A stretch of DNA of 64,000 nucleotides from Ignavibacteriota bacterium. GTDB taxonomy: Bacteria > Bacteroidota > Ignavibacteria > Ignavibacteriales > Ignavibacteriaceae. Under the pieces are notes generated by a model. It saw only the letters and a program-made list of their open reading frames with translations. It had not been told where the DNA came from and made no database searches. This document shows, piece after piece, positions 1 to 64,000 of this stretch (the first letter of the stretch is position 1; every line of letters begins with the position of its first letter). The position numbers were made by a program, and so were the translations under genes. The DNA is taken from the NCBI GenBank assembly GCA_013285405.1, contig CP053446.1:3395001-3459000 (forward strand). The letters are read 5' to 3'.

Positions 1-1
1 C

Positions 2-445
2 AATATTGAAAAATATGATTATGTAAGTAATCTTCATCCGGCAAGTTACCCTGATGGTAATGATGTGGAGATAATGAGTTTCGATACATTGGAAAACGCA
101 TGGATAAATGCTAAGAAGAATTTCGAACGCGAACATACGACGCCATATATATGGGAAAACCTTGATAATTTTAGAATCGGTAATGTTCTTTGGGAAACAG
201 GAAAAGATTACTCAATGACACATCGATTTACAATTGATTATAAAGAAGATTATGATTTCATTAAAAAAGTTTATGACGAGTTGTATTATGAGAATCCTAA
301 ATTTGGATTGGATGATATACTTAATCTTCTTGAAAGAAAACCAGATATAAAAAAAATTAATCAAATGTATGCAGGTGTAAATTGGTATAGAAATTATATC
401 AATGAATTAAAAACTATTACACCTGAACAAACAAAAAGTATTTAG
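2..445 (+). CDS. SpsF-like cytidylyltransferase (3' part; 5' end outside window)
   Basis: The reading frame is open from the first bases of the window, so the gene begins upstream; only the C-terminal 147 or so residues are present. Family-typical stretches are visible: YVSNLHPASYPDGNDVEI followed by SFDTLENAW and REHTTPYIW, which match the SpsF/COG1861 cytidylyltransferase-like group used to activate acidic sugars with CMP. The protein is presumably cytosolic. It heads a same-strand run with aminotransferase, SDR, HAD phosphatase and NeuB-like genes, which supports a role in making an activated ulosonate or nonulosonate for surface glycans. The nucleotide-binding N-terminus cannot be checked here. 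Confidence 0.8.
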   Translation, partial: NIEKYDYVSNLHPASYPDGNDVEIMSFDTLENAWINAKKNFEREHTTPYIWENLDNFRIGNVLWETGKDYSMTHRFTIDYKEDYDFIKKVYDELYYENPKFGLDDILNLLERKPDIKKINQMYAGVNWYRNYINELKTITPEQTKSI

Positions 446-476
446 AATTTTATTAATCATAATAATGAATTGAATC

Positions 477-1811
477 ATGCCAAATAAAGTTGAGTTCAAT
501 AACGATTATCCTTCAATAAAAAAATCGGATGAATATTTCAAAATCGCAGTTGAATTAATTCCTGCTCAAACACAGACTTTAGCTAAAGGAACCGGGCAAA
601 ATGTCAAAGGCGTTGCGCCAAAATATTTACAGCGCGGAAAAGGCTCACATGTTTGGGATGTTGACGGTAACGAGTACATTGACTATACAATGGGTGTTGG
701 ACCTCTTTCACTCGGTTATGCGTATGATAAAGTTGATATCGCAATCAAAGAACAATTAAAAGATGGTATTACTTTTTCTTTAACTCATCCACTTGAAGTG
801 GAAGTTGCTGAATTAATTCATCAAATAGTCCCAAATGCAGAAGCCATTCGTTATAGTAAGTCGGGAGCAGAAGTAACATCTGCTGCAATTAGAGTTGCAA
901 GAGCATTCACGAAACGAAATAAAATTTTATGCTGCGGATATCACGGCTGGCACGATTGGTATATATCAGTAACCGACCGAAATGCCGGTATTCCACAAGT
1001 CATTCAGGATTTAACATTTACATTTAACTACAATGATATTCAATCCGTAATTGATTCAATTGATGATGATACGGCTGCAGTTATATTAGAACCATTTGTT
1101 TTCGAAGCGCCGAAAGATAATTTCTTACAAAAATTAAGAGACATCTGCACTAATAATGGAACTCTTTTAATATTTGATGAAATGTGGACAGGTTTTAGAA
1201 TTGCACTTGGTGGTGCACAGGAATATTTTGGTGTTAAAGCAGATCTTGCTTGCTTCTCAAAAGCAGTTGCTAATGGAATGCCAATTGGAATTCTCGCCGG
1301 AAAAAAAGATGTGATGAGTGTTCTTGAAAAAGATGTATTCTTTTTCACAACTTTTGGTGGTGAAGCGTTATCATTGGCAGCAGCAAAAGCCACAATTAAT
1401 GAATTGAAAGAAAAAAATGTTCCAGCTTATCTGGCAAAACAAGGCGGAAAGTTGAAAGTTGGTTACAATAAAATTGCCCACGAATTGAATATGCGTTATA
1501 CAAAATGTATTGGCTATGAATGCCGCTCTCTGATTACTTTCGATGCTTCGGCTGGAAATCCACTTGAAATGAAATCATTAGTTCAACAGGAAATGATTAA
1601 ACGAGGAATTCTCTGGGGAGGATTTCACAATATGAGCTTTTCTCACAGCGATGAAGATGTTGATTACACATTAAAAGCATACAAAGATGTTCTGCCGATA
1701 TTAAAAAAAGCTGTTGATGAAAAAAATATTGTCAAATATTTGAAGGGCGAACCGGTTGAACCTGTCTTCAGAAAAATAAGTAACTTTAATACAAAGCCGA
1801 AGAAAAACTAA
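477..1811 (+). CDS. Class-III PLP aminotransferase, glutamate-1-semialdehyde-aminomutase-like
   Basis: The 444-residue protein has the fold-type I class-III aminotransferase layout. It has a SGAEVTSAAIRVARAFT segment near residues 129-145, GYHGWHDW near 154-161, the FDEMWTGFR cofactor-aspartate motif at about 233-241, and the PLP lysine in FSKAVANGMPIG (K262). HemL-like family members outside heme synthesis transfer amino groups to sugar aldehydes or ketones. The context between a cytidylyltransferase and an SDR argues for amination of a sugar precursor rather than for tetrapyrrole synthesis. ATG at 477 follows the previous stop by 31 bases. The substrate is not deducible from sequence. Confidence 0.85.
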   Translation: MPNKVEFNNDYPSIKKSDEYFKIAVELIPAQTQTLAKGTGQNVKGVAPKYLQRGKGSHVWDVDGNEYIDYTMGVGPLSLGYAYDKVDIAIKEQLKDGITFSLTHPLEVEVAELIHQIVPNAEAIRYSKSGAEVTSAAIRVARAFTKRNKILCCGYHGWHDWYISVTDRNAGIPQVIQDLTFTFNYNDIQSVIDSIDDDTAAVILEPFVFEAPKDNFLQKLRDICTNNGTLLIFDEMWTGFRIALGGAQEYFGVKADLACFSKAVANGMPIGILAGKKDVMSVLEKDVFFFTTFGGEALSLAAAKATINELKEKNVPAYLAKQGGKLKVGYNKIAHELNMRYTKCIGYECRSLITFDASAGNPLEMKSLVQQEMIKRGILWGGFHNMSFSHSDEDVDYTLKAYKDVLPILKKAVDEKNIVKYLKGEPVEPVFRKISNFNTKPKKN

Positions 1812-1812
1812 A

Positions 1813-2637
1813 GTGTCAGTTGAAAATAAAATTTCTGAATTATTCTCACTCAAAAATAAAGTTGCAGTTGTAACTGGTGCAATTGGATTACTGGGAAAGA
1901 ATCATTGTCATGCACTTGCTGAAGCCAGTGCTCATGTTATAGTTGCAGATTTGGATAAAAATGAATGTGAAAAATTTGCTTCTTCCCTTTCGGGAAATGC
2001 TTCTGGATTTGAAGTCGATATTACGAATAAAAAATCTATAATTGATTTGAAGGAAAAAATTATAAACAAATTTGGAAAGATCGATATACTTGTGAACAAT
2101 GCAGCTATCAATGATAAATTTAACGATCCTGTATCTGCAATCGAAGAATCAAAATTTGAAAATTATCCTGTTGAGATGTTCAGAAAATCTCTTGATGTAA
2201 ATGTAACCGGAATGTTTCTTTGTTCGCAGGTTATTGGAGCTGAAATGGCAAATAAAAGTTATGGAAGCATTATTAATATCGCATCAACTTATGGTATTGT
2301 TGCACCTGATCAATCTATTTACAAAAATGAAAAAGGTGAACAAACTTTTTATAAATCAGCAGCATATCCCGTTACGAAAGGTGCAGTTATTTCTTTCACA
2401 AGATTCCTTGCAGCTTACTGGGGAAATAAAGGCGTGCGTGTAAATACTTTATCACCGGGTGGTGTAAAAGATAATCAGGAAGAATTTTTTGTGAATAACT
2501 ATTCAGCGAAAACACCACTTGGGCGAATGGCTCATCCAAATGATTATAAAGGAGCCTTAATCTTTCTTGCAAGTGACGCTTCAAGTTATATGACTGGCGC
2601 AAATCTTATTGTTGATGGAGGTTGGACAGCATGGTAA
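1813..2637 (+). CDS. SDR-family NAD(P)-dependent oxidoreductase
   Basis: A 274-residue classical short-chain dehydrogenase with a GTG start one base after the aminotransferase stop, so it is probably translationally coupled. The cofactor motif TGAIGLLG is at residues 21-28, NNAA at 95-98, the catalytic serine near 158 and the YPVTK catalytic motif at 185-189. The C-terminus DGGWTAW is typical of the family. It likely oxidises or reduces a sugar intermediate of this operon. Its last codons lie inside a 29-bp sequence that recurs twice downstream; the third copy would end the SDR with TGA overlapping the next gene's ATG, suggesting the original junction was overlapping. Confidence 0.88.
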   Translation: MSVENKISELFSLKNKVAVVTGAIGLLGKNHCHALAEASAHVIVADLDKNECEKFASSLSGNASGFEVDITNKKSIIDLKEKIINKFGKIDILVNNAAINDKFNDPVSAIEESKFENYPVEMFRKSLDVNVTGMFLCSQVIGAEMANKSYGSIINIASTYGIVAPDQSIYKNEKGEQTFYKSAAYPVTKGAVISFTRFLAAYWGNKGVRVNTLSPGGVKDNQEEFFVNNYSAKTPLGRMAHPNDYKGALIFLASDASSYMTGANLIVDGGWTAW

Positions 2638-2910
2638 TTGTTCTTTACCCTGAACTAGTTTCAGGGTCTTTATTGAATTACCATTTTAATAATTTGACTA
2701 TTAGATGTTGAAACGAGTTCAACATAAATTATTTTGATGGAGGTTGGACAGCATGGTAATTGCAGTTTGTCATTCCGAATCTGCCTTGCTGTCAAGCAGG
2801 CTTGTTTCGGAATCTATTTCTAAAAATTTAAAGATGCTGAAACAAGCCTGCCTACCGCAGGCAGGTTCAGCATAAATTCTGTTGATGGAGGTTGGACAGC
2901 ATGGTGATTG
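2612..2910 (+). repeat. Three 29-bp direct repeats (SDR end / HAD start) separated by two palindromic elements
   Basis: Direct copies lie at 2612-2640, 2734-2762 and 2882-2910, differing only by one A/G. Each carries the SDR C-terminal codons plus a GGAGG and an ATG. Between copies 1 and 2 sits an element with two palindromes, ACCCTGAACTAGTTTCAGGG (from 2647) and ATGTTGAAACGAGTTCAACA (from 2705). Between copies 2 and 3 sits a related element with a TTCCGAA..TTCGGAA palindrome and an ATGCTGAA..TTCAGCAT palindrome that holds a nested GC-rich palindrome. The layout looks like two insertions, each duplicating the target. Confidence 0.85.
2887..2891 (+). promoter_or_regulatory. Shine-Dalgarno GGAGG deciding the HAD phosphatase start
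   Basis: GGAGG lies nine bases before ATG 2901 and is part of the third 29-bp direct repeat. It supports ATG 2901 rather than the in-frame TTG at 2892 as the start. The same GGAGG-N9-ATG occurs in the other two copies. Confidence 0.65.
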
Positions 2911-3428
2911 ATAATCAATTAATGAAAAAAAATATCCACCTGAAAGAAAAGCTTGAAAAAATAAAATTAGTATTAACCGATAACGATGGTGTATTAACAG
3001 ATACCGGAGTATATTATTCAGCAAAAGGTGAAGAGTTGAAAAGGTTTTCTATTCGTGATGGAATGGGAATTGAACGACTTAGAAAATATGCAAATGTTGA
3101 GACCATTATCATCACTGGTGAGGAATCTGGCTCTGTTAGAGCAAGAGCAGAAAAACTTAAGATGAAAGAGTACTACCTTGGCGTGAAGAAAAAAGAGGAA
3201 GTCCTGTTAGAAATATTAAAGAAACATAATCTGACAGTGGATGAGATAGCATTCGTTGGTGACGATTCAAATGATGTCGAAATCATGAAGCTCGTTGGTT
3301 TCAAAGCTACACCATCCGATGGTATGAACTTCATAAAAGAAATCGCTGATTATATTTGTGAAAATAAAGGTGGCAATGGTGCTTTCAGAGAAGTAGCTGA
3401 ACTTATTATATCATCTAAATCAAAATAA
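2901..3428 (+). CDS. KdsC-like HAD phosphatase (ulosonate 8-/9-phosphate phosphatase type)
   Basis: About 175 residues, the usual size for KdsC-type C0 HAD phosphatases, which lack a cap and work as tetramers. Motif I, LTDNDGVLTD, has the two nucleophile-region aspartates near residues 27 and 29; ITGEESG is motif II and FVGDDSNDVEIM is motif IV. The family removes phosphate from Kdo-8-P or sialic-acid-9-P-type intermediates. This step would precede CMP activation by the cytidylyltransferase at the head of the operon. I chose ATG 2901 because GGAGG precedes it by nine bases. The upstream spacer is full of inserted palindromes. Confidence 0.85.
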   Translation: MVIDNQLMKKNIHLKEKLEKIKLVLTDNDGVLTDTGVYYSAKGEELKRFSIRDGMGIERLRKYANVETIIITGEESGSVRARAEKLKMKEYYLGVKKKEEVLLEILKKHNLTVDEIAFVGDDSNDVEIMKLVGFKATPSDGMNFIKEIADYICENKGGNGAFREVAELIISSKSK

Positions 3429-3459
3429 TTTTTTATTCTGTTTTGAAAGAATATATTTT

Positions 3460-4332
3460 ATGCGATCAATAAATACCAGCAAAATAAAAATTGGTGATGG
3501 TCATCCGGTTTTTATTGTAGCAGAAATCGGAATTAACCACAATGGTTCATTAGACATTGCAAAAAAATTAATAGAAGGCGCAAAATCCGCTGGATGTGAC
3601 GCTGTGAAATTTCAAAAAAGAACTCCTGAAATCTGCGTACCGAAAGATCAGTGGAATATTGAAAGAGACACACCATGGGGAAGAATGACATACATTGATT
3701 ACAGACATAAAGTTGAATTTAATAAAGATCATTATTCTGTAATTGATAAATATTGTAATGAAAATAATATCATCTGGTTTGCATCCTGCTGGGACGAATC
3801 AGCAGTAGATTTTATTGAACAATTTGATGTCCCGATTCATAAAACGGCGTCAGCTTCACTTACTGATACAAACCTTCTGATGAAACATAAAAACATTAAT
3901 AAACCAACGATCGTTTCTTCAGGTATGTCAACTATTGAAGAAATTGAGGCTGCTGAAAAAATATTTGAGAAGAAGAATCTACTGATAGCACATTCAACCT
4001 CATCTTATCCTTGCCGGAATGAGGAGCTGAATTTAAAGATGATCACTACTTTAAGAAATAAGTATCCTGAAATACCTATTGGTTATTCCGGTCACGAAAC
4101 AGGATTAGCACCAACCTGGGCTGCTGTTTCACTTGGGGCAAACTTCGTTGAGCGACATATCACACTTGATAGAGCGATGTGGGGCAGCGATCAGGCTGCG
4201 TCGGTTGAAATTGAAGGATTTCATCGTCTTGTAAGAAACATTCGCGATATCGAAATTGCTTTGGGTGATGGTGTTAAAAGAGTTTACCCGAGTGAAATGA
4301 ACGCAAGAGAAAAATTAAGAAGAATTAAATGA
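3460..4332 (+). CDS. NeuB-family sialic-acid/ulosonate synthase lacking the SAF domain
   Basis: The 290-residue protein matches the TIM-barrel condensing domain of N-acetylneuraminate synthases: FIVAEIGINHNGSLDIAKKL near the start, CDAVKFQKR, FASCWDESAVDF, KTASASLTD, SSGMST, GYSGHETG and ERHITLDRAMWGSDQAASVE. These enzymes condense phosphoenolpyruvate with an aldose (or aldose phosphate). Typical NeuB proteins have about 340-350 residues with a C-terminal antifreeze-like SAF domain. This one stops right after the barrel, so that domain is missing. It may accept a different sugar; its neighbours supply the phosphatase, aminotransferase and CMP-transfer steps. Confidence 0.85.
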   Translation: MRSINTSKIKIGDGHPVFIVAEIGINHNGSLDIAKKLIEGAKSAGCDAVKFQKRTPEICVPKDQWNIERDTPWGRMTYIDYRHKVEFNKDHYSVIDKYCNENNIIWFASCWDESAVDFIEQFDVPIHKTASASLTDTNLLMKHKNINKPTIVSSGMSTIEEIEAAEKIFEKKNLLIAHSTSSYPCRNEELNLKMITTLRNKYPEIPIGYSGHETGLAPTWAAVSLGANFVERHITLDRAMWGSDQAASVEIEGFHRLVRNIRDIEIALGDGVKRVYPSEMNAREKLRRIK

Positions 4333-4348
4333 ATTCAGCTGGATAGAT

Positions 4349-5206
4349 ATGGCAGGTGTTTTTGCAGATATAACTCATTGGATTCAAAACTACTTTACAA
4401 ATATGTCCGATGCAGAACTATATTCAACTTTTATAATTATTGGAGCAGCAATAATTTTTATCATCGCTGAAAGAATTTGGCCATATACAAAAGGTCAGAA
4501 AGTTCTGCGTGAAGGATTCTTTGATGATCTTGCTCTTTATACAATTGCGCAGAGTTACCTACTCGGTATTTTAATTTTCACTTATGTTATAAATTTTATT
4601 GATTCTTCTACTGGGCTTTCCAGATTACAATTATTCAGAGAAGTTCCAATCTGGTTTCAATTGATTTTCTTTTTAGTTACTCACGATCTTTACATTTACT
4701 GGATGCATCGCTGGCAGCATAAGAATAAATATTTATGGCGGATTCATGAAGCACATCATTCACCTAAAAAAGTTGACTGGCTTTCTGGATCTCGTTCGCA
4801 CGCATTGGAGATTTTGATTAATCAGACAATAGAATTTCTACCCATCGTTTTGCTTGGTTCTCCTCCTGAGGTGATTGCATACAAAGGAGTGTTAAGTGCC
4901 GTTTGGGGAATGTATATTCATTCAAATTTGAATATGCACACAGGCAAACTGCAGAAGATTATTAACGGACCAGAAATGCATCGCTGGCATCATTCAACCG
5001 GTAAAGGAAGAAACAGAAACTTTGCCACAAAGCTTGCAATCTGGGATTGGATATTCGGAACTGCTTTTCTCCCCGAGACAAAACCGGATGAGTATGGTCT
5101 TAAAACTTTCTTTCCGAAGCACTATCTAATACAAACATTATTCGCATTCCGGACTTTCAAGAAGACAGGAAAAAATCAGCAGGCAGAAACCGAAAGCATT
5201 GTGTAA
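4349..5206 (+). CDS. Fatty acid hydroxylase / sterol desaturase superfamily membrane protein
   Basis: A 285-residue integral membrane protein with four or so hydrophobic segments and the histidine boxes of the di-iron hydroxylase superfamily: HDLYIYWMHRWQH, HEAHHSP and EMHRWHHS. Such enzymes hydroxylate or desaturate lipids or carotenoids in the cytoplasmic membrane. It begins 16 bases after the synthase and is the last gene of the run, so it is probably co-transcribed. A lipid-modifying enzyme at the end of a sugar operon suggests modification of a glycolipid or of its lipid carrier, but that is inference from context only. Confidence 0.8.
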   Translation: MAGVFADITHWIQNYFTNMSDAELYSTFIIIGAAIIFIIAERIWPYTKGQKVLREGFFDDLALYTIAQSYLLGILIFTYVINFIDSSTGLSRLQLFREVPIWFQLIFFLVTHDLYIYWMHRWQHKNKYLWRIHEAHHSPKKVDWLSGSRSHALEILINQTIEFLPIVLLGSPPEVIAYKGVLSAVWGMYIHSNLNMHTGKLQKIINGPEMHRWHHSTGKGRNRNFATKLAIWDWIFGTAFLPETKPDEYGLKTFFPKHYLIQTLFAFRTFKKTGKNQQAETESIV

Positions 5207-5267
5207 TTCATATTAAGAAAAAATATTAATAGATTATTCAAGGATTTATAAATCAACAGAAGAATCT

Positions 5268-5967
5268 TTATGCTTCGTTTTCATTTTTATCTTCGTTGAA
5301 AAGATATTTTTGGTGTTTATGTTTTACGAAATGGGCTTCAACAATAAAGAAAACATCCTCTGCAATATTTGTACAGTGATCACCCAATCTTTCTAATTGT
5401 CTTGACATAAAAAAGCAGTACGACTCCGCTTTCAATATTGTTCTTGTCTTGTTTCATTATCTCGACAAGAATTTTATGGTTATCCATATTTAATTTATCA
5501 AGTGCATCATCCAATTCAATTACTGATTTAGCAAGTACTTCATTTCCCTGAATATATGAATCTATTGCATCATTAAGCATCTGTTTTGAAATTTTAAACA
5601 TTTCATCAAGTTTTGTTTGATTAAAAAACATAGGTTTTTGTTTAATCATCGTCATGTATTCAGCGATGTTAACAGCAATATCACCAATTCTTTCAAGGTT
5701 ATTATTGATTGTGAGAGAAGACATTATAAATCTCAAATCGAATGCGACCGGTTGTGTAAGTGCAAATATTTTCTGACATATTTTATCTATTTTATTATCA
5801 TATTTATCAACCTTACTATCTTTTTCAATTACCAGCATTGATAATTCAAGATTTTCATCTTCCACTGATTTAATAGCAGATTGTACCTGCTCATCGACAA
5901 GGCTGCACATTTTTATCACTCTCGATTTCAATTTTTCAATATGCTCGTCTAATAATCGCTCCATCAT
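5268..5967 (-). CDS. phoU: PhoU phosphate-uptake regulator, interrupted by a 1-nt frameshift
   Basis: The main frame (5380-5967) encodes two-helix-bundle PhoU sequence up to a point where it ends abruptly with KTIRKIG. Removing one base from the A6 run at 5409-5414 (T6 on the coding strand) restores the conserved continuation FMSRQLERLGDHCTNIAEDV to a stop at 5268-5270, about 232 residues in all and the normal family length. PhoU damps PstSCAB activity and signalling through the PhoR-type kinase. It is the last gene of the pst operon, 25 bases after pstB. The extra base may be a real mutation, phase variation or a homopolymer sequencing error. Confidence 0.85.
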
Positions 5968-5992
5968 TTCTCCTAATTATTAGTTTAAAAAA

Positions 5993-6751
5993 TTACCCGA
6001 ATCTGCCTGTAACATAATCCTCAGTTTGTTTTCTTGAAGGATTTGTAAATATTTTTGTTGTTCGGTCATACTCAATTAACTCACCAAGGTAAAAGAATGC
6101 AGTTTGATCACTTACTCTTGCAGCTTGCTGCATATTGTGAGTGACAATTACAATTGTGTATTGTTTCTTCAAATCATGGATCAGTTCTTCAATTTTAGCT
6201 GTGGAAATCGGGTCTAATGCACTTGCAGGTTCATCCATCAGAATAATTTCAGGTTCAACTGCGAGTGCGCGGGCAATACAAAGTCTCTGCTGCTGTCCGC
6301 CTGATAAACTCAATGCATTTTCATTTAATCTATCCTTAACTTCATTCCAGATAGCAGCCTGGTTCAATGTTCGTTCAACAATTTCATTTAGTATTTTTTT
6401 ATCTTTTATACCGTTTATCCGTGGACCGTAAACAATATTCTCATAGATAGTTTTTGGAAACAGGTTTGATTTCTGAAATACCATTCCAACATTTTTTCTC
6501 AGATTAACTATATCTAATGACTTATCATAAATATTTACACCATCAATGAAAACTTTACCATCAATTTTAACATTATCAATAAGATCATTCATTCTATTTA
6601 TCACCCGAAGAAAAGTAGATTTGCCGCAGCCGGACGGTCCAATGAATGCAGTGACCCGTTTTGCAGGGATATTAATCGAAATATTTTTAAGAGCCTGCTT
6701 CATACCGTAGAACAAGTTTAAATCTTTAGCAATTATTTTAATTTCTTTCAT
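5993..6751 (-). CDS. pstB: Phosphate ABC transporter ATP-binding protein PstB
   Basis: The 252-residue ATPase has Walker [10 protein letters not shown] (38-46), the ABC signature LSGGQQQR (149-156) and Walker B IILMDEP with ASALD following. The length and the [17 protein letters not shown] stretch are characteristic of PstB. It energises high-affinity phosphate import through PstA/PstC at the inner membrane. It is transcribed with pstA (11 bases upstream) and phoU. Nothing odd is seen. Confidence 0.97.
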
Positions 6752-6762
6752 AAACTTTAAGA

Positions 6763-7710
6763 TTATAATCTTCCCAATAGTTTCCTGAATCGGTATCTGA
6801 AAATTATTGCTGTGATGTTTAATAAAAATGTAAGCACAATTAATACTAATGCCGAACCGTATTGAATCGGTAAAGTTTTGGTCGGATTCGACGATTGAGT
6901 AGCCATTATAAAAATGTGATAAGCCAGATACATGAATTGTTCAGCAGGATTTATCATTGGTATGCAGTATTCACCAATACAAATATCAGCAACCGGCAAA
7001 TTTGGTAAGAAGAATGCAGCCCCAAGAAACAAAATTGGAGCTGTTTCACCTGCGCCACGACTAATAGCTAAAATGGTTCCTGTTAATATTCCAGGTCTCG
7101 CTTGCGGTATTACTACATTTTTAATTGTCTGCCACTTAGTTGCACCTAAACCATAAGAAGCGTCTCTATGTGATTTTGGAACTGAGTTGAGTGCTTCAAG
7201 AGTAGAAACGATTACAATCGGTAAAACAAGAACAGCTAAAGTTGCTGAAGCCCAGAGTAATGCCGGTTGTCCGAAGAGTAATCCTGTTTGTAATACACTA
7301 TCAAGGTTTTTTCCTATGAACAGAATAAAAAATCCCAACCCGAATAATCCAAAAACTATTGAAGGAACTCCTGCAAGATTATTAATTGATGTTCTGATTA
7401 ATCTTGTGAAAAGCGAATCCTTTGCGTATTCATTTAGATAGATTGCTGAACATACACCTAATGGAACTGCAAAAAGAACCATCAATAATGTCACTGCGAT
7501 TGTTCCAAAAATAGCCGGACCAATCCCGCCTTCTGTCATATTATTTGTAGGCTCATCTATCAGAAAATTTAAAGAGATGACACCAATACCTTCGACAAAA
7601 ATTTTACCAAGAAGCAGTATAAGTAAAATGACAAGTGCGTAGAATGTGAACCTGACAAGACCAAGAGATATAAAGCCAGCTAAATCTATTTTTCGTTTTT
7701 TAAGCTCCAT
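6763..7710 (-). CDS. pstA: Phosphate ABC transporter permease PstA
   Basis: A 315-residue permease with about six membrane segments and the binding-protein-dependent transport signature [20 protein letters not shown] facing the ATPase. The run [19 protein letters not shown] is characteristic of PstA. It forms the channel with PstC in the inner membrane. The gene lies 11 bases after pstC and 11 before pstB. Confidence 0.96.
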
Positions 7711-7721
7711 AATAAACCGGA

Positions 7722-8699
7722 TTAAAAAGTATTCTTCTTTCTCATTTTATTGATGATAATCTCAGCTATCAGGTTGAGAATGAACGTAATAGTAAATAAA
7801 ACAATTCCAATAAAGAATAAGGAATAATAATGATCAGAACCCTGGGACACTTCACCCATTTCTGCAGCGATCGTTGCAGTCATAGTTCTCACACTTAAAA
7901 AAATATTTGCAGTTACATTTGCAGCATTACCAGCACACATTAGTACGATCATAGTTTCACCGATTGCTCTTCCAAATCCAAGAAGAATGCTTGCTGAAAT
8001 TCCGCTGAATGCTGCAGGGAGAATAACTTTGCTTATTGTTTGCCATTTGGTTGCGCCTAATCCATAAGAAGCCATTCTCAATTCATTTGGTATTGAATGA
8101 AGTGCGTCTTCCGTTAAAGATGCAATTATTGGTATGATTACAAATGACAAACCTATTGCTGCGACAAAAGCATTTAGCCGGTTTGCAGGATTTAAAAGAT
8201 CATTAAAAAAACTTGCGCCGACAACAAGCATAATAAACCCGAGAACAACGGTGGGAATTCCTGCAAACAATTCAATCATCGGTTTCAGAAATTCTTTGAA
8301 CTTCGGATTAGCAACTTCTGAAAGATAAATTCCGGCACCAACTCCAAGTAAAGTTGAAATAATCGTTGCAGGAAAAGCAGTAAGAAAAGTTCCAATCAAC
8401 ATTGGAATCAGCGAATATCTTGGTTCTTCAGAAGTGGGATACCATTGTAATACTCTTTCAATGTTTCCGTGGGCATCGGTTCTGTCAAGATAAAGAAAGT
8501 CCAATAAACCGATATGGTCTAAAGCTTTAAATCCTTCTTTGAAGAGAAAAACAAAAATCAAAATGATAAAGATTAAAGCCATAGTACCGTTTACAGCAAA
8601 AAAGAATCGTATCAGTGATTCCTTTAATCGAGTGTTACCCGCGATCTTTTTACCGTATTTTGAGTTTATTGCTTTATCGAAAAAATCTTTTTCTTCCAT
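7722..8699 (-). CDS. pstC: Phosphate ABC transporter permease PstC
   Basis: A 325-residue permease with an N-terminal cytoplasmic stretch, about six membrane segments and the EAA-type loop [38 protein letters not shown] is the PstC-characteristic segment. A periplasmic insertion with TDAHGNIERVLQWYPTSEEP follows the first membrane helix. It partners PstA. It sits 22 bases downstream of the porin gene in the pst operon. Confidence 0.96.
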   Translation of the reverse strand: MEEKDFFDKAINSKYGKKIAGNTRLKESLIRFFFAVNGTMALIFIILIFVFLFKEGFKALDHIGLLDFLYLDRTDAHGNIERVLQWYPTSEEPRYSLIPMLIGTFLTAFPATIISTLLGVGAGIYLSEVANPKFKEFLKPMIELFAGIPTVVLGFIMLVVGASFFNDLLNPANRLNAFVAAIGLSFVIIPIIASLTEDALHSIPNELRMASYGLGATKWQTISKVILPAAFSGISASILLGFGRAIGETMIVLMCAGNAANVTANIFLSVRTMTATIAAEMGEVSQGSDHYYSLFFIGIVLFTITFILNLIAEIIINKMRKKNTF

Positions 8700-8721
8700 T
8701 TAACTTAAAGTCTGGTCGTGG

Positions 8722-9819
8722 TTATAGAAATTCATAGTAAAATGTAATTCTGCCAGTTAATGAAGGATTGATTGAAACTCCGTTGACAGGGTGTTCATAA
8801 GTTTCAAATAAAATATTTGGAGTGATTGAAACTTTTTCGTGCAAAATAAAACTTAATCCTAAAACAAAATAATTTCTTGCATCACCAGTAAAATCACCCG
8901 AGATGTTTGGATCAAAATAATCGTACCTCCCTACTCCTGCAAGTAATTCTGAAAATCTGTACCATCCGAATAATGATATTCCGAGAGCATTACGATTTGA
9001 TATTTTATAAACATCATTATCAAATTGAATAACATCATTAACTGTGTTCTGTAAAAATGATTCAACACCGATAGAAAAGTTTTTTGGAATTTTGTAACCT
9101 ACAAAAATATCGGTTGTGAGCGCATCATTTCTAAAACTTTCTTCAGGCAATGAGCTGAATGTTTTATCTGCTTTAAATCTATAATCTCCGTAAACAGTGA
9201 TATCAATGTTCTCAGAAGGTTTAAGATCAATGTGTGCATAAGACCTTTTGTACCTGTCAGTTTCCGTATCAACAGTAATTCCATTACCATACATCAAACA
9301 ATAATTGATAGTTCCACCGCTATTAAGTTTTCCTTTGAGTGCAACACCAAAATCTCTGGAACTTACAATACCTCTTAAATCCATGATAGTTTTTTCAAGT
9401 GAACGATATCCCCAATAATCTTCAGCAACGTCAAAACTCGGAGGCGGTTGTATTCCAAAAATCATATTGCTTCCCTCAAATATATCTTTCCATTTTAAAA
9501 ATGCGTCCTTCACAAATATTACAAAAAGTGTGGAGTTTACTCCGACTTGAGTCTGTGATTCAAGCCTGAATCGTGTACTGAATTGTTCTGAGATTGTATA
9601 ATCATACGTGAAGAAAATTCTTCTGAACTGAAAACCATTCAGATCCTTTTGCCCTGTTTGTGCTTTATAACTGATATCATCTATAGTAGAATCTCGCAAG
9701 ACATTATAAAAATAATCTCCGAACATAAGTCCTGAAAATTTTCCACCTTGTTCATTCTGTGCTGATGCCTGTGATATGAACAAAAAATAAAACAATAAAA
9801 CGGTACAAATATTTTTCAT
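8722..9819 (-). CDS. Outer-membrane porin, probably phosphate-associated (OprO/OprP-like)
   Basis: The 365-residue protein starts with a clear signal peptide (MKNICTVLLFYFLFISQASA, cleaved before QNEQ). It then shows alternating amphipathic beta strands and ends in a C-terminal aromatic, FYYEFL, as outer-membrane barrels do. FQFRRIFFTYDYTISEQFSTRFRLE fits the phosphate-selective porin O/P group. Its place between pstS and pstC argues that it lets phosphate cross the outer membrane for the Pst system. Anion specificity cannot be proved from these residues alone. Confidence 0.8.
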   Translation of the reverse strand: MKNICTVLLFYFLFISQASAQNEQGGKFSGLMFGDYFYNVLRDSTIDDISYKAQTGQKDLNGFQFRRIFFTYDYTISEQFSTRFRLESQTQVGVNSTLFVIFVKDAFLKWKDIFEGSNMIFGIQPPPSFDVAEDYWGYRSLEKTIMDLRGIVSSRDFGVALKGKLNSGGTINYCLMYGNGITVDTETDRYKRSYAHIDLKPSENIDITVYGDYRFKADKTFSSLPEESFRNDALTTDIFVGYKIPKNFSIGVESFLQNTVNDVIQFDNDVYKISNRNALGISLFGWYRFSELLAGVGRYDYFDPNISGDFTGDARNYFVLGLSFILHEKVSITPNILFETYEHPVNGVSINPSLTGRITFYYEFL

Positions 9820-9861
9820 ATATTCTCTCTAAATTGTTTGAACGTTTATATCCACTTAATC

Positions 9862-9882
9862 AAGAAAGTTCGTTACTTTCTT
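9862..9882 (-). promoter_or_regulatory. Stem-loop between pstS and the porin gene
   Basis: A perfect 8-bp stem (AAGAAAGT/ACTTTCTT) with a 5-nt loop lies just after the pstS stop. It has no long T run, so it fits an mRNA-stabilising or partial-termination hairpin that would give more PstS than downstream products. The function is inferred. Confidence 0.5.
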
Positions 9883-9890
9883 CGGGAAGT

Positions 9891-10811
9891 TTAATCTTCT
9901 TTCCCTTTTGGAGGCAGCGGAATGTATTCCATTGACTCAACTAATTTTTGACCTTCAGGCGATAAAATAAAATCCATAAAGTTTTTCAATTCGCCTTGTG
10001 CTTCCCCATTTGTAAAACAGTAAAGGTATCGTGAAATCGAATAATCACCGTTCCAAATAGATTCGTAATTTACTTTACCATTTTCAGAGGGTGAGATTGC
10101 AGGAGATTCATCATCCTTTTTTATATGAAGTATTTTTACGTCATTACGAAGAGCAAAATAACCAACACCACCATATCCAATTCCTTTAACATCACGAGCA
10201 ACTGCTTCACCGAGTGCTGCTGTCCCCTGTAAAACTTGCGTTGCTGGTGAGTAATCCACTTGCTTCCCTGATTCATCTTTACCTAAAACGTGATCTTTAA
10301 AGAATTCATAAGTACCACTGCTGTTTTCTCTTCCATAAAGTGTAATTGTCATTTCAGGACCACCAAGCTGTTTCCAGTTAGTAATTTTACCCGCGAAAAT
10401 ATCACTTATCTGCTGAACAGAAAGATTATCAATTTTATTATTAGGATGTACAATCAGTGCAATTCCATCAAGTGCAACTTCATAAACAATTGGTGTGACG
10501 CCTTTCTGCTTTGCTGTTTCCAATTCACTATCTTTTAATTCTCTGGAAGAATTTGCAAGATCAGTTGTACCATTTAATAAAGAAGCAACACCAGTTCCAG
10601 ATCCTCCTCCTGTTACCTGAATAGAAAGATTTGGATTTTTCTGCATATAAATTTCAGCCCACTTCTGTGTAAGATTGACCATTGTATCTGAACCTTTTAT
10701 GGAGATAACTTTTTTTTCTGTACCAGTTTCCTTTTTCTTACAGCTAATGAGGAATAAAGATGCGATCACAAGTGAAAATATTATAAAGTAAATAGGTTGC
10801 TTAGTATGCAT
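9891..10811 (-). CDS. pstS: Phosphate-binding lipoprotein PstS
   Basis: A 306-residue solute-binding protein with a lipoprotein signal ending LFLISC (lipidated Cys24). The mature part carries ISIKGSDTMVNLTQKWAE, GGGSGTGVASLLNGTTDLANSSR and YGRENSSGTYEFFKDHVLG, the phosphate-coordinating segments of PstS. It captures phosphate in the periplasm for PstCAB. First gene of the operon; four PHO-box-like repeats lie 55 bases upstream of the ATG. Confidence 0.96.
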   Translation of the reverse strand: MHTKQPIYFIIFSLVIASLFLISCKKKETGTEKKVISIKGSDTMVNLTQKWAEIYMQKNPNLSIQVTGGGSGTGVASLLNGTTDLANSSRELKDSELETAKQKGVTPIVYEVALDGIALIVHPNNKIDNLSVQQISDIFAGKITNWKQLGGPEMTITLYGRENSSGTYEFFKDHVLGKDESGKQVDYSPATQVLQGTAALGEAVARDVKGIGYGGVGYFALRNDVKILHIKKDDESPAISPSENGKVNYESIWNGDYSISRYLYCFTNGEAQGELKNFMDFILSPEGQKLVESMEYIPLPPKGKED

Positions 10812-10865
10812 TCGTTTTTCCTTTTCTAAATTATTTCTTTTTTATGCTCAAAATTAAAAACTTAA

Positions 10866-10904
10866 TGTTAAGGAATTGTTAAGGAAGGGTTAAATGTATG
10901 TTAA
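10866..10904 (-). promoter_or_regulatory. PHO box: four direct repeats at 11-bp period upstream of pstS
   Basis: On the minus strand the hexamers TTAACA, TTAACC, TTAACA and TTAACA occur with exactly 5 bases between each (plus-strand positions 10899-10904, 10888-10893, 10877-10882, 10866-10871). This spacing is that of PhoB/PhoP response-regulator sites, and TTAACA matches the PhoP-box half-site known in Bacillus. It predicts induction of the pst operon at low phosphate. Confidence 0.85.
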
Positions 10905-10924
10905 GTTTAAAGGTGAAATGAAAA

Positions 10925-10962
10925 TAAAAAAGCCCCATCCGGCAGTTGCAGGATTCGGGGCT
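10925..10962 (-). terminator. Intrinsic terminator after the DUF3160 gene
   Basis: On the minus strand AGCCCC..GGGGCT forms a GC-rich stem (extended by ATCC/GGAT with a bulge) followed by a T run (GGGGCTTTTTTATTTT). It lies 24 bases beyond the stop of the DUF3160 gene. Confidence 0.85.
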
Positions 10963-10985
10963 AATAAGTAAAAGAAATTTAGAAA

Positions 10986-13574
10986 TTATTTTAACAACGT
11001 CATCTTCTTATTCACTGCCCTGTCTCCAACCCGGATCGAATAAATATAAACTCCGCTGCTTACTTTATTTCCACCGGCATTATCCCCTTCCCATTTTGTT
11101 AAATAATTTCCTGCGGGAAGATTTTCATTCAACAGAGTTTTAACAAGCCTGCCATTGATATCATATATTTTCAATTCAACAAATGAGTTGGTTAAATCAT
11201 ACGGAATTGAAAAAGAAATTATCGTATATGGATTAAACGGATTCGGATAATTGTTAAGCAATATTTGCGACTGAGGGATTACCGGGTTTTTAATTTGCTC
11301 AACAGAAGTTATTAAAGATGGTCCGTTTCCTCTTGATTGACCAAGACTATCAGCCAAATAAATGTTTACCCATTCAGGTCTTAGCGCAGCTTGAAGATAT
11401 GTCGATGCCCATTCATCATCTGTTAATCTTAAAAAGTTTGTTGTTCGGTATTCATAGTAACTCATAACAGGTCCAACGAACGCCGTTGGTTCACCAAGAT
11501 GATTTTCAGTAATGAATACTCCAAGATTTATATTTCCAGTACCAACGTGGGAAATTGCTCCAATATAACCACCGCCACAATTAGTTGGAGTTGTATGAAT
11601 ATCTGCAACAATATGATCGCTTTCCATCAAACCCTCATAGCCCCATTCTCCTCGAAAAATATCATCGTAGAAAAGATTTGGGTACCAGCCATCGTATGCA
11701 ACACCACTTTGACCGGTAGCATAAATCATTCCGCTTAAAAATGTTTGTTCTCCATTATTAAAAGGAATGCCTGCAAGTTCTTTTTCACAAATTGTCTGAA
11801 GCGTATCAGTTATTGCTTTACATCTTCCAAAGTAATAGATGATTTTATTTTTTATAGAAGGATCAGGAAAATTTAGACTTGTGAAATAATTCAGTGCTTC
11901 AGTCGAGTAATCATTCAGTACAGAATAAAATTCCGGAAAAGGCTCTACATAACTGAATGGATAAGAGCAAATTGTTCCTCCCGTATATGACTGTTTTGCA
12001 TATAAAAGATTATCATGTCTCAACTCTGTCCATGATGCTAATTGAGTATTCATCTTCTGCTGCCAGAAAGCTGCGGTCTGCATAAATTCAGGGAAGCCGC
12101 TTCTGTCTTCAGGTGGATTTAACTTTCTGATTGAGTTCAGCCAATAGTTGTAAATAGAACTTCCCCAGAAATCAGGATCGTAATGATCAATTAAATATCT
12201 GAGTGCTGCAAGATTTGTTGAGTAGTGAAATTCATCTAATTCATCAATAAGTAATTGCGCGGATGCGCTGTTTCCAAGTGAAAACAAAACATCGAGTGTT
12301 GAAGGATATAGTCTGCAAATTCTATTTCCATAATAAAGAATTTTATCGAACACTACTGTCCCTGTTACGTATGAATCAATAACGAATCTTTGACCGAACA
12401 TCATAAATGCTGAAGCAGGTTGAATACTATCAGGACTCATAGGGTCACCAAATAATATTTGAGACAGTATTAACTGGTATGCAAAAGCTTGATTTGCAAG
12501 TGTATCCTGGAATTCCACCATTTTCAGGCTATCTAACAACTCAGCAGGGTTATTCAAAGTTATTGCTTGTTTAAGATAATCAAGATGATCAAGTCGAACA
12601 TTATCAGACTCACCCACAAAAAATTTAAGTATGTTCTCCATTTCATCATAGATCGAAGTTGCATTTGCAATATCAAAGAGCTCGTTTATCAGAAATGCAT
12701 CAATAGCTTGTCTTTGAACATCCTGAAATGTTTGATTAGGACATTGAACCGGAATTGAAACCGGGGCAATCAAGTACAACTCAATTCTTCCCAACCACAT
12801 CATTGCTTTGAAATAGCCTTCAAGATTATACGGTTTTTGTGGATCGTAAACATAATGCCCGCGTGGTTTAAATTGACTCCAATCCATTACACGGCAGGTA
12901 GTCGAAAAAATTGTTGAGGATACTCCTCCCTGTTCGTTATCAATCCAATTCAGAATGGAATCTATCATTACATCGTTTTCTGAATAGTATGGTGATACAT
13001 TTTCCTGTAAGAGTAATAAAGGAACTGTTACATAAATGTCCACATCGTGCAGCATTGTAATCATTTCAGGATTACTGACGTAGTTGCTATGCAGTTGCGC
13101 AACAGAATTTCTCAAACTCCAGAGTAACTGAATTAATCTATACTTCAGTAAACCAACTTCCATATCAGTCAATATTCTATCGTACGAAATATGAAATGCG
13201 TGCAGAATCGCATCAGTCGAAACGTAAACTGGAAAATCCTGGTGAAATATTTGAAGTAATGATTCTCCGAAAGAAATTCGTTTCAACCTCTCGCTTACCA
13301 TGAAACCATGATCTTCAATCAAAGATTTTTCATATTCAGAAAAATTAAAGTAAGCATCAAGAGAATCGAAGTAAAGAGCATCTTCATAATTAGTATTGAT
13401 TTGATTTGTGAAATATCCTGCCGGATGCATCTGTAAAAGATCCTCAGTATTCATATTCTGATGAGCCTGGAGAAACTGTATATAATCATCAACGTTGAAT
13501 ACCTGGGAGTAAGTTATCGGAGAGATATTAAAAATAAGAATTGTAAACCAACTTAGTGTAAAAAGGTTTTTCAT
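10986..13574 (-). CDS. DUF3160 secreted protein with T9SS sorting domain
   Basis: The 862-residue protein has an N-terminal signal peptide (MKNLFTLSWFTILIFNISPITYS). A long region matching the DUF3160 family follows: FMVSERLKRISFGESLLQIF, PVYVSTDAILHAFHISYD. It ends in a type IX secretion sorting domain of about 80 residues beginning NNYPNPFNPYTIISFSIP and finishing KKMTLLK. It is therefore predicted to be exported and attached or released at the cell surface by T9SS. The role of DUF3160 is unknown. It is a single gene with its own terminator. Confidence 0.85.
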   Translation of the reverse strand: MKNLFTLSWFTILIFNISPITYSQVFNVDDYIQFLQAHQNMNTEDLLQMHPAGYFTNQINTNYEDALYFDSLDAYFNFSEYEKSLIEDHGFMVSERLKRISFGESLLQIFHQDFPVYVSTDAILHAFHISYDRILTDMEVGLLKYRLIQLLWSLRNSVAQLHSNYVSNPEMITMLHDVDIYVTVPLLLLQENVSPYYSENDVMIDSILNWIDNEQGGVSSTIFSTTCRVMDWSQFKPRGHYVYDPQKPYNLEGYFKAMMWLGRIELYLIAPVSIPVQCPNQTFQDVQRQAIDAFLINELFDIANATSIYDEMENILKFFVGESDNVRLDHLDYLKQAITLNNPAELLDSLKMVEFQDTLANQAFAYQLILSQILFGDPMSPDSIQPASAFMMFGQRFVIDSYVTGTVVFDKILYYGNRICRLYPSTLDVLFSLGNSASAQLLIDELDEFHYSTNLAALRYLIDHYDPDFWGSSIYNYWLNSIRKLNPPEDRSGFPEFMQTAAFWQQKMNTQLASWTELRHDNLLYAKQSYTGGTICSYPFSYVEPFPEFYSVLNDYSTEALNYFTSLNFPDPSIKNKIIYYFGRCKAITDTLQTICEKELAGIPFNNGEQTFLSGMIYATGQSGVAYDGWYPNLFYDDIFRGEWGYEGLMESDHIVADIHTTPTNCGGGYIGAISHVGTGNINLGVFITENHLGEPTAFVGPVMSYYEYRTTNFLRLTDDEWASTYLQAALRPEWVNIYLADSLGQSRGNGPSLITSVEQIKNPVIPQSQILLNNYPNPFNPYTIISFSIPYDLTNSFVELKIYDINGRLVKTLLNENLPAGNYLTKWEGDNAGGNKVSSGVYIYSIRVGDRAVNKKMTLLK

Positions 13575-13644
13575 AATTTACCTCATTTTTTTTCAAACTT
13601 AATAAATAAAGTTGAAAATAACTATTTACAATTAGCAACGATTA

Positions 13645-13675
13645 ATTAAAAAAGCCCCATCTGATGATTGGGGCT
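13645..13675 (-). terminator. Intrinsic terminator after the FadL-like barrel gene
   Basis: Minus-strand AGCCCCAAT..ATGGGGCT stem followed by TTTTTTAATT, 28 bases past the stop codon. It separates the barrel gene from the DUF3160 gene. Confidence 0.85.
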
Positions 13676-13702
13676 CAATGAATCATGAAATTGAATGAAA
13701 CT

Positions 13703-15181
13703 TTAAAATCTCAATGACAAACTCGCAAGAATATTTTGACTAATGATTGATTGCCTGATTGGCGAAATACTGCTTCCATAATCTTCAGCCACATGATCCC
13801 ACCATCCATAAACATAAGCGACGTTAAATTCCATAGCTCCCTCACCAGACCTGATACCAAGTCCGGCTGTTAAGAACTTCCTGTCATTTTCCGTCGGAGA
13901 ATCTGCAACAGGATAAGGAATATACATTGCACCCGCTCTTGCACTTAGTCCCGTCCATGGTAACCTGAATTCTGCACCTATCTTAGCATTAAAGGTTTGA
14001 GTATATGTATCAATTATTTTTTTATTCAATGCAGATTGCTCGGGTACCGGCAAATCACCGGAAAATTTCATTTGCGTATAATCAATATAAGTTATTTCTG
14101 CAGTGCCTGTTATTATCCAGAGATTAACATCACCTGCTACGGAAAATTCATACGGCGTTTGGATTGTAAACTTATTAGAAATTACAGTATCCAGTTGTGT
14201 AACATAATCTGTTGTAAATTCACCTCTCCCTGTGAAATAATGATCTTCAGTCACAGAAATAATTGAAGGAGTTTTAACAGAACCGCCAATCGCAATGAAA
14301 TTAAAGAATCTGTACAGTACACCAACTCTTAAATCAAAACCATTGAACACCCAATCTTTAATATCATTGATATAAAATGATTTAAATCCGGCAGTAAGAG
14401 GATCACTGGCAATAGTTCTAATGGAATCAGCATAAGAATCTCTCGAGTCAGATTCAGTAAACTCACCATCACGCAAATAATTACCAACGTTATAATTGAA
14501 ACTGGCGCCAAAGAAAATGTTACTGGCTAATTCACCTGCTATACCAATTGACCAATGATTTATACCACCGTCCTCCAGTACGTAGCCTTCTTGATTTAAG
14601 TTACCATTAAAAATTGTTCTATCACCTAGATATTCATTGCTGATTAGATCGTACTCAGGATAACTTAATTGCAAATCTCTTGGAATATAATTATTGATTG
14701 AAGTTAAATCCTGAATTAATGAGTTATTGCCGGAGTTGAAAGAATTGAATTTTAATATTCTGTTAAAATCTTTTGATCTGTTATAACCGAGTGAGATTGC
14801 AAAATTATTTGAAGCCGAATCGCTGACTAATGGAATAACAATTCCTAATTGATTCAGAACAGTTTCAGTTCGTTTGCTTAATAACGAATCGGATAGATAG
14901 AAAGCTTCGTTATTGTATAAGTTTGCACCAACAGAAGTATTTACAGTAAATTTTCTTGCTAATCCTAATGTTGCCGGGTTTAAAAGAGTTGCAGTATAAG
15001 TATCATTAAATACCGAATTAGAATTACCCATACTCAGACTACGTGCATCATAAATTTGACCGCTGATAGAAAGTCTTAACGCATCTCCAACATTAGGTTT
15101 AAAATAATCCTGTGCATTAATTAAATTTAGAAAGCCAAGTTGTGAAAGAACAATTAGTATTACAAAGATTTTGTTTTTCAA
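13703..15181 (-). CDS. FadL/OmpP1-like outer-membrane beta-barrel protein
   Basis: A 492-residue protein with a signal peptide ending INAQ, then DARSLSMGNSNSVFNDTYTATLLNPATLGL. This 'bright-marker' N-terminal pattern (gene product named for many NPA/NPAxL motifs) is found in FadL/OmpP1 and PorV-like barrels. The rest alternates amphipathic strands and ends ILASLSLRF with a terminal phenylalanine, the usual signal for Bam assembly. Substrate unknown; candidates are hydrophobic-compound uptake or a T9SS accessory role. It stands alone between terminators. Confidence 0.7.
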   Translation of the reverse strand: MKNKIFVILIVLSQLGFLNLINAQDYFKPNVGDALRLSISGQIYDARSLSMGNSNSVFNDTYTATLLNPATLGLARKFTVNTSVGANLYNNEAFYLSDSLLSKRTETVLNQLGIVIPLVSDSASNNFAISLGYNRSKDFNRILKFNSFNSGNNSLIQDLTSINNYIPRDLQLSYPEYDLISNEYLGDRTIFNGNLNQEGYVLEDGGINHWSIGIAGELASNIFFGASFNYNVGNYLRDGEFTESDSRDSYADSIRTIASDPLTAGFKSFYINDIKDWVFNGFDLRVGVLYRFFNFIAIGGSVKTPSIISVTEDHYFTGRGEFTTDYVTQLDTVISNKFTIQTPYEFSVAGDVNLWIITGTAEITYIDYTQMKFSGDLPVPEQSALNKKIIDTYTQTFNAKIGAEFRLPWTGLSARAGAMYIPYPVADSPTENDRKFLTAGLGIRSGEGAMEFNVAYVYGWWDHVAEDYGSSISPIRQSIISQNILASLSLRF

Positions 15182-15336
15182 ATTTGAGTATTCCGAAATG
15201 TGAGTAAATACTTTTATTAATCAGTAAAAATATGTTCAAAATATTTCATTTAATAGTGTATAAATTAAGGTCTATTACAAATACAATTCAATCAGATAAA
15301 AGCAATGAGATAATTTGTTTGTTAGTAAAGAATAAA

Positions 15337-15367
15337 AAACTCCGATAAAACTACCGGAGTTTTGTGA
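15337..15367 (-). terminator. Terminator at the outer end of the tRNA-Glu array
   Basis: Minus strand AACTCCGGTAG..ATCGGAGTT is a stem followed by TTTTATTC. It resembles the per-unit hairpins but differs in sequence, and may be the original downstream flank of the tRNA gene before the array grew. Confidence 0.7.
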
Positions 15368-16041
15368 CTCCAAGGGGATTCTGCCGAAGGCATTCCTTTG
15401 GAAGAACCCTCTATTACCGCCGTAATTCTACTTTTTATTAAAATAAAAAAGCTTCGATATTTCTACCGAAGCTCTGGTGACCCCAAGGGGATTCTGCCGA
15501 AGGCATTCCTTTGGAAGAACACTCTATTACCGCCGTACTTCTACTTTTTATTAAAATAAAAAAGCTTCGATATTTCTACCGAAGCTCTGGTGACCCCAAG
15601 AGGATTCTGCCGAAGGCATTCCTTTGGAAGAACCCTCTATTACCACCGTACTTCTACTTTCTACCAAAATAAAAAAGCTTCGATATTTCTACCGAAGCTC
15701 TGGTGACCCCAAGGGGTTTCTGCCGAAGGCATTCCTTTGGAAGAACCCTCTATTACCACCGTACTTCTACTTTCTACCAAAATAAAAAAGCTTCGATATT
15801 TCTACCGAAGCTCTGGTGACCCCAAGGGGATTCTGCCGAAGGCATTCCTTTGGAAGAACCCTCTATTACCACCGTACTTCTACTTTCTACCAAAATAAAA
15901 AAGCTTCGATATTTCTACCGAAGCTCTGGTGACCCCAAGGGGATTCTGCCGAAGGCATTCCTTTGGAAGAACCCTCTATTACCGCCGTAATTCTACTTTT
16001 TATTAAAATAAAAAAGCTTCGATATTTCTACCGAAGCTCTG
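15364..16041 (-). repeat. Tandem array: six 113-bp units built from the 3' half of tRNA-Glu
   Basis: The tRNA 3'-end marker GTGAC recurs at 15364, 15477, 15590, 15703, 15816 and 15929 and in the intact tRNA at 16042, an exact 113-bp period. Each unit holds three parts in transcription order. First comes the tRNA from the anticodon stem to the 3' end. Its T-loop TTCGAA is split between TTC and GAA by about 22 bp of palindromic sequence. Last comes a hairpin AGCTTCG..CGAAGCT followed by six Ts, which looks like a terminator. Units differ by only a few bases. No open reading frame fits the array. Confidence 0.92.
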
Positions 16042-16114
16042 GTGACCCCAAGGGGATTCGAACCCCTATTACCGCCGTGAAAGGGCGAGGTCCTAACCAT
16101 TAGACGATGGGGCC
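16040..16114 (-). tRNA. tRNA-Glu (TTC)
   Basis: The minus strand folds as a full cloverleaf: acceptor GGCCCCA/TGGGGTC, anticodon loop CTTTCAC (anticodon TTC), T-loop GGTTCGAATCC and an encoded CCA at 16040-16042. It is the intact copy at the right end of the 113-bp array derived from its own 3' half. Confidence 0.95.
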
Positions 16115-16145
16115 AATAATAATTTTAGAATTGAAATTTTAAAGT

Positions 16146-16223
16146 TGGGGTGAGCGATGGGATTTGAACCCACGGCCCTCAGGGCCACAACCTGATGCTC
16201 TAACCAACTGAGCTACGCTCACC
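16146..16223 (-). tRNA. tRNA-His (GTG)
   Basis: Minus-strand cloverleaf with GTGAGCG/CGCTCAC acceptor stem, the extra 5' G facing C73 that marks tRNA-His, anticodon loop TTGTGGC (GTG), T-loop GGTTCAAATCC and an encoded CCA at 16146-16148. Confidence 0.95.
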
Positions 16224-16261
16224 ATAAACATTATAAAAGTTTTCTTCAATATGGGCTCTAA

Positions 16262-16343
<82 letters not shown>

Positions 16344-16682
16344 ATTTAGCTCAAATTCGCAACATTACTTTTAAGAACAAGCGCAAAAATACTAAAAAAG
16401 TACTACCAAAGTATAAAAAAAAGTAAAGAGTTTTTCTGACCTATTACTGACCGAATTTAATACGTTCAATCTGTCAAAGAGCAACTAACCGAAAAAGCCC
16501 CGCAGAAATTCATCGGGAGTCTAAACCCGTTGTTTAAAACTGCAAGGCTAATTCGGATTAGATAAAACTTGTAATTAGACTTTTATGAATTTTTTCTGTT
16601 ATAAATTTACAGAAAAGTAAGGGTAGAAACAACGGTCATTCCCACCCTCCGGAGTTATGGCTAACCGATTACGCTTTTAATT
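16344..16682. other. Non-coding left end of the integrative element
   Basis: No credible gene in 339 bases. It contains a small stem TTCTGT..ACAGAA (16594-16614) and several GC-richer patches near 16495-16550 and 16630-16665. As the tRNA-Arg upstream region it must also supply that tRNA's promoter. It could hold an element origin or packaging site, but I recognise none. Confidence 0.5.
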
Positions 16683-16886
16683 TCAATGCATTCCCAAAAA
16701 ACTGATAGTAGAGTGCCCTGTTTTTTGTATATCCCCCTGCTTTTTACCTATCCCCTTACGATTCGGATTTTTGCCTAATCTAAACGAGTACAGGGGGCAA
16801 TCTGTTATTTTACATTCCCTGACTTCTTTAGCACTTCCACCGGAACATTCCAGGCAACACTTTCTTATCGATTTAATCGGTGTCAT
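16683..16886 (-). CDS. Small cysteine-rich phage-type protein (putative zinc-binding)
   Basis: About 67 residues from ATG 16886, which has GGAGAAG upstream; a longer in-frame start at 16967 would lie wholly inside the previous gene. The motif CCLECSGGSAKEV followed by CKITDCPLYSFRLGKNPNRKG has four or five cysteines in a C-X2-C..C-X4-C spacing, suggesting a metal-binding knuckle. I have seen the CSGGS..CPLYPYRxGKNP pattern as a recurrent small protein in phages, with no function known to me. It overlaps the upstream gene by 14 bases. Confidence 0.7.
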   Translation of the reverse strand: MTPIKSIRKCCLECSGGSAKEVRECKITDCPLYSFRLGKNPNRKGIGKKQGDIQKTGHSTISFLGMH

Positions 16887-17103
16887 TGTTTTGTCTTCTC
16901 CGTATTTGTTCACCACTTCGGACGTGAACAAATATTTCCGGTAAATCCGAGACTGCATACTCCCCATTTTTTTTATATCGCTTTATCGCTTGTTCTCTCG
17001 TCTCTCCATCATATTCATTTACGATAATAACGTTTGACTTGTCTAATCCCCTCAGACGATTCATTATTTTTGAAATTCTATTCTTTAGATTTTCCATTTT
17101 CAT
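16873..17103 (-). CDS. Hypothetical element protein (76 aa)
   Basis: A 76-residue basic and acidic mixed protein (NVIIVNEYDGETREQAIKRYKKNG; C-terminus RRRQNNDTD). I recognise no domain. It precedes and overlaps the cysteine-rich gene, arguing for translational coupling and a real gene. The start MKMENLK could also be the second Met two codons in. Confidence 0.55.
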   Translation of the reverse strand: MKMENLKNRISKIMNRLRGLDKSNVIIVNEYDGETREQAIKRYKKNGEYAVSDLPEIFVHVRSGEQIRRRQNNDTD

Positions 17104-17169
17104 CCTTATTATTTATTTGCCAAAATTCCCTCTCACCCTTAAGAAGTATTTCAAATTCATCCTTGTTTA

Positions 17170-17370
17170 TCAAAAAAAATTTCCTATTTTTTGTTCAAGT
17201 TCATCAAGCCGTTGTTCGACTTCATACTTAAAATTGGCTTCTATAATTGCACGTAAAATATAAGTACGGGTTTTTGCGGTCTCGCTTTTTATCTTACCTT
17301 TTTTGTATAGGTCGTAAGTCTTGCCAATTTCTAACCGTGCCTGATTGATTGAAGTTATGATTTTTTCCAT
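17170..17370 (-). CDS. Hypothetical element protein (66 aa), helical
   Basis: A 66-residue, highly charged, probably all-helical protein (MEKIITSINQARLEIGKTYD..). Such short helical proteins are common between replication and late genes of phages and satellites. No family recognised. It is separated from its neighbours by about 70 bases on each side. Confidence 0.5.
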   Translation of the reverse strand: MEKIITSINQARLEIGKTYDLYKKGKIKSETAKTRTYILRAIIEANFKYEVEQRLDELEQKIGNFF

Positions 17371-17442
17371 TTTTAGCTAACCTTCATTTGAACTTTATTC
17401 CATAGTAGTATGAGCCAAATTACTTGACTGTAAAAAGCATCA

Positions 17443-18132
17443 TTAACGCATCTGAATATTTACCATTGGAAATTTTTGCTTTGAAGTTATTTGGCTTATC
17501 CGTCCATCGATAATATCAGTAATATGATTACAAAATTCCATCTCTTTTGTATAGGCTCCGAGTGGACGTTTTGAGAAATAAGCGTTTAGCTTTTCTCTAA
17601 CAGGCTTTAATACTTCAAGTTCTTTTTGACTGCCTGCCTTTCTCGAATCATAAAGACGTCCTAACATACCTAATGCGTCGGTATTCTCAGACATTATCAA
17701 TCCATCGATAACAGTTAGAAGTTCTTCCTTTGAAAATCGTTGCTTAGAAATTTGCAATCCTAATGCCTGTGCTGCAAATCCGGCTGCTTTCCTTTGTGGA
17801 TCATCCGAGCAAGATAAGGGCTGAGTTATGTCATTAATCTTTCGTTCAAGAAATTTTTTATGTTCATTAAATTTATTTTTTGTCATCTGATAATTTGATA
17901 AAGAATCATTCAAATGTTTTTCTCGGACGGCTTGTTGCTTCTGGATTAATACTCCCGGCTTCATCTGATATTCTCCATCGTCTTCAACCTTCGGCGGGGA
18001 CATATAAAATTTTTCATCGTTACTAAATATTTTCTCCAGTCTTTTTGTTTCATCGCTTGGAGCATGGAGAACGAGATCAGGGCTAATGTCGATTTTGAAT
18101 AGTTGGTTAATGTCGGTTTTCTGGGCTTCCAT
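17443..18132 (-). CDS. Hypothetical element protein (229 aa)
   Basis: A 229-residue, soluble, charged protein with no signal or membrane segment. The middle third (about 70-110) is lysine- and glutamine-rich and could form a coiled coil; a later part reads LLTVIDGLIMSENTDALGMLGRLYDSRKAG. No family recognised. It follows the HNH gene by 23 bases, so it is probably co-transcribed with it. Confidence 0.6.
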   Translation of the reverse strand: MEAQKTDINQLFKIDISPDLVLHAPSDETKRLEKIFSNDEKFYMSPPKVEDDGEYQMKPGVLIQKQQAVREKHLNDSLSNYQMTKNKFNEHKKFLERKINDITQPLSCSDDPQRKAAGFAAQALGLQISKQRFSKEELLTVIDGLIMSENTDALGMLGRLYDSRKAGSQKELEVLKPVREKLNAYFSKRPLGAYTKEMEFCNHITDIIDGRISQITSKQKFPMVNIQMR

Positions 18133-18155
18133 TTTATTTATTCCTTTCTCTTTTA

Positions 18156-18659
18156 TTATTCCTGTGTCTGATTTTTCTGATTATTTATTTCTTTGTGTAA
18201 GGCTCGATGATGTTGTCTGCAAAGAGGTTGAACATCAAGCGCATCATTGTAACTTAAGTCTAAATGATGTGCCTCAATATTTTTTTTACTTCCACAAATT
18301 GCACAAGGCTCTAAAGTGATGTTGCCAACTTTTTTATGATACTGTACTTTGTTTCTTGCTCGTATCTTTAGACCACCAGTCTCAGCCCTATCCTTTGCGA
18401 TAGCACGAAGTTTATAGAAATAATGATTCTTACTACGTCCCCCCTTCCAATTCGGATTACGAGCGCCTCTCTGATCTTCACCATGCTGTAAAAATATCTG
18501 CTTTAATTGTTCCGATGTTCTACGCAAATTCTTTTGTTCTAAATAATGCTTGACCTGGTAAATAGAAACTCCAATCTTTGAAGCCAATTCCCGATTTGTG
18601 AGCTGAAGATTATTCTCAATATACCTGCAATCTTTATCTGTCATATTTTTGCCCTTCAT
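18156..18659 (-). CDS. HNH endonuclease with N-terminal helix-turn-helix and NUMOD3-like motif
   Basis: The 167-residue protein begins with a helix-turn-helix (LTNRELASKIGVSIYQVKHYLEQ, about 19-41). It continues with RGARNPNWKGGRS, a NUMOD3-like DNA-binding motif near 66-78, and ends in an HNH domain. The domain has the zinc cysteine pair CAICG and EAHHLDLSYNDALDVQPLCRQHHRALH. This architecture is that of phage-borne homing-type nucleases; related HNH proteins also assist DNA packaging. In a satellite-sized element it may cut a competitor's or helper's DNA. The start has several possible Mets; the longest is shown. Confidence 0.85.
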   Translation of the reverse strand: MKGKNMTDKDCRYIENNLQLTNRELASKIGVSIYQVKHYLEQKNLRRTSEQLKQIFLQHGEDQRGARNPNWKGGRSKNHYFYKLRAIAKDRAETGGLKIRARNKVQYHKKVGNITLEPCAICGSKKNIEAHHLDLSYNDALDVQPLCRQHHRALHKEINNQKNQTQE

Positions 18660-18696
18660 ATTCTTTGTCTGATGCTATCGCTTTTATTTCAATAAC

Positions 18697-20082
18697 TTAG
18701 TTTGAATTATTTACCATTAATATGTCCTCAACCTCTGAAAAGTATTCGGTTGCAAGTTCTGTAAATTCCCCTGACTCTTTCATCATCAATAGAATTTGTT
18801 TCTTGTGTTTGTTGTGTCGATTCTTTTCGCATCTGAGTATGAAATGAGAGTCATTAAATTTTATTCTACCGTCTGTTTTCAGACCGTATTCTATCGGTTT
18901 GTAGATAGTGAAAAGAAAATCGGATTCTCTCGCAAGTCCTATTGATTCGGCAAGGTTGGTTATTATTGGCGCTTCTTTACCAGAACGATTTAACTGTGAT
19001 AAAACTATAATCGCAACGTCAAGCTCTTTTGCTGTCAATTTCAAAAATTCTGAGTAGTGAGTTAGTTCACGTTCACGAGTTGTAAATTTCGCTCTTGACT
19101 GAATTAATCCTAAATAGTCAATACATACAACCTTCACGTGAAAACGATCACGCCAATATTTTATTTTTTGCTTTATATCTGCTTCCGTCAAAGGTCTGTC
19201 GTTAATGTAGAACGGCAATTTATTCTTACTAAGATTTGATAGAGTAATTCTACTCATTTCATCTTTACTTAATCTTTTAGGATTCCGCAACTTCTCTGAA
19301 GGGATTCCGCCAAGAATACCGATTAAACGGTCCGAGATTTCTTGCTCTGATTGTTCCAAAGAAATAAAGCCAACTGGGATGCCTTGCTTTGCTAAATCGA
19401 GCATGACATTTAATACAAAATATGTTTTCCCTTGTCCGGTGAAACCGGCAACGGTAATAAGATTTGATAATAGGATGCCACCAGTAGCAATATTAAGACT
19501 CGGAATTGAATTGATGTTGAGGGAATATTCATTCCCTGACATTCTGTTTTCTATGTTGCTTAATATCTCAGGGAGTTTGTCGGTAAAAGATTTATCTATT
19601 CTGATATTATCTTCAGCTATAAGCAATTCGTTAATTTCAGATTGTAAATCCATCAGCGTATCTAATCCTTTACAATCACTTTTAATTGCTTCAGCTTTGG
19701 TTTGTAGAATTTTCTCGATTGAGAAACTATACGCAACATCTTTGAACTGCATTAATACATCATTGGTTATCAGATAAGACAATGTTGGTACTAATACCCT
19801 ATCTTTTAATTTTGTAATCCTATCAGCTCCAAACTGTTTAATTAATTTCACTAATAGCAAATCAGTAGCAACATCTTTGAGTGATAACTCTACAATGCTG
19901 TTATAAAGCGATTGGTTGCCCTCTGAGAGACTTTCCGAGCGGATTCGTTCCGCAACATACACAACGGCTTCAGGATCGTTTATCATCACACAAATAATAA
20001 TTTCCTCAAGAGCGTTTTTATATTCAAGTTTATTCTGCATAGGTTGGTACTCCATTGAAACTGAGTATTGTTTCATCATCAT
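18697..20082 (-). CDS. DnaB-like replicative helicase of the element
   Basis: The 461-residue protein has an N-terminal helical DnaB-type domain (about 20-110) and a RecA-fold ATPase with Walker A GFTGQGKT (213-220). GFISLEQSEQEISDRLIG and Walker B VVCIDYLGLIQ (about 320) follow, then VLSQLNRSGKEAP and the finger-like LAESIGLARESDFLF. This is a hexameric 5'-3' replication helicase. The listed start overlaps the initiator gene by 53 bases; ATG 20040, overlapping by 11 bases, is a good alternative. It gives the element its own fork helicase. Confidence 0.88.
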   Translation of the reverse strand: MMMKQYSVSMEYQPMQNKLEYKNALEEIIICVMINDPEAVVYVAERIRSESLSEGNQSLYNSIVELSLKDVATDLLLVKLIKQFGADRITKLKDRVLVPTLSYLITNDVLMQFKDVAYSFSIEKILQTKAEAIKSDCKGLDTLMDLQSEINELLIAEDNIRIDKSFTDKLPEILSNIENRMSGNEYSLNINSIPSLNIATGGILLSNLITVAGFTGQGKTYFVLNVMLDLAKQGIPVGFISLEQSEQEISDRLIGILGGIPSEKLRNPKRLSKDEMSRITLSNLSKNKLPFYINDRPLTEADIKQKIKYWRDRFHVKVVCIDYLGLIQSRAKFTTRERELTHYSEFLKLTAKELDVAIIVLSQLNRSGKEAPIITNLAESIGLARESDFLFTIYKPIEYGLKTDGRIKFNDSHFILRCEKNRHNKHKKQILLMMKESGEFTELATEYFSEVEDILMVNNSN

Positions 20083-20494
20083 TTTTAGACATATTAATTT
20101 CTTTATATTCTTGTCTGTGTCGGGCTGTTGTCGGCTTGTTGTCGGGTTTGTTGTCGGGATAATTGTTCAAAGCCTGATAGTAAGTCCATTTTACAACGGT
20201 TATAATTGATTTTCTGTTGTCGGATTTGATGTCCAACATTTTGAGGTTTTTTAATTTGGTTAATTGATCTCGGAATGTTGATGGCTTCATATTACAATCT
20301 TCAGCTCCCTCAAATCGACCTGTAATAAACTGACCTGCCCTCAATAGTATTTCTTGACCTTCAAATAATACTTTCGTTGCTTTGTGGTTAGCTCTGAGTA
20401 AGCAATAAGTCCACACTTGCCAAAGATTCGGATTCCGGAAAACGGTGCTCTTCAGAGCCTTTCGATAGAGTTTTATGAAGGTTAAATCATTCAT
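20030..20494 (-). CDS. Phage-type replication initiator / replisome organiser (winged helix)
   Basis: A 154-residue protein whose N-terminal 110 residues resemble phage replication organisers: FIKLYRKALKSTVFRNPNLW, WTYCLLRANHK, GQFITGRFEGAEDCNMKPST and a wing-like IITVVKWTYYQAL. These bind the origin and load a DnaB-type helicase, which is the next gene. The C-terminal tail is polar and repeat-like (YPDNKPDNKPT). Its ATG overlaps the stop of the upstream gene (ATGA). Confidence 0.75.
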   Translation of the reverse strand: MNDLTFIKLYRKALKSTVFRNPNLWQVWTYCLLRANHKATKVLFEGQEILLRAGQFITGRFEGAEDCNMKPSTFRDQLTKLKNLKMLDIKSDNRKSIITVVKWTYYQALNNYPDNKPDNKPTTARHRQEYKEINMSKNDDETILSFNGVPTYAE

Positions 20495-20652
20495 AAATTC
20501 GACTCACTGAGGTAATTAAATTGGTATAGTCCTCTATCGTAAGTAATTGAAAATAAAGGGTGATCGTCTCTCAGGTTATCCGAAGGGCAAAAAAATGGAG
20601 TTTTGAAGTTTGAATAAACTTTAGAGAAAAGTGTCTTAAATGTGAAATTCAT
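20491..20652 (-). CDS. Small hypothetical element protein (53 aa)
   Basis: Starting from ATG 20652, which has AAGGA five to seven bases upstream, it encodes 53 residues (MNFTFKTLFSKVYSN..). It overlaps the next gene by the tetramer ATGA, the main reason to believe it. The frame is open further upstream, but that part runs through an inverted repeat and has no ribosome site. Function unknown. Confidence 0.5.
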   Translation of the reverse strand: MNFTFKTLFSKVYSNFKTPFFCPSDNLRDDHPLFSITYDRGLYQFNYLSESNL

Positions 20653-20682
20653 TATCCTTAATTCCTTTATATGAACTTTATT

Positions 20683-20711
20683 TGTGCAATCTATTTTTTG
20701 TGGATTGCACA
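20683..20711. promoter_or_regulatory. Inverted repeat, candidate operator or origin site of the element
   Basis: TGTGCAATC (20683-20691) and GATTGCACA (20703-20711) form a perfect 9-bp inverted repeat with an 11-nt spacer, directly before the small gene that leads into the replication genes. No T run follows, so an operator or initiator site is more likely than a terminator. Confidence 0.55.
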
Positions 20712-20777
20712 ATGCAAGAAAGAGAAATTTTCGGATAATTTCTGTAAATAGTTATTTACATTTTTGTAAAGATGCTT

Positions 20778-21488
20778 TTACAGGTCTTTCTTTTGAACTT
20801 TGTAACTATCTCTAATGCTTATTAATAGCTGGGTTGGAAATCCATTTCCGCAAATTAGATCTGATTCATTATATTTTTTCAGCAACTTATTTGCCTTAAT
20901 GATCGCTTGAAATTGCTTTGGTTTTGGTTTTTCTGTTGTTTCAATTTCCTTAATCTTTTTCATAAAATTAAAGTCATAAGTTCTCCCGGCGTTCGCTTTC
21001 ATTTCCATTTTTTCAAGTTCACTCTGAGTTATTAGATTCTTTTCCCTTAGGATTTTTAGTAACGGTAACATAAATCCGTAAGACAACAAGAAATATTCCC
21101 CGACTAAATCTTTCGCTTCATTTTCTAATAACGTGTATTGTTTTGTTTTGCTCCCAAACGTCCGGTCTAAAATTACAATGCTTTCCTTTCCGATAACATG
21201 CTTCTTTTCTTTTAGAATAATTTTTTTCTTAGTGAAGTAATAATCAAAGTTATTTCTCAACTCTTTTTGAATCATCATAAATGAGTTGATAAGCAAATCT
21301 TTTTTCAAAGTATCATCAAATGCAGTGGGTTCAATTTTCGATATGATTGAATAAGTTTCCTCAAATTTCTCATTAAATATTTGCCATACTTTTGACAGAT
21401 ATTTCGATTTTTCATAATATTTTATTAGTCCATATTCCGATATATATATTCTGTTTTTTTTGATTTCTTTTGAGATTAAATCATCCAT
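20778..21488 (-). CDS. Hypothetical element protein (236 aa)
   Basis: A 236-residue soluble protein, lysine-rich and helix-prone, with no family I can name. Segments such as ITQSELEKMEMKANAGRTYDFNF and the C-terminal GFPTQLLISIRDSY are candidates for a search. It lies between the integrase and the replication genes, where satellites often keep regulators or excisionases, but it is larger than either and shows no clear helix-turn-helix. Confidence 0.6.
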   Translation of the reverse strand: MDDLISKEIKKNRIYISEYGLIKYYEKSKYLSKVWQIFNEKFEETYSIISKIEPTAFDDTLKKDLLINSFMMIQKELRNNFDYYFTKKKIILKEKKHVIGKESIVILDRTFGSKTKQYTLLENEAKDLVGEYFLLSYGFMLPLLKILREKNLITQSELEKMEMKANAGRTYDFNFMKKIKEIETTEKPKPKQFQAIIKANKLLKKYNESDLICGNGFPTQLLISIRDSYKVQKKDL

Positions 21489-21656
21489 TTTTCATTCCTT
21501 CTTTCTTTCCTTATGTAAAAATTAAAAAATTATAAGAAGCTATCAATTCCAGACAAATACCTGTTTTAATCCTTCTTATATCATTGGAGAGTATTTATCC
21601 CTCAATAACTCTTTATAAATCAATAGAATAAATCAGCTATCTACGCCGATGCGCTG

Positions 21657-22667
21657 TTAAATCTGAATAATACTTATTGAATTTCTCAAATCTTCAGTTC
21701 TTACATGGCTGTATATCATTGTTGTCTTAATATCAGCATGACCGAGTATCTTTGAAACGTGGTAGATACTTACACCGCTTTGAACTAACCAAGAAGCCGT
21801 TGTGTGTCTTAGTGAGTGAAATGTCAATTTACTATTTATCTTTGCTTTGCGTACATACTTCTTAAATTTATGAGTGATGTAATCCTGTTTGATCTTCTCA
21901 TTAAACAGAGTGAACACAAAAGACGATTCTGATTGTCGCTGTCGTTTAGCTAATATCTCAAGAGCTGGTTCGGTTAGTGGAACGGTTCGGATTCTTTTTG
22001 ACTTAGTTAAGTAATTCTGGTTATTTAGGATTAATAATCGCTCGTTAAAATCAACTTGACTCCAATCCATCTGGATAAGTTCACCCTGTCTTAGTCCGGT
22101 ATAAAGAGCAATCTTAACAATGTCTATTATATCGGGGTTGTCAATTACTTCAATCAACTTTTGAAAATCTTCCTTGCTATAAAATAAGGGTTGTTTCTCT
22201 GGTAGCCTGAAGCGCTTAATTTTCTTCATTGGATTCTCTAATAGAAAACCGTCCTGTACTGCTTTGTTAAGCATACTCGCTATTTGCCGGTAGTCTCTAC
22301 TTGCTGAATAAACAGAGGACGATTTCAGTCTATTCAGTAAATATGTTTCGAGTTCTTTTGATGTTAGCTCGGTTAGGAATGGATTACCAAAAGCAGACTT
22401 TAGAAAATTGAATGTTGTTTTATAGTTCCGCATTGTTTTGGCTGTGAAGATAGGTTCTGCATACCTGAAGAAATGAAATTGAAATTCTTTGAGTCTGATA
22501 GGTTCAACCAACTGAGAGTTTTTTATTTCTTGCTCCCTCTGGAATTTCACAAAAAACTTTTGTGCTTCCTTTTTGGTTCTCTCACCCGTTGAGATTGCTG
22601 CCCGTTTATTATCCTTGTCTTTATAGATAATATAATATCTGCCGTTCTGGTTTTTGGATAAGAACAT
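21657..22667 (-). CDS. Tyrosine recombinase / integrase
   Basis: The 336-residue protein has an N-terminal Arm-type binding domain, a SAM-like core-binding domain (about 60-150) and the catalytic domain. Visible active-site residues are R193 (GLRQGEL), H284 and R287 (FHSLRH), H310 (LGH) and the nucleophile Y319 (MIYSH). It integrates and excises the element by recombination between the att copies in tRNA-Arg. The gene lies 86 bases from the right att copy. Confidence 0.95.
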   Translation of the reverse strand: MFLSKNQNGRYYIIYKDKDNKRAAISTGERTKKEAQKFFVKFQREQEIKNSQLVEPIRLKEFQFHFFRYAEPIFTAKTMRNYKTTFNFLKSAFGNPFLTELTSKELETYLLNRLKSSSVYSASRDYRQIASMLNKAVQDGFLLENPMKKIKRFRLPEKQPLFYSKEDFQKLIEVIDNPDIIDIVKIALYTGLRQGELIQMDWSQVDFNERLLILNNQNYLTKSKRIRTVPLTEPALEILAKRQRQSESSFVFTLFNEKIKQDYITHKFKKYVRKAKINSKLTFHSLRHTTASWLVQSGVSIYHVSKILGHADIKTTMIYSHVRTEDLRNSISIIQI

Positions 22668-22753
22668 AGTAAAGCTCCTTGTCTCTCAAAGACAGGATTG
22701 AAGTATAAAACAGGTAAAGAATGATAGGTAAGTTTTTTTTATGTAGTTTGCTT

Positions 22754-22804
22754 CCTCAGCTTAGAAGGCTGATGCTCTATCCGGTTGAGCTACGGGCGCT
22801 CAAT
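22754..22804. repeat. Attachment-site repeat, integrase side (51 bp tRNA-Arg fragment)
   Basis: Exact copy of 16293-16343. It contains only the 5' half of tRNA-Arg and cannot fold as a tRNA. It marks the right boundary of the integrated element. Confidence 0.9.
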
Positions 22805-22827
22805 TCAAAATATCAATAATCAATTTT

Positions 22828-22907
22828 CAAATAACAAATAAAATTCATTGCTCAAATTTCAAATAACAAACCATTGGAATTTTGAATTTAGAATTGTTTG
22901 TTATTTG
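22828..22907. repeat. CAAATAACAAA inverted repeat (family A)
   Basis: CAAATAACAAAC (22860-22871) pairs with GTTTGTTATTTG (22896-22907), with another CAAATAACAAA at 22828. A related inverted repeat occurs at 46779-46880, so this is a dispersed family. It sits between the att site and tRNA-Pro. Confidence 0.7.
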
Positions 22908-22934
22908 GTGCTTATGATTTGGTCTTTTAACCAG

Positions 22935-23009
22935 TCGGGGCGGCAGGATTCGAACCTGCGACCTCCTGCTCCCAAAGCAGGCGCGATAGCCGGACTACGC
23001 TACGCCCCG
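22935..23009 (-). tRNA. tRNA-Pro (TGG)
   Basis: Minus-strand cloverleaf: acceptor CGGGGCG/CGCCCCG, anticodon loop TTTGGGA (TGG), T-loop GGTTCGAATCC, discriminator A. CCA is not encoded, unlike the Glu, His and Arg tRNAs nearby. Confidence 0.95.
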
Positions 23010-23205
23010 ATTTATCTTTTGATAGAAGAACAAATATCTTAAAAATTGAAGCACAAATATATCTATCGAATTCTGAAAAAAAAAGTAAATTACGTGGGGT
23101 ATCGCATTATGAATTCTTTTTTATTCATCGTATCAATTTTAACTTGATTCTGTTATTTTTTGTTACATAAAATAGAATTTTTCAATTAGTTGTCGCTGGT
23201 TGTTC

Positions 23206-24417
23206 ATGATTGTTTCCTGGTATATCGCAAAGCAATTTATTCACTCACGAAAAGATTCGCGCTTTATTAGTTTGATTTCAACGATTGCAATTATGGGTAT
23301 TGCGCTTGGTGTTGCAACTCTTATAATTGCCATTAGTGTGCTCAAGGGCTTTGAACAAACTATTACAAATAAAGTCATTGATTTCGATTCACATATCAAG
23401 ATCACATCTTATCGCTCGGATTTACCTGACTACAAAAAAACTTTGCCGTGGATTCAATCTCATCTGGAAAAATTTAATCCCAAGATAACTCCATTTTCAT
23501 CCAAATTGGTACTAATTAGCAATAAGAAGAAGAAAGAGGGAATCAATTTATTTGGACTGGATGCTGATAATGATAAACCCTTTTTTGTGAATAATATTGT
23601 TGAAGGTGATGTCAAGCTTTCAGATGATAAAATATTGATTGGTAAAAAACTTGCTGATAAATTATTTCTTAAAGTTGGTGATCGGGTAAATATATTTTCT
23701 TTAAAAAATGATCAGATACCATCACCAGATAATTTACCAAACATTCAAAAATTTGTTGTCAGCGGAATTTTTGAAAGTGGCATGACTGAGTATGATGATA
23801 CATATGCTTATACTTCTTTAGAATCTGCTCAGAAACTTTTTGATATTGGTGACAATATTACCGGAATTAATATTAAACTTGGAAACATCTCAAAGATTGA
23901 CAGCCTTACTACATTTCTGAGTAAATCTCTTCGGTATCCATACCTTGTCAGATCTGTATATCAGATACATAGAAATATTTTTACGTGGATTGAATTGCAG
24001 AAAGAACCAATTCCTATTGTTCTCGCACTAATAATTCTTGTCGCAGTTTTTAATATTGTTGGTACATTGCTGATGATTGTTCTTGAAAAAACAAATTCAA
24101 TCGGAATAATCCAAACGTTGGGATCTAAACAGCATCAAATCATTTCCATCTTTATGATACACGGTGCTTTTCTTGGAATAATAGGAATCTTTATGGGAAG
24201 TTTATTAGCATCCATTCTGATTTTTGTACAGGAAAAATTTAATATTATAACTTTACCGTCATCTGTTTATTTTATGTCAAAAGTTCCGTTTTTACTTACT
24301 GCCGATACTTTTATATGGATAGCGATTCTCACTTTTGTACTTTGTCTTCTGGCATCAGTTATCCCTAGTTATATTGCATCGAAGATAAGAACTTTAACTG
24401 CATTGAGGTCCGGCTGA
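23206..24417 (+). CDS. LolC/LolE-type ABC transporter permease (first copy)
   Basis: About 403 residues with one N-terminal membrane helix (SLISTIAIMGIALGVATLIIAISVLKGF), a large periplasmic MacB-PCD-like domain and three C-terminal helices (FtsX domain). The family extracts lipoproteins from the inner membrane for transport to the outer membrane. I prefer ATG 23206 over the TTG two codons earlier. Its stop overlaps the next permease start (TGATG), and lolD follows, giving the LolCDE arrangement. Confidence 0.88.
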   Translation: MIVSWYIAKQFIHSRKDSRFISLISTIAIMGIALGVATLIIAISVLKGFEQTITNKVIDFDSHIKITSYRSDLPDYKKTLPWIQSHLEKFNPKITPFSSKLVLISNKKKKEGINLFGLDADNDKPFFVNNIVEGDVKLSDDKILIGKKLADKLFLKVGDRVNIFSLKNDQIPSPDNLPNIQKFVVSGIFESGMTEYDDTYAYTSLESAQKLFDIGDNITGINIKLGNISKIDSLTTFLSKSLRYPYLVRSVYQIHRNIFTWIELQKEPIPIVLALIILVAVFNIVGTLLMIVLEKTNSIGIIQTLGSKQHQIISIFMIHGAFLGIIGIFMGSLLASILIFVQEKFNIITLPSSVYFMSKVPFLLTADTFIWIAILTFVLCLLASVIPSYIASKIRTLTALRSG

Positions 24418-25640
24418 TGAGATACGAACGATTTATCGCAAAAAGATATCTGGTTTCAAAACACAAAATTAATTTCATTACTATTATCTCAATCATTTCA
24501 ATTACCGGTATAACGATTGGAGTTGCAGCATTAATAATTGTTCTCTCCGTTTTTAATGGATTCGGCAGTCTCGTCACAAGTTACCTGATGAGCCTCGATC
24601 CTCACATCAGGATTAACGCAACATCAGAAGCAGGTGAGAAATCATTACCAAAATTAGCCGGATCATTGGATTCAATTGATGATGTGAAAGCATATTCAGC
24701 TTATGTGGAAGGAAAAGTTCTTGCCTATAACAAAGGATTGACACAAGTAGTTAACCTGAAAGGAATCGAGAAAATTTCTATCAATAACGTTTATATGTTA
24801 AACGAAAATATTGTTGATGGCGAAGATAAGTTTTCAGATATTTCAAGTGTATTCATTGGTCTTCCTTTAGCTGATAAGATGCGGGTAATGGCTGGAGATA
24901 CTCTTATTTTAATTTCACCGTTAAATATTGAGCAAGCAATCACCCAACTCTCCTTGCCATTATCAAAGACGTTTATAGTAGCTGGTGTTTTTATTTCTAA
25001 AAATAATGAATATGATGAAAGCTATATTTTTAGTGATCTAAAAGATGCTCAATATTTATTTGGTTACAAAAATAATTTTCAAGGATATGATATAAGGTTA
25101 AATGACATCGATGAGTCAAATGCAGTGAAAGCACAACTTGTTTCCAAACTTGATCAAAATAATTTTAGTGTAAATACCTGGTATGATTTTCATAAAGAAC
25201 TTTACTCTGTTATGCAAATTGAAAGATGGACAGCATATATAATCCTCTCATTAATAATTGCAGTTGCTACTTTCAATATTCTTGGTTCTTTGTCAATGTC
25301 AGTAATTGAAAAGAAACGCGACATTGGCATATTGAGATCAATAGGCGCTACGGAAAAATCAATTTTAAAAATATTTATGTTCGAAGGTTTGCTAATCGGA
25401 ATCATTGGTACTCTGCTCGGCGTCTTGATTGGATATGCAGTGTGTTACATCCAGATTAAATACAATATTTATCCATTGGATCCTTCACAGTACAAAATTG
25501 ATTCGCTTCCGATTGAAATCAGAATTTCAGATTTCTTTTTCATAAGCTTTGCATCCATGTTGTTATCATTTCTGGCTTCGCTGTACCCGGCAAAAAAAGC
25601 AGCAAAAGTTAATCCGATTAGTGCAATTAAATGGGAATAA
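24417..25640 (+). CDS. LolC/LolE-type ABC transporter permease (second copy)
   Basis: A 407-residue paralogue of the upstream permease. It has an N-terminal helix ISITGITIGVAALIIVLSVFNGF, a periplasmic domain and C-terminal FtsX helices containing KKRDIGILRSIGATEKSILKIF, the cytoplasmic coupling segment that meets the ATPase. The two permeases presumably form a heterodimer. Its ATG overlaps the previous stop, so the pair is translationally coupled. Confidence 0.9.
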   Translation: MRYERFIAKRYLVSKHKINFITIISIISITGITIGVAALIIVLSVFNGFGSLVTSYLMSLDPHIRINATSEAGEKSLPKLAGSLDSIDDVKAYSAYVEGKVLAYNKGLTQVVNLKGIEKISINNVYMLNENIVDGEDKFSDISSVFIGLPLADKMRVMAGDTLILISPLNIEQAITQLSLPLSKTFIVAGVFISKNNEYDESYIFSDLKDAQYLFGYKNNFQGYDIRLNDIDESNAVKAQLVSKLDQNNFSVNTWYDFHKELYSVMQIERWTAYIILSLIIAVATFNILGSLSMSVIEKKRDIGILRSIGATEKSILKIFMFEGLLIGIIGTLLGVLIGYAVCYIQIKYNIYPLDPSQYKIDSLPIEIRISDFFFISFASMLLSFLASLYPAKKAAKVNPISAIKWE

Positions 25641-25674
25641 ACCTAATAGAAAATTTTCTATAACAATAAATTAA

Positions 25675-26361
25675 ATGGACAATATCATTTTAACTGCAAA
25701 AAATATATACAAGTCTTTTCAATCGACCAGAAGAAACAAGCTCGAAGTTTTGAAAGGTGTCTCCGTTGAAATCGAAATGAAAAATATTACAATCATAGTT
25801 GGAGCTTCTGGTGCCGGTAAAAGCACATTGCTTCATTTACTTGGAGGTTTAGACAGACCGGACTCTGGAGAAGTAATTTATGATTCGGAAAATATTTTCA
25901 AATATTCTGAAGATCAACTGGCTAAATTCAGGAATAAGAATATCGGATTTGTTTTTCAGTTTCATCATCTGCTGCCGGAATTCACTGCAATCGAAAATGT
26001 TATTCTTCCTCAGATAATCGGAGGGATAAATTTTCAGGATGCAAAAATTAAAAGTGCAAAGTTGCTTGAAACGGTTGGGTTAACTGAGCGTATCGATCAC
26101 AAACCTGCAGAATTGTCGGGAGGAGAACAACAACGAGTAGCTTTTGCACGTGCTTTAGCTAATGATCCTAAAATAATTTTTGCTGATGAGCCTACCGGCA
26201 ATCTGGATTCAGTTAACAGTGAAGGAATACATGCTCTGATTCGTGATCTTAAATCAAATCTTGGAATTACTTTTGTAATTGTAACTCACAATCCAAAGTT
26301 GGTAAACTTAGCCGATAGGTTATTAGAAATCAAAGACGGAAAAATTCTTTCCAAACAATAA
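25675..26361 (+). CDS. lolD: LolD-type ATP-binding protein
   Basis: A 228-residue ABC ATPase with Walker A GASGAGKST, Q-loop FQFHHLLPEFTAIENV, signature LSGGEQQRVAFARAL and Walker B IIFADEPTGNLD. The HHLLPEFTA stretch is typical of LolD. It drives lipoprotein release through the two upstream permeases. It ends 7 bases before the convergent aminopeptidase gene. Confidence 0.9.
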   Translation: MDNIILTAKNIYKSFQSTRRNKLEVLKGVSVEIEMKNITIIVGASGAGKSTLLHLLGGLDRPDSGEVIYDSENIFKYSEDQLAKFRNKNIGFVFQFHHLLPEFTAIENVILPQIIGGINFQDAKIKSAKLLETVGLTERIDHKPAELSGGEQQRVAFARALANDPKIIFADEPTGNLDSVNSEGIHALIRDLKSNLGITFVIVTHNPKLVNLADRLLEIKDGKILSKQ

Positions 26362-26368
26362 TCGGAAA

Positions 26369-27880
26369 TCACTTTTTATTATTAACCTTATTCGATAAAT
26401 ATTCAAACATCAAACGTACACCAAATCCGGTCATATAAGTTTTATTATAATTAGTAAGCTCGTTGGCACTTGCAGGTCCGGCAATATCTATATGCGCCCA
26501 TGGAATTTTTTTATCCACAAAATTTTCTAAAAATTTTGCCGCAGTGATTGCACCACCCCATCTTCCACCATCATTATTTACATCTGCAATTTTACTTTCG
26601 TTCTCTTTGTTATATTCATCCCACATTGGAAGCCGCCATAGTTTATCATTCGTCTGCATTCCGATTTTAAATAAATCGTCAGCGATTTCGTCATTCTTTG
26701 TAAATAATCCTGCTGCATTTATTCCGAGAGCAACAACACACGCACCAGTTAATGTAGCAAAATCAATTATCTCATCAGGTTTTTGTCTGGAAGCAAAATC
26801 AAGCGCATCTGCGAGAATCATTCTACCTTCTGCATCAGTATGACCAACCTCAATAGTTTTTCCTGAAGCAGTTTTAACAACATCACTCGGACGCATTGCT
26901 TCACCATTGATCATATTTTCGGCTGCAGGAATAACTCCAATAATTTCCATAGGAATATTTGCTTTTGCTGCTGCAAGCATACTGCCAGCCACAACCGCAG
27001 CGCCTGACATATCACCTTTCATTTCGAGCATTCCCTGCCAGGGTTTAATACAGTAACCACCAGTATCGAATGTAACACCTTTTCCGACTAAAGCAATTTT
27101 CATTGGGTTGGTAGTTTTTTGTTTTGGTTTGTATTCTATGAAAATAAATCTTGGCTTTGCATTACTTCCCTGTCCAACCGCCAGCAATCCGCCCATATTT
27201 CTTTTCTTGATTTCTTTTTCATCAAACACTGAAACTTTCATTCCGGCATTTGTCAACTTTGCTTTTATTATTTCTGCAAGTTCAAATGGTCTCAGTGATG
27301 ATGGCGGTTCATTCTGCAGATCTTTGGTGAAGAATATTCCTTCCGAGACAATATTATTTTTAGCAATAGCAGATTTGATAAGTTTTTCATATTGTGCAAA
27401 GATAATTACAGAAAGATTTTTCGTTTTTTCTTTTTCTTTTTTGAATTTATCGAAAGTATAATTTCCAAGTGTCAATCCTTCGAGAAATGTCCTGTAGTAA
27501 TATTCCTCTTCTTCAAAATATTTTTTCACTGCAGAAAATTCAGGAATAAATAAATGCAAAAACTGAACTTCATCATTTTTAATATCCTTAATTAAACCGG
27601 CAAGATGATTTCTAAAATAATCGCATGAAAATTTTTCATCTGTTTTAAATTTGTGGAGTATTATCTGATCCGGCTTACCTTTAATATTCGTAATGTTTAT
27701 TTGTTTATACTTTTTTGCAAGAATATTTTTTATCTGTAATTCAGTGAGTTTTATTCTGAATTTTTTTTCAAATACTGCAAGATTATTCTTAATGTTTTTA
27801 TCATCAGCTATGTAATGCACAGCAATAGATAATTTCTGAAAAAATAATTTACCACCCGGTTTGAAATTCAATTTGAACAT
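26369..27880 (-). CDS. pepA: Leucyl aminopeptidase, M17 family
   Basis: A 503-residue cytosolic metallo-aminopeptidase. The catalytic C-terminal domain shows VGKGVTFDTGGYCIKP, MKGDMSGAAVV and the family signature HTDAEGRM (usually NTDAEGRL), which between them hold the two-zinc ligands and the catalytic lysine and arginine. The N-terminal domain is divergent, as usual. It releases N-terminal amino acids from peptides. It follows the nrnA-like gene by one base. Confidence 0.92.
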   Translation of the reverse strand: MFKLNFKPGGKLFFQKLSIAVHYIADDKNIKNNLAVFEKKFRIKLTELQIKNILAKKYKQINITNIKGKPDQIILHKFKTDEKFSCDYFRNHLAGLIKDIKNDEVQFLHLFIPEFSAVKKYFEEEEYYYRTFLEGLTLGNYTFDKFKKEKEKTKNLSVIIFAQYEKLIKSAIAKNNIVSEGIFFTKDLQNEPPSSLRPFELAEIIKAKLTNAGMKVSVFDEKEIKKRNMGGLLAVGQGSNAKPRFIFIEYKPKQKTTNPMKIALVGKGVTFDTGGYCIKPWQGMLEMKGDMSGAAVVAGSMLAAAKANIPMEIIGVIPAAENMINGEAMRPSDVVKTASGKTIEVGHTDAEGRMILADALDFASRQKPDEIIDFATLTGACVVALGINAAGLFTKNDEIADDLFKIGMQTNDKLWRLPMWDEYNKENESKIADVNNDGGRWGGAITAAKFLENFVDKKIPWAHIDIAGPASANELTNYNKTYMTGFGVRLMFEYLSNKVNNKK

Positions 27881-27881
27881 T

Positions 27882-28880
27882 TTATCCTTTTCTATAATTG
27901 CTTAAAAATTTTTCTGCTTCTCTTAATATTTCCGGAATCATTGTTCCCATTTTGGAATTATAAAATCTTGCTCCGGCTGCGTTTATATGACCTCCACCAC
28001 CGAATATTGCTGCAAGTTTATTTACTGGTAACTGTCCTTTAGATCTGAAACTTACTTTAAATCCGATCTTCAATTCAATAAAGAATAATCCAAGTACAAC
28101 TCCTTCGACTGAGATAATATTGTTCACGAAATTTTCAGTATCACTCTCAAGACCATTTAATTCTCTAAAATCCTCCTGAGTTAAAATCATATAACCTATT
28201 TTATTCTTAGCTATTAGTCGTAATGAGTTTAATGATCTTCCAAGCAGTTTTAGTTTGCTTAATTTACTTTCATCATACAATTGATCGTAAACCTCCGATG
28301 GATTAACCCCACGATCAAGTAAGTAAGCTGCAATTCTATGGATTTCTGAAGACGTTCTGTCAAATCGAAAAGATCCTGTGTCGGTCATTATCGCCGCATA
28401 AAGCGGAACTGCCAGTTCTAAATCTATCTCCACAATATTTGTCTCTTTAATAAATTCAAATAATATGTGACCGGTGGCAGCATAACTCGCATCAATAAAC
28501 AAGTGATCTGCAAAATCTTCAGGATCCTGGTGATGATCTACACAAATTTTTAATTTTGTCGAGTCCAAAAACTTTTGTTGTAAACTGACCATTCGATTAG
28601 CTCTGTTAAAGTCCAGAGCTACAAGTACATCTGAAGAAGCAAAAGAGTCAACATGCTCATTCGCATCATACTTCTCTATGATATTTTTAACATCAAGAAA
28701 TTTAAGATTGTAAGGCGTTTCACTATGATTTATAATCTTATATGACTTATTAAGTTTGTACAACAAATTAGCAAACGCTATCTCTGATCCAATAGCGTCG
28801 GCGTCTGGATTAACATGAGTTGTTATCAGGAAGGTTTGATTGCTTGTTACTATTTCAGCGAGTTTATGAAAATTTATCAT
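27882..28880 (-). CDS. nrnA: DHH-family oligoribonuclease / pAp phosphatase (NrnA-like)
   Basis: About 332 residues. The DHH domain shows THVNPDADAIGSEIA near the N-terminus, VALDFNRANRM and CVDHHQDPEDF; the DHHA1 domain ends in FGGGGHINAAGARF. Such enzymes degrade nano-RNA and pAp with manganese. I chose ATG 28880: the longer frame from 28913 would translate the upstream transcription terminator into its first 11 residues. Confidence 0.88.
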   Translation of the reverse strand: MINFHKLAEIVTSNQTFLITTHVNPDADAIGSEIAFANLLYKLNKSYKIINHSETPYNLKFLDVKNIIEKYDANEHVDSFASSDVLVALDFNRANRMVSLQQKFLDSTKLKICVDHHQDPEDFADHLFIDASYAATGHILFEFIKETNIVEIDLELAVPLYAAIMTDTGSFRFDRTSSEIHRIAAYLLDRGVNPSEVYDQLYDESKLSKLKLLGRSLNSLRLIAKNKIGYMILTQEDFRELNGLESDTENFVNNIISVEGVVLGLFFIELKIGFKVSFRSKGQLPVNKLAAIFGGGGHINAAGARFYNSKMGTMIPEILREAEKFLSNYRKG

Positions 28881-28886
28881 TAATAA

Positions 28887-28912
28887 TAAAAGGGGCTTAT
28901 GATTAAGCCCCA
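28887..28912 (-). terminator. Terminator after korB
   Basis: GGGGCTTAATCATAAGCCCC on the minus strand followed by TTTTATTATT, 28 bases past the korB stop and 7 bases before the nrnA start. Any transcription of nrnA from korAB must read through it. Confidence 0.85.
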
Positions 28913-28940
28913 TCTGCTTAAATTTTATCTGTATTTTTAA

Positions 28941-29978
28941 TTATGTTACTTCCCAGGTATTAGCGCCAAATAAAACTTTTTCCAAATCACCTTTACCTTT
29001 TTTCTCAACAATTTTATTTATCTGAGTTCTAATACCTTCATCATACGTTTCTTTAAATATTTGTCTGAATACTCCAATGGGCGAAGGTAAATCCGGTCTA
29101 TCATCAAGATGAGCTAAGATCATTGCATGGACAGGGCTATTGGAAAATTCATCATGAACCCAGAGATCATCAATTGAATACTTACCGTTTGAAATGTCAA
29201 CAACTATCGGATGAGCACCATCGAGTTTTATTCCTTTATCCTTGTTCTTGCCAAATACCATCGGCTTACCGTGTTCAAGGATCAAAACATGATCGTCTTT
29301 TGTTTCCTTTTCAGTTAACAGCTCGAACGCGCCATCATTAAAAATATTACAGTTCTGAAAAATTTCCAGTAATGCCAATCCTTTATGCATCCCGGCTCGC
29401 TTAATCATTTCCTGCATGTGTTTTGGATTCCGATCAATCGTTCGAGCAACAAAAGATGCTTCAGAACCCAGAGCAAGTGATATTGGATTGAATGGATAAT
29501 CAACGCTACCATAAGGAGTAGTTTTTGTTACTTTACCTTTTTCTGAAGTCGGTGAATATTGACCTTTTGTTAAACCATAAATTCTATTGTTGAATAATAA
29601 AACTTTCAGATCAATATTTTTTCTGCAAGCGTGAATAAAATGATTTCCACCGATGCTTAGCATATCGCCATCACCTGTTGCAACCCAAACGGATAAATCC
29701 GGATTTGCAACTTTAACACCGGTTGCTAGAATTGCAGCTCTTCCGTGTATTCCATGAAAACCATAAGTATTCATGTAATATGGAAAACGGCTTGAACATC
29801 CAATACCAGAAATCCAAACAACATTTTCTTTATTTGCCTGGATCAGTTCCGGGAATGTTCTTTGTACTTGGGCAAGGATTGAATAATCTCCACAACCGGG
29901 ACACCATCGTACATCCTGATCACTTGTAAAATCTTTTGCCGTATATTTTTGAGTTACGGCTTCTGCGTTATTTGCCAT
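28941..29978 (-). CDS. korB: 2-oxoacid:ferredoxin oxidoreductase, beta subunit
   Basis: About 345 residues with the cysteine motif WCPGCGDYSI near residue 28 and the thiamine-diphosphate segment GDGDMLSIGGNHFIHACRKN..NNRIYGLTKGQ. It is the catalytic TPP/Fe-S subunit oxidising 2-oxoglutarate or a related 2-oxoacid with reduction of ferredoxin. ATG 29978 is preceded by GGAGG at the ideal distance; the in-frame GTG at 29984 lies inside that ribosome site. The gene overlaps korA by 11 bases. In this group of bacteria KOR can serve an oxidative or reductive TCA cycle; which one is not visible here. Confidence 0.92.
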   Translation of the reverse strand: MANNAEAVTQKYTAKDFTSDQDVRWCPGCGDYSILAQVQRTFPELIQANKENVVWISGIGCSSRFPYYMNTYGFHGIHGRAAILATGVKVANPDLSVWVATGDGDMLSIGGNHFIHACRKNIDLKVLLFNNRIYGLTKGQYSPTSEKGKVTKTTPYGSVDYPFNPISLALGSEASFVARTIDRNPKHMQEMIKRAGMHKGLALLEIFQNCNIFNDGAFELLTEKETKDDHVLILEHGKPMVFGKNKDKGIKLDGAHPIVVDISNGKYSIDDLWVHDEFSNSPVHAMILAHLDDRPDLPSPIGVFRQIFKETYDEGIRTQINKIVEKKGKGDLEKVLFGANTWEVT

Positions 29979-31821
29979 TTCCACCTCCGAGTATGGATTT
30001 TATTTTCTCTAAAATATCATTGACTTTAAGCGGAAGTCCTCTAACTACATTTAATTGTTCGACTGGAATTAAATACTCACTCCGCAAAACATGAGCTAAC
30101 TGCCCAAGGTTTATTTCAGGAACCAGAACAGTTTTGAAATTCTTTAATACCTGTGCGGTATTTTTTGGCATCGGATGCAAATATCTTAAATGTGCCTGGG
30201 ATAACCGATAACCTAATTTGCTTGCTTTTATTACAGCATCTTTAATTGAACCATAAGTACTTCCCCAACCTAACACAAGCAGATCACCGTGATCGTCTCC
30301 ATCAACTTCAAGATCCGGAATATCATTTGCAATTCTTCTAACCTTTTCAGTTCTGAGTTTAACCATCTTGTCATGATTGTCGGGATCATAACTTACCGAA
30401 CCATACACGTCAGCTTTTTCAAGACCTCCAATCCTGTGTTCTAATCCGGGAGTACCTGGAATCGCCCAGGGTCTTGCAAGATTTTCATTCCTTAAATAGG
30501 GATAAAATCCTTCGGGGTCCGTTCTGTATTTAACAGGAATTTCTGCTAAATCCTTAACGTGGGGAACTCGCCATGGTTCCGAACCATTAGCAAGATAACC
30601 ATCAGTCAATAAAATTACGGGAGTCATATATTTCAGTGCAATTCTCGATGCTTCGATAGCCATATAGAAACAATCTCTTGGTGTTCTTGCGGCAAGTACA
30701 CAAACAGGAGCTTCACCATTACGACCATAAATAGCTTGAAAGAGATCTGCCTGTTCTGTCTTGGTTGGTAATCCGGTACTTGGTCCGCCTCTTTGAACAT
30801 CAACAATAACAATCGGCAACTCGGTCATCACTGCTAAACCGATAGCTTCGATTTTGAGTGAAAGCCCTGGACCGCTCGTAGTCGTTAGTGCAAGATTACC
30901 AGCGAAAGCAGCGCCAATAGCCGAAGTAATTCCAGCAATTTCATCTTCTGCCTGAACAGTTTTAACGCCAAAGTTTTTATATGAACTCAAGTATTGTAAT
31001 ATTTCTGATGCCGGAGTTATCGGATAAGATCCGAGAAACAGAGGTAATCCACTTTTTACAGATGCTGCAAGAAATCCTAAAGCTGTTGCTTCATTTCCCG
31101 AAATATTTCGATAAATACCCTTTGGAAGTTTTGCGGCTTCAACTTTGTATCGGGTTGTGAAAATTTCAGTCATTTCACCAAATTTATGTCCAGCAAGCAA
31201 AGCTCTTGAATTTGCTTCAACGTATTCTGGTTTATTTTTAAATTTATCCTTTATCCAGTCTTCAGTATTTTTAAGTGGACGATCATATAACCAGTACATT
31301 AAACCAAGTGCAAAAAAGTTTTTAGTTCTTGCAACGTCTTTAGGACTTAAGCGTAAACCTTCAAGCGCATTTGCAGTAAGAGATGAAATAGGAACTTGCT
31401 GAACTTCAAAACCGCTCAATGAATCATCTTCAAGAGGATTTGATTCATAATTTGCAAGTTTTAAATTTTTCTGATCAAATGAATCAGAGTTGACAATAAT
31501 TGTTGCGCCAGGTTTAAGTTCTTTAATATTTTTTTTGAGAGCAGCCGGATTCATTGCAACCAAAACATCAGGTAAATCTCCCGGTGTATTTATATCTTCA
31601 CTTCCAAAGCTAAGTTGAAAACCACTGACACCATAAATTGTACCGGCGGGGGCTCTGATTTCTGCGGGATAATCGGGAAGTGTACTCAGGTCATTTCCAA
31701 GCCAGGCTGTTGTATCACTAAATTGTGTGCCTGTTAATTGCATTCCATCGCCGGAATCACCTGAAAAACGAACAGTAACATTAGTTACTACTCTAAATTC
31801 TTTTTCTTTAATTTCTGACAT
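29968..31821 (-). CDS. korA: 2-oxoacid:ferredoxin oxidoreductase, fused gamma-alpha subunit
   Basis: A 617-residue fusion. The N-terminal gamma domain starts VRFSGDSGDGMQLTGTQF, and an alpha (pyrimidine-binding and transketolase-C-like) domain begins near 215 with GNEATALGFLAA and SYPITPASEIL. QAEDEIAGITSAIGAAFAG, TTSGPGLSLK and DVQRGGPSTGLPTKTEQADL are hallmark segments. With korB it makes an alpha-beta 2-oxoacid:ferredoxin oxidoreductase of the KorA type. Confidence 0.94.
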   Translation of the reverse strand: MSEIKEKEFRVVTNVTVRFSGDSGDGMQLTGTQFSDTTAWLGNDLSTLPDYPAEIRAPAGTIYGVSGFQLSFGSEDINTPGDLPDVLVAMNPAALKKNIKELKPGATIIVNSDSFDQKNLKLANYESNPLEDDSLSGFEVQQVPISSLTANALEGLRLSPKDVARTKNFFALGLMYWLYDRPLKNTEDWIKDKFKNKPEYVEANSRALLAGHKFGEMTEIFTTRYKVEAAKLPKGIYRNISGNEATALGFLAASVKSGLPLFLGSYPITPASEILQYLSSYKNFGVKTVQAEDEIAGITSAIGAAFAGNLALTTTSGPGLSLKIEAIGLAVMTELPIVIVDVQRGGPSTGLPTKTEQADLFQAIYGRNGEAPVCVLAARTPRDCFYMAIEASRIALKYMTPVILLTDGYLANGSEPWRVPHVKDLAEIPVKYRTDPEGFYPYLRNENLARPWAIPGTPGLEHRIGGLEKADVYGSVSYDPDNHDKMVKLRTEKVRRIANDIPDLEVDGDDHGDLLVLGWGSTYGSIKDAVIKASKLGYRLSQAHLRYLHPMPKNTAQVLKNFKTVLVPEINLGQLAHVLRSEYLIPVEQLNVVRGLPLKVNDILEKIKSILGGGNGK

Positions 31822-31903
31822 TTATTTTAATTCCTAAATATTTTTTAAAGCAATCAAAGTTACTAAGTACTATCTGATTTATCAATGCAATAATTGGTGT
31901 TTA

Positions 31904-33685
31904 CTAATTAACAACTTCAATCATTTTGTAGAATTCGCCTGCATTTACGAATCCTGTTATGCGTTCAACTTCTTCACCTTTTGAATTGAGAATTAATACT
32001 GTTGGCACACCAACAATTTTAAATTGTTCTCTCAGCATTTCAACTTCGGGTGACAATGCTTTCGTCATATCAGCTTTATAAGTTTCAAATTCTTTTGACA
32101 ACGATATAACCTTTGAATCCGAAAAAGTTAAAGCATCCAGTTCTTTACAAGGAATACACCAGTCAGCATAAAAATCTATGATCACTCCCCTGCCTGAAAT
32201 TTCATCAAGAGCACTTTCAGAAAAAGGTTCCCAGCTAACTGAATTCGATTCTGATGGAATAAGTGCGTAAACTCCCACTGCCATAATAATTATTGAAAAT
32301 GCAATCTTAAAAATTCTGAATCCTTTAACTGAGTTCGCGAGTTTTTCAAAGAATAAAAGATAGATAGCTGCTCCAATCATAAATACTGGAAGAACATAAC
32401 CTGAAATACTTTTTGGTAGTAAAGGAAGCAAAAAGTACAAAGCCATTCCGATTAGAATAAAACCGAAAATGTGTTTAACTGCATCCATCCACTCACCAGC
32501 TCTGGGTAGTTTTTTAATTTTACCGGAAAAGATTGCGAGAAAGAGATAAGGTATTCCGAGTCCAACTGCAAGAACAAAAAATAAAAGAAATCCAAAATAT
32601 GGATCTTGTTTTGTTGCAACATAAGTCACCAAACCCAGGACAAAAGGACCGATACATGGTGCAGCAACTATTCCCATAGTCAAACCCATGAAGAAAGCAC
32701 CGTATAAACCAGCCTTTGCGCCGCCAGCTTTATTTACAAGATTATCGGGAAGTTTAAACTCATATACTCCGAACATACTTAATGAAAGTGCAATCATTAT
32801 TGCAACGATTATTAAAATTACAATCGGATTTTGTAGTAGAGCTCCAAAAATTGCACCTGTAAGAGATGTAATTACACCAATAGCAGAATAAGTAACTGCA
32901 AGCCCAAGTATGAACAGGATACCCATAAAGAAAAGTTTGGTCGTGCTGCCTTCACTTTGTCCGCCAAAATATCCAACAGTAATCGGGATTAAAGGATAAA
33001 CACAAGGAGTAAGATTTAAAGCTAAACCTCCGAGAAAAACAAAGAGCAACCCGATCACGAGTCCATTACTTTCGAGTGCATTTGAAATTGGATCAGATTC
33101 TGATTCTGTGCTAGCAGAAGTCTGAGTTAAACTAAGATCAATCTCTTTAAATATTTCATCATTAATTGAATTTACAGGAGTTGTTTTATCTGCAACTTCA
33201 ACTAGTAATGTATCAATTACTGAAGTTGGTGCCTGACAGCTTATATCATTACAAGCCTGATATTCCAATTCAACTAAAAGCGGATATGTTCCGGGTTTAA
33301 TTAATGAATCGACTGTTATCAGACCGCCAATGTAAACCGTTCCAGCTTCCCACACTGATAATGGTGATTCTGAAAACGAGAACTTAAAATCGTGAGGTTT
33401 GGGATAAGCAATTTTAATTAATGTGAAATGAGGGTTTTCTGGTATTATCAGAGAAGTTGGTATCAAATATTCATCATAAGGTTTGTTTGAATTGATATGC
33501 CATCCTTCAGCTACATTGGTTTCTAATGCTATTTTAAATTCTGTTCCCGGATATATTTTATCAAAGGAATGATAAGTTTTTATTGTCACGAGATCTTTCT
33601 GAATATCAAATTGTGCGAAAACACTGAAACTGATAATCAGAAAAAATGAAAAAGATAAATATGTTATTAACTTTAATTTTAACAT
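31904..33685 (-). CDS. dsbD: Thiol:disulfide interchange protein DsbD
   Basis: The 593-residue protein starts with a signal peptide, then an N-terminal DsbD-alpha domain with YQACNDISCQAP carrying the redox cysteines. About eight membrane helices follow (CcdA-like, with CVYPLIPITV and APCIGPFVLG each supplying a cysteine). It closes with a thioredoxin domain whose CxxC is DWCIPCKELD. It carries electrons from cytosolic thioredoxin to periplasmic partners. It appears to be monocistronic. Confidence 0.93.
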   Translation of the reverse strand: MLKLKLITYLSFSFFLIISFSVFAQFDIQKDLVTIKTYHSFDKIYPGTEFKIALETNVAEGWHINSNKPYDEYLIPTSLIIPENPHFTLIKIAYPKPHDFKFSFSESPLSVWEAGTVYIGGLITVDSLIKPGTYPLLVELEYQACNDISCQAPTSVIDTLLVEVADKTTPVNSINDEIFKEIDLSLTQTSASTESESDPISNALESNGLVIGLLFVFLGGLALNLTPCVYPLIPITVGYFGGQSEGSTTKLFFMGILFILGLAVTYSAIGVITSLTGAIFGALLQNPIVILIIVAIMIALSLSMFGVYEFKLPDNLVNKAGGAKAGLYGAFFMGLTMGIVAAPCIGPFVLGLVTYVATKQDPYFGFLLFFVLAVGLGIPYLFLAIFSGKIKKLPRAGEWMDAVKHIFGFILIGMALYFLLPLLPKSISGYVLPVFMIGAAIYLLFFEKLANSVKGFRIFKIAFSIIIMAVGVYALIPSESNSVSWEPFSESALDEISGRGVIIDFYADWCIPCKELDALTFSDSKVISLSKEFETYKADMTKALSPEVEMLREQFKIVGVPTVLILNSKGEEVERITGFVNAGEFYKMIEVVN

Positions 33686-33756
33686 TGTTTTCTCCAGTAA
33701 TTAGATGTCGGAATGTGTGTGCAAATTTCTATTTATGAAAGTAACCCTGTATCAAT

Positions 33757-34233
33757 TTACCCGGTATTGCTTTTATCATTTTGTTCCAAAAATTTCATTA
33801 AAAGTTCTGCATCAGCAGAATCCTTAGTTCTGTTAGCTGCCTTTTTGTTTTTTAAAAGATCATCCGGTGAAATAAAATAAACATCTTCATTTCCCAGTTT
33901 TCCTTTTACTTTATTTTTATATGCTTCAAAAAATGCAACGCCGCTGATGCTAGTAATCAGATCAATCCGGTTTGGACTGAAACCCAGTTGAATTATAGAA
34001 TCGGGTTTAATAAAATCTTCCTTCTTAAGTTCCACACTTTCAAAACCAAAATCCTTAATAACTTTTAAAATTTTATCTGCATTTGTTTCAGACGGCTCAA
34101 TAAAAAAATCAATATCTCCCGTATTTCTTGGATAAGTATAATAGATTAATGCGAATGCACCTACCACAAGATATTTAACTTCGTGATAATTGAGTAATCT
34201 TATAAACTCTTCGAAGTCCTTTTCTACTCTCAT
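33757..34233 (-). CDS. Nucleotidyltransferase-fold protein (DUF6036/MNT-like), possible toxin-antitoxin partner
   Basis: A 158-residue protein with the minimal nucleotidyltransferase pattern: YLVVGAFALIYYTYPRNTGDIDFFIEPS, i.e. a G-A/S motif followed by D-x-D metal ligands near residues 40-42. It overlaps its small partner by 59 bases, a strong sign of a two-gene unit. Similar overlapping pairs of a small helical protein and a nucleotidyltransferase occur widely as putative toxin-antitoxin modules. Activity is inferred from the fold only. Confidence 0.75.
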   Translation of the reverse strand: MRVEKDFEEFIRLLNYHEVKYLVVGAFALIYYTYPRNTGDIDFFIEPSETNADKILKVIKDFGFESVELKKEDFIKPDSIIQLGFSPNRIDLITSISGVAFFEAYKNKVKGKLGNEDVYFISPDDLLKNKKAANRTKDSADAELLMKFLEQNDKSNTG

Positions 34234-34390
34234 TATATAATTCTTGTTTATTAAATAATTCGATGTACTGCTCTCTCAATTCCTGCAGAATACTTAATTT
34301 TTCTTCGGGCGGAACTTTTTTCCAATATTCAATTTCATCTTCGTATTGTGCCGAATCGTGGAGATTGTATTTTTTAATTCTTTTTTCCAT
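34175..34390 (-). CDS. Small partner of the nucleotidyltransferase (71 aa)
   Basis: A 71-residue charged helical protein (MEKRIKKYNLHDSAQYEDEIEYWKK..PPEEKLSILQELREQYIELF). The WKKVPPEEKLSILQELR pattern recurs in small proteins encoded just before AbiEii/DUF6036-like nucleotidyltransferases. It is translated first and overlaps the next gene. It lies 5 bases after nadE, so it may be co-transcribed with it. Confidence 0.7.
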   Translation of the reverse strand: MEKRIKKYNLHDSAQYEDEIEYWKKVPPEEKLSILQELREQYIELFNKQELYNESRKGLRRVYKITQLSRS

Positions 34391-34395
34391 TAATA

Positions 34396-36033
34396 TTAAT
34401 TTCTCCAGCCTTGAACTATCGGATATCGTCTTCCATATCCAAATGCTTTTTTTGAAATTCTTAAAGCCGGAGCTGCCTGTCTTCTTTTAAATTCATTTAT
34501 ATCAACCATTCGTAAAACTTTCGAAACAACCTTTTCATTTTTAATCAACATATTTATTTCATCGAACTCTTTGTTTTCCTCCAGATACATTTTAAGAATT
34601 TTATCCAGTAAATTGTATGGTGGAAGGTCATCCTGATCTTTTTGATCGGGACTGAGTTCTGCCGAAGGCGGTTTCAAAATTATTTCCTTTGGAATTATTT
34701 CTTTGCTTTTATTTATGAACTCAGCAATCTTATAAAGATCACTTTTATAAACGTCCGCAATTACTGCAAGACTTCCACTCATATCACCGTAAAGTGTACA
34801 ATAGCCAACAGCTAATTCGGATTTATTTCCCGTTGTCAAAACTAAATAACCATCGTTATTGGAAAAAGCCATTAAATACATACCACGAATTCGTGCCTGA
34901 ATGTTTTCGCCGGTGAGTTTTCCAAATTTGTTCTTAAAATTAAAGTTTAACTGATTGATTGTTTCATCTACAACTGGTTGAATAGAAACATTATCTGATG
35001 AGATGCCAAGATTTTTAATAAGTTTCTTTGAATCAGAAACACTCCCTTTGCTCGAAAATTTTGAAGGCATAATTACAACGTGAACATTTTCTTTCCCCAA
35101 TGCTTTTACAGCAATGTATGTCACCATCGCAGAATCAAGCCCACCACTCAATCCAACAACTGCTTTTTTGAATTTCATCTTTTGAAAATACTCTTTCACG
35201 CCATAAATCAGTGATGCAAGAACTTCTTCTTCAAAAGATTTTTCAATCTCTGTTTTTATTACTCTATCATTATCAGGGTCAAACAGAATAAAATCTTCTT
35301 CATAAGTTTTTCCAAATTGAACCAGGATTCCTTTTTTATCAAAGCACATACTTCCGCCATCAAACACCAAATCAGTTTGAACTCCAACACAACATACATA
35401 AGCTAATGGAAGCGAATCTTTTCTGCAGATTGTTGAGAGCATTTTTAGCCTTTCCTGCCGCTTACCATAAAAATACGGACTTGCAGAAATATTAATTAAA
35501 ATTGCTGCACCTTTCTTTTTCAATTCTTCAACGGGATCAATAAGATATCTTCGTTTATACCAATAGTCAGCATCGTTCCAGATATCTTCACAAACAGAAA
35601 TCCCAATATTTTCGCCTTTGAATTTATGAACCAAGACTTCTTTAGCCGGTTCAAAATATCTCATCTCATCGAAAACATCATAATTCGGGATCAAAGTTTT
35701 TGGCTGAATGAATTGAACTTTTCCATCATAACAAAGAACTGCAGAATTATGAATGTTTGTTCCGATTCTGTCGTGATCTTCAGTTATTGCACCAAAGAGC
35801 AATCCTGTTTCACCAGTAATTTTTGCAAGCTCGTTAATTTTTTTGTTTACAGCAGAACGGAATTCTTTTTTTTCTACAAGATCAAGCGGTGGATAGCCGA
35901 CAAGCGAGAGTTCTGGAAATATTACCAGGTCAGCCTTTGCCGTGGTTCCTCGCTTATAACCTTTTACAATTTTTTCTTTGTTGTAATCTAAATTGCCAAT
36001 AATTGGGTTTATCTGGCAAAGTGCAATTTTCAT
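34396..36033 (-). CDS. nadE: Glutamine-dependent NAD+ synthetase
   Basis: About 545 residues from ATG 36033 (MKIALCQINPIIGNLDYN); the frame extends 22 codons further up but that part is not family-like. The N-terminal nitrilase domain shows FPELSLVGYPPLD, QPKTLIPNYDVFDE and CEDIWND (Glu-Lys-Cys triad). The C-terminal synthetase domain has the P-loop GLSGGLDSAM, TGNKSELAVGYCTLYGD and FKRRQAAPALRIS. It amidates nicotinic acid adenine dinucleotide. Confidence 0.94.
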   Translation of the reverse strand: MKIALCQINPIIGNLDYNKEKIVKGYKRGTTAKADLVIFPELSLVGYPPLDLVEKKEFRSAVNKKINELAKITGETGLLFGAITEDHDRIGTNIHNSAVLCYDGKVQFIQPKTLIPNYDVFDEMRYFEPAKEVLVHKFKGENIGISVCEDIWNDADYWYKRRYLIDPVEELKKKGAAILINISASPYFYGKRQERLKMLSTICRKDSLPLAYVCCVGVQTDLVFDGGSMCFDKKGILVQFGKTYEEDFILFDPDNDRVIKTEIEKSFEEEVLASLIYGVKEYFQKMKFKKAVVGLSGGLDSAMVTYIAVKALGKENVHVVIMPSKFSSKGSVSDSKKLIKNLGISSDNVSIQPVVDETINQLNFNFKNKFGKLTGENIQARIRGMYLMAFSNNDGYLVLTTGNKSELAVGYCTLYGDMSGSLAVIADVYKSDLYKIAEFINKSKEIIPKEIILKPPSAELSPDQKDQDDLPPYNLLDKILKMYLEENKEFDEINMLIKNEKVVSKVLRMVDINEFKRRQAAPALRISKKAFGYGRRYPIVQGWRN

Positions 36034-36094
36034 TTCTATAATTGATTTTATTACGAAATATACTACTACAACCAAACTCGGCAAAATTGAAAAA

Positions 36095-36207
36095 TGCAAG
36101 AGTCTTCTTATTTATCAGGTTATTTTGAGAACAAAATCTATTCATACAATCATTCATGCATACATTTATACGATTTACTGGATTCATTAACCGATAAATC
36201 TCTTGCA
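36095..36207. repeat. Imperfect 110-bp inverted repeat between nadE and pspC
   Basis: TGCAAGAG..TTTATCAGGTTA (36095-36122) pairs with TAACCGATAAATCTCTTGCA (36188-36207), with a 7-nt bulge. The loop has CATTCATGCATACAT, also seen near 48121-48140. No gene fits the 281-base gap 36034-36314. This looks like another dispersed palindromic repeat. Confidence 0.55.
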
Positions 36208-36314
36208 ATCACCGATATAATCTTACCATACTTAATAAAATACGTGGAAATCATTTAAAATCTTATTTATTAGAATCTGGATTTTAAAAGATTATTTTAA
36301 AGCTGGAGGAAAAA

Positions 36315-36788
36315 ATGAATAAGAAACTATATCGTTCGACAAATGACAAAATGCTTGGCGGAGTTGCCGGAGGACTCGCAGAATATTTTGGAATTGATTC
36401 AACTCTTGTCAGAGTATTGTTCATCGTCATAGTTTTTTTGGGAGGCGGAGGTATAATTGCTTATATCATTCTATGGATAGTTGTTCCTCAAAAACCTTAT
36501 GAACTTCCAAAGTATCCATTTAATCAATCACCTCCCGAATGTGAAAGCAATTCTAATTTTTCTTCGAGTGAAAATAAATCCGATTCTTTCAGTATGAATA
36601 GCAGCGGTGGTATTGCAAGTTCACTTCCACATACAAATAATAAACAAATCTGGGTTGCAATTGTGCTAATGGTAATCGGCAGTTTATTACTGCTCGATAA
36701 TATTTTTCCGCGATTTGATTTTAATCATTACTGGCCTGTAATTCTGATTGCGATTGGTGTTGGACTTTTATTGAAGGCAAAAAACTAA
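36315..36788 (+). CDS. PspC-domain membrane protein
   Basis: The 157-residue protein opens with a PspC domain ([24 protein letters not shown], then a membrane helix [23 protein letters not shown]). A serine/asparagine-rich linker leads to two further C-terminal helices of the LiaF/DUF5668 type ([34 protein letters not shown]). PspC-type proteins sense envelope stress. GGAGG lies a few bases before the ATG. It pairs with the next gene, 14 bases downstream. Confidence 0.85.
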
Positions 36789-36802
36789 TAGGAGATATTA
36801 AA

Positions 36803-37723
36803 ATGAAACCATCACATATTTTTTGGGGTTTACTTTTTATCGGACTTGGTTTGCTGGTTCTGATTAATAATTTTACAGATATCATGATGGACTGGTCAAC
36901 AATCTGGAAACTCTGGCCGTTAACAATTGTTCTGATCGGTTTATCCATTCTGATCAAGCATCAGTTTGGAAAAAGTATAATCGCCGGACTTGCAGCGATA
37001 GTTCTAGCTCTTGCAATCTTTGCAAGTTTCAAAACTGCTACACACTTCTTAAACAATGATTTCAAAATTGATTTCGGAAATGATGCAAAACACGAAATCG
37101 ATACATCAGAATTTACAGAACAATTTGATTCTACATTGCACTTTGCAACTTTTAATTTTAATGCAGGCGCAGGTACTTTTAATATAACTGATACAACCGC
37201 ACATTTAATATATGCAAAGACAGTTGGCTATATAAATAATTACGATCTCTCAAGATATGATACCGATAGCAGCACAATTATTGATTTCGATATGGGAGAT
37301 AAAGCAATTTTCAGATTCGGTGATAATTATAAAAATACAGTCAACTTAGCTCTAAATCCCAAACCTGTTTGGAATATGAATTTTGATGTTGGTGCAGCTT
37401 CAATGGATTTTGATTTGACTCAGTTTAAAACGAGAGATATTACGGTTGATATGGGTGCTGCATCAATTAATATTAAGATTGGAAATCTGAATCCCGAAAC
37501 AAATATTAGTGTTGATGCTGGTGCATCGGATATTAATATTTCTGTTCCAAAAGAATCAGGTTGTGAAATTACAATAGATGGGGCACTTTCTTCAAAGCAT
37601 TTTGATGAATTTAAAAAGATGGATTCTGATAATTATGTGACTGAGAATTTTGAAAGTGCAGTTAACAAAATTTATATAAACATAGAATGCGGAGTTTCTT
37701 CAATAAGTGTGGACAGGTACTAA
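36803..37723 (+). CDS. LiaF-like membrane protein with C-terminal beta-repeat domain
   Basis: A 306-residue protein. Residues 1-80 form three or so membrane helices of the LiaF-TM/DUF5668 type. The rest is a beta-rich domain with repeating VGAASMDFDL, MGAASINIKI and AGASDINISV, as in DUF4097/toast-rack-like domains. Proteins of this build accompany PspC in envelope-stress responses. Likely co-transcribed with the PspC gene. Confidence 0.8.
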   Translation: MKPSHIFWGLLFIGLGLLVLINNFTDIMMDWSTIWKLWPLTIVLIGLSILIKHQFGKSIIAGLAAIVLALAIFASFKTATHFLNNDFKIDFGNDAKHEIDTSEFTEQFDSTLHFATFNFNAGAGTFNITDTTAHLIYAKTVGYINNYDLSRYDTDSSTIIDFDMGDKAIFRFGDNYKNTVNLALNPKPVWNMNFDVGAASMDFDLTQFKTRDITVDMGAASINIKIGNLNPETNISVDAGASDINISVPKESGCEITIDGALSSKHFDEFKKMDSDNYVTENFESAVNKIYINIECGVSSISVDRY

Positions 37724-37728
37724 ACTAA

Positions 37729-37803
37729 AAACTTACTCTTAAACTTTAACTTTAACTTAAATTGTTTAGAAGTAAGTTTAAGAACAGGAGCTCAGCTAGC
37801 TCC
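37729..37803 (+). terminator. Possible terminator/hairpin region after the LiaF-like gene
   Basis: AAACTTACT (37729) pairs with AGTAAGTTT (37771), and GGAGCT..AGCTCC (37787-37803) forms a tight hairpin. The T run after it is short (CCCTTTAAA), so termination is uncertain. Confidence 0.4.
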
Positions 37804-38450
37804 CCTTTAAACGCTTTTTGCATTAAGCTTATGAACTCTCGCCAACCTCTCTCTTACCAAGAGAGAGGCTTATTTTCATTTTAAAACTTTTTTTAATTGT
37901 TCTGTCAGCATAAGAAATGTTTTTTTATAACTCTAAATAATCCCTTCTCTTTTTAAGAGAAAGGTACGGGATGAGTTCACGAAACCAACTCCCCTTTAAA
38001 TGCTTTTTGCATTATAAATAATCTCTCTCTTTATCTCTCTCTTGAAAAGAGAGAGAATTATTAAAAATTCAAAACTAATTATTAGTTCTTCTGTCAGCAT
38101 AAGAAATGTTTTTTTATAACTCTAAATAATCCCTTCTCTTTTTAAGAGAAGGGTACGGGATGAGTTCACGAAACCAACTCCGCTTTAAATGCTTTTTACA
38201 TTAAACTGAGGAACTCTCTCTTTATCTCTCTCTTACAAAGAGAGAGAATTATTAACAATTCAAAACTAATTATTAGTTCTTCTGTCAGCATAAGAAATGT
38301 TTTTTTATAACTCTAAATAATCCCTTCTCTTTTTAAGAGAAAGGTACGGGATGAGTTCACGAAACCAACTCCCCTTTAAATGCTTTTTACATTAAACTAA
38401 GGAACTCTCTCTTTATCTCTCTCTTACAAAGAGAGAGAATTAATATCATT
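37801..38450. repeat. Tandem repeat of about 190 bp (four flank copies, three insert copies)
   Basis: The segment beginning CCCCTTTAAA and ending in the CTCTCTCTT..AAGAGAGAG palindrome starts near 37801, 37990, 38179 and 38370. Between copies lies a second segment, TTCTGTCAGCATAAGAAATG onward, starting near 37901, 38090 and 38281. It contains CCCTTCTC..GAGAAAGG and GGGATGAGTTC. The order is A-B-A-B-A-B-A, as if insert B had duplicated flank A and the pair had then been amplified. There is no coding frame. Confidence 0.85.
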
Positions 38451-38496
38451 ATAAAACTTTTCAACTTTTATTTTCTCCAATAGCTCACTTGCTGAC

Positions 38497-39942
38497 TCAC
38501 CTGCCCGCCGATTTTTTCTTCTGCTTTTTGTTAAGGTTTAACTTTTCCTTTTCTAATTTAATTTTTTCCAATAGCTTGCTGGCAGGCGGGTCATTCGGGT
38601 CTTGCGGAACAAGTTCTCCTCTGAATGCTTTTGCTAATATTGATTGTGTTAGTTTATCTACAAATGCTTTTGCTTTTTTATATCTCTCTTCTATTTCATC
38701 TGCTTTTTTGAGAAGTGCTTCAACTCGTTTTACGATTTCTTTTTGTTCTGCGTAAGGAGGAATATTGATTTCCCAGTTTTTAATTTTTGAGATGTTAAGA
38801 TTAGGCTGATTCCCTCCTACTGAAATCATTCTAATTTCTGCATACTGACTTAAACAAAACAAGTAGACATAATTCCTTATTACCTCATCGATAGATTCAT
38901 TAACTAAAGCTGCACAAGCTTGATTTATAGTAGCTTTTATTTTTAACACTCCAACTTGACCTCTTGTTTTTCCCTCACCATACATTGCAATTAGTATTGT
39001 ATCAATTGGTAACAAACTGACATTTGTTTCCTTAAGTGCTTTCTCTGTTATATACTCTTCAGATTCTATGATATCACAATTCTGGACTTGACCAGATTTT
39101 ATCCAAGGTATTTTACCATTTTCCCAATAAGCGTTATTCTTTCTAGATGGTGTTGATCCTGTTTCTACATCAAAAATGTTTTGAAGACAAGTTCTACTCC
39201 AATTTTTAATCTCTGTAATTTTAGAACTATCAATCTCAACAAACTTCAATTTTATATTCTTTTTAGTTCGATTAATAAATATTCTATTTATTAGAATAGC
39301 TCCACTTTCATCAACTGCATTCCTCTCTCTCCAATCCTTTGTCAACTCTCCTGTTACTGCTGCGTTAAGAACTGACTGCCTGAATCTTTTTATTATAACA
39401 GGAATTTTCTCAAGCCGTGCTTTTGCATCTTCTACTTTTGCTAATAGCTTATCAAGTTTTTCTACAATTCGCTTTTGCTCGTTGAGTGGAGCTAAGGGAA
39501 TTTCTATTTCAGCAAGTTTAGTTGCATTAACATTTGGAATCGCTATGCCAGTAGTAAGGTCTGAAATTGATTGCCAGTAATTCTTTGTATGAAAATAATA
39601 GTAAATAAACTTAGAATTGATCTCATCAAGTGTATTAAATCTAATCAAATATGAAGCAAATACCGTTTCAATAGATATATCTGATATTATATAACTTTTT
39701 CCGACCGACCCGGCCCTTGAAATTAAGATATCATTTTTCCTAATTAAATATTTACCTACATCCTTCGGAATATTGATGCAATATGGAACATTATCCCAAA
39801 TTATTTTTCCATTTGATAAATCAGTCGTTCTAAGATATTTTATTTTTCCTGTTCTTTCGGATTTTGTTGTCCAACCATATTGAGGTTTCGAACAAACTTC
39901 TCCAATCTTACATTCAACCCACCCGTTTGGCAATTCACTCAT
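38497..39942 (-). CDS. hsdS: Type I restriction-modification specificity subunit HsdS
   Basis: About 481 residues with two target-recognition domains (starting ELPNGWVECKIGEVC and IKNWSRTCLQNIFDVETGST). Each is followed by a conserved helical spacer: APLNEQKRIVEKLDKLLAKVEDA and PPYAEQKEIVKRVEALLKKADEI. It sets the bipartite DNA target for HsdM and HsdR. ATG 39942 overlaps the stop of the AbiEii gene (ATGA). The C-terminus (KKQKKKSAGR) runs into a GC-rich repeat; a decayed copy of SKLLEKIKLEK follows the stop. Confidence 0.92.
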   Translation of the reverse strand: MSELPNGWVECKIGEVCSKPQYGWTTKSERTGKIKYLRTTDLSNGKIIWDNVPYCINIPKDVGKYLIRKNDILISRAGSVGKSYIISDISIETVFASYLIRFNTLDEINSKFIYYYFHTKNYWQSISDLTTGIAIPNVNATKLAEIEIPLAPLNEQKRIVEKLDKLLAKVEDAKARLEKIPVIIKRFRQSVLNAAVTGELTKDWRERNAVDESGAILINRIFINRTKKNIKLKFVEIDSSKITEIKNWSRTCLQNIFDVETGSTPSRKNNAYWENGKIPWIKSGQVQNCDIIESEEYITEKALKETNVSLLPIDTILIAMYGEGKTRGQVGVLKIKATINQACAALVNESIDEVIRNYVYLFCLSQYAEIRMISVGGNQPNLNISKIKNWEINIPPYAEQKEIVKRVEALLKKADEIEERYKKAKAFVDKLTQSILAKAFRGELVPQDPNDPPASKLLEKIKLEKEKLNLNKKQKKKSAGR

Positions 39943-40841
39943 TGCCATTTCCAATCTTTTCTGTTCCAATTATTTTTTTTATCCGAGTTAAAAGCGGGTT
40001 CAATAAATTTTTCAATTTCAGAAACAACTTCTGTAAAGTTTAAATTTATTTTTAGCATTCGTTTATTAATAAATGCATTCCAAAGAATTTTAAGACTTTC
40101 ATCATTCTTAAATTTATCATCAAAAACAAAACGCCTTTTTTCGATTGATGTATTTCTGTTTTTAAATGTTTCCGTTAAAGCGTTATGGAGAGTTAAAAGA
40201 TCAAACTGCTTACCAGCGGCAAAGAAATGAATATCATAAAAGTCTTTCATCCTGCTTGTAGCAATACCAAGAGAAACAATCGCTTCAAATTTTTCTGCAA
40301 TTGCCGATTCAAGTGAATATACTTTTAAGTGCGGTGCTTCGAAATCCAGCAATGTGGGATAATCCATTGTAAGTGCATCAGGATAAATGACATCACCAAA
40401 TCCAATATCTATTTGTATTTGCTGCTTTACAGAATCAAGTTTTGCCGACAATTTTATTCTAATACCGTGATAATCATCCTGCTCAACAATTTGTTCAGCA
40501 GAAACAGAATCCTTCTGAAAAAATAATCCATCTTCAAAATTTATTGCTGCAATTTCGCTGAATATTTCTTCCAACGATTCAGTTTTATTTGGCAGAGAAG
40601 TTCCAAGCAAATCAATATCTTTAGTTGGTCGGAGTCTGCTAATATCGTGGGCAAGAAAAAGCAGAGCACCTTTCAGGACAAAATTATCGGAGTAAACAGA
40701 TTTTGAAATTCTAAACAAAAACCTTTCCTGAATATACTGTAGCAGGACTGAATTGAAATCGAGAGAGTTTTTACGAGCATAATTAAGTAGCTTTTCCTTT
40801 ACAGATACGGCAATATTTTTAATTTCTTTTTTAGGCATCAA
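39939..40841 (-). CDS. abiEii: AbiEii-type nucleotidyltransferase toxin
   Basis: A 300-residue protein with the AbiEii/AbiGii toxin pattern: FVLKGALLFLAHDISRLRPTKDIDLLG contains the nucleotidyltransferase G-A and D-x-D motifs, followed later by SLESAIAEKFEAIVSLG and RMKDFYDIHFFA. The family forms type IV toxin-antitoxin systems that block phage. Its start overlaps the antitoxin stop by 4 bases. Its stop overlaps the hsdS start by 3 bases, so toxin and restriction specificity are translated in sequence. Confidence 0.9.
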   Translation of the reverse strand: MMPKKEIKNIAVSVKEKLLNYARKNSLDFNSVLLQYIQERFLFRISKSVYSDNFVLKGALLFLAHDISRLRPTKDIDLLGTSLPNKTESLEEIFSEIAAINFEDGLFFQKDSVSAEQIVEQDDYHGIRIKLSAKLDSVKQQIQIDIGFGDVIYPDALTMDYPTLLDFEAPHLKVYSLESAIAEKFEAIVSLGIATSRMKDFYDIHFFAAGKQFDLLTLHNALTETFKNRNTSIEKRRFVFDDKFKNDESLKILWNAFINKRMLKINLNFTEVVSEIEKFIEPAFNSDKKNNWNRKDWKWQ

Positions 40842-41431
40842 CCTACAATTGCCTTAACATAAGGGAGTATTTTTTCTTTTACACTCAGAATCTCTGCATA
40901 CTCAAAGAGCTTGTTTATATCCCGCTTTTTTAGCTTAAGATAATTTTTAAGAGATTCAATTACTATATCATCGCCAATCTTATTGCGGTAGCGGAAGAGG
41001 TCGCAGATTGTTTTTTCTATTTTATAAATTTTTATCCTTCCGCTTTTAGTATCAATCTCATCTATCCCTGTTTCATAATATTTATTGGGAAAATAGAAAA
41101 CCTGAATCGGAGGATATTCCAGCTTAAAACCAGGGGTATTGTGTGGAACAGCTACAGTAATGTTAGAAGGATTAAAAGTAGTCAGCTCAAAATAGTCCGC
41201 AGCAGAAGTAAGGCAAATAACCGCTTTCTTATTTGCATTGCAAACGTCTGCAAAACTTCCGTGTTCATCCCAGGGATAATTTACAAGTTTATAAAGTCCA
41301 GGTTTTATCTTTTCAATTATTCCTTCAGATACAGCCTTAGCAATGTCTCTTGGATGAATTTTCTGGTTACGCAGTTCCTTCATTGTTGCGTAACCCTTAT
41401 GTTTTTCGAATATTTTTATTATTTGTTTCAT
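40838..41431 (-). CDS. abiEi: AbiEi-type antitoxin / transcriptional repressor
   Basis: About 197 residues from ATG 41431. The N-terminal winged helix (IIKIFEKHKGYATMKELRNQKIHPRDIAKAVSEG) and C-terminal domain (KIEKTICDLFRYRNKIGDDIVIESLKNYL) match AbiEi antitoxins, which bind inverted repeats in their own promoter. The longer frame (41455) would start inside such a repeat, so the shorter start is preferred. It is followed directly by the toxin gene. Confidence 0.88.
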   Translation of the reverse strand: MKQIIKIFEKHKGYATMKELRNQKIHPRDIAKAVSEGIIEKIKPGLYKLVNYPWDEHGSFADVCNANKKAVICLTSAADYFELTTFNPSNITVAVPHNTPGFKLEYPPIQVFYFPNKYYETGIDEIDTKSGRIKIYKIEKTICDLFRYRNKIGDDIVIESLKNYLKLKKRDINKLFEYAEILSVKEKILPYVKAIVG

Positions 41432-41437
41432 AGTATT

Positions 41438-41484
41438 GGATCGTTTCTTAGGCAAATATACAAAATATGCCTAAGAATTGATCC
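41438..41484. promoter_or_regulatory. Inverted-repeat operator of the AbiE pair
   Basis: GGATCGTTTCTTAGGCA (41438-41454) and TGCCTAAGAATTGATCC (41468-41484) form a 17-bp inverted repeat with two mismatches and a 13-nt AT-rich spacer. It starts 7 bases before the abiEi ATG. It fits known AbiEi autoregulation. Confidence 0.75.
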
Positions 41485-41570
41485 ACTAAATTATGGTTCA
41501 TTTTTACTGCCAACAGAATCGATTGGCAGTAATTCAGGACTGAATCAATTACAAGGAAAACAAAATTGAT

Positions 41571-43019
41571 TTACTTTGAATTCGAACCATTCCCGTTTAT
41601 TTCAATCTGTTCAAGAATATCTTTTAAGCTGTCAACAACTGCTTCAAGTTCTGTAATAGCTTCGCTTGCTAATACCTGTGGTTCTGGTAGTTCATCTGCA
41701 TCTTCAAGACTTTCATCTTTAAGCCAGCTTATATCAAGTTTATAATCTCTTTCCTGTATCTGCTTCAAACTAAATTTTCTAAATCTACCTTCTTCACCTA
41801 AGTCTTTTCTCTTACTTGTTCCGTTAGGATTTTCACCATAGCACTTTTCAAACTCTTCAAAATGTTTTGGAGTAAGTGGTCTGTCTTTCTTAGTAACTCC
41901 AGGCACATTAGAACGTGCATCAAATATCCATACATTTTCAGTCGGCAATCCTTTCTGGAAGAAAATTACATTCGCTTTAACTCCCTGACTGTAAGGAGTA
42001 AATGTTCCCCTCGGCAATCTTAAAATTGTATGGAGGTTGCAATCCTGCATAAGAATTTCAAACACATCACCAGCTTTATCTTCAAACAAAACGTTATCAG
42101 GCAAAACCATCGCTGCTCTTCCGCCTGGTTTAAGCACATTCATAACGTGCTGAACGAAGTTTAACTGTTTGTTGCTTGTTTCAATTGTAAAGTCATCTCT
42201 TTCAGGTGCCTGATTAGCTCCTTTCGTTCCAAACGGAGGATTGGTAAGGATACAATCGTATAATTCATTTTTCTTTGGTTCATAGATTGTATCACCCAGA
42301 TAGATTGTTGGCTCTAATCCGTGCAGGTAAAGATTCATTAAAGAAAGTCTTCTTGGTCTCGGGACTAAATCCTGTCCGTAATAAGTTTTTGTTTTAATTC
42401 GCTTGTAATCTTTTCTATCAATAGCTGCCCCGTGGTTTGATATACTCATCAGCCATTCATAAGCAGAAACAAGAAAACCTCCGCTTCCACAGGCAGGATC
42501 ACAAATTGTAAAACCTGCCTGTCCGGTAGGCAGGTCACTTTTTTCTCTTGGATCAGGTTTCATTAATCTTACAATAGATTGGATCAAAACTCTTGGAGTA
42601 AAATATTGTCCAGCACCCTTCTTTCCTTCGCTTGCGGCTTTTTCTAACAGACCTTCAAAAGCTTCTCCCTTTACATCAACATCCATTGCAGTCCATTCTT
42701 CTTCATCAATCAAAACCAAAAGTCGTTTAAGATTAACAGGATTATTAAACCTTGGCATTGATTGAGCAAAGATGTCACCGAGAATTCCTTTTTGTTCTCT
42801 GAGGACTCTCAATATATCTGAGTAATGATCTGTTAATTGTGTTCCCGATTTTTCTTTTAAGGTATTCCAGTCGTAACCTTTTGGAATAGTTACGTCCTTC
42901 TCATTAGCCATCTTAAGAAATAGAAGATAAGTTAACTGCTCGATGTAATCGCCGTAATCAATTCCATCGTGACGAAGAGTGTGACAAAAACCCCAGAGTT
43001 TGTTTACAATGTCTGACAT
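41571..43019 (-). CDS. hsdM: Type I restriction-modification DNA methyltransferase HsdM
   Basis: A 482-residue N6-adenine methylase with an N-terminal HsdM domain (LRHDGIDYGDYIEQLTYLLFLK). AdoMet motif I is FTICDPACGSGGF (about 171-183), the catalytic motif is NPPF in ILTNPPFGTKGANQ, and a C-terminal helical region ends in an acidic stretch. Odd feature: just before motif I the peptide DLPTGQAG is encoded by a perfect GC-rich palindrome (42513-42535) of the kind scattered through the intergenic repeats, inserted in frame. Confidence 0.94.
   Translation of the reverse strand: MSDIVNKLWGFCHTLRHDGIDYGDYIEQLTYLLFLKMANEKDVTIPKGYDWNTLKEKSGTQLTDHYSDILRVLREQKGILGDIFAQSMPRFNNPVNLKRLLVLIDEEEWTAMDVDVKGEAFEGLLEKAASEGKKGAGQYFTPRVLIQSIVRLMKPDPREKSDLPTGQAGFTICDPACGSGGFLVSAYEWLMSISNHGAAIDRKDYKRIKTKTYYGQDLVPRPRRLSLMNLYLHGLEPTIYLGDTIYEPKKNELYDCILTNPPFGTKGANQAPERDDFTIETSNKQLNFVQHVMNVLKPGGRAAMVLPDNVLFEDKAGDVFEILMQDCNLHTILRLPRGTFTPYSQGVKANVIFFQKGLPTENVWIFDARSNVPGVTKKDRPLTPKHFEEFEKCYGENPNGTSKRKDLGEEGRFRKFSLKQIQERDYKLDISWLKDESLEDADELPEPQVLASEAITELEAVVDSLKDILEQIEINGNGSNSK
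42513..42535. repeat. GC-rich palindrome inserted in frame inside hsdM
   Basis: ACCTGCCT-N7-AGGCAGGT. The same core (CCTGCC..GGCAGG) occurs in the repeat element near 2851 and in the miaA-pcm spacer near 52592, and a variant in the 50286-51483 array. It encodes DLPTGQAG before motif I of HsdM. Confidence 0.8.
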
Positions 43020-43025
43020 ATTAGT

Positions 43026-43493
43026 TTAATGTTTAGATTTCTTAAAAGATTCGAATTTTTCCTGATCTAATTTCTGTTCAATTAGAGTTAGCACATTTTT
43101 ATAAATCATCTTCTTTGATTTATCAGGGTAATTGGGAAATTCGTTAAATGCGATCCTATCGATAGCCCTAACTGATCTGGTGTATTCGAAGTAACCCATT
43201 ATAACATCTGTATTGATTTCATCACCACTTCTACGCTCTAGTTGGAGCTCTCCCTTTTCAGAAAAGGATGCTTTATTGTGTTGGTTATGAAATTTAACAT
43301 TTCCCATAGTTGTTGTTTCAACAATCCCCTTTATATACTGAGCATCAGTATAATATGATACTTTCCATTTACTCAAGTCAGTATCAATTGGGACTTCATT
43401 TTTATTCTTATCAACTGACGGCTTATCATAGCTGATAACCTCACTCAGATTAAATTTTATATTATACTTTGATTTGATTTTTACTTGTTTCAT
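43026..43493 (-). CDS. Unknown protein inside the type I RM operon (155 aa)
   Basis: A 155-residue soluble protein with no signal or membrane segment. Its start lies immediately before the hsdR stop (hsdR ends at 43494) and it ends 6 bases before hsdM, so it is firmly part of the operon. Composition is lysine-rich and beta-prone early (VKIKSKYNIKFNLSEV), with a helical C-terminus (KNVLTLIEQKLDQEKFESFKK). I recognise no domain. The position suggests an accessory factor or regulator of restriction, which is only inference. Confidence 0.7.
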   Translation of the reverse strand: MKQVKIKSKYNIKFNLSEVISYDKPSVDKNKNEVPIDTDLSKWKVSYYTDAQYIKGIVETTTMGNVKFHNQHNKASFSEKGELQLERRSGDEINTDVIMGYFEYTRSVRAIDRIAFNEFPNYPDKSKKMIYKNVLTLIEQKLDQEKFESFKKSKH

Positions 43494-46187
43494 TTAAGCA
43501 GCAATATGATAATTTATTTCTTGAATTAGTTTCTTAAGTTCATCTTTCCCGAAAATCTTCTCGGCTTTTTTCCAACCACCTTTTTGTTCAAAGACTGGTG
43601 CTTCCTTGAAATCAATCTCATCTATTGTAAGATTTTGGACAAGATGTTCTTTAATCAGACTTAACCACTTTAATTGTTCATAAGTATAGTTTTTATTCGC
43701 TACTACTTTTTCAAAAGCAATGGATACCCTTTCCTCTGCAGTAAAAATTGGTTCTTCTTTCCTTGCAGCGTGTTTTACCATTGAAATAATATCAGCTAGT
43801 GACTTATTGTAAACCAATTTGTGTGCTTCCTGCAAATACTTCTCAGGAAATTTATTTATCGTCAGTCGCTCTCTAAGTTCATTCAAAGCTTTCGTATTCC
43901 AATCCTTTGGTTTCTCAAGCAGTATCTTAATTGCAAGTATATGTTCAGGATTTTCTTTTACAAATTTCATAAACATATTCAAATAGTCTGATGGTTTCTC
44001 TCCCATTATCAATTTTTCAGACGTAACTTCATCTTGGATTTCGTAACCAACTAGGAATTGCCTTTTAGCTCTTTGATAGTTAACTAATAGATCGTGAAAA
44101 TCTTTATCTCTTAGAATTTTCATTGTGCCAGTAAAATCATCCTTGAGTTTTTGGAGTAATTCAGCTGCAAACTTTCCAATATCCCCATCAGGAATAAACA
44201 TTGAAAACTTTTCTCTTGCCTCCGCACTCATATTCTTTTCAATTCTTCTCAGTCGTTTTACTAATACTTTAATAAAATATTCTCTGTCTACATTCTGGTA
44301 AATATTTTCAATTACTTGAGAAATCGTTAATGGTTCTTTTTCTGGAGCTTCAATCTGAAAGTCTGTTGTATTCTTAAAGTATTCTATCAGAGTCCCGTTA
44401 AAGCAATCAAAAACGACAAATTTTTCCTTATTGATTTCAGGACATAATCGTGTTCCTCTGCCAAGCATCTGCACCCAGAGGATTCTTGATTTTACAGGTC
44501 GCATAAAAACAACAAACTCAAGTGCAGGAAAGTCAACTCCAGTGCTAAGCATATCTACTGTTACTACTATCTTGGGATTTGGTCTATTTCTAAATTCTCT
44601 TATTCTTTGGAGAGGTCTATCAACATTTGGATTGCCTGTTATTTTCTTAACAAAGTCATCTCCCTGGTTAAATACTTCCTTACAAATCTTAACAATCTGG
44701 TCAGCGTGAGAAGTAAATTGAAGATCATTAACAGCAAAAATCAGAATCTTGGGAAATCTGCCTGTATCCTTTTCGTGTGCATAAGCATACTTAGCAAGTT
44801 CTTCAATTATTTGCAGATTGGTTGAAGGAGAAGTAATTTTTCTTTCTATTTCTTCCGCCTGGAATTCTCTTTCATCTTCTAGTTCATCATAAGTTTCTTT
44901 TCCAGTATCCGTATCTATTACACCTACCTGCTCACCTTCTTTAAGGAAAGCACCATTCATTAAAATATTTGAAGATATTTTGACAGCGTCGTAATCAACA
45001 AGAAAGCCATCAATAATAGCTTCATCAGTTGAATAACGATAAATTGGTTTACCGAAATAGGCTGTGGTATGTAATGCAGGTGTAGCAGTTAATCCTATCT
45101 TTATCGCATCAAAATAATCTAATGTGCTTCGCCAGACAGCCGTTTCTTTTGCAGTATAACCTCTGTGGCATTCATCAGCAATAATCAAATCAAACGTATG
45201 TATTGGAATTGGCGTTTCTAATTTTTCTGCATCTTCTTCATATTCGGGATCGTTCTTATCCTGTTCGAAAGAGTTCTCCCAACCAAAAAGATTTATTGTC
45301 ATCCTTTGAATTGTGGACACATATACAAAGGTCTTGGTTCCATCTGGTTTTGTAAGATAATTTGTTGGCAAGATTTTAGGATTAAATGGTTCATCATCCC
45401 CAAAATCTTCTTTCTTGAATCGCTGTGAATATACTTCGTATTCCTGGTCAAACTTATTTCCAACTGGAGTAGTGAATGATCCAAACTCTCGGACAGCTTG
45501 AGCAGCTAACGCTCTTCTGTCAACTAAAAATAAAATTCTCTTGAATTGTTTTGTTTCCAATAATCTATAGATAAGCGAGACCAGAGTGAATGTCTTACCT
45601 GTGCCTGTAGCCATTGCAAGAAGCATAGCTCTTTTTCTTTCAACGATACCATCCTCAATAGCTTTAATGGCTTTGCTCTGGTAATATCGCAATTTATCGT
45701 TTTCTATAATTTGATCACCAATAGCTGTTTCATCAAAAGATTTTCGATTGAATAATTCTACTAACGCTGAGGGGGTGTGAAAGTTGGAAATTTTTCTGGA
45801 AATATTTTTTTCATTTCTGACGTCTAAGTGCCAGATTACTTCACCATTTGATGCATATAAAAAAGGGACTCCATATTCCTGCCATTTACCCACACTATCC
45901 ATTACACCTTTTGCATATCGTTTTGCTTGTTCAAGAACATTCTGCGGATCAACACTAACTTTCTTTGCTTCAAGAATTCCCAACAATTTCCCATTAACAA
46001 AAAAAGCATAATCAGCGGGTCCATTACTGGTAGGATATTCTTCAACTGCGTGATTGGTTAATTTTGAAACGTCTTGAACTTTTGAGTTATGCACAATCTT
46101 CCAGGCAGGACTAAGAGATTTGAGTTGCCTGTCAATTCTCTCTTTTCTTGTTTTCCACTCTAGTTCTTGGTTTAGCATCAATACCAT
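43494..46187 (-). CDS. hsdR: Type I restriction endonuclease subunit HsdR
   Basis: An 897-residue motor-nuclease. The N-terminal nuclease domain shows ADYAFFVNGKLLGILEAKK (D..E-x-K). Helicase motifs follow: Walker A MATGTGKT (about 192-199), DECHRG (motif II), GLTATP (III) and QMLGRGTRLCPE (VI). The C-terminal part ends AEKIFGKDELKKLIQEINYHIA, typical of EcoEI-type R subunits. It translocates DNA and cleaves unmodified targets. It is the first gene of the operon. Confidence 0.94.
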   Translation of the reverse strand: MVLMLNQELEWKTRKERIDRQLKSLSPAWKIVHNSKVQDVSKLTNHAVEEYPTSNGPADYAFFVNGKLLGILEAKKVSVDPQNVLEQAKRYAKGVMDSVGKWQEYGVPFLYASNGEVIWHLDVRNEKNISRKISNFHTPSALVELFNRKSFDETAIGDQIIENDKLRYYQSKAIKAIEDGIVERKRAMLLAMATGTGKTFTLVSLIYRLLETKQFKRILFLVDRRALAAQAVREFGSFTTPVGNKFDQEYEVYSQRFKKEDFGDDEPFNPKILPTNYLTKPDGTKTFVYVSTIQRMTINLFGWENSFEQDKNDPEYEEDAEKLETPIPIHTFDLIIADECHRGYTAKETAVWRSTLDYFDAIKIGLTATPALHTTAYFGKPIYRYSTDEAIIDGFLVDYDAVKISSNILMNGAFLKEGEQVGVIDTDTGKETYDELEDEREFQAEEIERKITSPSTNLQIIEELAKYAYAHEKDTGRFPKILIFAVNDLQFTSHADQIVKICKEVFNQGDDFVKKITGNPNVDRPLQRIREFRNRPNPKIVVTVDMLSTGVDFPALEFVVFMRPVKSRILWVQMLGRGTRLCPEINKEKFVVFDCFNGTLIEYFKNTTDFQIEAPEKEPLTISQVIENIYQNVDREYFIKVLVKRLRRIEKNMSAEAREKFSMFIPDGDIGKFAAELLQKLKDDFTGTMKILRDKDFHDLLVNYQRAKRQFLVGYEIQDEVTSEKLIMGEKPSDYLNMFMKFVKENPEHILAIKILLEKPKDWNTKALNELRERLTINKFPEKYLQEAHKLVYNKSLADIISMVKHAARKEEPIFTAEERVSIAFEKVVANKNYTYEQLKWLSLIKEHLVQNLTIDEIDFKEAPVFEQKGGWKKAEKIFGKDELKKLIQEINYHIAA

Positions 46188-46358
46188 CGATAAATGTTTG
46201 ACTAAAATAATGCTAATCTCACCGACTCGTCACCTCCCAAAAAAATGAAATTAAGTAGGAAGTGAAATTTCTAATAGAAGCTCATAAATCTTGTATATTA
46301 GGTTACTTTAAAATAAAGAAATGCATAGTTTATTCTAAACGATCTTCAGGTCGTGCTG

Positions 46359-46727
46359 TTATTTTTTTGACTTTTTACTTTTGACTTTTAAACTCGGTAT
46401 CCACAAATACTTTTCAAGAATTACGCAATTATTCTTATCAAACTCTACTCCTTCATTACGCAATAATTCTTCCATTAGAGTTGGATCTCCAAAATGAATT
46501 TTTCCTGTTAACGCGCCATATCTGTTCACAACTCTGTGTGCAGGAATATCGGGTCCACATCCATTCAAAGCCCAACCGACTGTTCTTGCGGCAGATTTAA
46601 TTCCACAAGCTTCAGCAATATGCCCATATGTTGTAACTTTTCCGTAAGGTATTTTCCTGGCAACAGTATATACTTTGTTGAAAAAATCCTTTTTTTGTTT
46701 ATCTGTTTTTCGAATTGTTTTTTTCAA
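46359..46727 (-). CDS. Alkyltransferase-like protein (ATL), MGMT family without the catalytic cysteine
   Basis: A 122-residue protein with the MGMT DNA-binding fold (IPYGKVTTYGHIAEACGIKSAARTVGWAL). In place of the alkyl-accepting PCHRV it has PAHRV, so the cysteine is replaced by alanine. ATL proteins bind O6-alkylguanine without repairing it and flag it for nucleotide-excision repair. The C-terminal tail is lysine/serine-rich. Single gene. Confidence 0.88.
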   Translation of the reverse strand: MKKTIRKTDKQKKDFFNKVYTVARKIPYGKVTTYGHIAEACGIKSAARTVGWALNGCGPDIPAHRVVNRYGALTGKIHFGDPTLMEELLRNEGVEFDKNNCVILEKYLWIPSLKVKSKKSKK

Positions 46728-46778
46728 GTGAATAGAAACTGATTGCTAATAATATTACATTTATTAAATCCCAATAAT

Positions 46779-46880
46779 CAAATAACAAATATCAAATAAA
46801 TTTCAAACTACAAACCCAAAATTGCAGTCAATTGCAGATTTGAATTTTCAATATTCTGGTTTGATATTATTTGTTATTTG
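46779..46880. repeat. CAAATAACAAA inverted repeat (family A, second copy)
   Basis: CAAATAACAAATATCAAA (46779) pairs with TTTGATATTATTTGTTATTTG (46860-46880) with a 3-nt bulge. It is related to the repeat near 22828-22907. It occupies the gap between the ATL gene and prfB. Confidence 0.7.
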
Positions 46881-46910
46881 CAGATTGAGTTTTGGAAATT
46901 TATATAGATA

Positions 46911-48012
46911 TTAATTCTTACTAAACTTTGAAAGATACGCTTTTATAAATCTATCAATATCGCCATCCATCACCCGTTGAACATCAGATGTCTCTTCATC
47001 CGTTCTGTGATCTTTGACCATATTGTATGGATGAAAAACATAAGAACGAATTTGACTTCCCCATTCGATTTTCATTTTGTTTTTTTCAACTTCATCAATT
47101 TCTGCCTGCTGTTTATCAAGTTCAAGTTGATAAAGTTTTGACTTCAGCATTTTCATCGCTCTTGTTTTATTTTGAATCTGAGATCGTTCACTCTGACAAG
47201 CTGCAACAGTATTTGTTGGAATGTGAGTAATTCGTACTGCGGTTTCAACTTTATTTACGTTCTGTCCACCCTTTCCGCCGGAACGATACGTATCAATTCT
47301 TAAATCCGCAGGATTAATTTCAATTTCGATTGTATCATCTATCTCAGGAATAACAAACACAGATGCAAATGAAGTATGTCGTCTTTTATTTGAATCGAAA
47401 GGAGAAATACGAACTAGTCGATGAACACCATTTTCAGCTTTTAAATATCCATATGCAAATTCGCCGGTAACTTCCACTGTTGCAGATTTTATTCCTGCAC
47501 CATCACCATCAAGAATATCCACAATACTCATCTGATATCCGCTCTGTTCTCCCCAGCGCATATACATTCGCAAAAGCATATCAGCCCAATCCTGTGATTC
47601 AGTTCCACCGGCACCGGAATGAATTGTAAGAATACAATTTTTATCATCATCTTTTCCACTGAGCATATTTTTGAATTCAGCTTTTTCAATTTCGGAATTC
47701 AGATTATCAAGTTCTTTTCTGATGTCGTCATAAAATGATTCATCTTCTTCCATCGACGCCAATTCAATAATATCTCTTACATCATTCGATTTTTTATCAA
47801 CCTCTTTCCAGAGATTGATCCATTGTTCGAGAGTTTTTATTTCCTGGAGAGTTTTTTGTGCAGCGATCTGATCATTCCAGAAAGAAGATTCAGAAGATTT
47901 ATTGCGGAGTTCTTCTACCTTTGCAATCTTTTTATCAACATCAAAGATACCCCCGAAGATTCGTGATTCTCTGCTGGTAGGTTTTAAGTTCTTTTAATTC
48001 GTCTTCGTACAT
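46911..48012 (-). CDS. prfB: Peptide chain release factor 2 (programmed +1 frameshift)
   Basis: RF2 recognises UAA and UGA. The frame starts at ATG 48012 and reads [20 protein letters not shown], then GYL and an in-frame UGA (47941-47943). Slipping +1 on CTT-T joins it to [13 protein letters not shown] and the rest, 366 residues in total. The site CTT-TGA is preceded by a GGGGG run (47950-47954) serving as internal Shine-Dalgarno, as in E. coli. Downstream features are the SPF tripeptide ([15 protein letters not shown]) and the GGQ motif ([18 protein letters not shown]). Confidence 0.95.
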
Positions 48013-48138
48013 AACACTCTCAGGTTAATTAATAATTTCTGATTCGGTTGTATTTAAAATAAATTATAGTAAAGTCAAAAGCATGGTTGAATGGATGCAT
48101 TGTTTCATGATAAATCATACATTCATGCATACATGCAT

Positions 48139-48450
48139 TCAAACGTCCAGTTCGAGTCGTAGTAGCGCAGCCGCAAGTGTTTTACCTTGTGCATCATGTT
48201 TTAGTGAGACTGTTCCACCGCCTCCAAGCGTGTCGTGAAGCAGAAAGTTTAACGCTCTGATATTTGGTAATTCGTATCTCTCAACTTTACCGTGACAAAT
48301 TCCTTCGAAATGTTTTTTGACACTTTCAGCAGTCAGATATTTTTCAATTATTTTATAACCATTTTGATCATAAGCGATGATACCAATATTAGCGGCATCG
48401 CCTTTATCTCCACTACGACCGTGTGTTATATCTCGTAATTTTATTTTCAT
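48139..48450 (-). CDS. AtuA-like ferredoxin-fold domain protein
   Basis: A 103-residue protein starting KIKLRDITHGRSGDKGDAANIGIIAY and containing ALNFLLHDTLGGGGTVSLKHDAQGK, which matches the small C-terminal domain found fused to or next to AtuA (DUF1446) proteins of acyclic terpene or acyl-CoA catabolism. Its larger partner lies upstream at 48962-50332, and the two are separated by a palindromic element and a broken GIY-YIG gene. The reaction is not known to me. Confidence 0.8.
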   Translation of the reverse strand: MKIKLRDITHGRSGDKGDAANIGIIAYDQNGYKIIEKYLTAESVKKHFEGICHGKVERYELPNIRALNFLLHDTLGGGGTVSLKHDAQGKTLAAALLRLELDV

Positions 48451-48467
48451 TCTTTCTCTCTTTATGC

Positions 48468-48572
48468 TGAACTTGTTTCAGCATCTTAAAACTAAATAAA
48501 TAATTTTCTTTAAGCAGTAAATCTCTGACAAAAGATCCTGAACCAAGTTCAGGATGGATCTGAGTAAAGCAT
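48468..48572. repeat. REPIN-like pair of palindromes
   Basis: TTATGCTGAACTTGTTTCAG and GATCCTGAACCAAGTTCAGG are two palindromes sharing the CTGAAC..GTT(T/C)AG core, separated by an AT-rich spacer of about 50 bases. The architecture matches the elements at 2641-2733 and in the 50286-51483 array. Confidence 0.75.
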
Positions 48573-48865
48573 TTTAACCGGATCAGAAATTTCAGGATAC
48601 AAATCTTTCCAATCCTTATTTTTATCTTCAATCAAATTAATCTTCCACTGTCTGTGCCAATTCTTAAGTTGCTTTCTCTTTTAATTGCACTTTGCAAATC
48701 TGGTTGAGATTCAAAATAAACCAACTTATCCACATTATAATTTTTTGTAACACCTTCAATTAACCTATTTTTATGTTCAAAGATTCGTCTGGCTAATACA
48801 TTGGTCATCCCTATGTAAAGCACTTTATTTTTACTCGACAATATATAAACGTAATAATTTTTCAT
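48549..48865 (-). pseudogene. GIY-YIG nuclease-family protein, frameshifted
   Basis: The frame from ATG 48865 shows a UPF0213-type GIY-YIG domain (YYVYILSSKNKVLYIGMTN..RRIFEHKN..YNVDKLVYFE..AIKRE), then reads SNLRIGTDSGRLI and stops at 48632. Adding one base at the T run near 48673-48675 restores the family C-terminus KQLKNWHRQWKINLIEDKNK and runs to 48549, where the last codons come from a palindromic repeat. Either the gene is broken or the base is missing from the sequence. Such small GIY-YIG proteins are mobile and of unclear role. Confidence 0.75.
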
Positions 48866-48936
48866 CCCAATTTATACTGGATATGTTTTCAGTATCGATT
48901 AGCGTACGCTCTATCTTATTTTTCAATGCCACTAAA

Positions 48937-48959
48937 GGTCCTGAAATAAATTCAGGACA
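48937..48959. repeat. Single palindrome next to the atuA-like stop
   Basis: GTCCTGAAATAAATTCAGGAC lies a few bases from the stop of the atuA-like gene. It shares the CTGAA..TTCAG core of the other dispersed palindromes. Confidence 0.65.
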
Positions 48960-48961
48960 AG

Positions 48962-50332
48962 TTATTGCAACTCCAGAATTTGAACTTTCGGTTCGACTAA
49001 TTTTTTCGGAATCAACGCAGGCCAATAAGCAACAACTTCTTTTGGCTTTGGTCTTCCACCAGCGAAACCAGTTACACTTGGTGGACCGGTTAGAATCAGC
49101 GGTGCGATTTCTTGTCCAAATCTGTTTACTGATTTCCAATCTTTTGATCTGACTGAAAAATGGAAAACTATTTCATTTATTTTATCTTCATCTAATTCAG
49201 GCGCAAGAGTTTCGTGTGTTGCATTGTAACCAATATATTCTGTTCTGATTTCATCGAATTGCAGTCCAAGATTTTCTAATCGCTTTCTTAAAATTTTATC
49301 GGCAGCTTTTGCTTTCGTCAATGCCTGCGGCCAGGAATAAGTCAGACTTCCTGATGAACTATAACCATCGCTGTATGAACAGGAAACTTTGTAGAATTCT
49401 GTTTCTGGTTTTCCTTTGACATTAAAAACTTTAACTCTATCCTTCCCAACTTCTTCAAGTTTAATTGAAGTGAAATCAGCGACACAATCAGGAGTTATAT
49501 ATTCTTTGGGATTTCCAATTTCATAAACGAGTTGTTCAGCAACTGTTTCGAATGAAACTCTTCCACCTGTATTGGTATGTTTCGTAATTATAACTTCACC
49601 ATTTGGAAAAGCTTCCGCAATCGGGAATCCAATTTCAGCAAAATTATCAATTGATTCCCAATCACCTAAAAAATTTCCACCTGATGCCTGGGCACCACAT
49701 TCAAGAATATGTCCGGCTACAGTTCCTGCAGCCATTAAATTATAATTTTTCATATCCCATCCAAATTCATAAATCATCGGAGCGAGTGTTAAACCTGTAT
49801 CGGTTGTTCTACCAGTAATTACAATATCAGCGCCCTTCTTTAACGCCTCAACAATTGGTGCAGCACCGAAATAAACATTTGCACTTAATAATTTATCTTT
49901 GACGAGAGTAATTGATTCACCGGTTTCCATATTATTCAGTTGAGAACCGTTTCCTAGAATTTCATCAAGTCGATCTTTGATATCATCACCTAAAACAACA
50001 GCAACATTTAATTTTATTATTCCGGCTTGATTTGCAACCTCACGAATTGCTTCCGCACAAGCGACCGGATTTACTCCGCCACCATTCGTAATAATTTTTA
50101 TTCCCTTTTGGGAAGAGATTGGAAGAATTCTTCTCATCAACTCGATCAAGTCAGTTGCATAACCAAGTTTGGGATCTTTATTTTTTTGTTTTTGAAGAAT
50201 GGACATCGTTACTTCAGCAAGATAATCCATTACAAGATAATCGATATCACCTTTTGTAACCTGATGATATGGTGCATCAATTAAATCACCCCAAAATCCT
50301 TGTCCGGAAGCTATTTTTATTTTTTCTTTCAT
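48962..50332 (-). CDS. AtuA-family (DUF1446) acyclic terpene utilisation protein
   Basis: A 456-residue protein with KIKIASGQGFWGDLIDAPYHQV at the start, DYLAEVTMSIL, ITNGGGVNPVACAEAIREVA, VITGRTTDTGLTLAPMIYEFGWD and ILECGAQASGGNFLGDW, all typical of AtuA/DUF1446. The family is linked to degradation of branched or acyclic terpenoid acids; the biochemical step is not settled. Its first 18 codons are copied seven more times upstream, and the present start and leader come from the innermost repeat. Confidence 0.85.
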   Translation of the reverse strand: MKEKIKIASGQGFWGDLIDAPYHQVTKGDIDYLVMDYLAEVTMSILQKQKNKDPKLGYATDLIELMRRILPISSQKGIKIITNGGGVNPVACAEAIREVANQAGIIKLNVAVVLGDDIKDRLDEILGNGSQLNNMETGESITLVKDKLLSANVYFGAAPIVEALKKGADIVITGRTTDTGLTLAPMIYEFGWDMKNYNLMAAGTVAGHILECGAQASGGNFLGDWESIDNFAEIGFPIAEAFPNGEVIITKHTNTGGRVSFETVAEQLVYEIGNPKEYITPDCVADFTSIKLEEVGKDRVKVFNVKGKPETEFYKVSCSYSDGYSSSGSLTYSWPQALTKAKAADKILRKRLENLGLQFDEIRTEYIGYNATHETLAPELDEDKINEIVFHFSVRSKDWKSVNRFGQEIAPLILTGPPSVTGFAGGRPKPKEVVAYWPALIPKKLVEPKVQILELQ

Positions 50333-51483
50333 CTCACTTTATGCTGAATTTATTTCAGCATCTTTAAGTGTTTGCTGTAATTTATTTATTGATTATACAC
50401 GAGTCCCTGAAACAAGTTCAGGGTAAAGTATTTAGTCACCCCAAAATCCTTGTCCGGAAGCTATTTTTATTTTTTCTTTCATCTCACTTTATGCTGAATC
50501 TACCTGTCGGTAGACAGGTTTATTTCAGCATCTTTAAGTGTTTGCTGTAATTTATTTATTGATTATACACGAGTCCCTGAAACAAGTTCAGGGTAAAGTA
50601 TTTAGTCACCCCAAAATCCTTGTCCGGAAGCTATTTTTATTTTTTCTTTCATCTCACTTTATGCTGAATTTATTTCAGCATCTTTAAGTGTTTGCTGTAA
50701 TTTATTTATTGATTATACACGAGTCCCTGAAACAAGTTCAGGGTAAAGTATTTAGTCACCCCAAAATCCTTGTCCGGAAGCTATTTTTATTTTTTCTTTC
50801 ATCTCACTTTATGCTGAATCTACCTGTCGGTAGACAGGTTTATTTCAGCATCTTTAAGTGTTTGCTGTAATTTATTTATTGATTATACACGAGTCCCTGA
50901 AACAAGTTCAGGGTAAAGTATTAAGTCACCCCAAAATCCTTGCCCGGAAGCTATTTTTATTTTTTCTTTCATCTCACTTTATGCTGAATCTACCTGTCGG
51001 TAGACAGGTTTATTTCAGCATCTTTAAGTGTTTGCTGTAATTTATTTATTGATTATACACGAGTCCCTGAAACAAGTTCAGGGTAAAGTATTTAGTCACC
51101 CCAAAATCCTTGTCCGGAAGCTATTTTTATTTTTTCTTTCATCTCACTTTATGCTGAATCTACCTGTCGGTAGACAGGTTTATTTCAGCATCTTTAAGTG
51201 TTTGCTGTAATTTATTTATTGATTATACACGAGTCCCTGAAACAAGTTCAGGGTAAAGTATTAAGTCACCCCAAAATCCTTGTCCGGAAGCTATTTTTAT
51301 TTTTTCTTTCATCTCACTTTATGCTGAATCTACCTGTCGGTAGACAGGTTTATTTCAGCATCTTTAAGTGTTTGCTGTAATTTATTTATTGATTATACAC
51401 GAGTCCCTGAAACAAGCTCAGGGTAAAGTATTAAGTCACCCCAAAATCCTTGTCCGGAGGCTATTTTTATTCTTTCTTTCAAT
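50286..51483. repeat. Tandem array of eight copies of the atuA-like gene's 5' end with palindromic elements
   Basis: The segment TCACCCCAAAATCC.. (reverse complement of codons 1-18) starts at 50286 (the gene), 50436, 50606, 50756, 50926, 51096, 51266 and 51436. Spacings are 150, 170, 150, 170, 170, 170 and 170 bp. Each spacer holds two palindromes, ATGCTGAA..TTCAGCAT and CCCTGAAACAAGTTCAGGG. The 170-bp units have 20 extra bases (CTACCTGTCGGTAGACAGG) nested in the first palindrome. The outermost copy diverges (CAATTAA replaces the ATG) and probably keeps the original upstream junction. A 60-codon open frame recurs in units but looks non-coding. Confidence 0.92.
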
Positions 51484-51580
51484 TAATTTCATTAAAAATA
51501 AATTTTGATAATCTAATTTATCAAGAAATAAATAAAGCGGGAAATAGATTCGTATCTTTTCAAAGTTACTTCTGATTTTT

Positions 51581-52543
51581 TTATAAAAGCTTGCTAATAA
51601 ATATTGCGATTTTATCTAAATCAGAAAATTCATTCACTTCAAACCAATGAATGCGTTCATCTTTTCTAAACCAGGTCATCTGACGCTTTGCATAATGACG
51701 TGTGTTTCGTTTAATTAATTCAATCGCTCTTTCAAGACTAATTTCTCCTTCAAGATGCTGAACTATTTCTTTGTAACCAACTGTATTCAATGAGTTCAGA
51801 TTTTTATCGTAGCCCATTTCCAGAATATTTTGTACTTCATCAATTAATCCATTTTCAATCATACTATCGACGCGTTGGTTAATATTTTCATAAAGTAGTT
51901 CTCTATTCCAGTTTAAACCAAATTGTTTAAACTCATATTTTTTTTCTTTTAAAGAAGATTGTTTTTGATGATGCTTCCAGATTGGTTCACCTGTGGTATG
52001 AAATACTTCAAGCGCACGCATTACTCTTTTCCAATTTTGTGGAAGCATTTTCTCAGCACTGATCGGATCATTTTTTTTTAGTTCTTCATACAAATATTCA
52101 TTTCCAAATTCTTTTCGTTTTTGAAGCAGTTCATTTCGATATTCCTCATCTTTATCAGTTGATTGAAAAATTCCGTCAATCAAAGCTTTTATATAAAGTC
52201 CACTCCCTCCAACAATCACAGGCAATTTATTTCTATTAAATATTTCTTCGATGATTCGTTCGGCATCTTTCTCAAACAAACTTACATCATAATTTTCTGC
52301 TGGATCAAGAAAATCGATCAGATGATGTTGAACTTTTCTGAGCTGTTCAGTAGAAGGTTTTGCTGTTCCGATATCAAGAAGTTTATAGAATTGTCTGCTA
52401 TCTGCAGAGATAATTTCAGAATGAATTAGATGAGAAAGAATTAAGCTAAGATTAGTTTTACCAGAACAAGTTGGACCAACTAATACTATTACTTCATTTA
52501 TATCCTCACTTCGCACCTTTGTCTTCCCGCTTCCATTTTCCAT
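51581..52543 (-). CDS. miaA: tRNA dimethylallyltransferase MiaA
   Basis: A 320-residue enzyme with P-loop LVGPTCSGKT (about 21-30), ISADSRQFYKLLDIGTAKPS, HHLIDFLDP and GGSGLYIKALIDG, all MiaA hallmarks. RNTRHYAKRQMTWFRKD is the tRNA-binding end. It prenylates A37 of tRNAs reading UNN codons. The start at 52543 is the longest; the first 15 residues are poorly conserved in the family. Confidence 0.94.
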   Translation of the reverse strand: MENGSGKTKVRSEDINEVIVLVGPTCSGKTNLSLILSHLIHSEIISADSRQFYKLLDIGTAKPSTEQLRKVQHHLIDFLDPAENYDVSLFEKDAERIIEEIFNRNKLPVIVGGSGLYIKALIDGIFQSTDKDEEYRNELLQKRKEFGNEYLYEELKKNDPISAEKMLPQNWKRVMRALEVFHTTGEPIWKHHQKQSSLKEKKYEFKQFGLNWNRELLYENINQRVDSMIENGLIDEVQNILEMGYDKNLNSLNTVGYKEIVQHLEGEISLERAIELIKRNTRHYAKRQMTWFRKDERIHWFEVNEFSDLDKIAIFISKLL

Positions 52544-52634
52544 CTTCCATCAACCATTTTCTCCGCCAAAAGCGGATTTCGCCTTGCCTACCGGCAGGCA
52601 GGTTTGCTCAACATCATCCATCTTCCATCCTAAA
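52544..52634. repeat. Palindrome-rich spacer between pcm and miaA
   Basis: CTTCCATC-type short repeats and the GC-rich palindrome CCTGCCTACCGGCAGGCAGG around 52583-52604, the same core as inside hsdM. No gene seen. Confidence 0.6.
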
Positions 52635-53270
52635 CTATTCTTTCCATCCTTCTCTACCAATCAAAGGAACGAAAGCAAACTGTGGAATTTCTTCAACAAC
52701 AAATTCGGTATCTGAAATTTTTGTTAGCACTTTCAGAGTTTGCGTACTCATATTACCAACAGGAATAACCATCTTTCCATTAATAGCTAATTGTTTTTTC
52801 AAAGTTTCAGGAATGCTCGGTGAACCAGCAGTCACGATTATTTTATCAAAAGGTGAATATTGATCCCAGCCAAGTGTACCATCTCCATATTTACAATGAA
52901 CGCGAATTCTCAGTTTCTCAAATCGTTTCAAGACTTCGTTATAAATATCAATGTGTCTTTCAACGCTGTAAACTTTAGCACCCATTTCAAAAAGGATTGC
53001 AGCCTGATAACCAGAACCTGTTCCAATCTCCAAAACTTTTTCCCCCTTCTTGATCTGAAGTGCTTCTGTCATAATCGCAATTGTAAATGGTTGGGAGATT
53101 GTTTGATTATACCCAATCGGTAAAGCAATATCCTTATAAGCATTTGATTTCATCACCGCCTGAACAAATTTTTCTCTTTCAACTTTTTGAAATGCACTGA
53201 GGAGGTGTTCATCTGAAATACCTTTTTGCCTGAGGCTATCGACTAGTTCTTGTCTTTGCAGTTTGTACAT
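52635..53270 (-). CDS. pcm: Protein-L-isoaspartate O-methyltransferase
   Basis: About 211 residues. The AdoMet motif VLEIGTGSGYQAAIL, the upstream GYNQTISQPFTIAIMTEAL and the C-terminal FVPLIGREGW are characteristic. It repairs isoaspartyl damage in aged proteins in the cytosol. ATG 53270 has AAAGG upstream; the alternative GTG 53291 would add seven residues and includes that site. Followed by miaA. Confidence 0.93.
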   Translation of the reverse strand: MYKLQRQELVDSLRQKGISDEHLLSAFQKVEREKFVQAVMKSNAYKDIALPIGYNQTISQPFTIAIMTEALQIKKGEKVLEIGTGSGYQAAILFEMGAKVYSVERHIDIYNEVLKRFEKLRIRVHCKYGDGTLGWDQYSPFDKIIVTAGSPSIPETLKKQLAINGKMVIPVGNMSTQTLKVLTKISDTEFVVEEIPQFAFVPLIGREGWKE

Positions 53271-53598
53271 TATTTGTCGTTTACCTTTCACATTAAAATA
53301 ACAATAACTTCATCAAAAAGTAAAAAATTACCCAAATCTCACCGTCAAGATTTTTTTAAAATAATAGTTGATTTTATACGGAATTTTTTTAATATAGTAG
53401 TAGAATTTTAATAAAATTCATATTCATTGATTGTTAGTATTAAATCAGTTGAATTTTATTCATCTTTTAGAGGGTCTATCAATTAAATATGGTTAAAAAA
53501 AATTTTAAATCTTTTTTAGCTCACTTCAATCTCGAAATTAAAAGTAAATATTTTTGCTTAATTAACTTCATTCATAAATCAACACAGGAGGTTTCTAT
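53271..53598. other. Divergent intergenic region before the T9SS cargo genes
   Basis: About 330 bases with no gene. It must carry promoters for pcm (leftward) and the secreted protein (rightward); I see no sure promoter match. A strong AGGAGG (53586-53591) precedes ATG 53599 by seven bases. Confidence 0.5.
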
Positions 53599-55530
53599 AT
53601 GAAACAATTCTTTAGTATACTTTTCTTGTTTGTACTTTTTTCTGGGCTTGTTCTTGCACAGGATAACGCAAGAGATTTAGCTCCGAAATCTTCAGGACCA
53701 GTAATAATCGCTGGACATGGTGGATTGCCAATTTGGGAAGCACCTACTGCAACCTTATTTGATAATGGTGGTATAGTAAACGATCCAGGTGGTGGATCAG
53801 GCGGTGCTGATAGAAGTTACATCGAATCAGCTTTAGGTCACACACTTTTCGGATGGGGTCATCAAATAGCTTCAAACATTTCTATGGCAGACGATTTTAC
53901 AATCCCTGCCGGTGAATCATGGCAGATTGATCAGTTGATATCTTATTCTTATCAGACTGGTTCAACAACTACATCAACAATAAACGATGCCAGAATTCAA
54001 ATTTGGAATGGTAGCCCAATGTCAGGCGGGACCGTTATCTGGGGTGATTTGACTACAAATCGTTTGGCTTCTTCAACATGGGGAAATATCTATAGAACAA
54101 CCGACACTGACCCAACAAATACTCAAAGACCTGTAATGATAGTAACATCTAACGTAGGTACAACTCTTCCTGCTGGTACTTATTGGATTGAATGGCGATT
54201 AGGTGGAACTTTATCTTCGGGTCCTTGGTGCCCACCGGTTTGTTCACTCGGTGTTGCAGTAACAGGCGATGCATTGCAATTTAATGCTGGTACTTGGGCA
54301 GCAGCTTTAAACGGAACTTCACCTAACGGAGCTCCTTTTATACTTACAGGCAGCATTGTTGGTGGTGGAGGCAATACGTTTTTCGAAGACTTCGAAGGCT
54401 TTGCCGTTGGCGGACAAGTTGCTTGTCAGGATCCTGCAAACTGGACAACCTGGAGTCAACTGCCTTGCAGTGCAGAAGATGCATCTGTATCCTCAAACTA
54501 TGCACACAGTGGTACAAAATCTTTTGTTATCGTACCAGCTAATGACTTCGTGAAACCGCTTGGCGATAAAACATCCGGTAAATGGTGGGTAAGTTTCTGG
54601 GTATATATGCCAACAGGTAAAGGTGGATATTTCAATACACTTAACACATTCCCTGCTACTGCATCTGAACATTGGGGAATGGAAGTTTATTTTGACGTAG
54701 GTGGTGCTGGAAGACTTCTCAATGGTGGTACAGTTAACTTCTCCTGGACAGAAAATACCTGGCAGTATTGTGAAGTTATTGTTGACCTTGATCTCGATCA
54801 GGCTCAGTTCTGGTTCAATGGAAGTCAGGTTGGAACAAGCTGGCAGTGGACAAGAGGAAATCCGGCTTATGCACTTAAATTAGCTGCAAACGATTTCTAT
54901 GGTCCGTTACAGACAACTGCTGACGAATGTTATTATGATGATTACTGGTTCGGTGATGAAGCCTGGGTTCCTGTTGAAATGACTTCATTCGCTGGAAGTG
55001 TAAACAATCTCGGTCAAGTTGTATTGAACTGGCAAACAGCTTCCGAATTAAATAACCATATGTTTGAAATTGAAAGAAGAACAGAAACTTCTGAATTCAG
55101 AACTGTTGGTTTTGTTGAAGGTCACGGAACTACTACACAGCAGAATAACTACAGCTATGTTGATAAAACTGCTGAACAAGGTGTTAATTATTACAGACTC
55201 AAACAAGTTGATTTCAACGGAACATATTCTTATTCAGACATCGTTGAAATTGAAGTAGTTGGTCCATTAACATTTGAATTGGCTCAGAATTATCCAAACC
55301 CATTCAACCCATCAACAAACATTAAATACAGTGTACCTGAATCTGGTAATATCAGACTTTCAGTTTACAATCTTGTTGGTGAGGAAGTTGCAGTATTAGT
55401 AAATGGTTTCAGCCAGGCTGGATTCTATGAAGTAACTTTTGATGCTTCAAATCTTTCGACAGGTGTTTACCTTTATAAATTACAGTCAGCTAATTCAGTT
55501 CAGACAAAGAAGATGATGTTACTCAAGTAA
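53599..55530 (+). CDS. Secreted T9SS-sorted protein, paralogue 1
   Basis: The 643-residue protein has a signal peptide ending VLAQ and a unique beta-rich N-terminal region (about 25-250, with WEAPTATLFDNGG and FTLTGSIV-like strands). A laminin-G-like or jelly-roll region follows from NTFFEDFEGFAVGG (about 255-455), then a fibronectin-like segment (VPVEMTSFAGSVNNLGQVVL). It ends in a sorting domain from NYPNPFNPSTNIKYSVPES to KKMMLLK. The strong AGGAGG, large size and paralogue next door suggest a highly expressed surface protein. From about residue 255 it is nearly identical to its neighbour. Confidence 0.88.
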   Translation: MKQFFSILFLFVLFSGLVLAQDNARDLAPKSSGPVIIAGHGGLPIWEAPTATLFDNGGIVNDPGGGSGGADRSYIESALGHTLFGWGHQIASNISMADDFTIPAGESWQIDQLISYSYQTGSTTTSTINDARIQIWNGSPMSGGTVIWGDLTTNRLASSTWGNIYRTTDTDPTNTQRPVMIVTSNVGTTLPAGTYWIEWRLGGTLSSGPWCPPVCSLGVAVTGDALQFNAGTWAAALNGTSPNGAPFILTGSIVGGGGNTFFEDFEGFAVGGQVACQDPANWTTWSQLPCSAEDASVSSNYAHSGTKSFVIVPANDFVKPLGDKTSGKWWVSFWVYMPTGKGGYFNTLNTFPATASEHWGMEVYFDVGGAGRLLNGGTVNFSWTENTWQYCEVIVDLDLDQAQFWFNGSQVGTSWQWTRGNPAYALKLAANDFYGPLQTTADECYYDDYWFGDEAWVPVEMTSFAGSVNNLGQVVLNWQTASELNNHMFEIERRTETSEFRTVGFVEGHGTTTQQNNYSYVDKTAEQGVNYYRLKQVDFNGTYSYSDIVEIEVVGPLTFELAQNYPNPFNPSTNIKYSVPESGNIRLSVYNLVGEEVAVLVNGFSQAGFYEVTFDASNLSTGVYLYKLQSANSVQTKKMMLLK

Positions 55531-55555
55531 TTTCATCTGAATATCAGAAAATTAT

Positions 55556-55582
55556 AGTCCGGCAGCTGCCGGACTTTTTTTT
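55556..55582 (+). terminator. Terminator after secreted paralogue 1
   Basis: A perfect 10-bp stem AGTCCGGCAG/CTGCCGGACT followed by eight Ts, 25 bases past the stop codon. It is identical to the one after paralogue 2. Confidence 0.95.
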
Positions 55583-55712
55583 GCTTTTATTGAATTCTTT
55601 TAAAAAGATTAGTATAATGATCTTAGAATTTTAATAATTTATTGCTCAATCCATTATTAAAATTGCTTCAAACTAATAATATTTTTTTTCAACAAACGTA
55701 GGGAGATTTGGC

Positions 55713-57572
55713 ATGAAACAAATCACTCAATTTTTTCTTTCCTTCCTGATTATTTCAAGTATTGTGTTAGCTCAGGAAAACAACAGAGACCTAACCAAAA
55801 CACCATCCAATTTTGATAATCCTAAATATGTTTATGGTCCAGGATTGACTGAAGCTACTTTGGGCTTCGCAGAAAGTTTCGAAGATGCAACATTCCCACC
55901 GGCTGGATGGCTCAAGGCTAATCCTGATGGTGGTACTGGTTGGAACAGACAACTAGCAGGTACAACACCTATACCTGGTTGGAACGGTGGAGTTATCACA
56001 GCACCCTCAGGCGGTGGAAATGCAGTTGCATTTTGCACTTGGAATACTGGAGGCGCTACTTCAAATGACCAATGGCTTATCACACCCCAGGTAACAAATG
56101 TTCAAACTGGTGATATGTTAACTTTTTGGATGTTGATCCCTGGATATGCAAATGGTAGCTACCTTGAACAAGTTGATATCAGAATTTCAACAACTGGAAC
56201 CAATGTTTCTGACTTTTCAACTGTTGTTGCAGCATTAGTTTTCCCTGCTGGCTCTCCTGATACTACCTGGATTCAATATTCATATCAATTAACAAATTTT
56301 GTTTCACCTGGTTCAAACATTTACATTGGTTTCCGAGAGCATGTAACTGATAATTTAAATGATGGCGCTGCAGTTCTTTTAGATTTGGTTGAAGTAACTC
56401 AAGGTGGATCCAGTAACACCTTCTTCGAAGATTTTGAAGGCTTTGCCGTTGGCGGACAAGTTGCGTGTCAGGATCCAACAAACTGGTCAACCTGGAGTCA
56501 ACTACCATGTAGTGCAGAAGATGCATCTGTATCCTCCAACTATGCACACAGTGGTACAAAATCTTTTGTTATCGTACCAGCTAATGACTTCGTGAAACCG
56601 CTTGGCGATAAAACATCCGGTAAATGGTGGATTAGCTTCTGGGTATATATGCCAACAGGTAAAGGTGGATATTTCAATACACTTAACACATTCCCTGCTA
56701 CTGCAAATGAACACTGGGGAATGGAACTTTATTTTGACGTAGGTGGCGCAGGAAGACTTCTTAATGGTGGGACAGTAAACTTCTCCTGGACAGAAAATAC
56801 CTGGCAGTATTGTGAAGTTATTGTTGACCTTGATCTCGATCAGGCTCAGTTCTGGTTCAATGGAAGTCAGGTTGGAACAAGCTGGCAGTGGACAAGAGGA
56901 AATCCAGCTTATGCACTTAAATTAGCTGCAAACGATTTCTATGGTCCGTTACAGACAACTGCTGACGAATGTTATTATGATGATTACTGGTTCGGTGATG
57001 AAGCCTGGGTTCCTGTTGAAATGACTTCATTCGCTGGAAGTGTAAACAATCTCGGTCAAGTTGTATTGAACTGGCAAACAGCTTCCGAATTAAACAACCA
57101 TATGTTTGAAATTGAAAGAAGAACAGAAACTTCTGAATTCAGAACTGTTGGTTTTGTTGAAGGTCACGGAACTACTACACAGCAGAATAACTACAGCTAT
57201 GTTGATAAAACTGCTGAACAAGGTGTTAATTATTACAGACTCAAACAAGTTGATTTCAACGGAACATATTCTTATTCAGACATCGTTGAAATTGAAGTAG
57301 TTGGTCCATTAACATTTGAATTGGCTCAGAATTATCCAAACCCATTCAACCCATCAACAAACATTAAATACAGTGTTCCTGAATCAGGTAATATCAGACT
57401 TTCAGTTTACAATCTTGTTGGTGAGGAAGTTGCAGTATTAGTAAATGGTTTCAGCCAGGCTGGATTCTATGAAGTAACTTTTGATGCTTCAAATCTTTCG
57501 ACAGGTGTTTACCTTTACAAATTACAGTCAGCTAATTCAGTTCAAACAAAGAAGATGATGTTACTCAAGTAA
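55713..57572 (+). CDS. Secreted T9SS-sorted protein, paralogue 2
   Basis: A 619-residue protein with a signal peptide ending VLAQ. Its N-terminal domain differs from paralogue 1: FAESFEDATFPPAGWLKANPDGG..NDQWLITPQV..IYIGFREHVTD, a choice-of-anchor-J/cleaved-adhesin-like fold. From NTFFEDFEGFAVGG onward it matches paralogue 1 almost residue for residue, including the C-terminal sorting domain. The near identity at DNA level, through the terminator, points to recent duplication or gene conversion. Confidence 0.88.
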   Translation: MKQITQFFLSFLIISSIVLAQENNRDLTKTPSNFDNPKYVYGPGLTEATLGFAESFEDATFPPAGWLKANPDGGTGWNRQLAGTTPIPGWNGGVITAPSGGGNAVAFCTWNTGGATSNDQWLITPQVTNVQTGDMLTFWMLIPGYANGSYLEQVDIRISTTGTNVSDFSTVVAALVFPAGSPDTTWIQYSYQLTNFVSPGSNIYIGFREHVTDNLNDGAAVLLDLVEVTQGGSSNTFFEDFEGFAVGGQVACQDPTNWSTWSQLPCSAEDASVSSNYAHSGTKSFVIVPANDFVKPLGDKTSGKWWISFWVYMPTGKGGYFNTLNTFPATANEHWGMELYFDVGGAGRLLNGGTVNFSWTENTWQYCEVIVDLDLDQAQFWFNGSQVGTSWQWTRGNPAYALKLAANDFYGPLQTTADECYYDDYWFGDEAWVPVEMTSFAGSVNNLGQVVLNWQTASELNNHMFEIERRTETSEFRTVGFVEGHGTTTQQNNYSYVDKTAEQGVNYYRLKQVDFNGTYSYSDIVEIEVVGPLTFELAQNYPNPFNPSTNIKYSVPESGNIRLSVYNLVGEEVAVLVNGFSQAGFYEVTFDASNLSTGVYLYKLQSANSVQTKKMMLLK

Positions 57573-57597
57573 TTTCATCTGAATTTCAGAAAATTAT

Positions 57598-57624
57598 AGT
57601 CCGGCAGCTGCCGGACTTTTTTTT
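57598..57624 (+). terminator. Terminator after secreted paralogue 2
   Basis: Same AGTCCGGCAG/CTGCCGGACT stem and T run as after paralogue 1, part of the duplicated segment. Confidence 0.95.
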
Positions 57625-57715
57625 GCTTGAAAACTTATTTGATTACAAAGGATGGTGATATTATATTTGAACACGAAATTGTTTGATTACTTGTTCTTAT
57701 TTAACTTGATTTTAT

Positions 57716-57791
<76 letters not shown>

Positions 57792-57844
57792 TTTCCAGAC
57801 AAAAACCCAATTTCTGAAGGAAGTTGGGTTTCCGAATTTTAGAA

Positions 57845-57918
57845 GGCGGCGTTGCCAAGCGGTCTAAGGCGAAGGTCTGCAAAACCTTTATTCGTCGGTT
57901 CGAATCCGACCGCCGCCT
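57845..57918 (+). tRNA. tRNA-Cys (GCA)
   Basis: Cloverleaf with acceptor GGCGGCG/CGCCGCC, anticodon loop CTGCAAA (GCA), T-loop GGTTCGAATCC and discriminator U73 as expected for cysteine; CCA not encoded. It is the intact copy at the left end of the 92-bp array. Confidence 0.95.
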
Positions 57919-58750
57919 CTAAATTTTTTCTCAAGTAATTTATTCCTCCGATAAAACCTTTATTCGAAGTTCTCCCAAAGGGATTCCTTCGGAAGATTCT
58001 GACCACCGCCTCTAATTTTTTCTCAAGTAATTTATTCCTCCGGCAAAACCTTTATTCGAAGTTCTCCCAAAGGGATTCCTTCGGAAGAATCTGACCGCCG
58101 CCTCTAAATTTTTCTCAAGAAATTTATTCCTCCGGCAAAACCTTTATTCGAAGTTCTCCCAAAGGGATTCCTTCGGAAGAATCCGACCGCCGCCTCTAAA
58201 TTTTTCTCAAGTAATTTATTCCTCCCGCAAAACCTTTATTCGAAGTTCTCCCAAAGGGATTCCTTCGGAAGAATCCGACCGCCGCCTCTAATTTTTTCTC
58301 AAGTAATTTATTCCTCCGATAAAACCTTTATTCGAAGTTCTCCCAAAGGGATTCCTTCGGAAGATTCTGACCGCCGCCTCTAACTTTTTCTCAAGTAATT
58401 TATTCCTCCCGCAAAACCATTATTCGAAGTTCTCCCAAAGGGATTCCTTCGGAAGATTCTGACCACCGCCTCTAATTTTTTCTCAAGTAATTTATTCCTC
58501 CGGCAAAACCTTTATTCGAAGTTCTCCCAAAGGGATTCCTTCGGAAGATTCTGACCACCGCCTCTAATTTTTTCTCAAGTAATTTATTCCTCCGGCAAAA
58601 CCTTTATTCGAAGTTCTCCCAAAGGGATTCCTTCGGAAGAATCTGACCGCCGCCTCTAATTTTTTCTCAAGTGATTTATTCCTCCGGCAATACCTTTATT
58701 CGAAGTTCTCTCAATAGGATTCCTTCGGAAGATTCTGACCGCCGCCTCTT
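57919..58750 (+). repeat. Tandem array: nine 92-bp units built from the 3' half of tRNA-Cys
   Basis: The marker TCTCCCAAAG (variant in the last unit) recurs at 57971, 58063, 58155, 58247, 58339, 58431, 58523, 58615 and 58707, an exact 92-bp period. Each unit has an AT-rich linker, then GCAAAACCTTTATTCG from the tRNA anticodon region, then the T-arm with TTC and GAA separated by about 22 bp of palindromic sequence, and the acceptor end CCGCCGCCTCT. The unit is non-coding. It has the same architecture and insertion point as the tRNA-Glu array. Confidence 0.92.
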
Positions 58751-58935
58751 TTAGTTAATCATCATTAATAAAAAAGTAAACTCAAGAAACAATAATTCAT
58801 AAATTCTCTTTGAAGTTTCACAAATCTGATTTTTTGTGAAATTGAATCTGACTATTACCTACCTTTAATAAAACATTATATCTAAAATATCATTTACAAA
58901 ATCATTAAATTTATTCCATCAATCACTCAAAATTT

Positions 58936-59571
58936 ATGGAATATCTTTTAAGTTCATTAATAGGTTATTTGCTCGGCTCCTTTCCGACCGCATATATATT
59001 TCTCCAAAAGACAAAAGGATTGGATATCACAAAAGAGGGTTCCGGAAATGTTGGAGCTATGAATTCTTTTGAAGTGAGCAATTCAAAATTCGTTGGTATT
59101 TCCGTTTTATTTATCGATCTTTTAAAAGGCGGGGCAAGTGTTTTGATTCCAATTTTAGTATTTGGAAATGTATTCATTTATCCGGCAATAGGACTTTTGT
59201 TTGCTGTTTTTAGTCATTGCTATAATCCATGGATTTTTTTCAAAGGTGGACGAGGTCTTGCAACTGCTGCGGGTGGTGCTGCGATAATATTTCCATATCT
59301 GCTTGCAGTCTGGGTGATATTTTGGGTACTCTTTTATGTAATGAGAAAAGATATTCTTTTAGCTAATATTGCTGCAACAATTTTATCGGTATTGGTCCTG
59401 TTTGGAACTTATAGAATTGCATTCAACTATGCATTTCCCAAACCAGCAGGAGTAGATATATTATTAACGGCAAGTAGTTCAATACTGATAATAATTTTTA
59501 TAAAACATATCGAACCGTTAAAAGAACTTATTCAAAAACAAAAAAATAAACGGAAACATAAAAATGAATAG
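58936..59571 (+). CDS. plsY: Glycerol-3-phosphate acyltransferase PlsY
   Basis: A 211-residue inner-membrane protein with about five helices and the PlsY motifs SLIGYLLGSFPTAYIF, GSGNVGAMNSFE (usually GATN) and FKGGRGLATAAGG. It transfers acyl from acyl-phosphate to glycerol-3-phosphate, the first step of phospholipid synthesis. The lysine-rich tail overlaps the next gene by 8 bases. Confidence 0.92.
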   Translation: MEYLLSSLIGYLLGSFPTAYIFLQKTKGLDITKEGSGNVGAMNSFEVSNSKFVGISVLFIDLLKGGASVLIPILVFGNVFIYPAIGLLFAVFSHCYNPWIFFKGGRGLATAAGGAAIIFPYLLAVWVIFWVLFYVMRKDILLANIAATILSVLVLFGTYRIAFNYAFPKPAGVDILLTASSSILIIIFIKHIEPLKELIQKQKNKRKHKNE

Positions 59572-60757
59572 TCAACAAAAAACAATACTCACCGTATTTT
59601 TTGTATTAGTACTATTAATCGGTGCAGTATTTATTAGTGCTGAACTAAACATCATCAGCTTCTCTGGTAATTCAAATGCTGATTTCAATTTAGCTTATGC
59701 TCAGACACAAGATCAGAAGACTATAAATAATGATAATATTACTTCTTCGAGAAGAAATATCATAACAGAAACTGTGAAAAATGTAAGCCCGTCAATTGTA
59801 GGTATAAATGTTATTGAGATAAGAGAATACAAAGATCCTTTCTCATCATTCTTCGATGACCCGTTCTTCCAAAGATTTTTTGGAAATCGAGGGAGTTACA
59901 GTCAGGAAGTTAAAGGTTTAGGTTCAGGCTATATAATTTCTGAAGATGGCTATATCGTTACAAATGATCATGTTGCCGGTAACGCAACAAAAATAACAAT
60001 CACACTCACCGATGGACGGCAATTCGATGCTAAACTAATTGGTTCCGATTCTGCAAGTGATATATGTCTTCTTAAAATTGATGGAGATGATCTGCCTTAT
60101 GTTACTCTTGGTAACTCGGATGATATTATAATTGGAGAATGGGTAATTGCTTTAGGAAATCCTTTTGGATTATTTGAACTTAATGATAAACCTACGGTGA
60201 CAGTTGGAGTAGTTAGTGCAAGCGGTATGAATCTCGATGCTATAAATAACCGTTACTATTTAAATATGATTCAAACTGATGCTTCAATTAACGGCGGTAA
60301 CAGTGGTGGTCCATTAGTCAATAGCGAGGGTAAGGTTATCGGAATGAATACACTTATTTTCACTGCTGGAGGAAATACAGGTAGTATTGGACTCGGTTTT
60401 GCTATTCCTATTAACAAAGTAAAAAGAATTGTTGAAGAACTGAAAAAAAATGGCAGTATTGATAGAAACTTTGAAATCGGAATGAGGATACAAACTATTG
60501 ATGAGGGAATTGCACAGTATTATCATCTGAAAAGTATCAAAGGAGTAATTGTAACAAAAGTTTATCCTAATACTCCTGCTGAAAAAGGTGGAATTGAAGT
60601 CGGGGATATTATTCTTGAAGTAGAAGGATATAAAATCAATAACGAGAATACTATCTTCAGCGTATTCCATGAATTCAGAGCAGGTCAAACAGTTACACTC
60701 AAAATAATCAGAGATGAAAAAGAGTTAACCAAACAAATGAAATTGGTAAAAGGATGA
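59564..60757 (+). CDS. HtrA/DegP-type periplasmic serine protease
   Basis: A 397-residue protein with an N-terminal membrane anchor or signal (about 8-26). The trypsin-like domain carries H136 (TNDHVAG), D166 (SASDICLL) and S247 (GGNSGGPL). One PDZ domain follows (about 300-395, with VYPNTPAEKGGIEVGDIILEV). It degrades misfolded envelope proteins. It overlaps plsY by 8 bases and purB by 4 (ATGA), so the three form an operon. Confidence 0.92.
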   Translation: MNSQQKTILTVFFVLVLLIGAVFISAELNIISFSGNSNADFNLAYAQTQDQKTINNDNITSSRRNIITETVKNVSPSIVGINVIEIREYKDPFSSFFDDPFFQRFFGNRGSYSQEVKGLGSGYIISEDGYIVTNDHVAGNATKITITLTDGRQFDAKLIGSDSASDICLLKIDGDDLPYVTLGNSDDIIIGEWVIALGNPFGLFELNDKPTVTVGVVSASGMNLDAINNRYYLNMIQTDASINGGNSGGPLVNSEGKVIGMNTLIFTAGGNTGSIGLGFAIPINKVKRIVEELKKNGSIDRNFEIGMRIQTIDEGIAQYYHLKSIKGVIVTKVYPNTPAEKGGIEVGDIILEVEGYKINNENTIFSVFHEFRAGQTVTLKIIRDEKELTKQMKLVKG

Positions 60758-62058
60758 TTAGCAGATATACTCTGCCCGAAATGGGTAAAATATGGGAAGA
60801 TGAATTTAAATTTTCCACCTGGTTAAAAATTGAAATTCTTGCCTGCGAAGCAAGAAAAGAAATGGGTGAAATACCAGAAGAAGATTTGAAAGTTATAAAA
60901 GAAAAAGCAGCATTCAATGTGAAAAAAATTCTTGATATAGAAGAAACAACCAAGCACGATGTAATTGCTTTTCTTACAAACGTCGCGGAATATGTTGGTC
61001 CTTCTTCCCGTCATATTCATTATGGAATGACTTCATCGGATATTTTAGATACAACTCTCTGCTTTCAAATGAAATCTGCTGGCGAAATTTTATTGAATCA
61101 ACTACTTCAACTTAAAGAAGTATTGAAAGTACGAGCCATCGAACATAAAAACACTGTTTGTATTGGCAGATCGCATGGCATTCACGCAGAACCAACTACA
61201 ATTGGGCTAAAGTTTGCTTTATGGTACGAAGAAATCAAGAGAAATATAAAAAGACTTCAGAGTGCAATTGATACAGTAAGTGTTGGACAAATTTCGGGTG
61301 CAGTTGGAACTTTTGAACATCTCTCTCCAAAAGTTGAAGAGTATGTTTGCAAAAAAATGGCGTTGAAACCAGCAAGCGTTTCTACTCAGGTTATCCAACG
61401 AGACAGACATGCCGAGTTTATGAATAGTCTGGCGGTTATCGGAGCAACACTTGAGAAAATTTCTGTTGAGATCAGACATCTTCAGAGAACTGAAGTACTC
61501 GAAGCTGAAGAATTTTTTTCAAAAGGTCAAAAAGGATCTTCTGCTATGCCTCATAAAAGAAATCCTGTAATCAGTGAAAGGATTACTGGTCTGGCAAGAA
61601 TACTTCGAGCAAATGCAATTGCTTCACTCGAAAATGTTGCACTCTGGCATGAACGGGATATTTCACATTCATCAGTAGAGAGAATTGTAATTCCTGATAG
61701 CTGCATCGCATTGAACTATATGCTGGATCTGATGATAAAGCTGATAAAGAACCTGATTATTTATCCTGAGAATATGATTAAAAATTTGAATCTTACACGT
61801 GGCTTAATATACTCTCAGACGGTTTTACTAAAACTCGTTGATAAAGGACTATCACGTGAAGAAGCGTATAGAATTGTTCAGACTTCAGCGATGGATGTTT
61901 GGGCAAATGAAAATAAAAATCTGAAAGATGAATTATTAAAATCCAGTGAAGTGATGCATTACCTGTCAGGCAATGAATTGAATGAAATCTTCAATCCGGA
62001 TAAAATTCTGAAAAACGTAGATTATATTTTTCAGCGCAGTATATTTTCAGAAGAATAA
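60754..62058 (+). CDS. purB: Adenylosuccinate lyase
   Basis: A 434-residue member of the fumarase/aspartase superfamily with signature SSAMPHKRNPV (the flexible catalytic-serine loop), GMTSSDILDT and RSHGIHAEPTT (catalytic His). It works in purine synthesis, on SAICAR and adenylosuccinate. Its ATG overlaps the protease stop. Confidence 0.95.
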   Translation: MISRYTLPEMGKIWEDEFKFSTWLKIEILACEARKEMGEIPEEDLKVIKEKAAFNVKKILDIEETTKHDVIAFLTNVAEYVGPSSRHIHYGMTSSDILDTTLCFQMKSAGEILLNQLLQLKEVLKVRAIEHKNTVCIGRSHGIHAEPTTIGLKFALWYEEIKRNIKRLQSAIDTVSVGQISGAVGTFEHLSPKVEEYVCKKMALKPASVSTQVIQRDRHAEFMNSLAVIGATLEKISVEIRHLQRTEVLEAEEFFSKGQKGSSAMPHKRNPVISERITGLARILRANAIASLENVALWHERDISHSSVERIVIPDSCIALNYMLDLMIKLIKNLIIYPENMIKNLNLTRGLIYSQTVLLKLVDKGLSREEAYRIVQTSAMDVWANENKNLKDELLKSSEVMHYLSGNELNEIFNPDKILKNVDYIFQRSIFSEE

Positions 62059-62193
62059 TTTGAAAATAATCACCGGGCAGCCCTTTCTTTGCAAAACAAC
62101 AGCTACTTAATTTAGTATTGTTAATAAGTATTTGAGTAAGTAATTATAATTAGTTAAAGTAAATAATTGAAGAATAAAAACATCAAAAATATT

Positions 62194-64000
62194 ATGAAGG
62201 CTTTACCAATAATCGTTCTTATCATATTGACTGCAAATTTCTTTCTTGCTGAATCTAAAAAAACTATTCAGAATGAAGATGAACAAACTGATACTTTACG
62301 TTCTATAGAACCCAAAAATCATTTTACACTTGAGAATCAGCTTGTTACTACAATGCTTTCAAGATATCATTACAAAGACTTTACAATTGATGATTCATTG
62401 TCATCAATAATTTTGGATAAGTATTTAAAGAGTCTTGATTATAGTAAAGTTTACTTCTACGAATCGGATATAAGCTCATTTGAAAAAAACAGATATTTAT
62501 TTGATGATTATTTTCTTGATGGAAATGTTCAGCCATTTTTTGATATGTTCAATGTTTATGAAAAAAGGATGCTGGAACGGATGGAATTTGTAGATACAAT
62601 TCTTACTGCAGGATTTGATTTTTCACAAGATGATTCTGTTGAGATAAACAGAGACAGTTCAGATTGGATAGCTTCCACAGAAGAGATGAATAAATTATGG
62701 GAAGGAAGAATTAAAAATGATGCGCTTGCATTACATCTTGCAGGAAGAAGCGACGAAGAAATAAAATCAAATTTAAAAAAGAGATATGATAATTATACAA
62801 GAGCATTGTACCAATACAACAGTGAAGATGTTTTTCAGATTGCAATGGATGCATACACAAGTTCAGTAGACCCGCATACTAATTATTTTTCCCCCGTTAC
62901 TTCTGAAAATTTCAAAATCGATATGAGCCTTTCTCTTGAGGGAATAGGTGCACGACTTATGAGCGAAGATGGTTATACAAAAGTTGTTGAGGTAATTCCC
63001 GGAGGTCCGGCATTTAAATCAAAAGAATTAGCTGTTGATGATAAAATTATTGCTGTGGCTCAGGGAGATACTGGTCAATTCGTTGATGTGATTGGTTGGA
63101 GGATTACTGAAGTTGTTAAACTAATTCGCGGACCAAAAGAAACTACTGTCCGATTACAAATTCTTAGAGCAAAAGCTGGTCTTGATGCCAAACCAGAGGA
63201 AATTAGTCTTGTAAGAGAAAAAGTTAAACTTGAAGATCAGGCTGCCAAGAAAAAAATTATTGAAGTCGAAAATAATGGTTTGAAGTATCGCGTTGGTATA
63301 ATAACCATTCCAAATTTTTACACTGACTTTAACGGAAACCGGAACGGAGATCAAAATTCAAAAAGTACTGTGGTTGATGTTAAAAATCTTTTACAAGAAC
63401 TCAATCAGGAAAAAGTTGATGGAGTCGTTATCGATTTAAGAAATAACGGTGGTGGCGCGCTTTCAGAAGCAATTGATGTTACCGGGTTATTTATTGATAA
63501 AGGACCTGTTGTACAAGTTAAAAATTCTGATGGAATGATTGAAGTTGATTCTGATATGGATCCGTCGTTGATTTACGGAGGTCCACTCGCAGTATTAGTA
63601 AATCGATTCAGTGCTTCGGCTTCAGAAATTTTTGCAGCAGCAATTCAGGACTATCAACGCGGTATTATCGTTGGCGAACAAACTTATGGTAAAGGTACTG
63701 TTCAAAATCTGATTGACTTGAATCAGATTTCCAGAAATTCCGGTAATAAATTTGGACAGCTTAAACTAACAATAGCAAAATATTATCGGATTAATGGTGG
63801 AAGTACACAAAACCTTGGTGTGATTCCCGATATTTCTTTCCCAACTTATTTGGATCCTCAGGAATTTGGTGAAAGTTCACAGACTTCTGCGTTACCCTGG
63901 GATCAGATTGATGCTACAAGCTACAAACTATATAGCAGTTTGAATAAATTAATTCCAAAATTGAAAGAAAATTCTGAAAACCGGACTGAAAAAGATATTG
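62194..64000 (+). CDS. S41 carboxyl-terminal processing protease, Tsp-like (3' end outside window)
   Basis: The frame is open from ATG 62194 (or TTG 62167) to the window's end, about 600 residues. It has a signal sequence (LPIIVLIILTANFFLA) and a long helical Tsp N-terminal region. A PDZ domain follows (LEGIGARLMSEDGYTKVVEV..GGPAFKS), then the S41 catalytic domain with the serine in NRFSASASEIFAAA and the lysine in TYGKGTVQ. It is a periplasmic protease. It follows purB by about 110-135 bases. Confidence 0.9.
   Translation, partial: MKALPIIVLIILTANFFLAESKKTIQNEDEQTDTLRSIEPKNHFTLENQLVTTMLSRYHYKDFTIDDSLSSIILDKYLKSLDYSKVYFYESDISSFEKNRYLFDDYFLDGNVQPFFDMFNVYEKRMLERMEFVDTILTAGFDFSQDDSVEINRDSSDWIASTEEMNKLWEGRIKNDALALHLAGRSDEEIKSNLKKRYDNYTRALYQYNSEDVFQIAMDAYTSSVDPHTNYFSPVTSENFKIDMSLSLEGIGARLMSEDGYTKVVEVIPGGPAFKSKELAVDDKIIAVAQGDTGQFVDVIGWRITEVVKLIRGPKETTVRLQILRAKAGLDAKPEEISLVREKVKLEDQAAKKKIIEVENNGLKYRVGIITIPNFYTDFNGNRNGDQNSKSTVVDVKNLLQELNQEKVDGVVIDLRNNGGGALSEAIDVTGLFIDKGPVVQVKNSDGMIEVDSDMDPSLIYGGPLAVLVNRFSASASEIFAAAIQDYQRGIIVGEQTYGKGTVQNLIDLNQISRNSGNKFGQLKLTIAKYYRINGGSTQNLGVIPDISFPTYLDPQEFGESSQTSALPWDQIDATSYKLYSSLNKLIPKLKENSENRTEKDI

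Follow-up and report, generated by a model that had tools for sequence, protein, structure and literature searches.

The window analysed here, a stretch of 64,000 nucleotides of an Ignavibacteriota genome, carries an intact tRNA-Cys(GCA) gene (57845-57919, plus strand; ARAGORN, and Rfam RF00005 at 63 bits) that is the parent of a tandem array of nine T-loop-split tRNA-Cys 3'-half copies with their linker (57908-58749, plus strand). TRF assigns the array a period of 92 bp, 9.1 copies and 95% matches, and direct reading resolves nine split units, as stated in a first-pass annotation that had described a nine-copy, 92-bp array derived from the 3' half of tRNA-Cys. Each unit consists of a linker followed by tRNA-Cys from approximately the anticodon to its end, with the T-loop split as TTC / 22 bp / GAA. 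By direct reading, the TTC of the nine units starts at 57970, 58062, 58154, 58246, 58338, 58430, 58522, 58614 and 58706, and the corresponding 22-bp double mini-hairpin inserts occupy 57973-57994, 58065-58086, 58157-58178, 58249-58270, 58341-58362, 58433-58454, 58525-58546, 58617-58638 and 58709-58730 (all on the plus strand), the ninth being the most diverged. In some units the insert is followed by GAT and not by GAA. The Cys copies also differ in the 5' strand of the T-stem (TCGGTTC having become AAGTTC), and the 5' acceptor strand is missing from the split copies. The units share variants as a patchwork; serial insertion beside tRNA-Cys with the newest unit first was considered and rejected, since the units show no clear gradient. 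Searching Rfam revealed no known family besides tRNA. The array contains no open frame longer than 55 aa, and neither an integrase nor any other sizeable gene lies within or next to it, so that an integrase-type island was likewise rejected. Searches with PF01541 and with our own profile, together with the open frames, yielded no GIY-YIG gene in or adjoining either this array or the tRNA-Glu array described below.

The second array lies on the opposite strand and has the same build. Its parent is an intact tRNA-Glu(TTC) (16040-16114, minus strand; ARAGORN, Rfam), and it comprises six T-loop-split tRNA-Glu 3'-half copies with a period of 113 bp (15331-16059, minus strand; TRF, sequence and genome-wide core search). 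Sequence and core search place the six inserts at 15382-15403, 15495-15516, 15608-15629, 15721-15742, 15834-15855 and 15947-15968 (minus strand). The recurrence of the T-loop split in an independent tRNA on the opposite strand, to which the first-pass annotation had drawn attention, is thus confirmed; its statement that TTC^GAA is divided at the same place stands for the T-loop junction, but not for the units in which GAT follows the insert. Within the window the search pattern gives 32 matches against 2.6 expected, the highest count among 100 shuffles being eight, which excludes chance as the origin of the arrays. Other repeats of the window include a tandem array of period 170/340 with a palindrome of GTCCCTGAAACAAGTTCAGGG type (50280-51481), a further tandem array with a period of 191 bp and 3.4 copies (37800-38442), and two adjacent large proteins (53599-55530 and 55713-57572) whose C-terminal regions are almost the same over several hundred residues.

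The insert had been described as a palindrome, but its structure is a different one. It consists of TNCC-NNN-GGN'A twice, that is, of two adjacent 11-nt mini-hairpins, each with a 4-bp stem and a 3-nt loop. Across 23 distinct T-loop inserts, drawn from this genome and its relatives, the two-hairpin structure has 98.9% of cells paired and 31 cells changed on both sides, a score that none of 500 shuffles reaches; control (a) of this test does not remove relatedness, and slid versions, which keep it, score far lower. Mini-hairpins such as TCAC-GTA-GTGA and TCGC-TTT-GCGA have the same fold in other letters. A single palindrome of about 28 bp was rejected, the pairing of the long hairpin falling below that of the shuffles. 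The compensatory changes in the stems may stem from selection or from template-switch correction. At two other loci (L211 and L032) a further insert sits in the loop of the second mini-hairpin and brings the T-loop insert to 40-44 bp in all, as though the hairpins were nested.

Such strong compensatory change would be expected if the split copies were a maintained array of small structured RNAs (decoys or regulators), comparable to the transcript reported from the E. coli tyrT repeats, and in the Thr, Glu and Met arrays the units do contain what by eye resemble the terminator hairpins of the parent tRNA. We nevertheless regard a small-RNA array as highly unlikely. The limits of the copies vary from tRNA to tRNA and exclude the 5' acceptor strand, the units are present at the tRNAs of some relatives and absent at those of others, and in single-strand DNA folding the two-hairpin form is not preferred throughout, some units folding preferentially into long hairpins.

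A whole-genome search for the 22-bp core with the flanks left free recovers 11 split units derived from tRNA-Thr and further half-copies derived from tRNA-Glu, Cys, Ser, Val-tac, Val-gac, Pro and Leu, and a 44-bp variant of the insert is found in six units at tRNA-Met. These eight tRNA loci and the Met variant compare with about four to five non-tRNA loci with good mini-hairpins, so that insertion in this genome is not dispersed without regard to tRNA sites: most copies of the core occupy split T-loops. Nine tRNA loci share the split at C56|R57, a junction that holds in every case where it can be assigned with single-base precision. The directed process advocated by the first-pass annotation is therefore upheld, whereas TTCGAA as its proposed target is not. 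The split falls at TTC^AAG in copies of tRNA-Leu and tRNA-Met and at TTC^AAA in those of tRNA-Pro, which shows that TTCGAA is not required, and the non-tRNA copies of the core interrupt other words (such as GTC^GAA), often in the loop of another palindrome. The expectation that most genomic hits would be split T-loops or TTCGAA sites is borne out as regards split T-loops. The insertion site is the T-loop position C56|R57, not a six-base word. Similarly, both arrays of the window lie 3' of their intact tRNA, as had been noted, but at some other loci 5'-half and full-length copies are found upstream of intact tRNAs. Locus L032 (G000:C1:3652000-3655200) carries upstream of an intact tRNA-Met a 5' tRNA copy with a 50-bp, hairpin-built insert in the D-loop (about 2075-2183, minus strand).

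In other genomes of the family the core occurs more often in palindrome loops than in T-loops, where it lies centrally in the loops of dispersed palindromes such as CCCACTTTC^GTGGG and AGTC^GAAGACT; the 22-bp element is therefore not confined to tRNAs. This genome, too, has dispersed palindromes, such as CCTGCCTATCGGACAGGCAGG, inside what looks like coding sequence, where they recur in two similar genes (L037, G000:C1:608300-612300).

The context of these arrays is wider than the first-pass annotation had drawn it, and takes in hairpins in further arms of the tRNA as well as GIY-YIG genes. This genome contains 20 GIY-YIG matches (PF01541), 18 of which are small genes. Thirteen of these 18 accompany a tRNA or tmRNA: five stand in tandem at tRNA-Asp, three at tRNA-Ser and two at tRNA-Leu (some 1.6 kb upstream of the intact gene), and the others at Asn, Ala and tmRNA, with hairpin-broken 5' or 3' copies, those at Leu and tmRNA being judged by eye. 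Tandem arrays occur with the GIY-YIG gene, as at Asp (five copies) and Ser (three), and also without it; most of the other loci with split copies in this genome have no GIY-YIG gene beside them. In nine associated proteins the catalytic residues Y5, Y16, G18, R26, H30, N31 and E62 are invariant; PF01541 E-values are about 1e-15 to 1e-17, and the nearest solved structures are UPF0213 and SLX1. At the tmRNA locus (L123, G000:C1:2257964-2261176), tmRNA is followed by a GIY-YIG gene that is itself flanked by apparently repeated tmRNA-like segments; related GIY-YIG genes are also located at tmRNA in three other genomes (G026, G029 and G033). At a further locus (L108, G000:C1:2617851-2618063), a GIY-YIG gene lying between inverted copies of TATTTGACGGGGT appears to break another reading frame.

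Relatives display the association at tRNA-Cys, tRNA-Glu and tRNA-Met. In two genomes of the same genus (G004 and G005), tRNA-Cys is followed by a small GIY-YIG gene and then by a 3' half-copy of tRNA-Cys in which a hairpin replaces the 5' side of the T-arm, while in G001-G003 tRNA-Cys is bare, bare and occupied tRNA-Cys loci being observed between species only. In G003 and G018, a tRNA-Glu copy that carries precisely the 22-bp T-loop insert and is otherwise a near-perfect tRNA directly precedes a GIY-YIG gene and an intact tRNA-Glu, and the near-perfect state of these copies argues that the insert came with the duplication or soon after it. The same pattern of 22-bp insert and GIY-YIG gene is found at tRNA-Met in G006. 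Such direct adjacency of insert and gene is seen at a handful of loci.

The association is general, recurring at many tRNAs. Among the best-ranked matches in this genome and 30 relatives, 57 of 94 small GIY-YIG loci lie at most 300 bp from an intact tRNA or tmRNA, a fraction that, given the ranking, holds for the better-scoring genes. In a GTDB scan queried with one protein, itself tRNA-linked, 68 of 80 homologues lie within the same distance, all on the strand of the tRNA; they come from Bacteroidota, Ignavibacteriota, Cloacimonadota, Neomarinimicrobiota, Patescibacteria and other phyla, the nearest homologue belonging to a Melioribacter MAG. The strand bias is complete, with none of the 127 tRNA-near GIY-YIG genes of the combined 94-locus and GTDB sets on the opposite strand. 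A far-side match of at least 20 identities to the neighbouring tRNA is present at 62 of the 127, against 5 of 1270 wrong-tRNA controls. The T-loop is interrupted in 22 of 53 far-side 3' copies, and the remaining 31, as judged from printed segments, have a contiguous T-loop and a hairpin in the anticodon arm, which means that the T-loop cannot be the sole target. A stem of at least 6 bp is present in 45 of these 53 copies (335 of 5300 shuffles). A single insertion boundary per isotype was rejected, the boundaries being weakly clustered (21 of 2000 permutations were as low). On a tree of 175 proteins, target isotype is clustered, with 63 changes versus 117.6 when shuffled (0 of 200 shuffles); groups are formed by Glu, Leu, Met, Ala, Ser and Asp genes and by a mostly-Cys set, and several of them span phyla.

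These regularities bear on whether ordinary replication errors, through tandem duplication of the 3' end of a tRNA and template-switch growth of a hairpin at its palindromic loop, could have produced the arrays with no dedicated enzyme. The head-to-tail arrangement of the arrays and their patchwork of shared variants are what unequal exchange would leave, but replication errors predict neither a conserved core (TNCC-NNN-GGNA twice) of fixed length 22 at the same junction across isotypes nor an association with GIY-YIG genes that is confined to one strand, and we consider them a very improbable source.

The 175-protein tree also contains a supported clade of 25 GIY-YIG genes with no tRNA nearby. 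Among tRNA-less GIY-YIG genes, 19 of 36 have a shared repeat of at least 12 bp on both flanks, against 26 of 564 controls, and many of these flanking repeats are dispersed palindromes. The window itself contains a small GIY-YIG gene with a 79-codon open frame (48662-48859, minus strand), identified by its PF01541 match, by our own profile and by the tree, in which it falls in the clade not linked to tRNAs; this gene is related to the tRNA-linked elements and is not part of the Cys array. Palindromic repeats of GATCCTGAA...TTCAGGAT type are seen on either side of it.

The palindromes invite a further explanation, namely that an independent mobile double-hairpin element inserts itself into hairpin loops and is tolerated in dead tRNA copies, the GIY-YIG genes being separate passengers. 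It would accommodate the cores found at the loop centres of dispersed palindromes in other genomes of the family and the several split-copy loci that have no GIY-YIG gene, and this genome does encode four Y1 transposases, the type of enzyme that mobilises REP sequences. We find it unlikely all the same: no Y1 gene lies near the arrays, most copies in this genome sit in T-loops at one fixed junction, and the near-perfect split tRNA-Glu copies of G003 and G018 adjoin a GIY-YIG gene. Moreover, the hairpins of GIY-flanking copies are unrelated in sequence and yet take the same arm positions, which one element family would not explain.

The reading we favour, and consider probable, is that the Cys array belongs to a family of tRNA-targeting GIY-YIG elements as a relic or satellite that lacks the endonuclease. 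In its anatomy the array shares one feature of these elements, a partial tRNA copy beside an intact tRNA with a hairpin in one arm, repeated in nine units. No GIY-YIG gene stands between the intact tRNA and the copies at either array of the window, which is the reason for speaking of a relic or satellite and not of a full member, and the same tRNA-Cys does have the gene in G004 and G005. A full element would consist of a small UPF0213/Slx1-like GIY-YIG gene beside a tRNA gene and on its strand, and its arrival would leave one intact tRNA and one displaced partial copy, in which a short hairpin interrupts or takes the place of one arm, be it the anticodon arm or the T-loop at C56|R57. Tandem multiplication would then act on units of gene and broken copy together, or of broken copy and linker alone. 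Related GIY-YIG nucleases would presumably cut the tRNA gene at a loop, and the hairpin would deprive the displaced copy of its cut site or of an arm able to fold, so that this copy would no longer be cut; breaks and recombination between repeats could build the tandem arrays, as reported for phage SegB, and arrays with no gene would depend, or have depended, on an endonuclease acting in trans. UPF0213 and SLX1 being the nearest solved relatives, recognition of folded DNA arms is plausible. We infer that the elements are mobile and that their nucleases cleave DNA.

Within the much wider class of tRNA-linked GIY-YIG elements, the Cys and Glu arrays appear to represent the extreme that has no gene. 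More tentatively, and as a possibility rather than an expectation, we propose that this class is an undescribed and widespread cellular mobile element, in which a lone UPF0213/Slx1-like GIY-YIG nuclease recognises folded arms of tRNA genes in DNA, settles alongside and restores the tRNA in the process, and exchanges an arm of the displaced copy for a hairpin, by which that copy is marked or immunised; tandem satellites that lack the endonuclease, among them the Cys and Glu arrays, would go with it. No description of cellular GIY-YIG genes tied to tRNA genes was found in the open-licence literature searched. If the proposal is right, a single kind of element, parasitic on tRNA genes and leaving scars that can be counted, would account for many genes that carry no annotation beyond small GIY-YIG nuclease in Bacteroidota, Ignavibacteriota, Cloacimonadota, Neomarinimicrobiota and Patescibacteria. 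It would also provide a source for bacterial tRNA pseudogenes and tandem arrays of tRNA fragments, and would connect a structure-specific nuclease family with the dispersed palindromes of these genomes in a way that can be tested.

Several known systems share part of this anatomy. Integrative elements that use the 3' end of tRNA genes as attachment sites also leave a partial copy and rebuild an intact tRNA, but here there is no integrase or cargo, the unit measures 92 bp and the copy contains a hairpin. The E. coli tyrT repeats (rtT RNA) are tandem repeats with the 3' end of the tRNA and its terminator, and would resemble the arrays in holding a tRNA 3' end in tandem; we know of no T-loop hairpin insert or GIY-YIG link in them. 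Bacterial REP/BIME palindromes moved by Y1 transposases (RAYT) are likewise short and dispersed, and Y1 genes are present in this genome, none of them by an array; here, unlike in REP/RAYT systems, the junction is fixed in a tRNA loop and GIY-YIG genes are associated. With its two short hairpins and compensatory stems, the 22-bp insert has the make-up of the double-hairpin elements and GC clusters of fungal and sponge mitochondria, which are tandem pairs of short hairpins, presumed mobile and located inside RNA genes (PMC2800124, PMC4478555); those elements are mitochondrial and not bound to one tRNA position, whereas the insert described here is 22 bp long and placed at C56|R57 of displaced tRNA copies.

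The associated genes resemble free-standing homing endonucleases in their intact catalytic GIY-YIG residues, and the closest parallel of this kind comes from phages T4 and T6. According to the relevant sections of the report on SegB, this GIY-YIG homing endonuclease of phage T6 cleaves within tRNA genes at the motif RAWTSGAAC and drives tandem amplification of tRNA segments (PMC13096335). SegB is phage-borne and the elements here are chromosomal; the same sections describe no hairpin-broken tRNA copies and report no isotype preference (PMC13096335), while here isotypes cluster on the protein tree. The likeness, drawn by motif and described features, lies in a free-standing GIY-YIG gene beside tRNA genes, cutting within them and tandem amplification. 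In our comparison, GATTCGAAC, which is the T-loop read on the other strand, fits the SegB motif, but only 81 of 207 intact tRNAs here contain an exact match to it. If our proposal is right, the elements described here would constitute a cellular counterpart of phage SegB.
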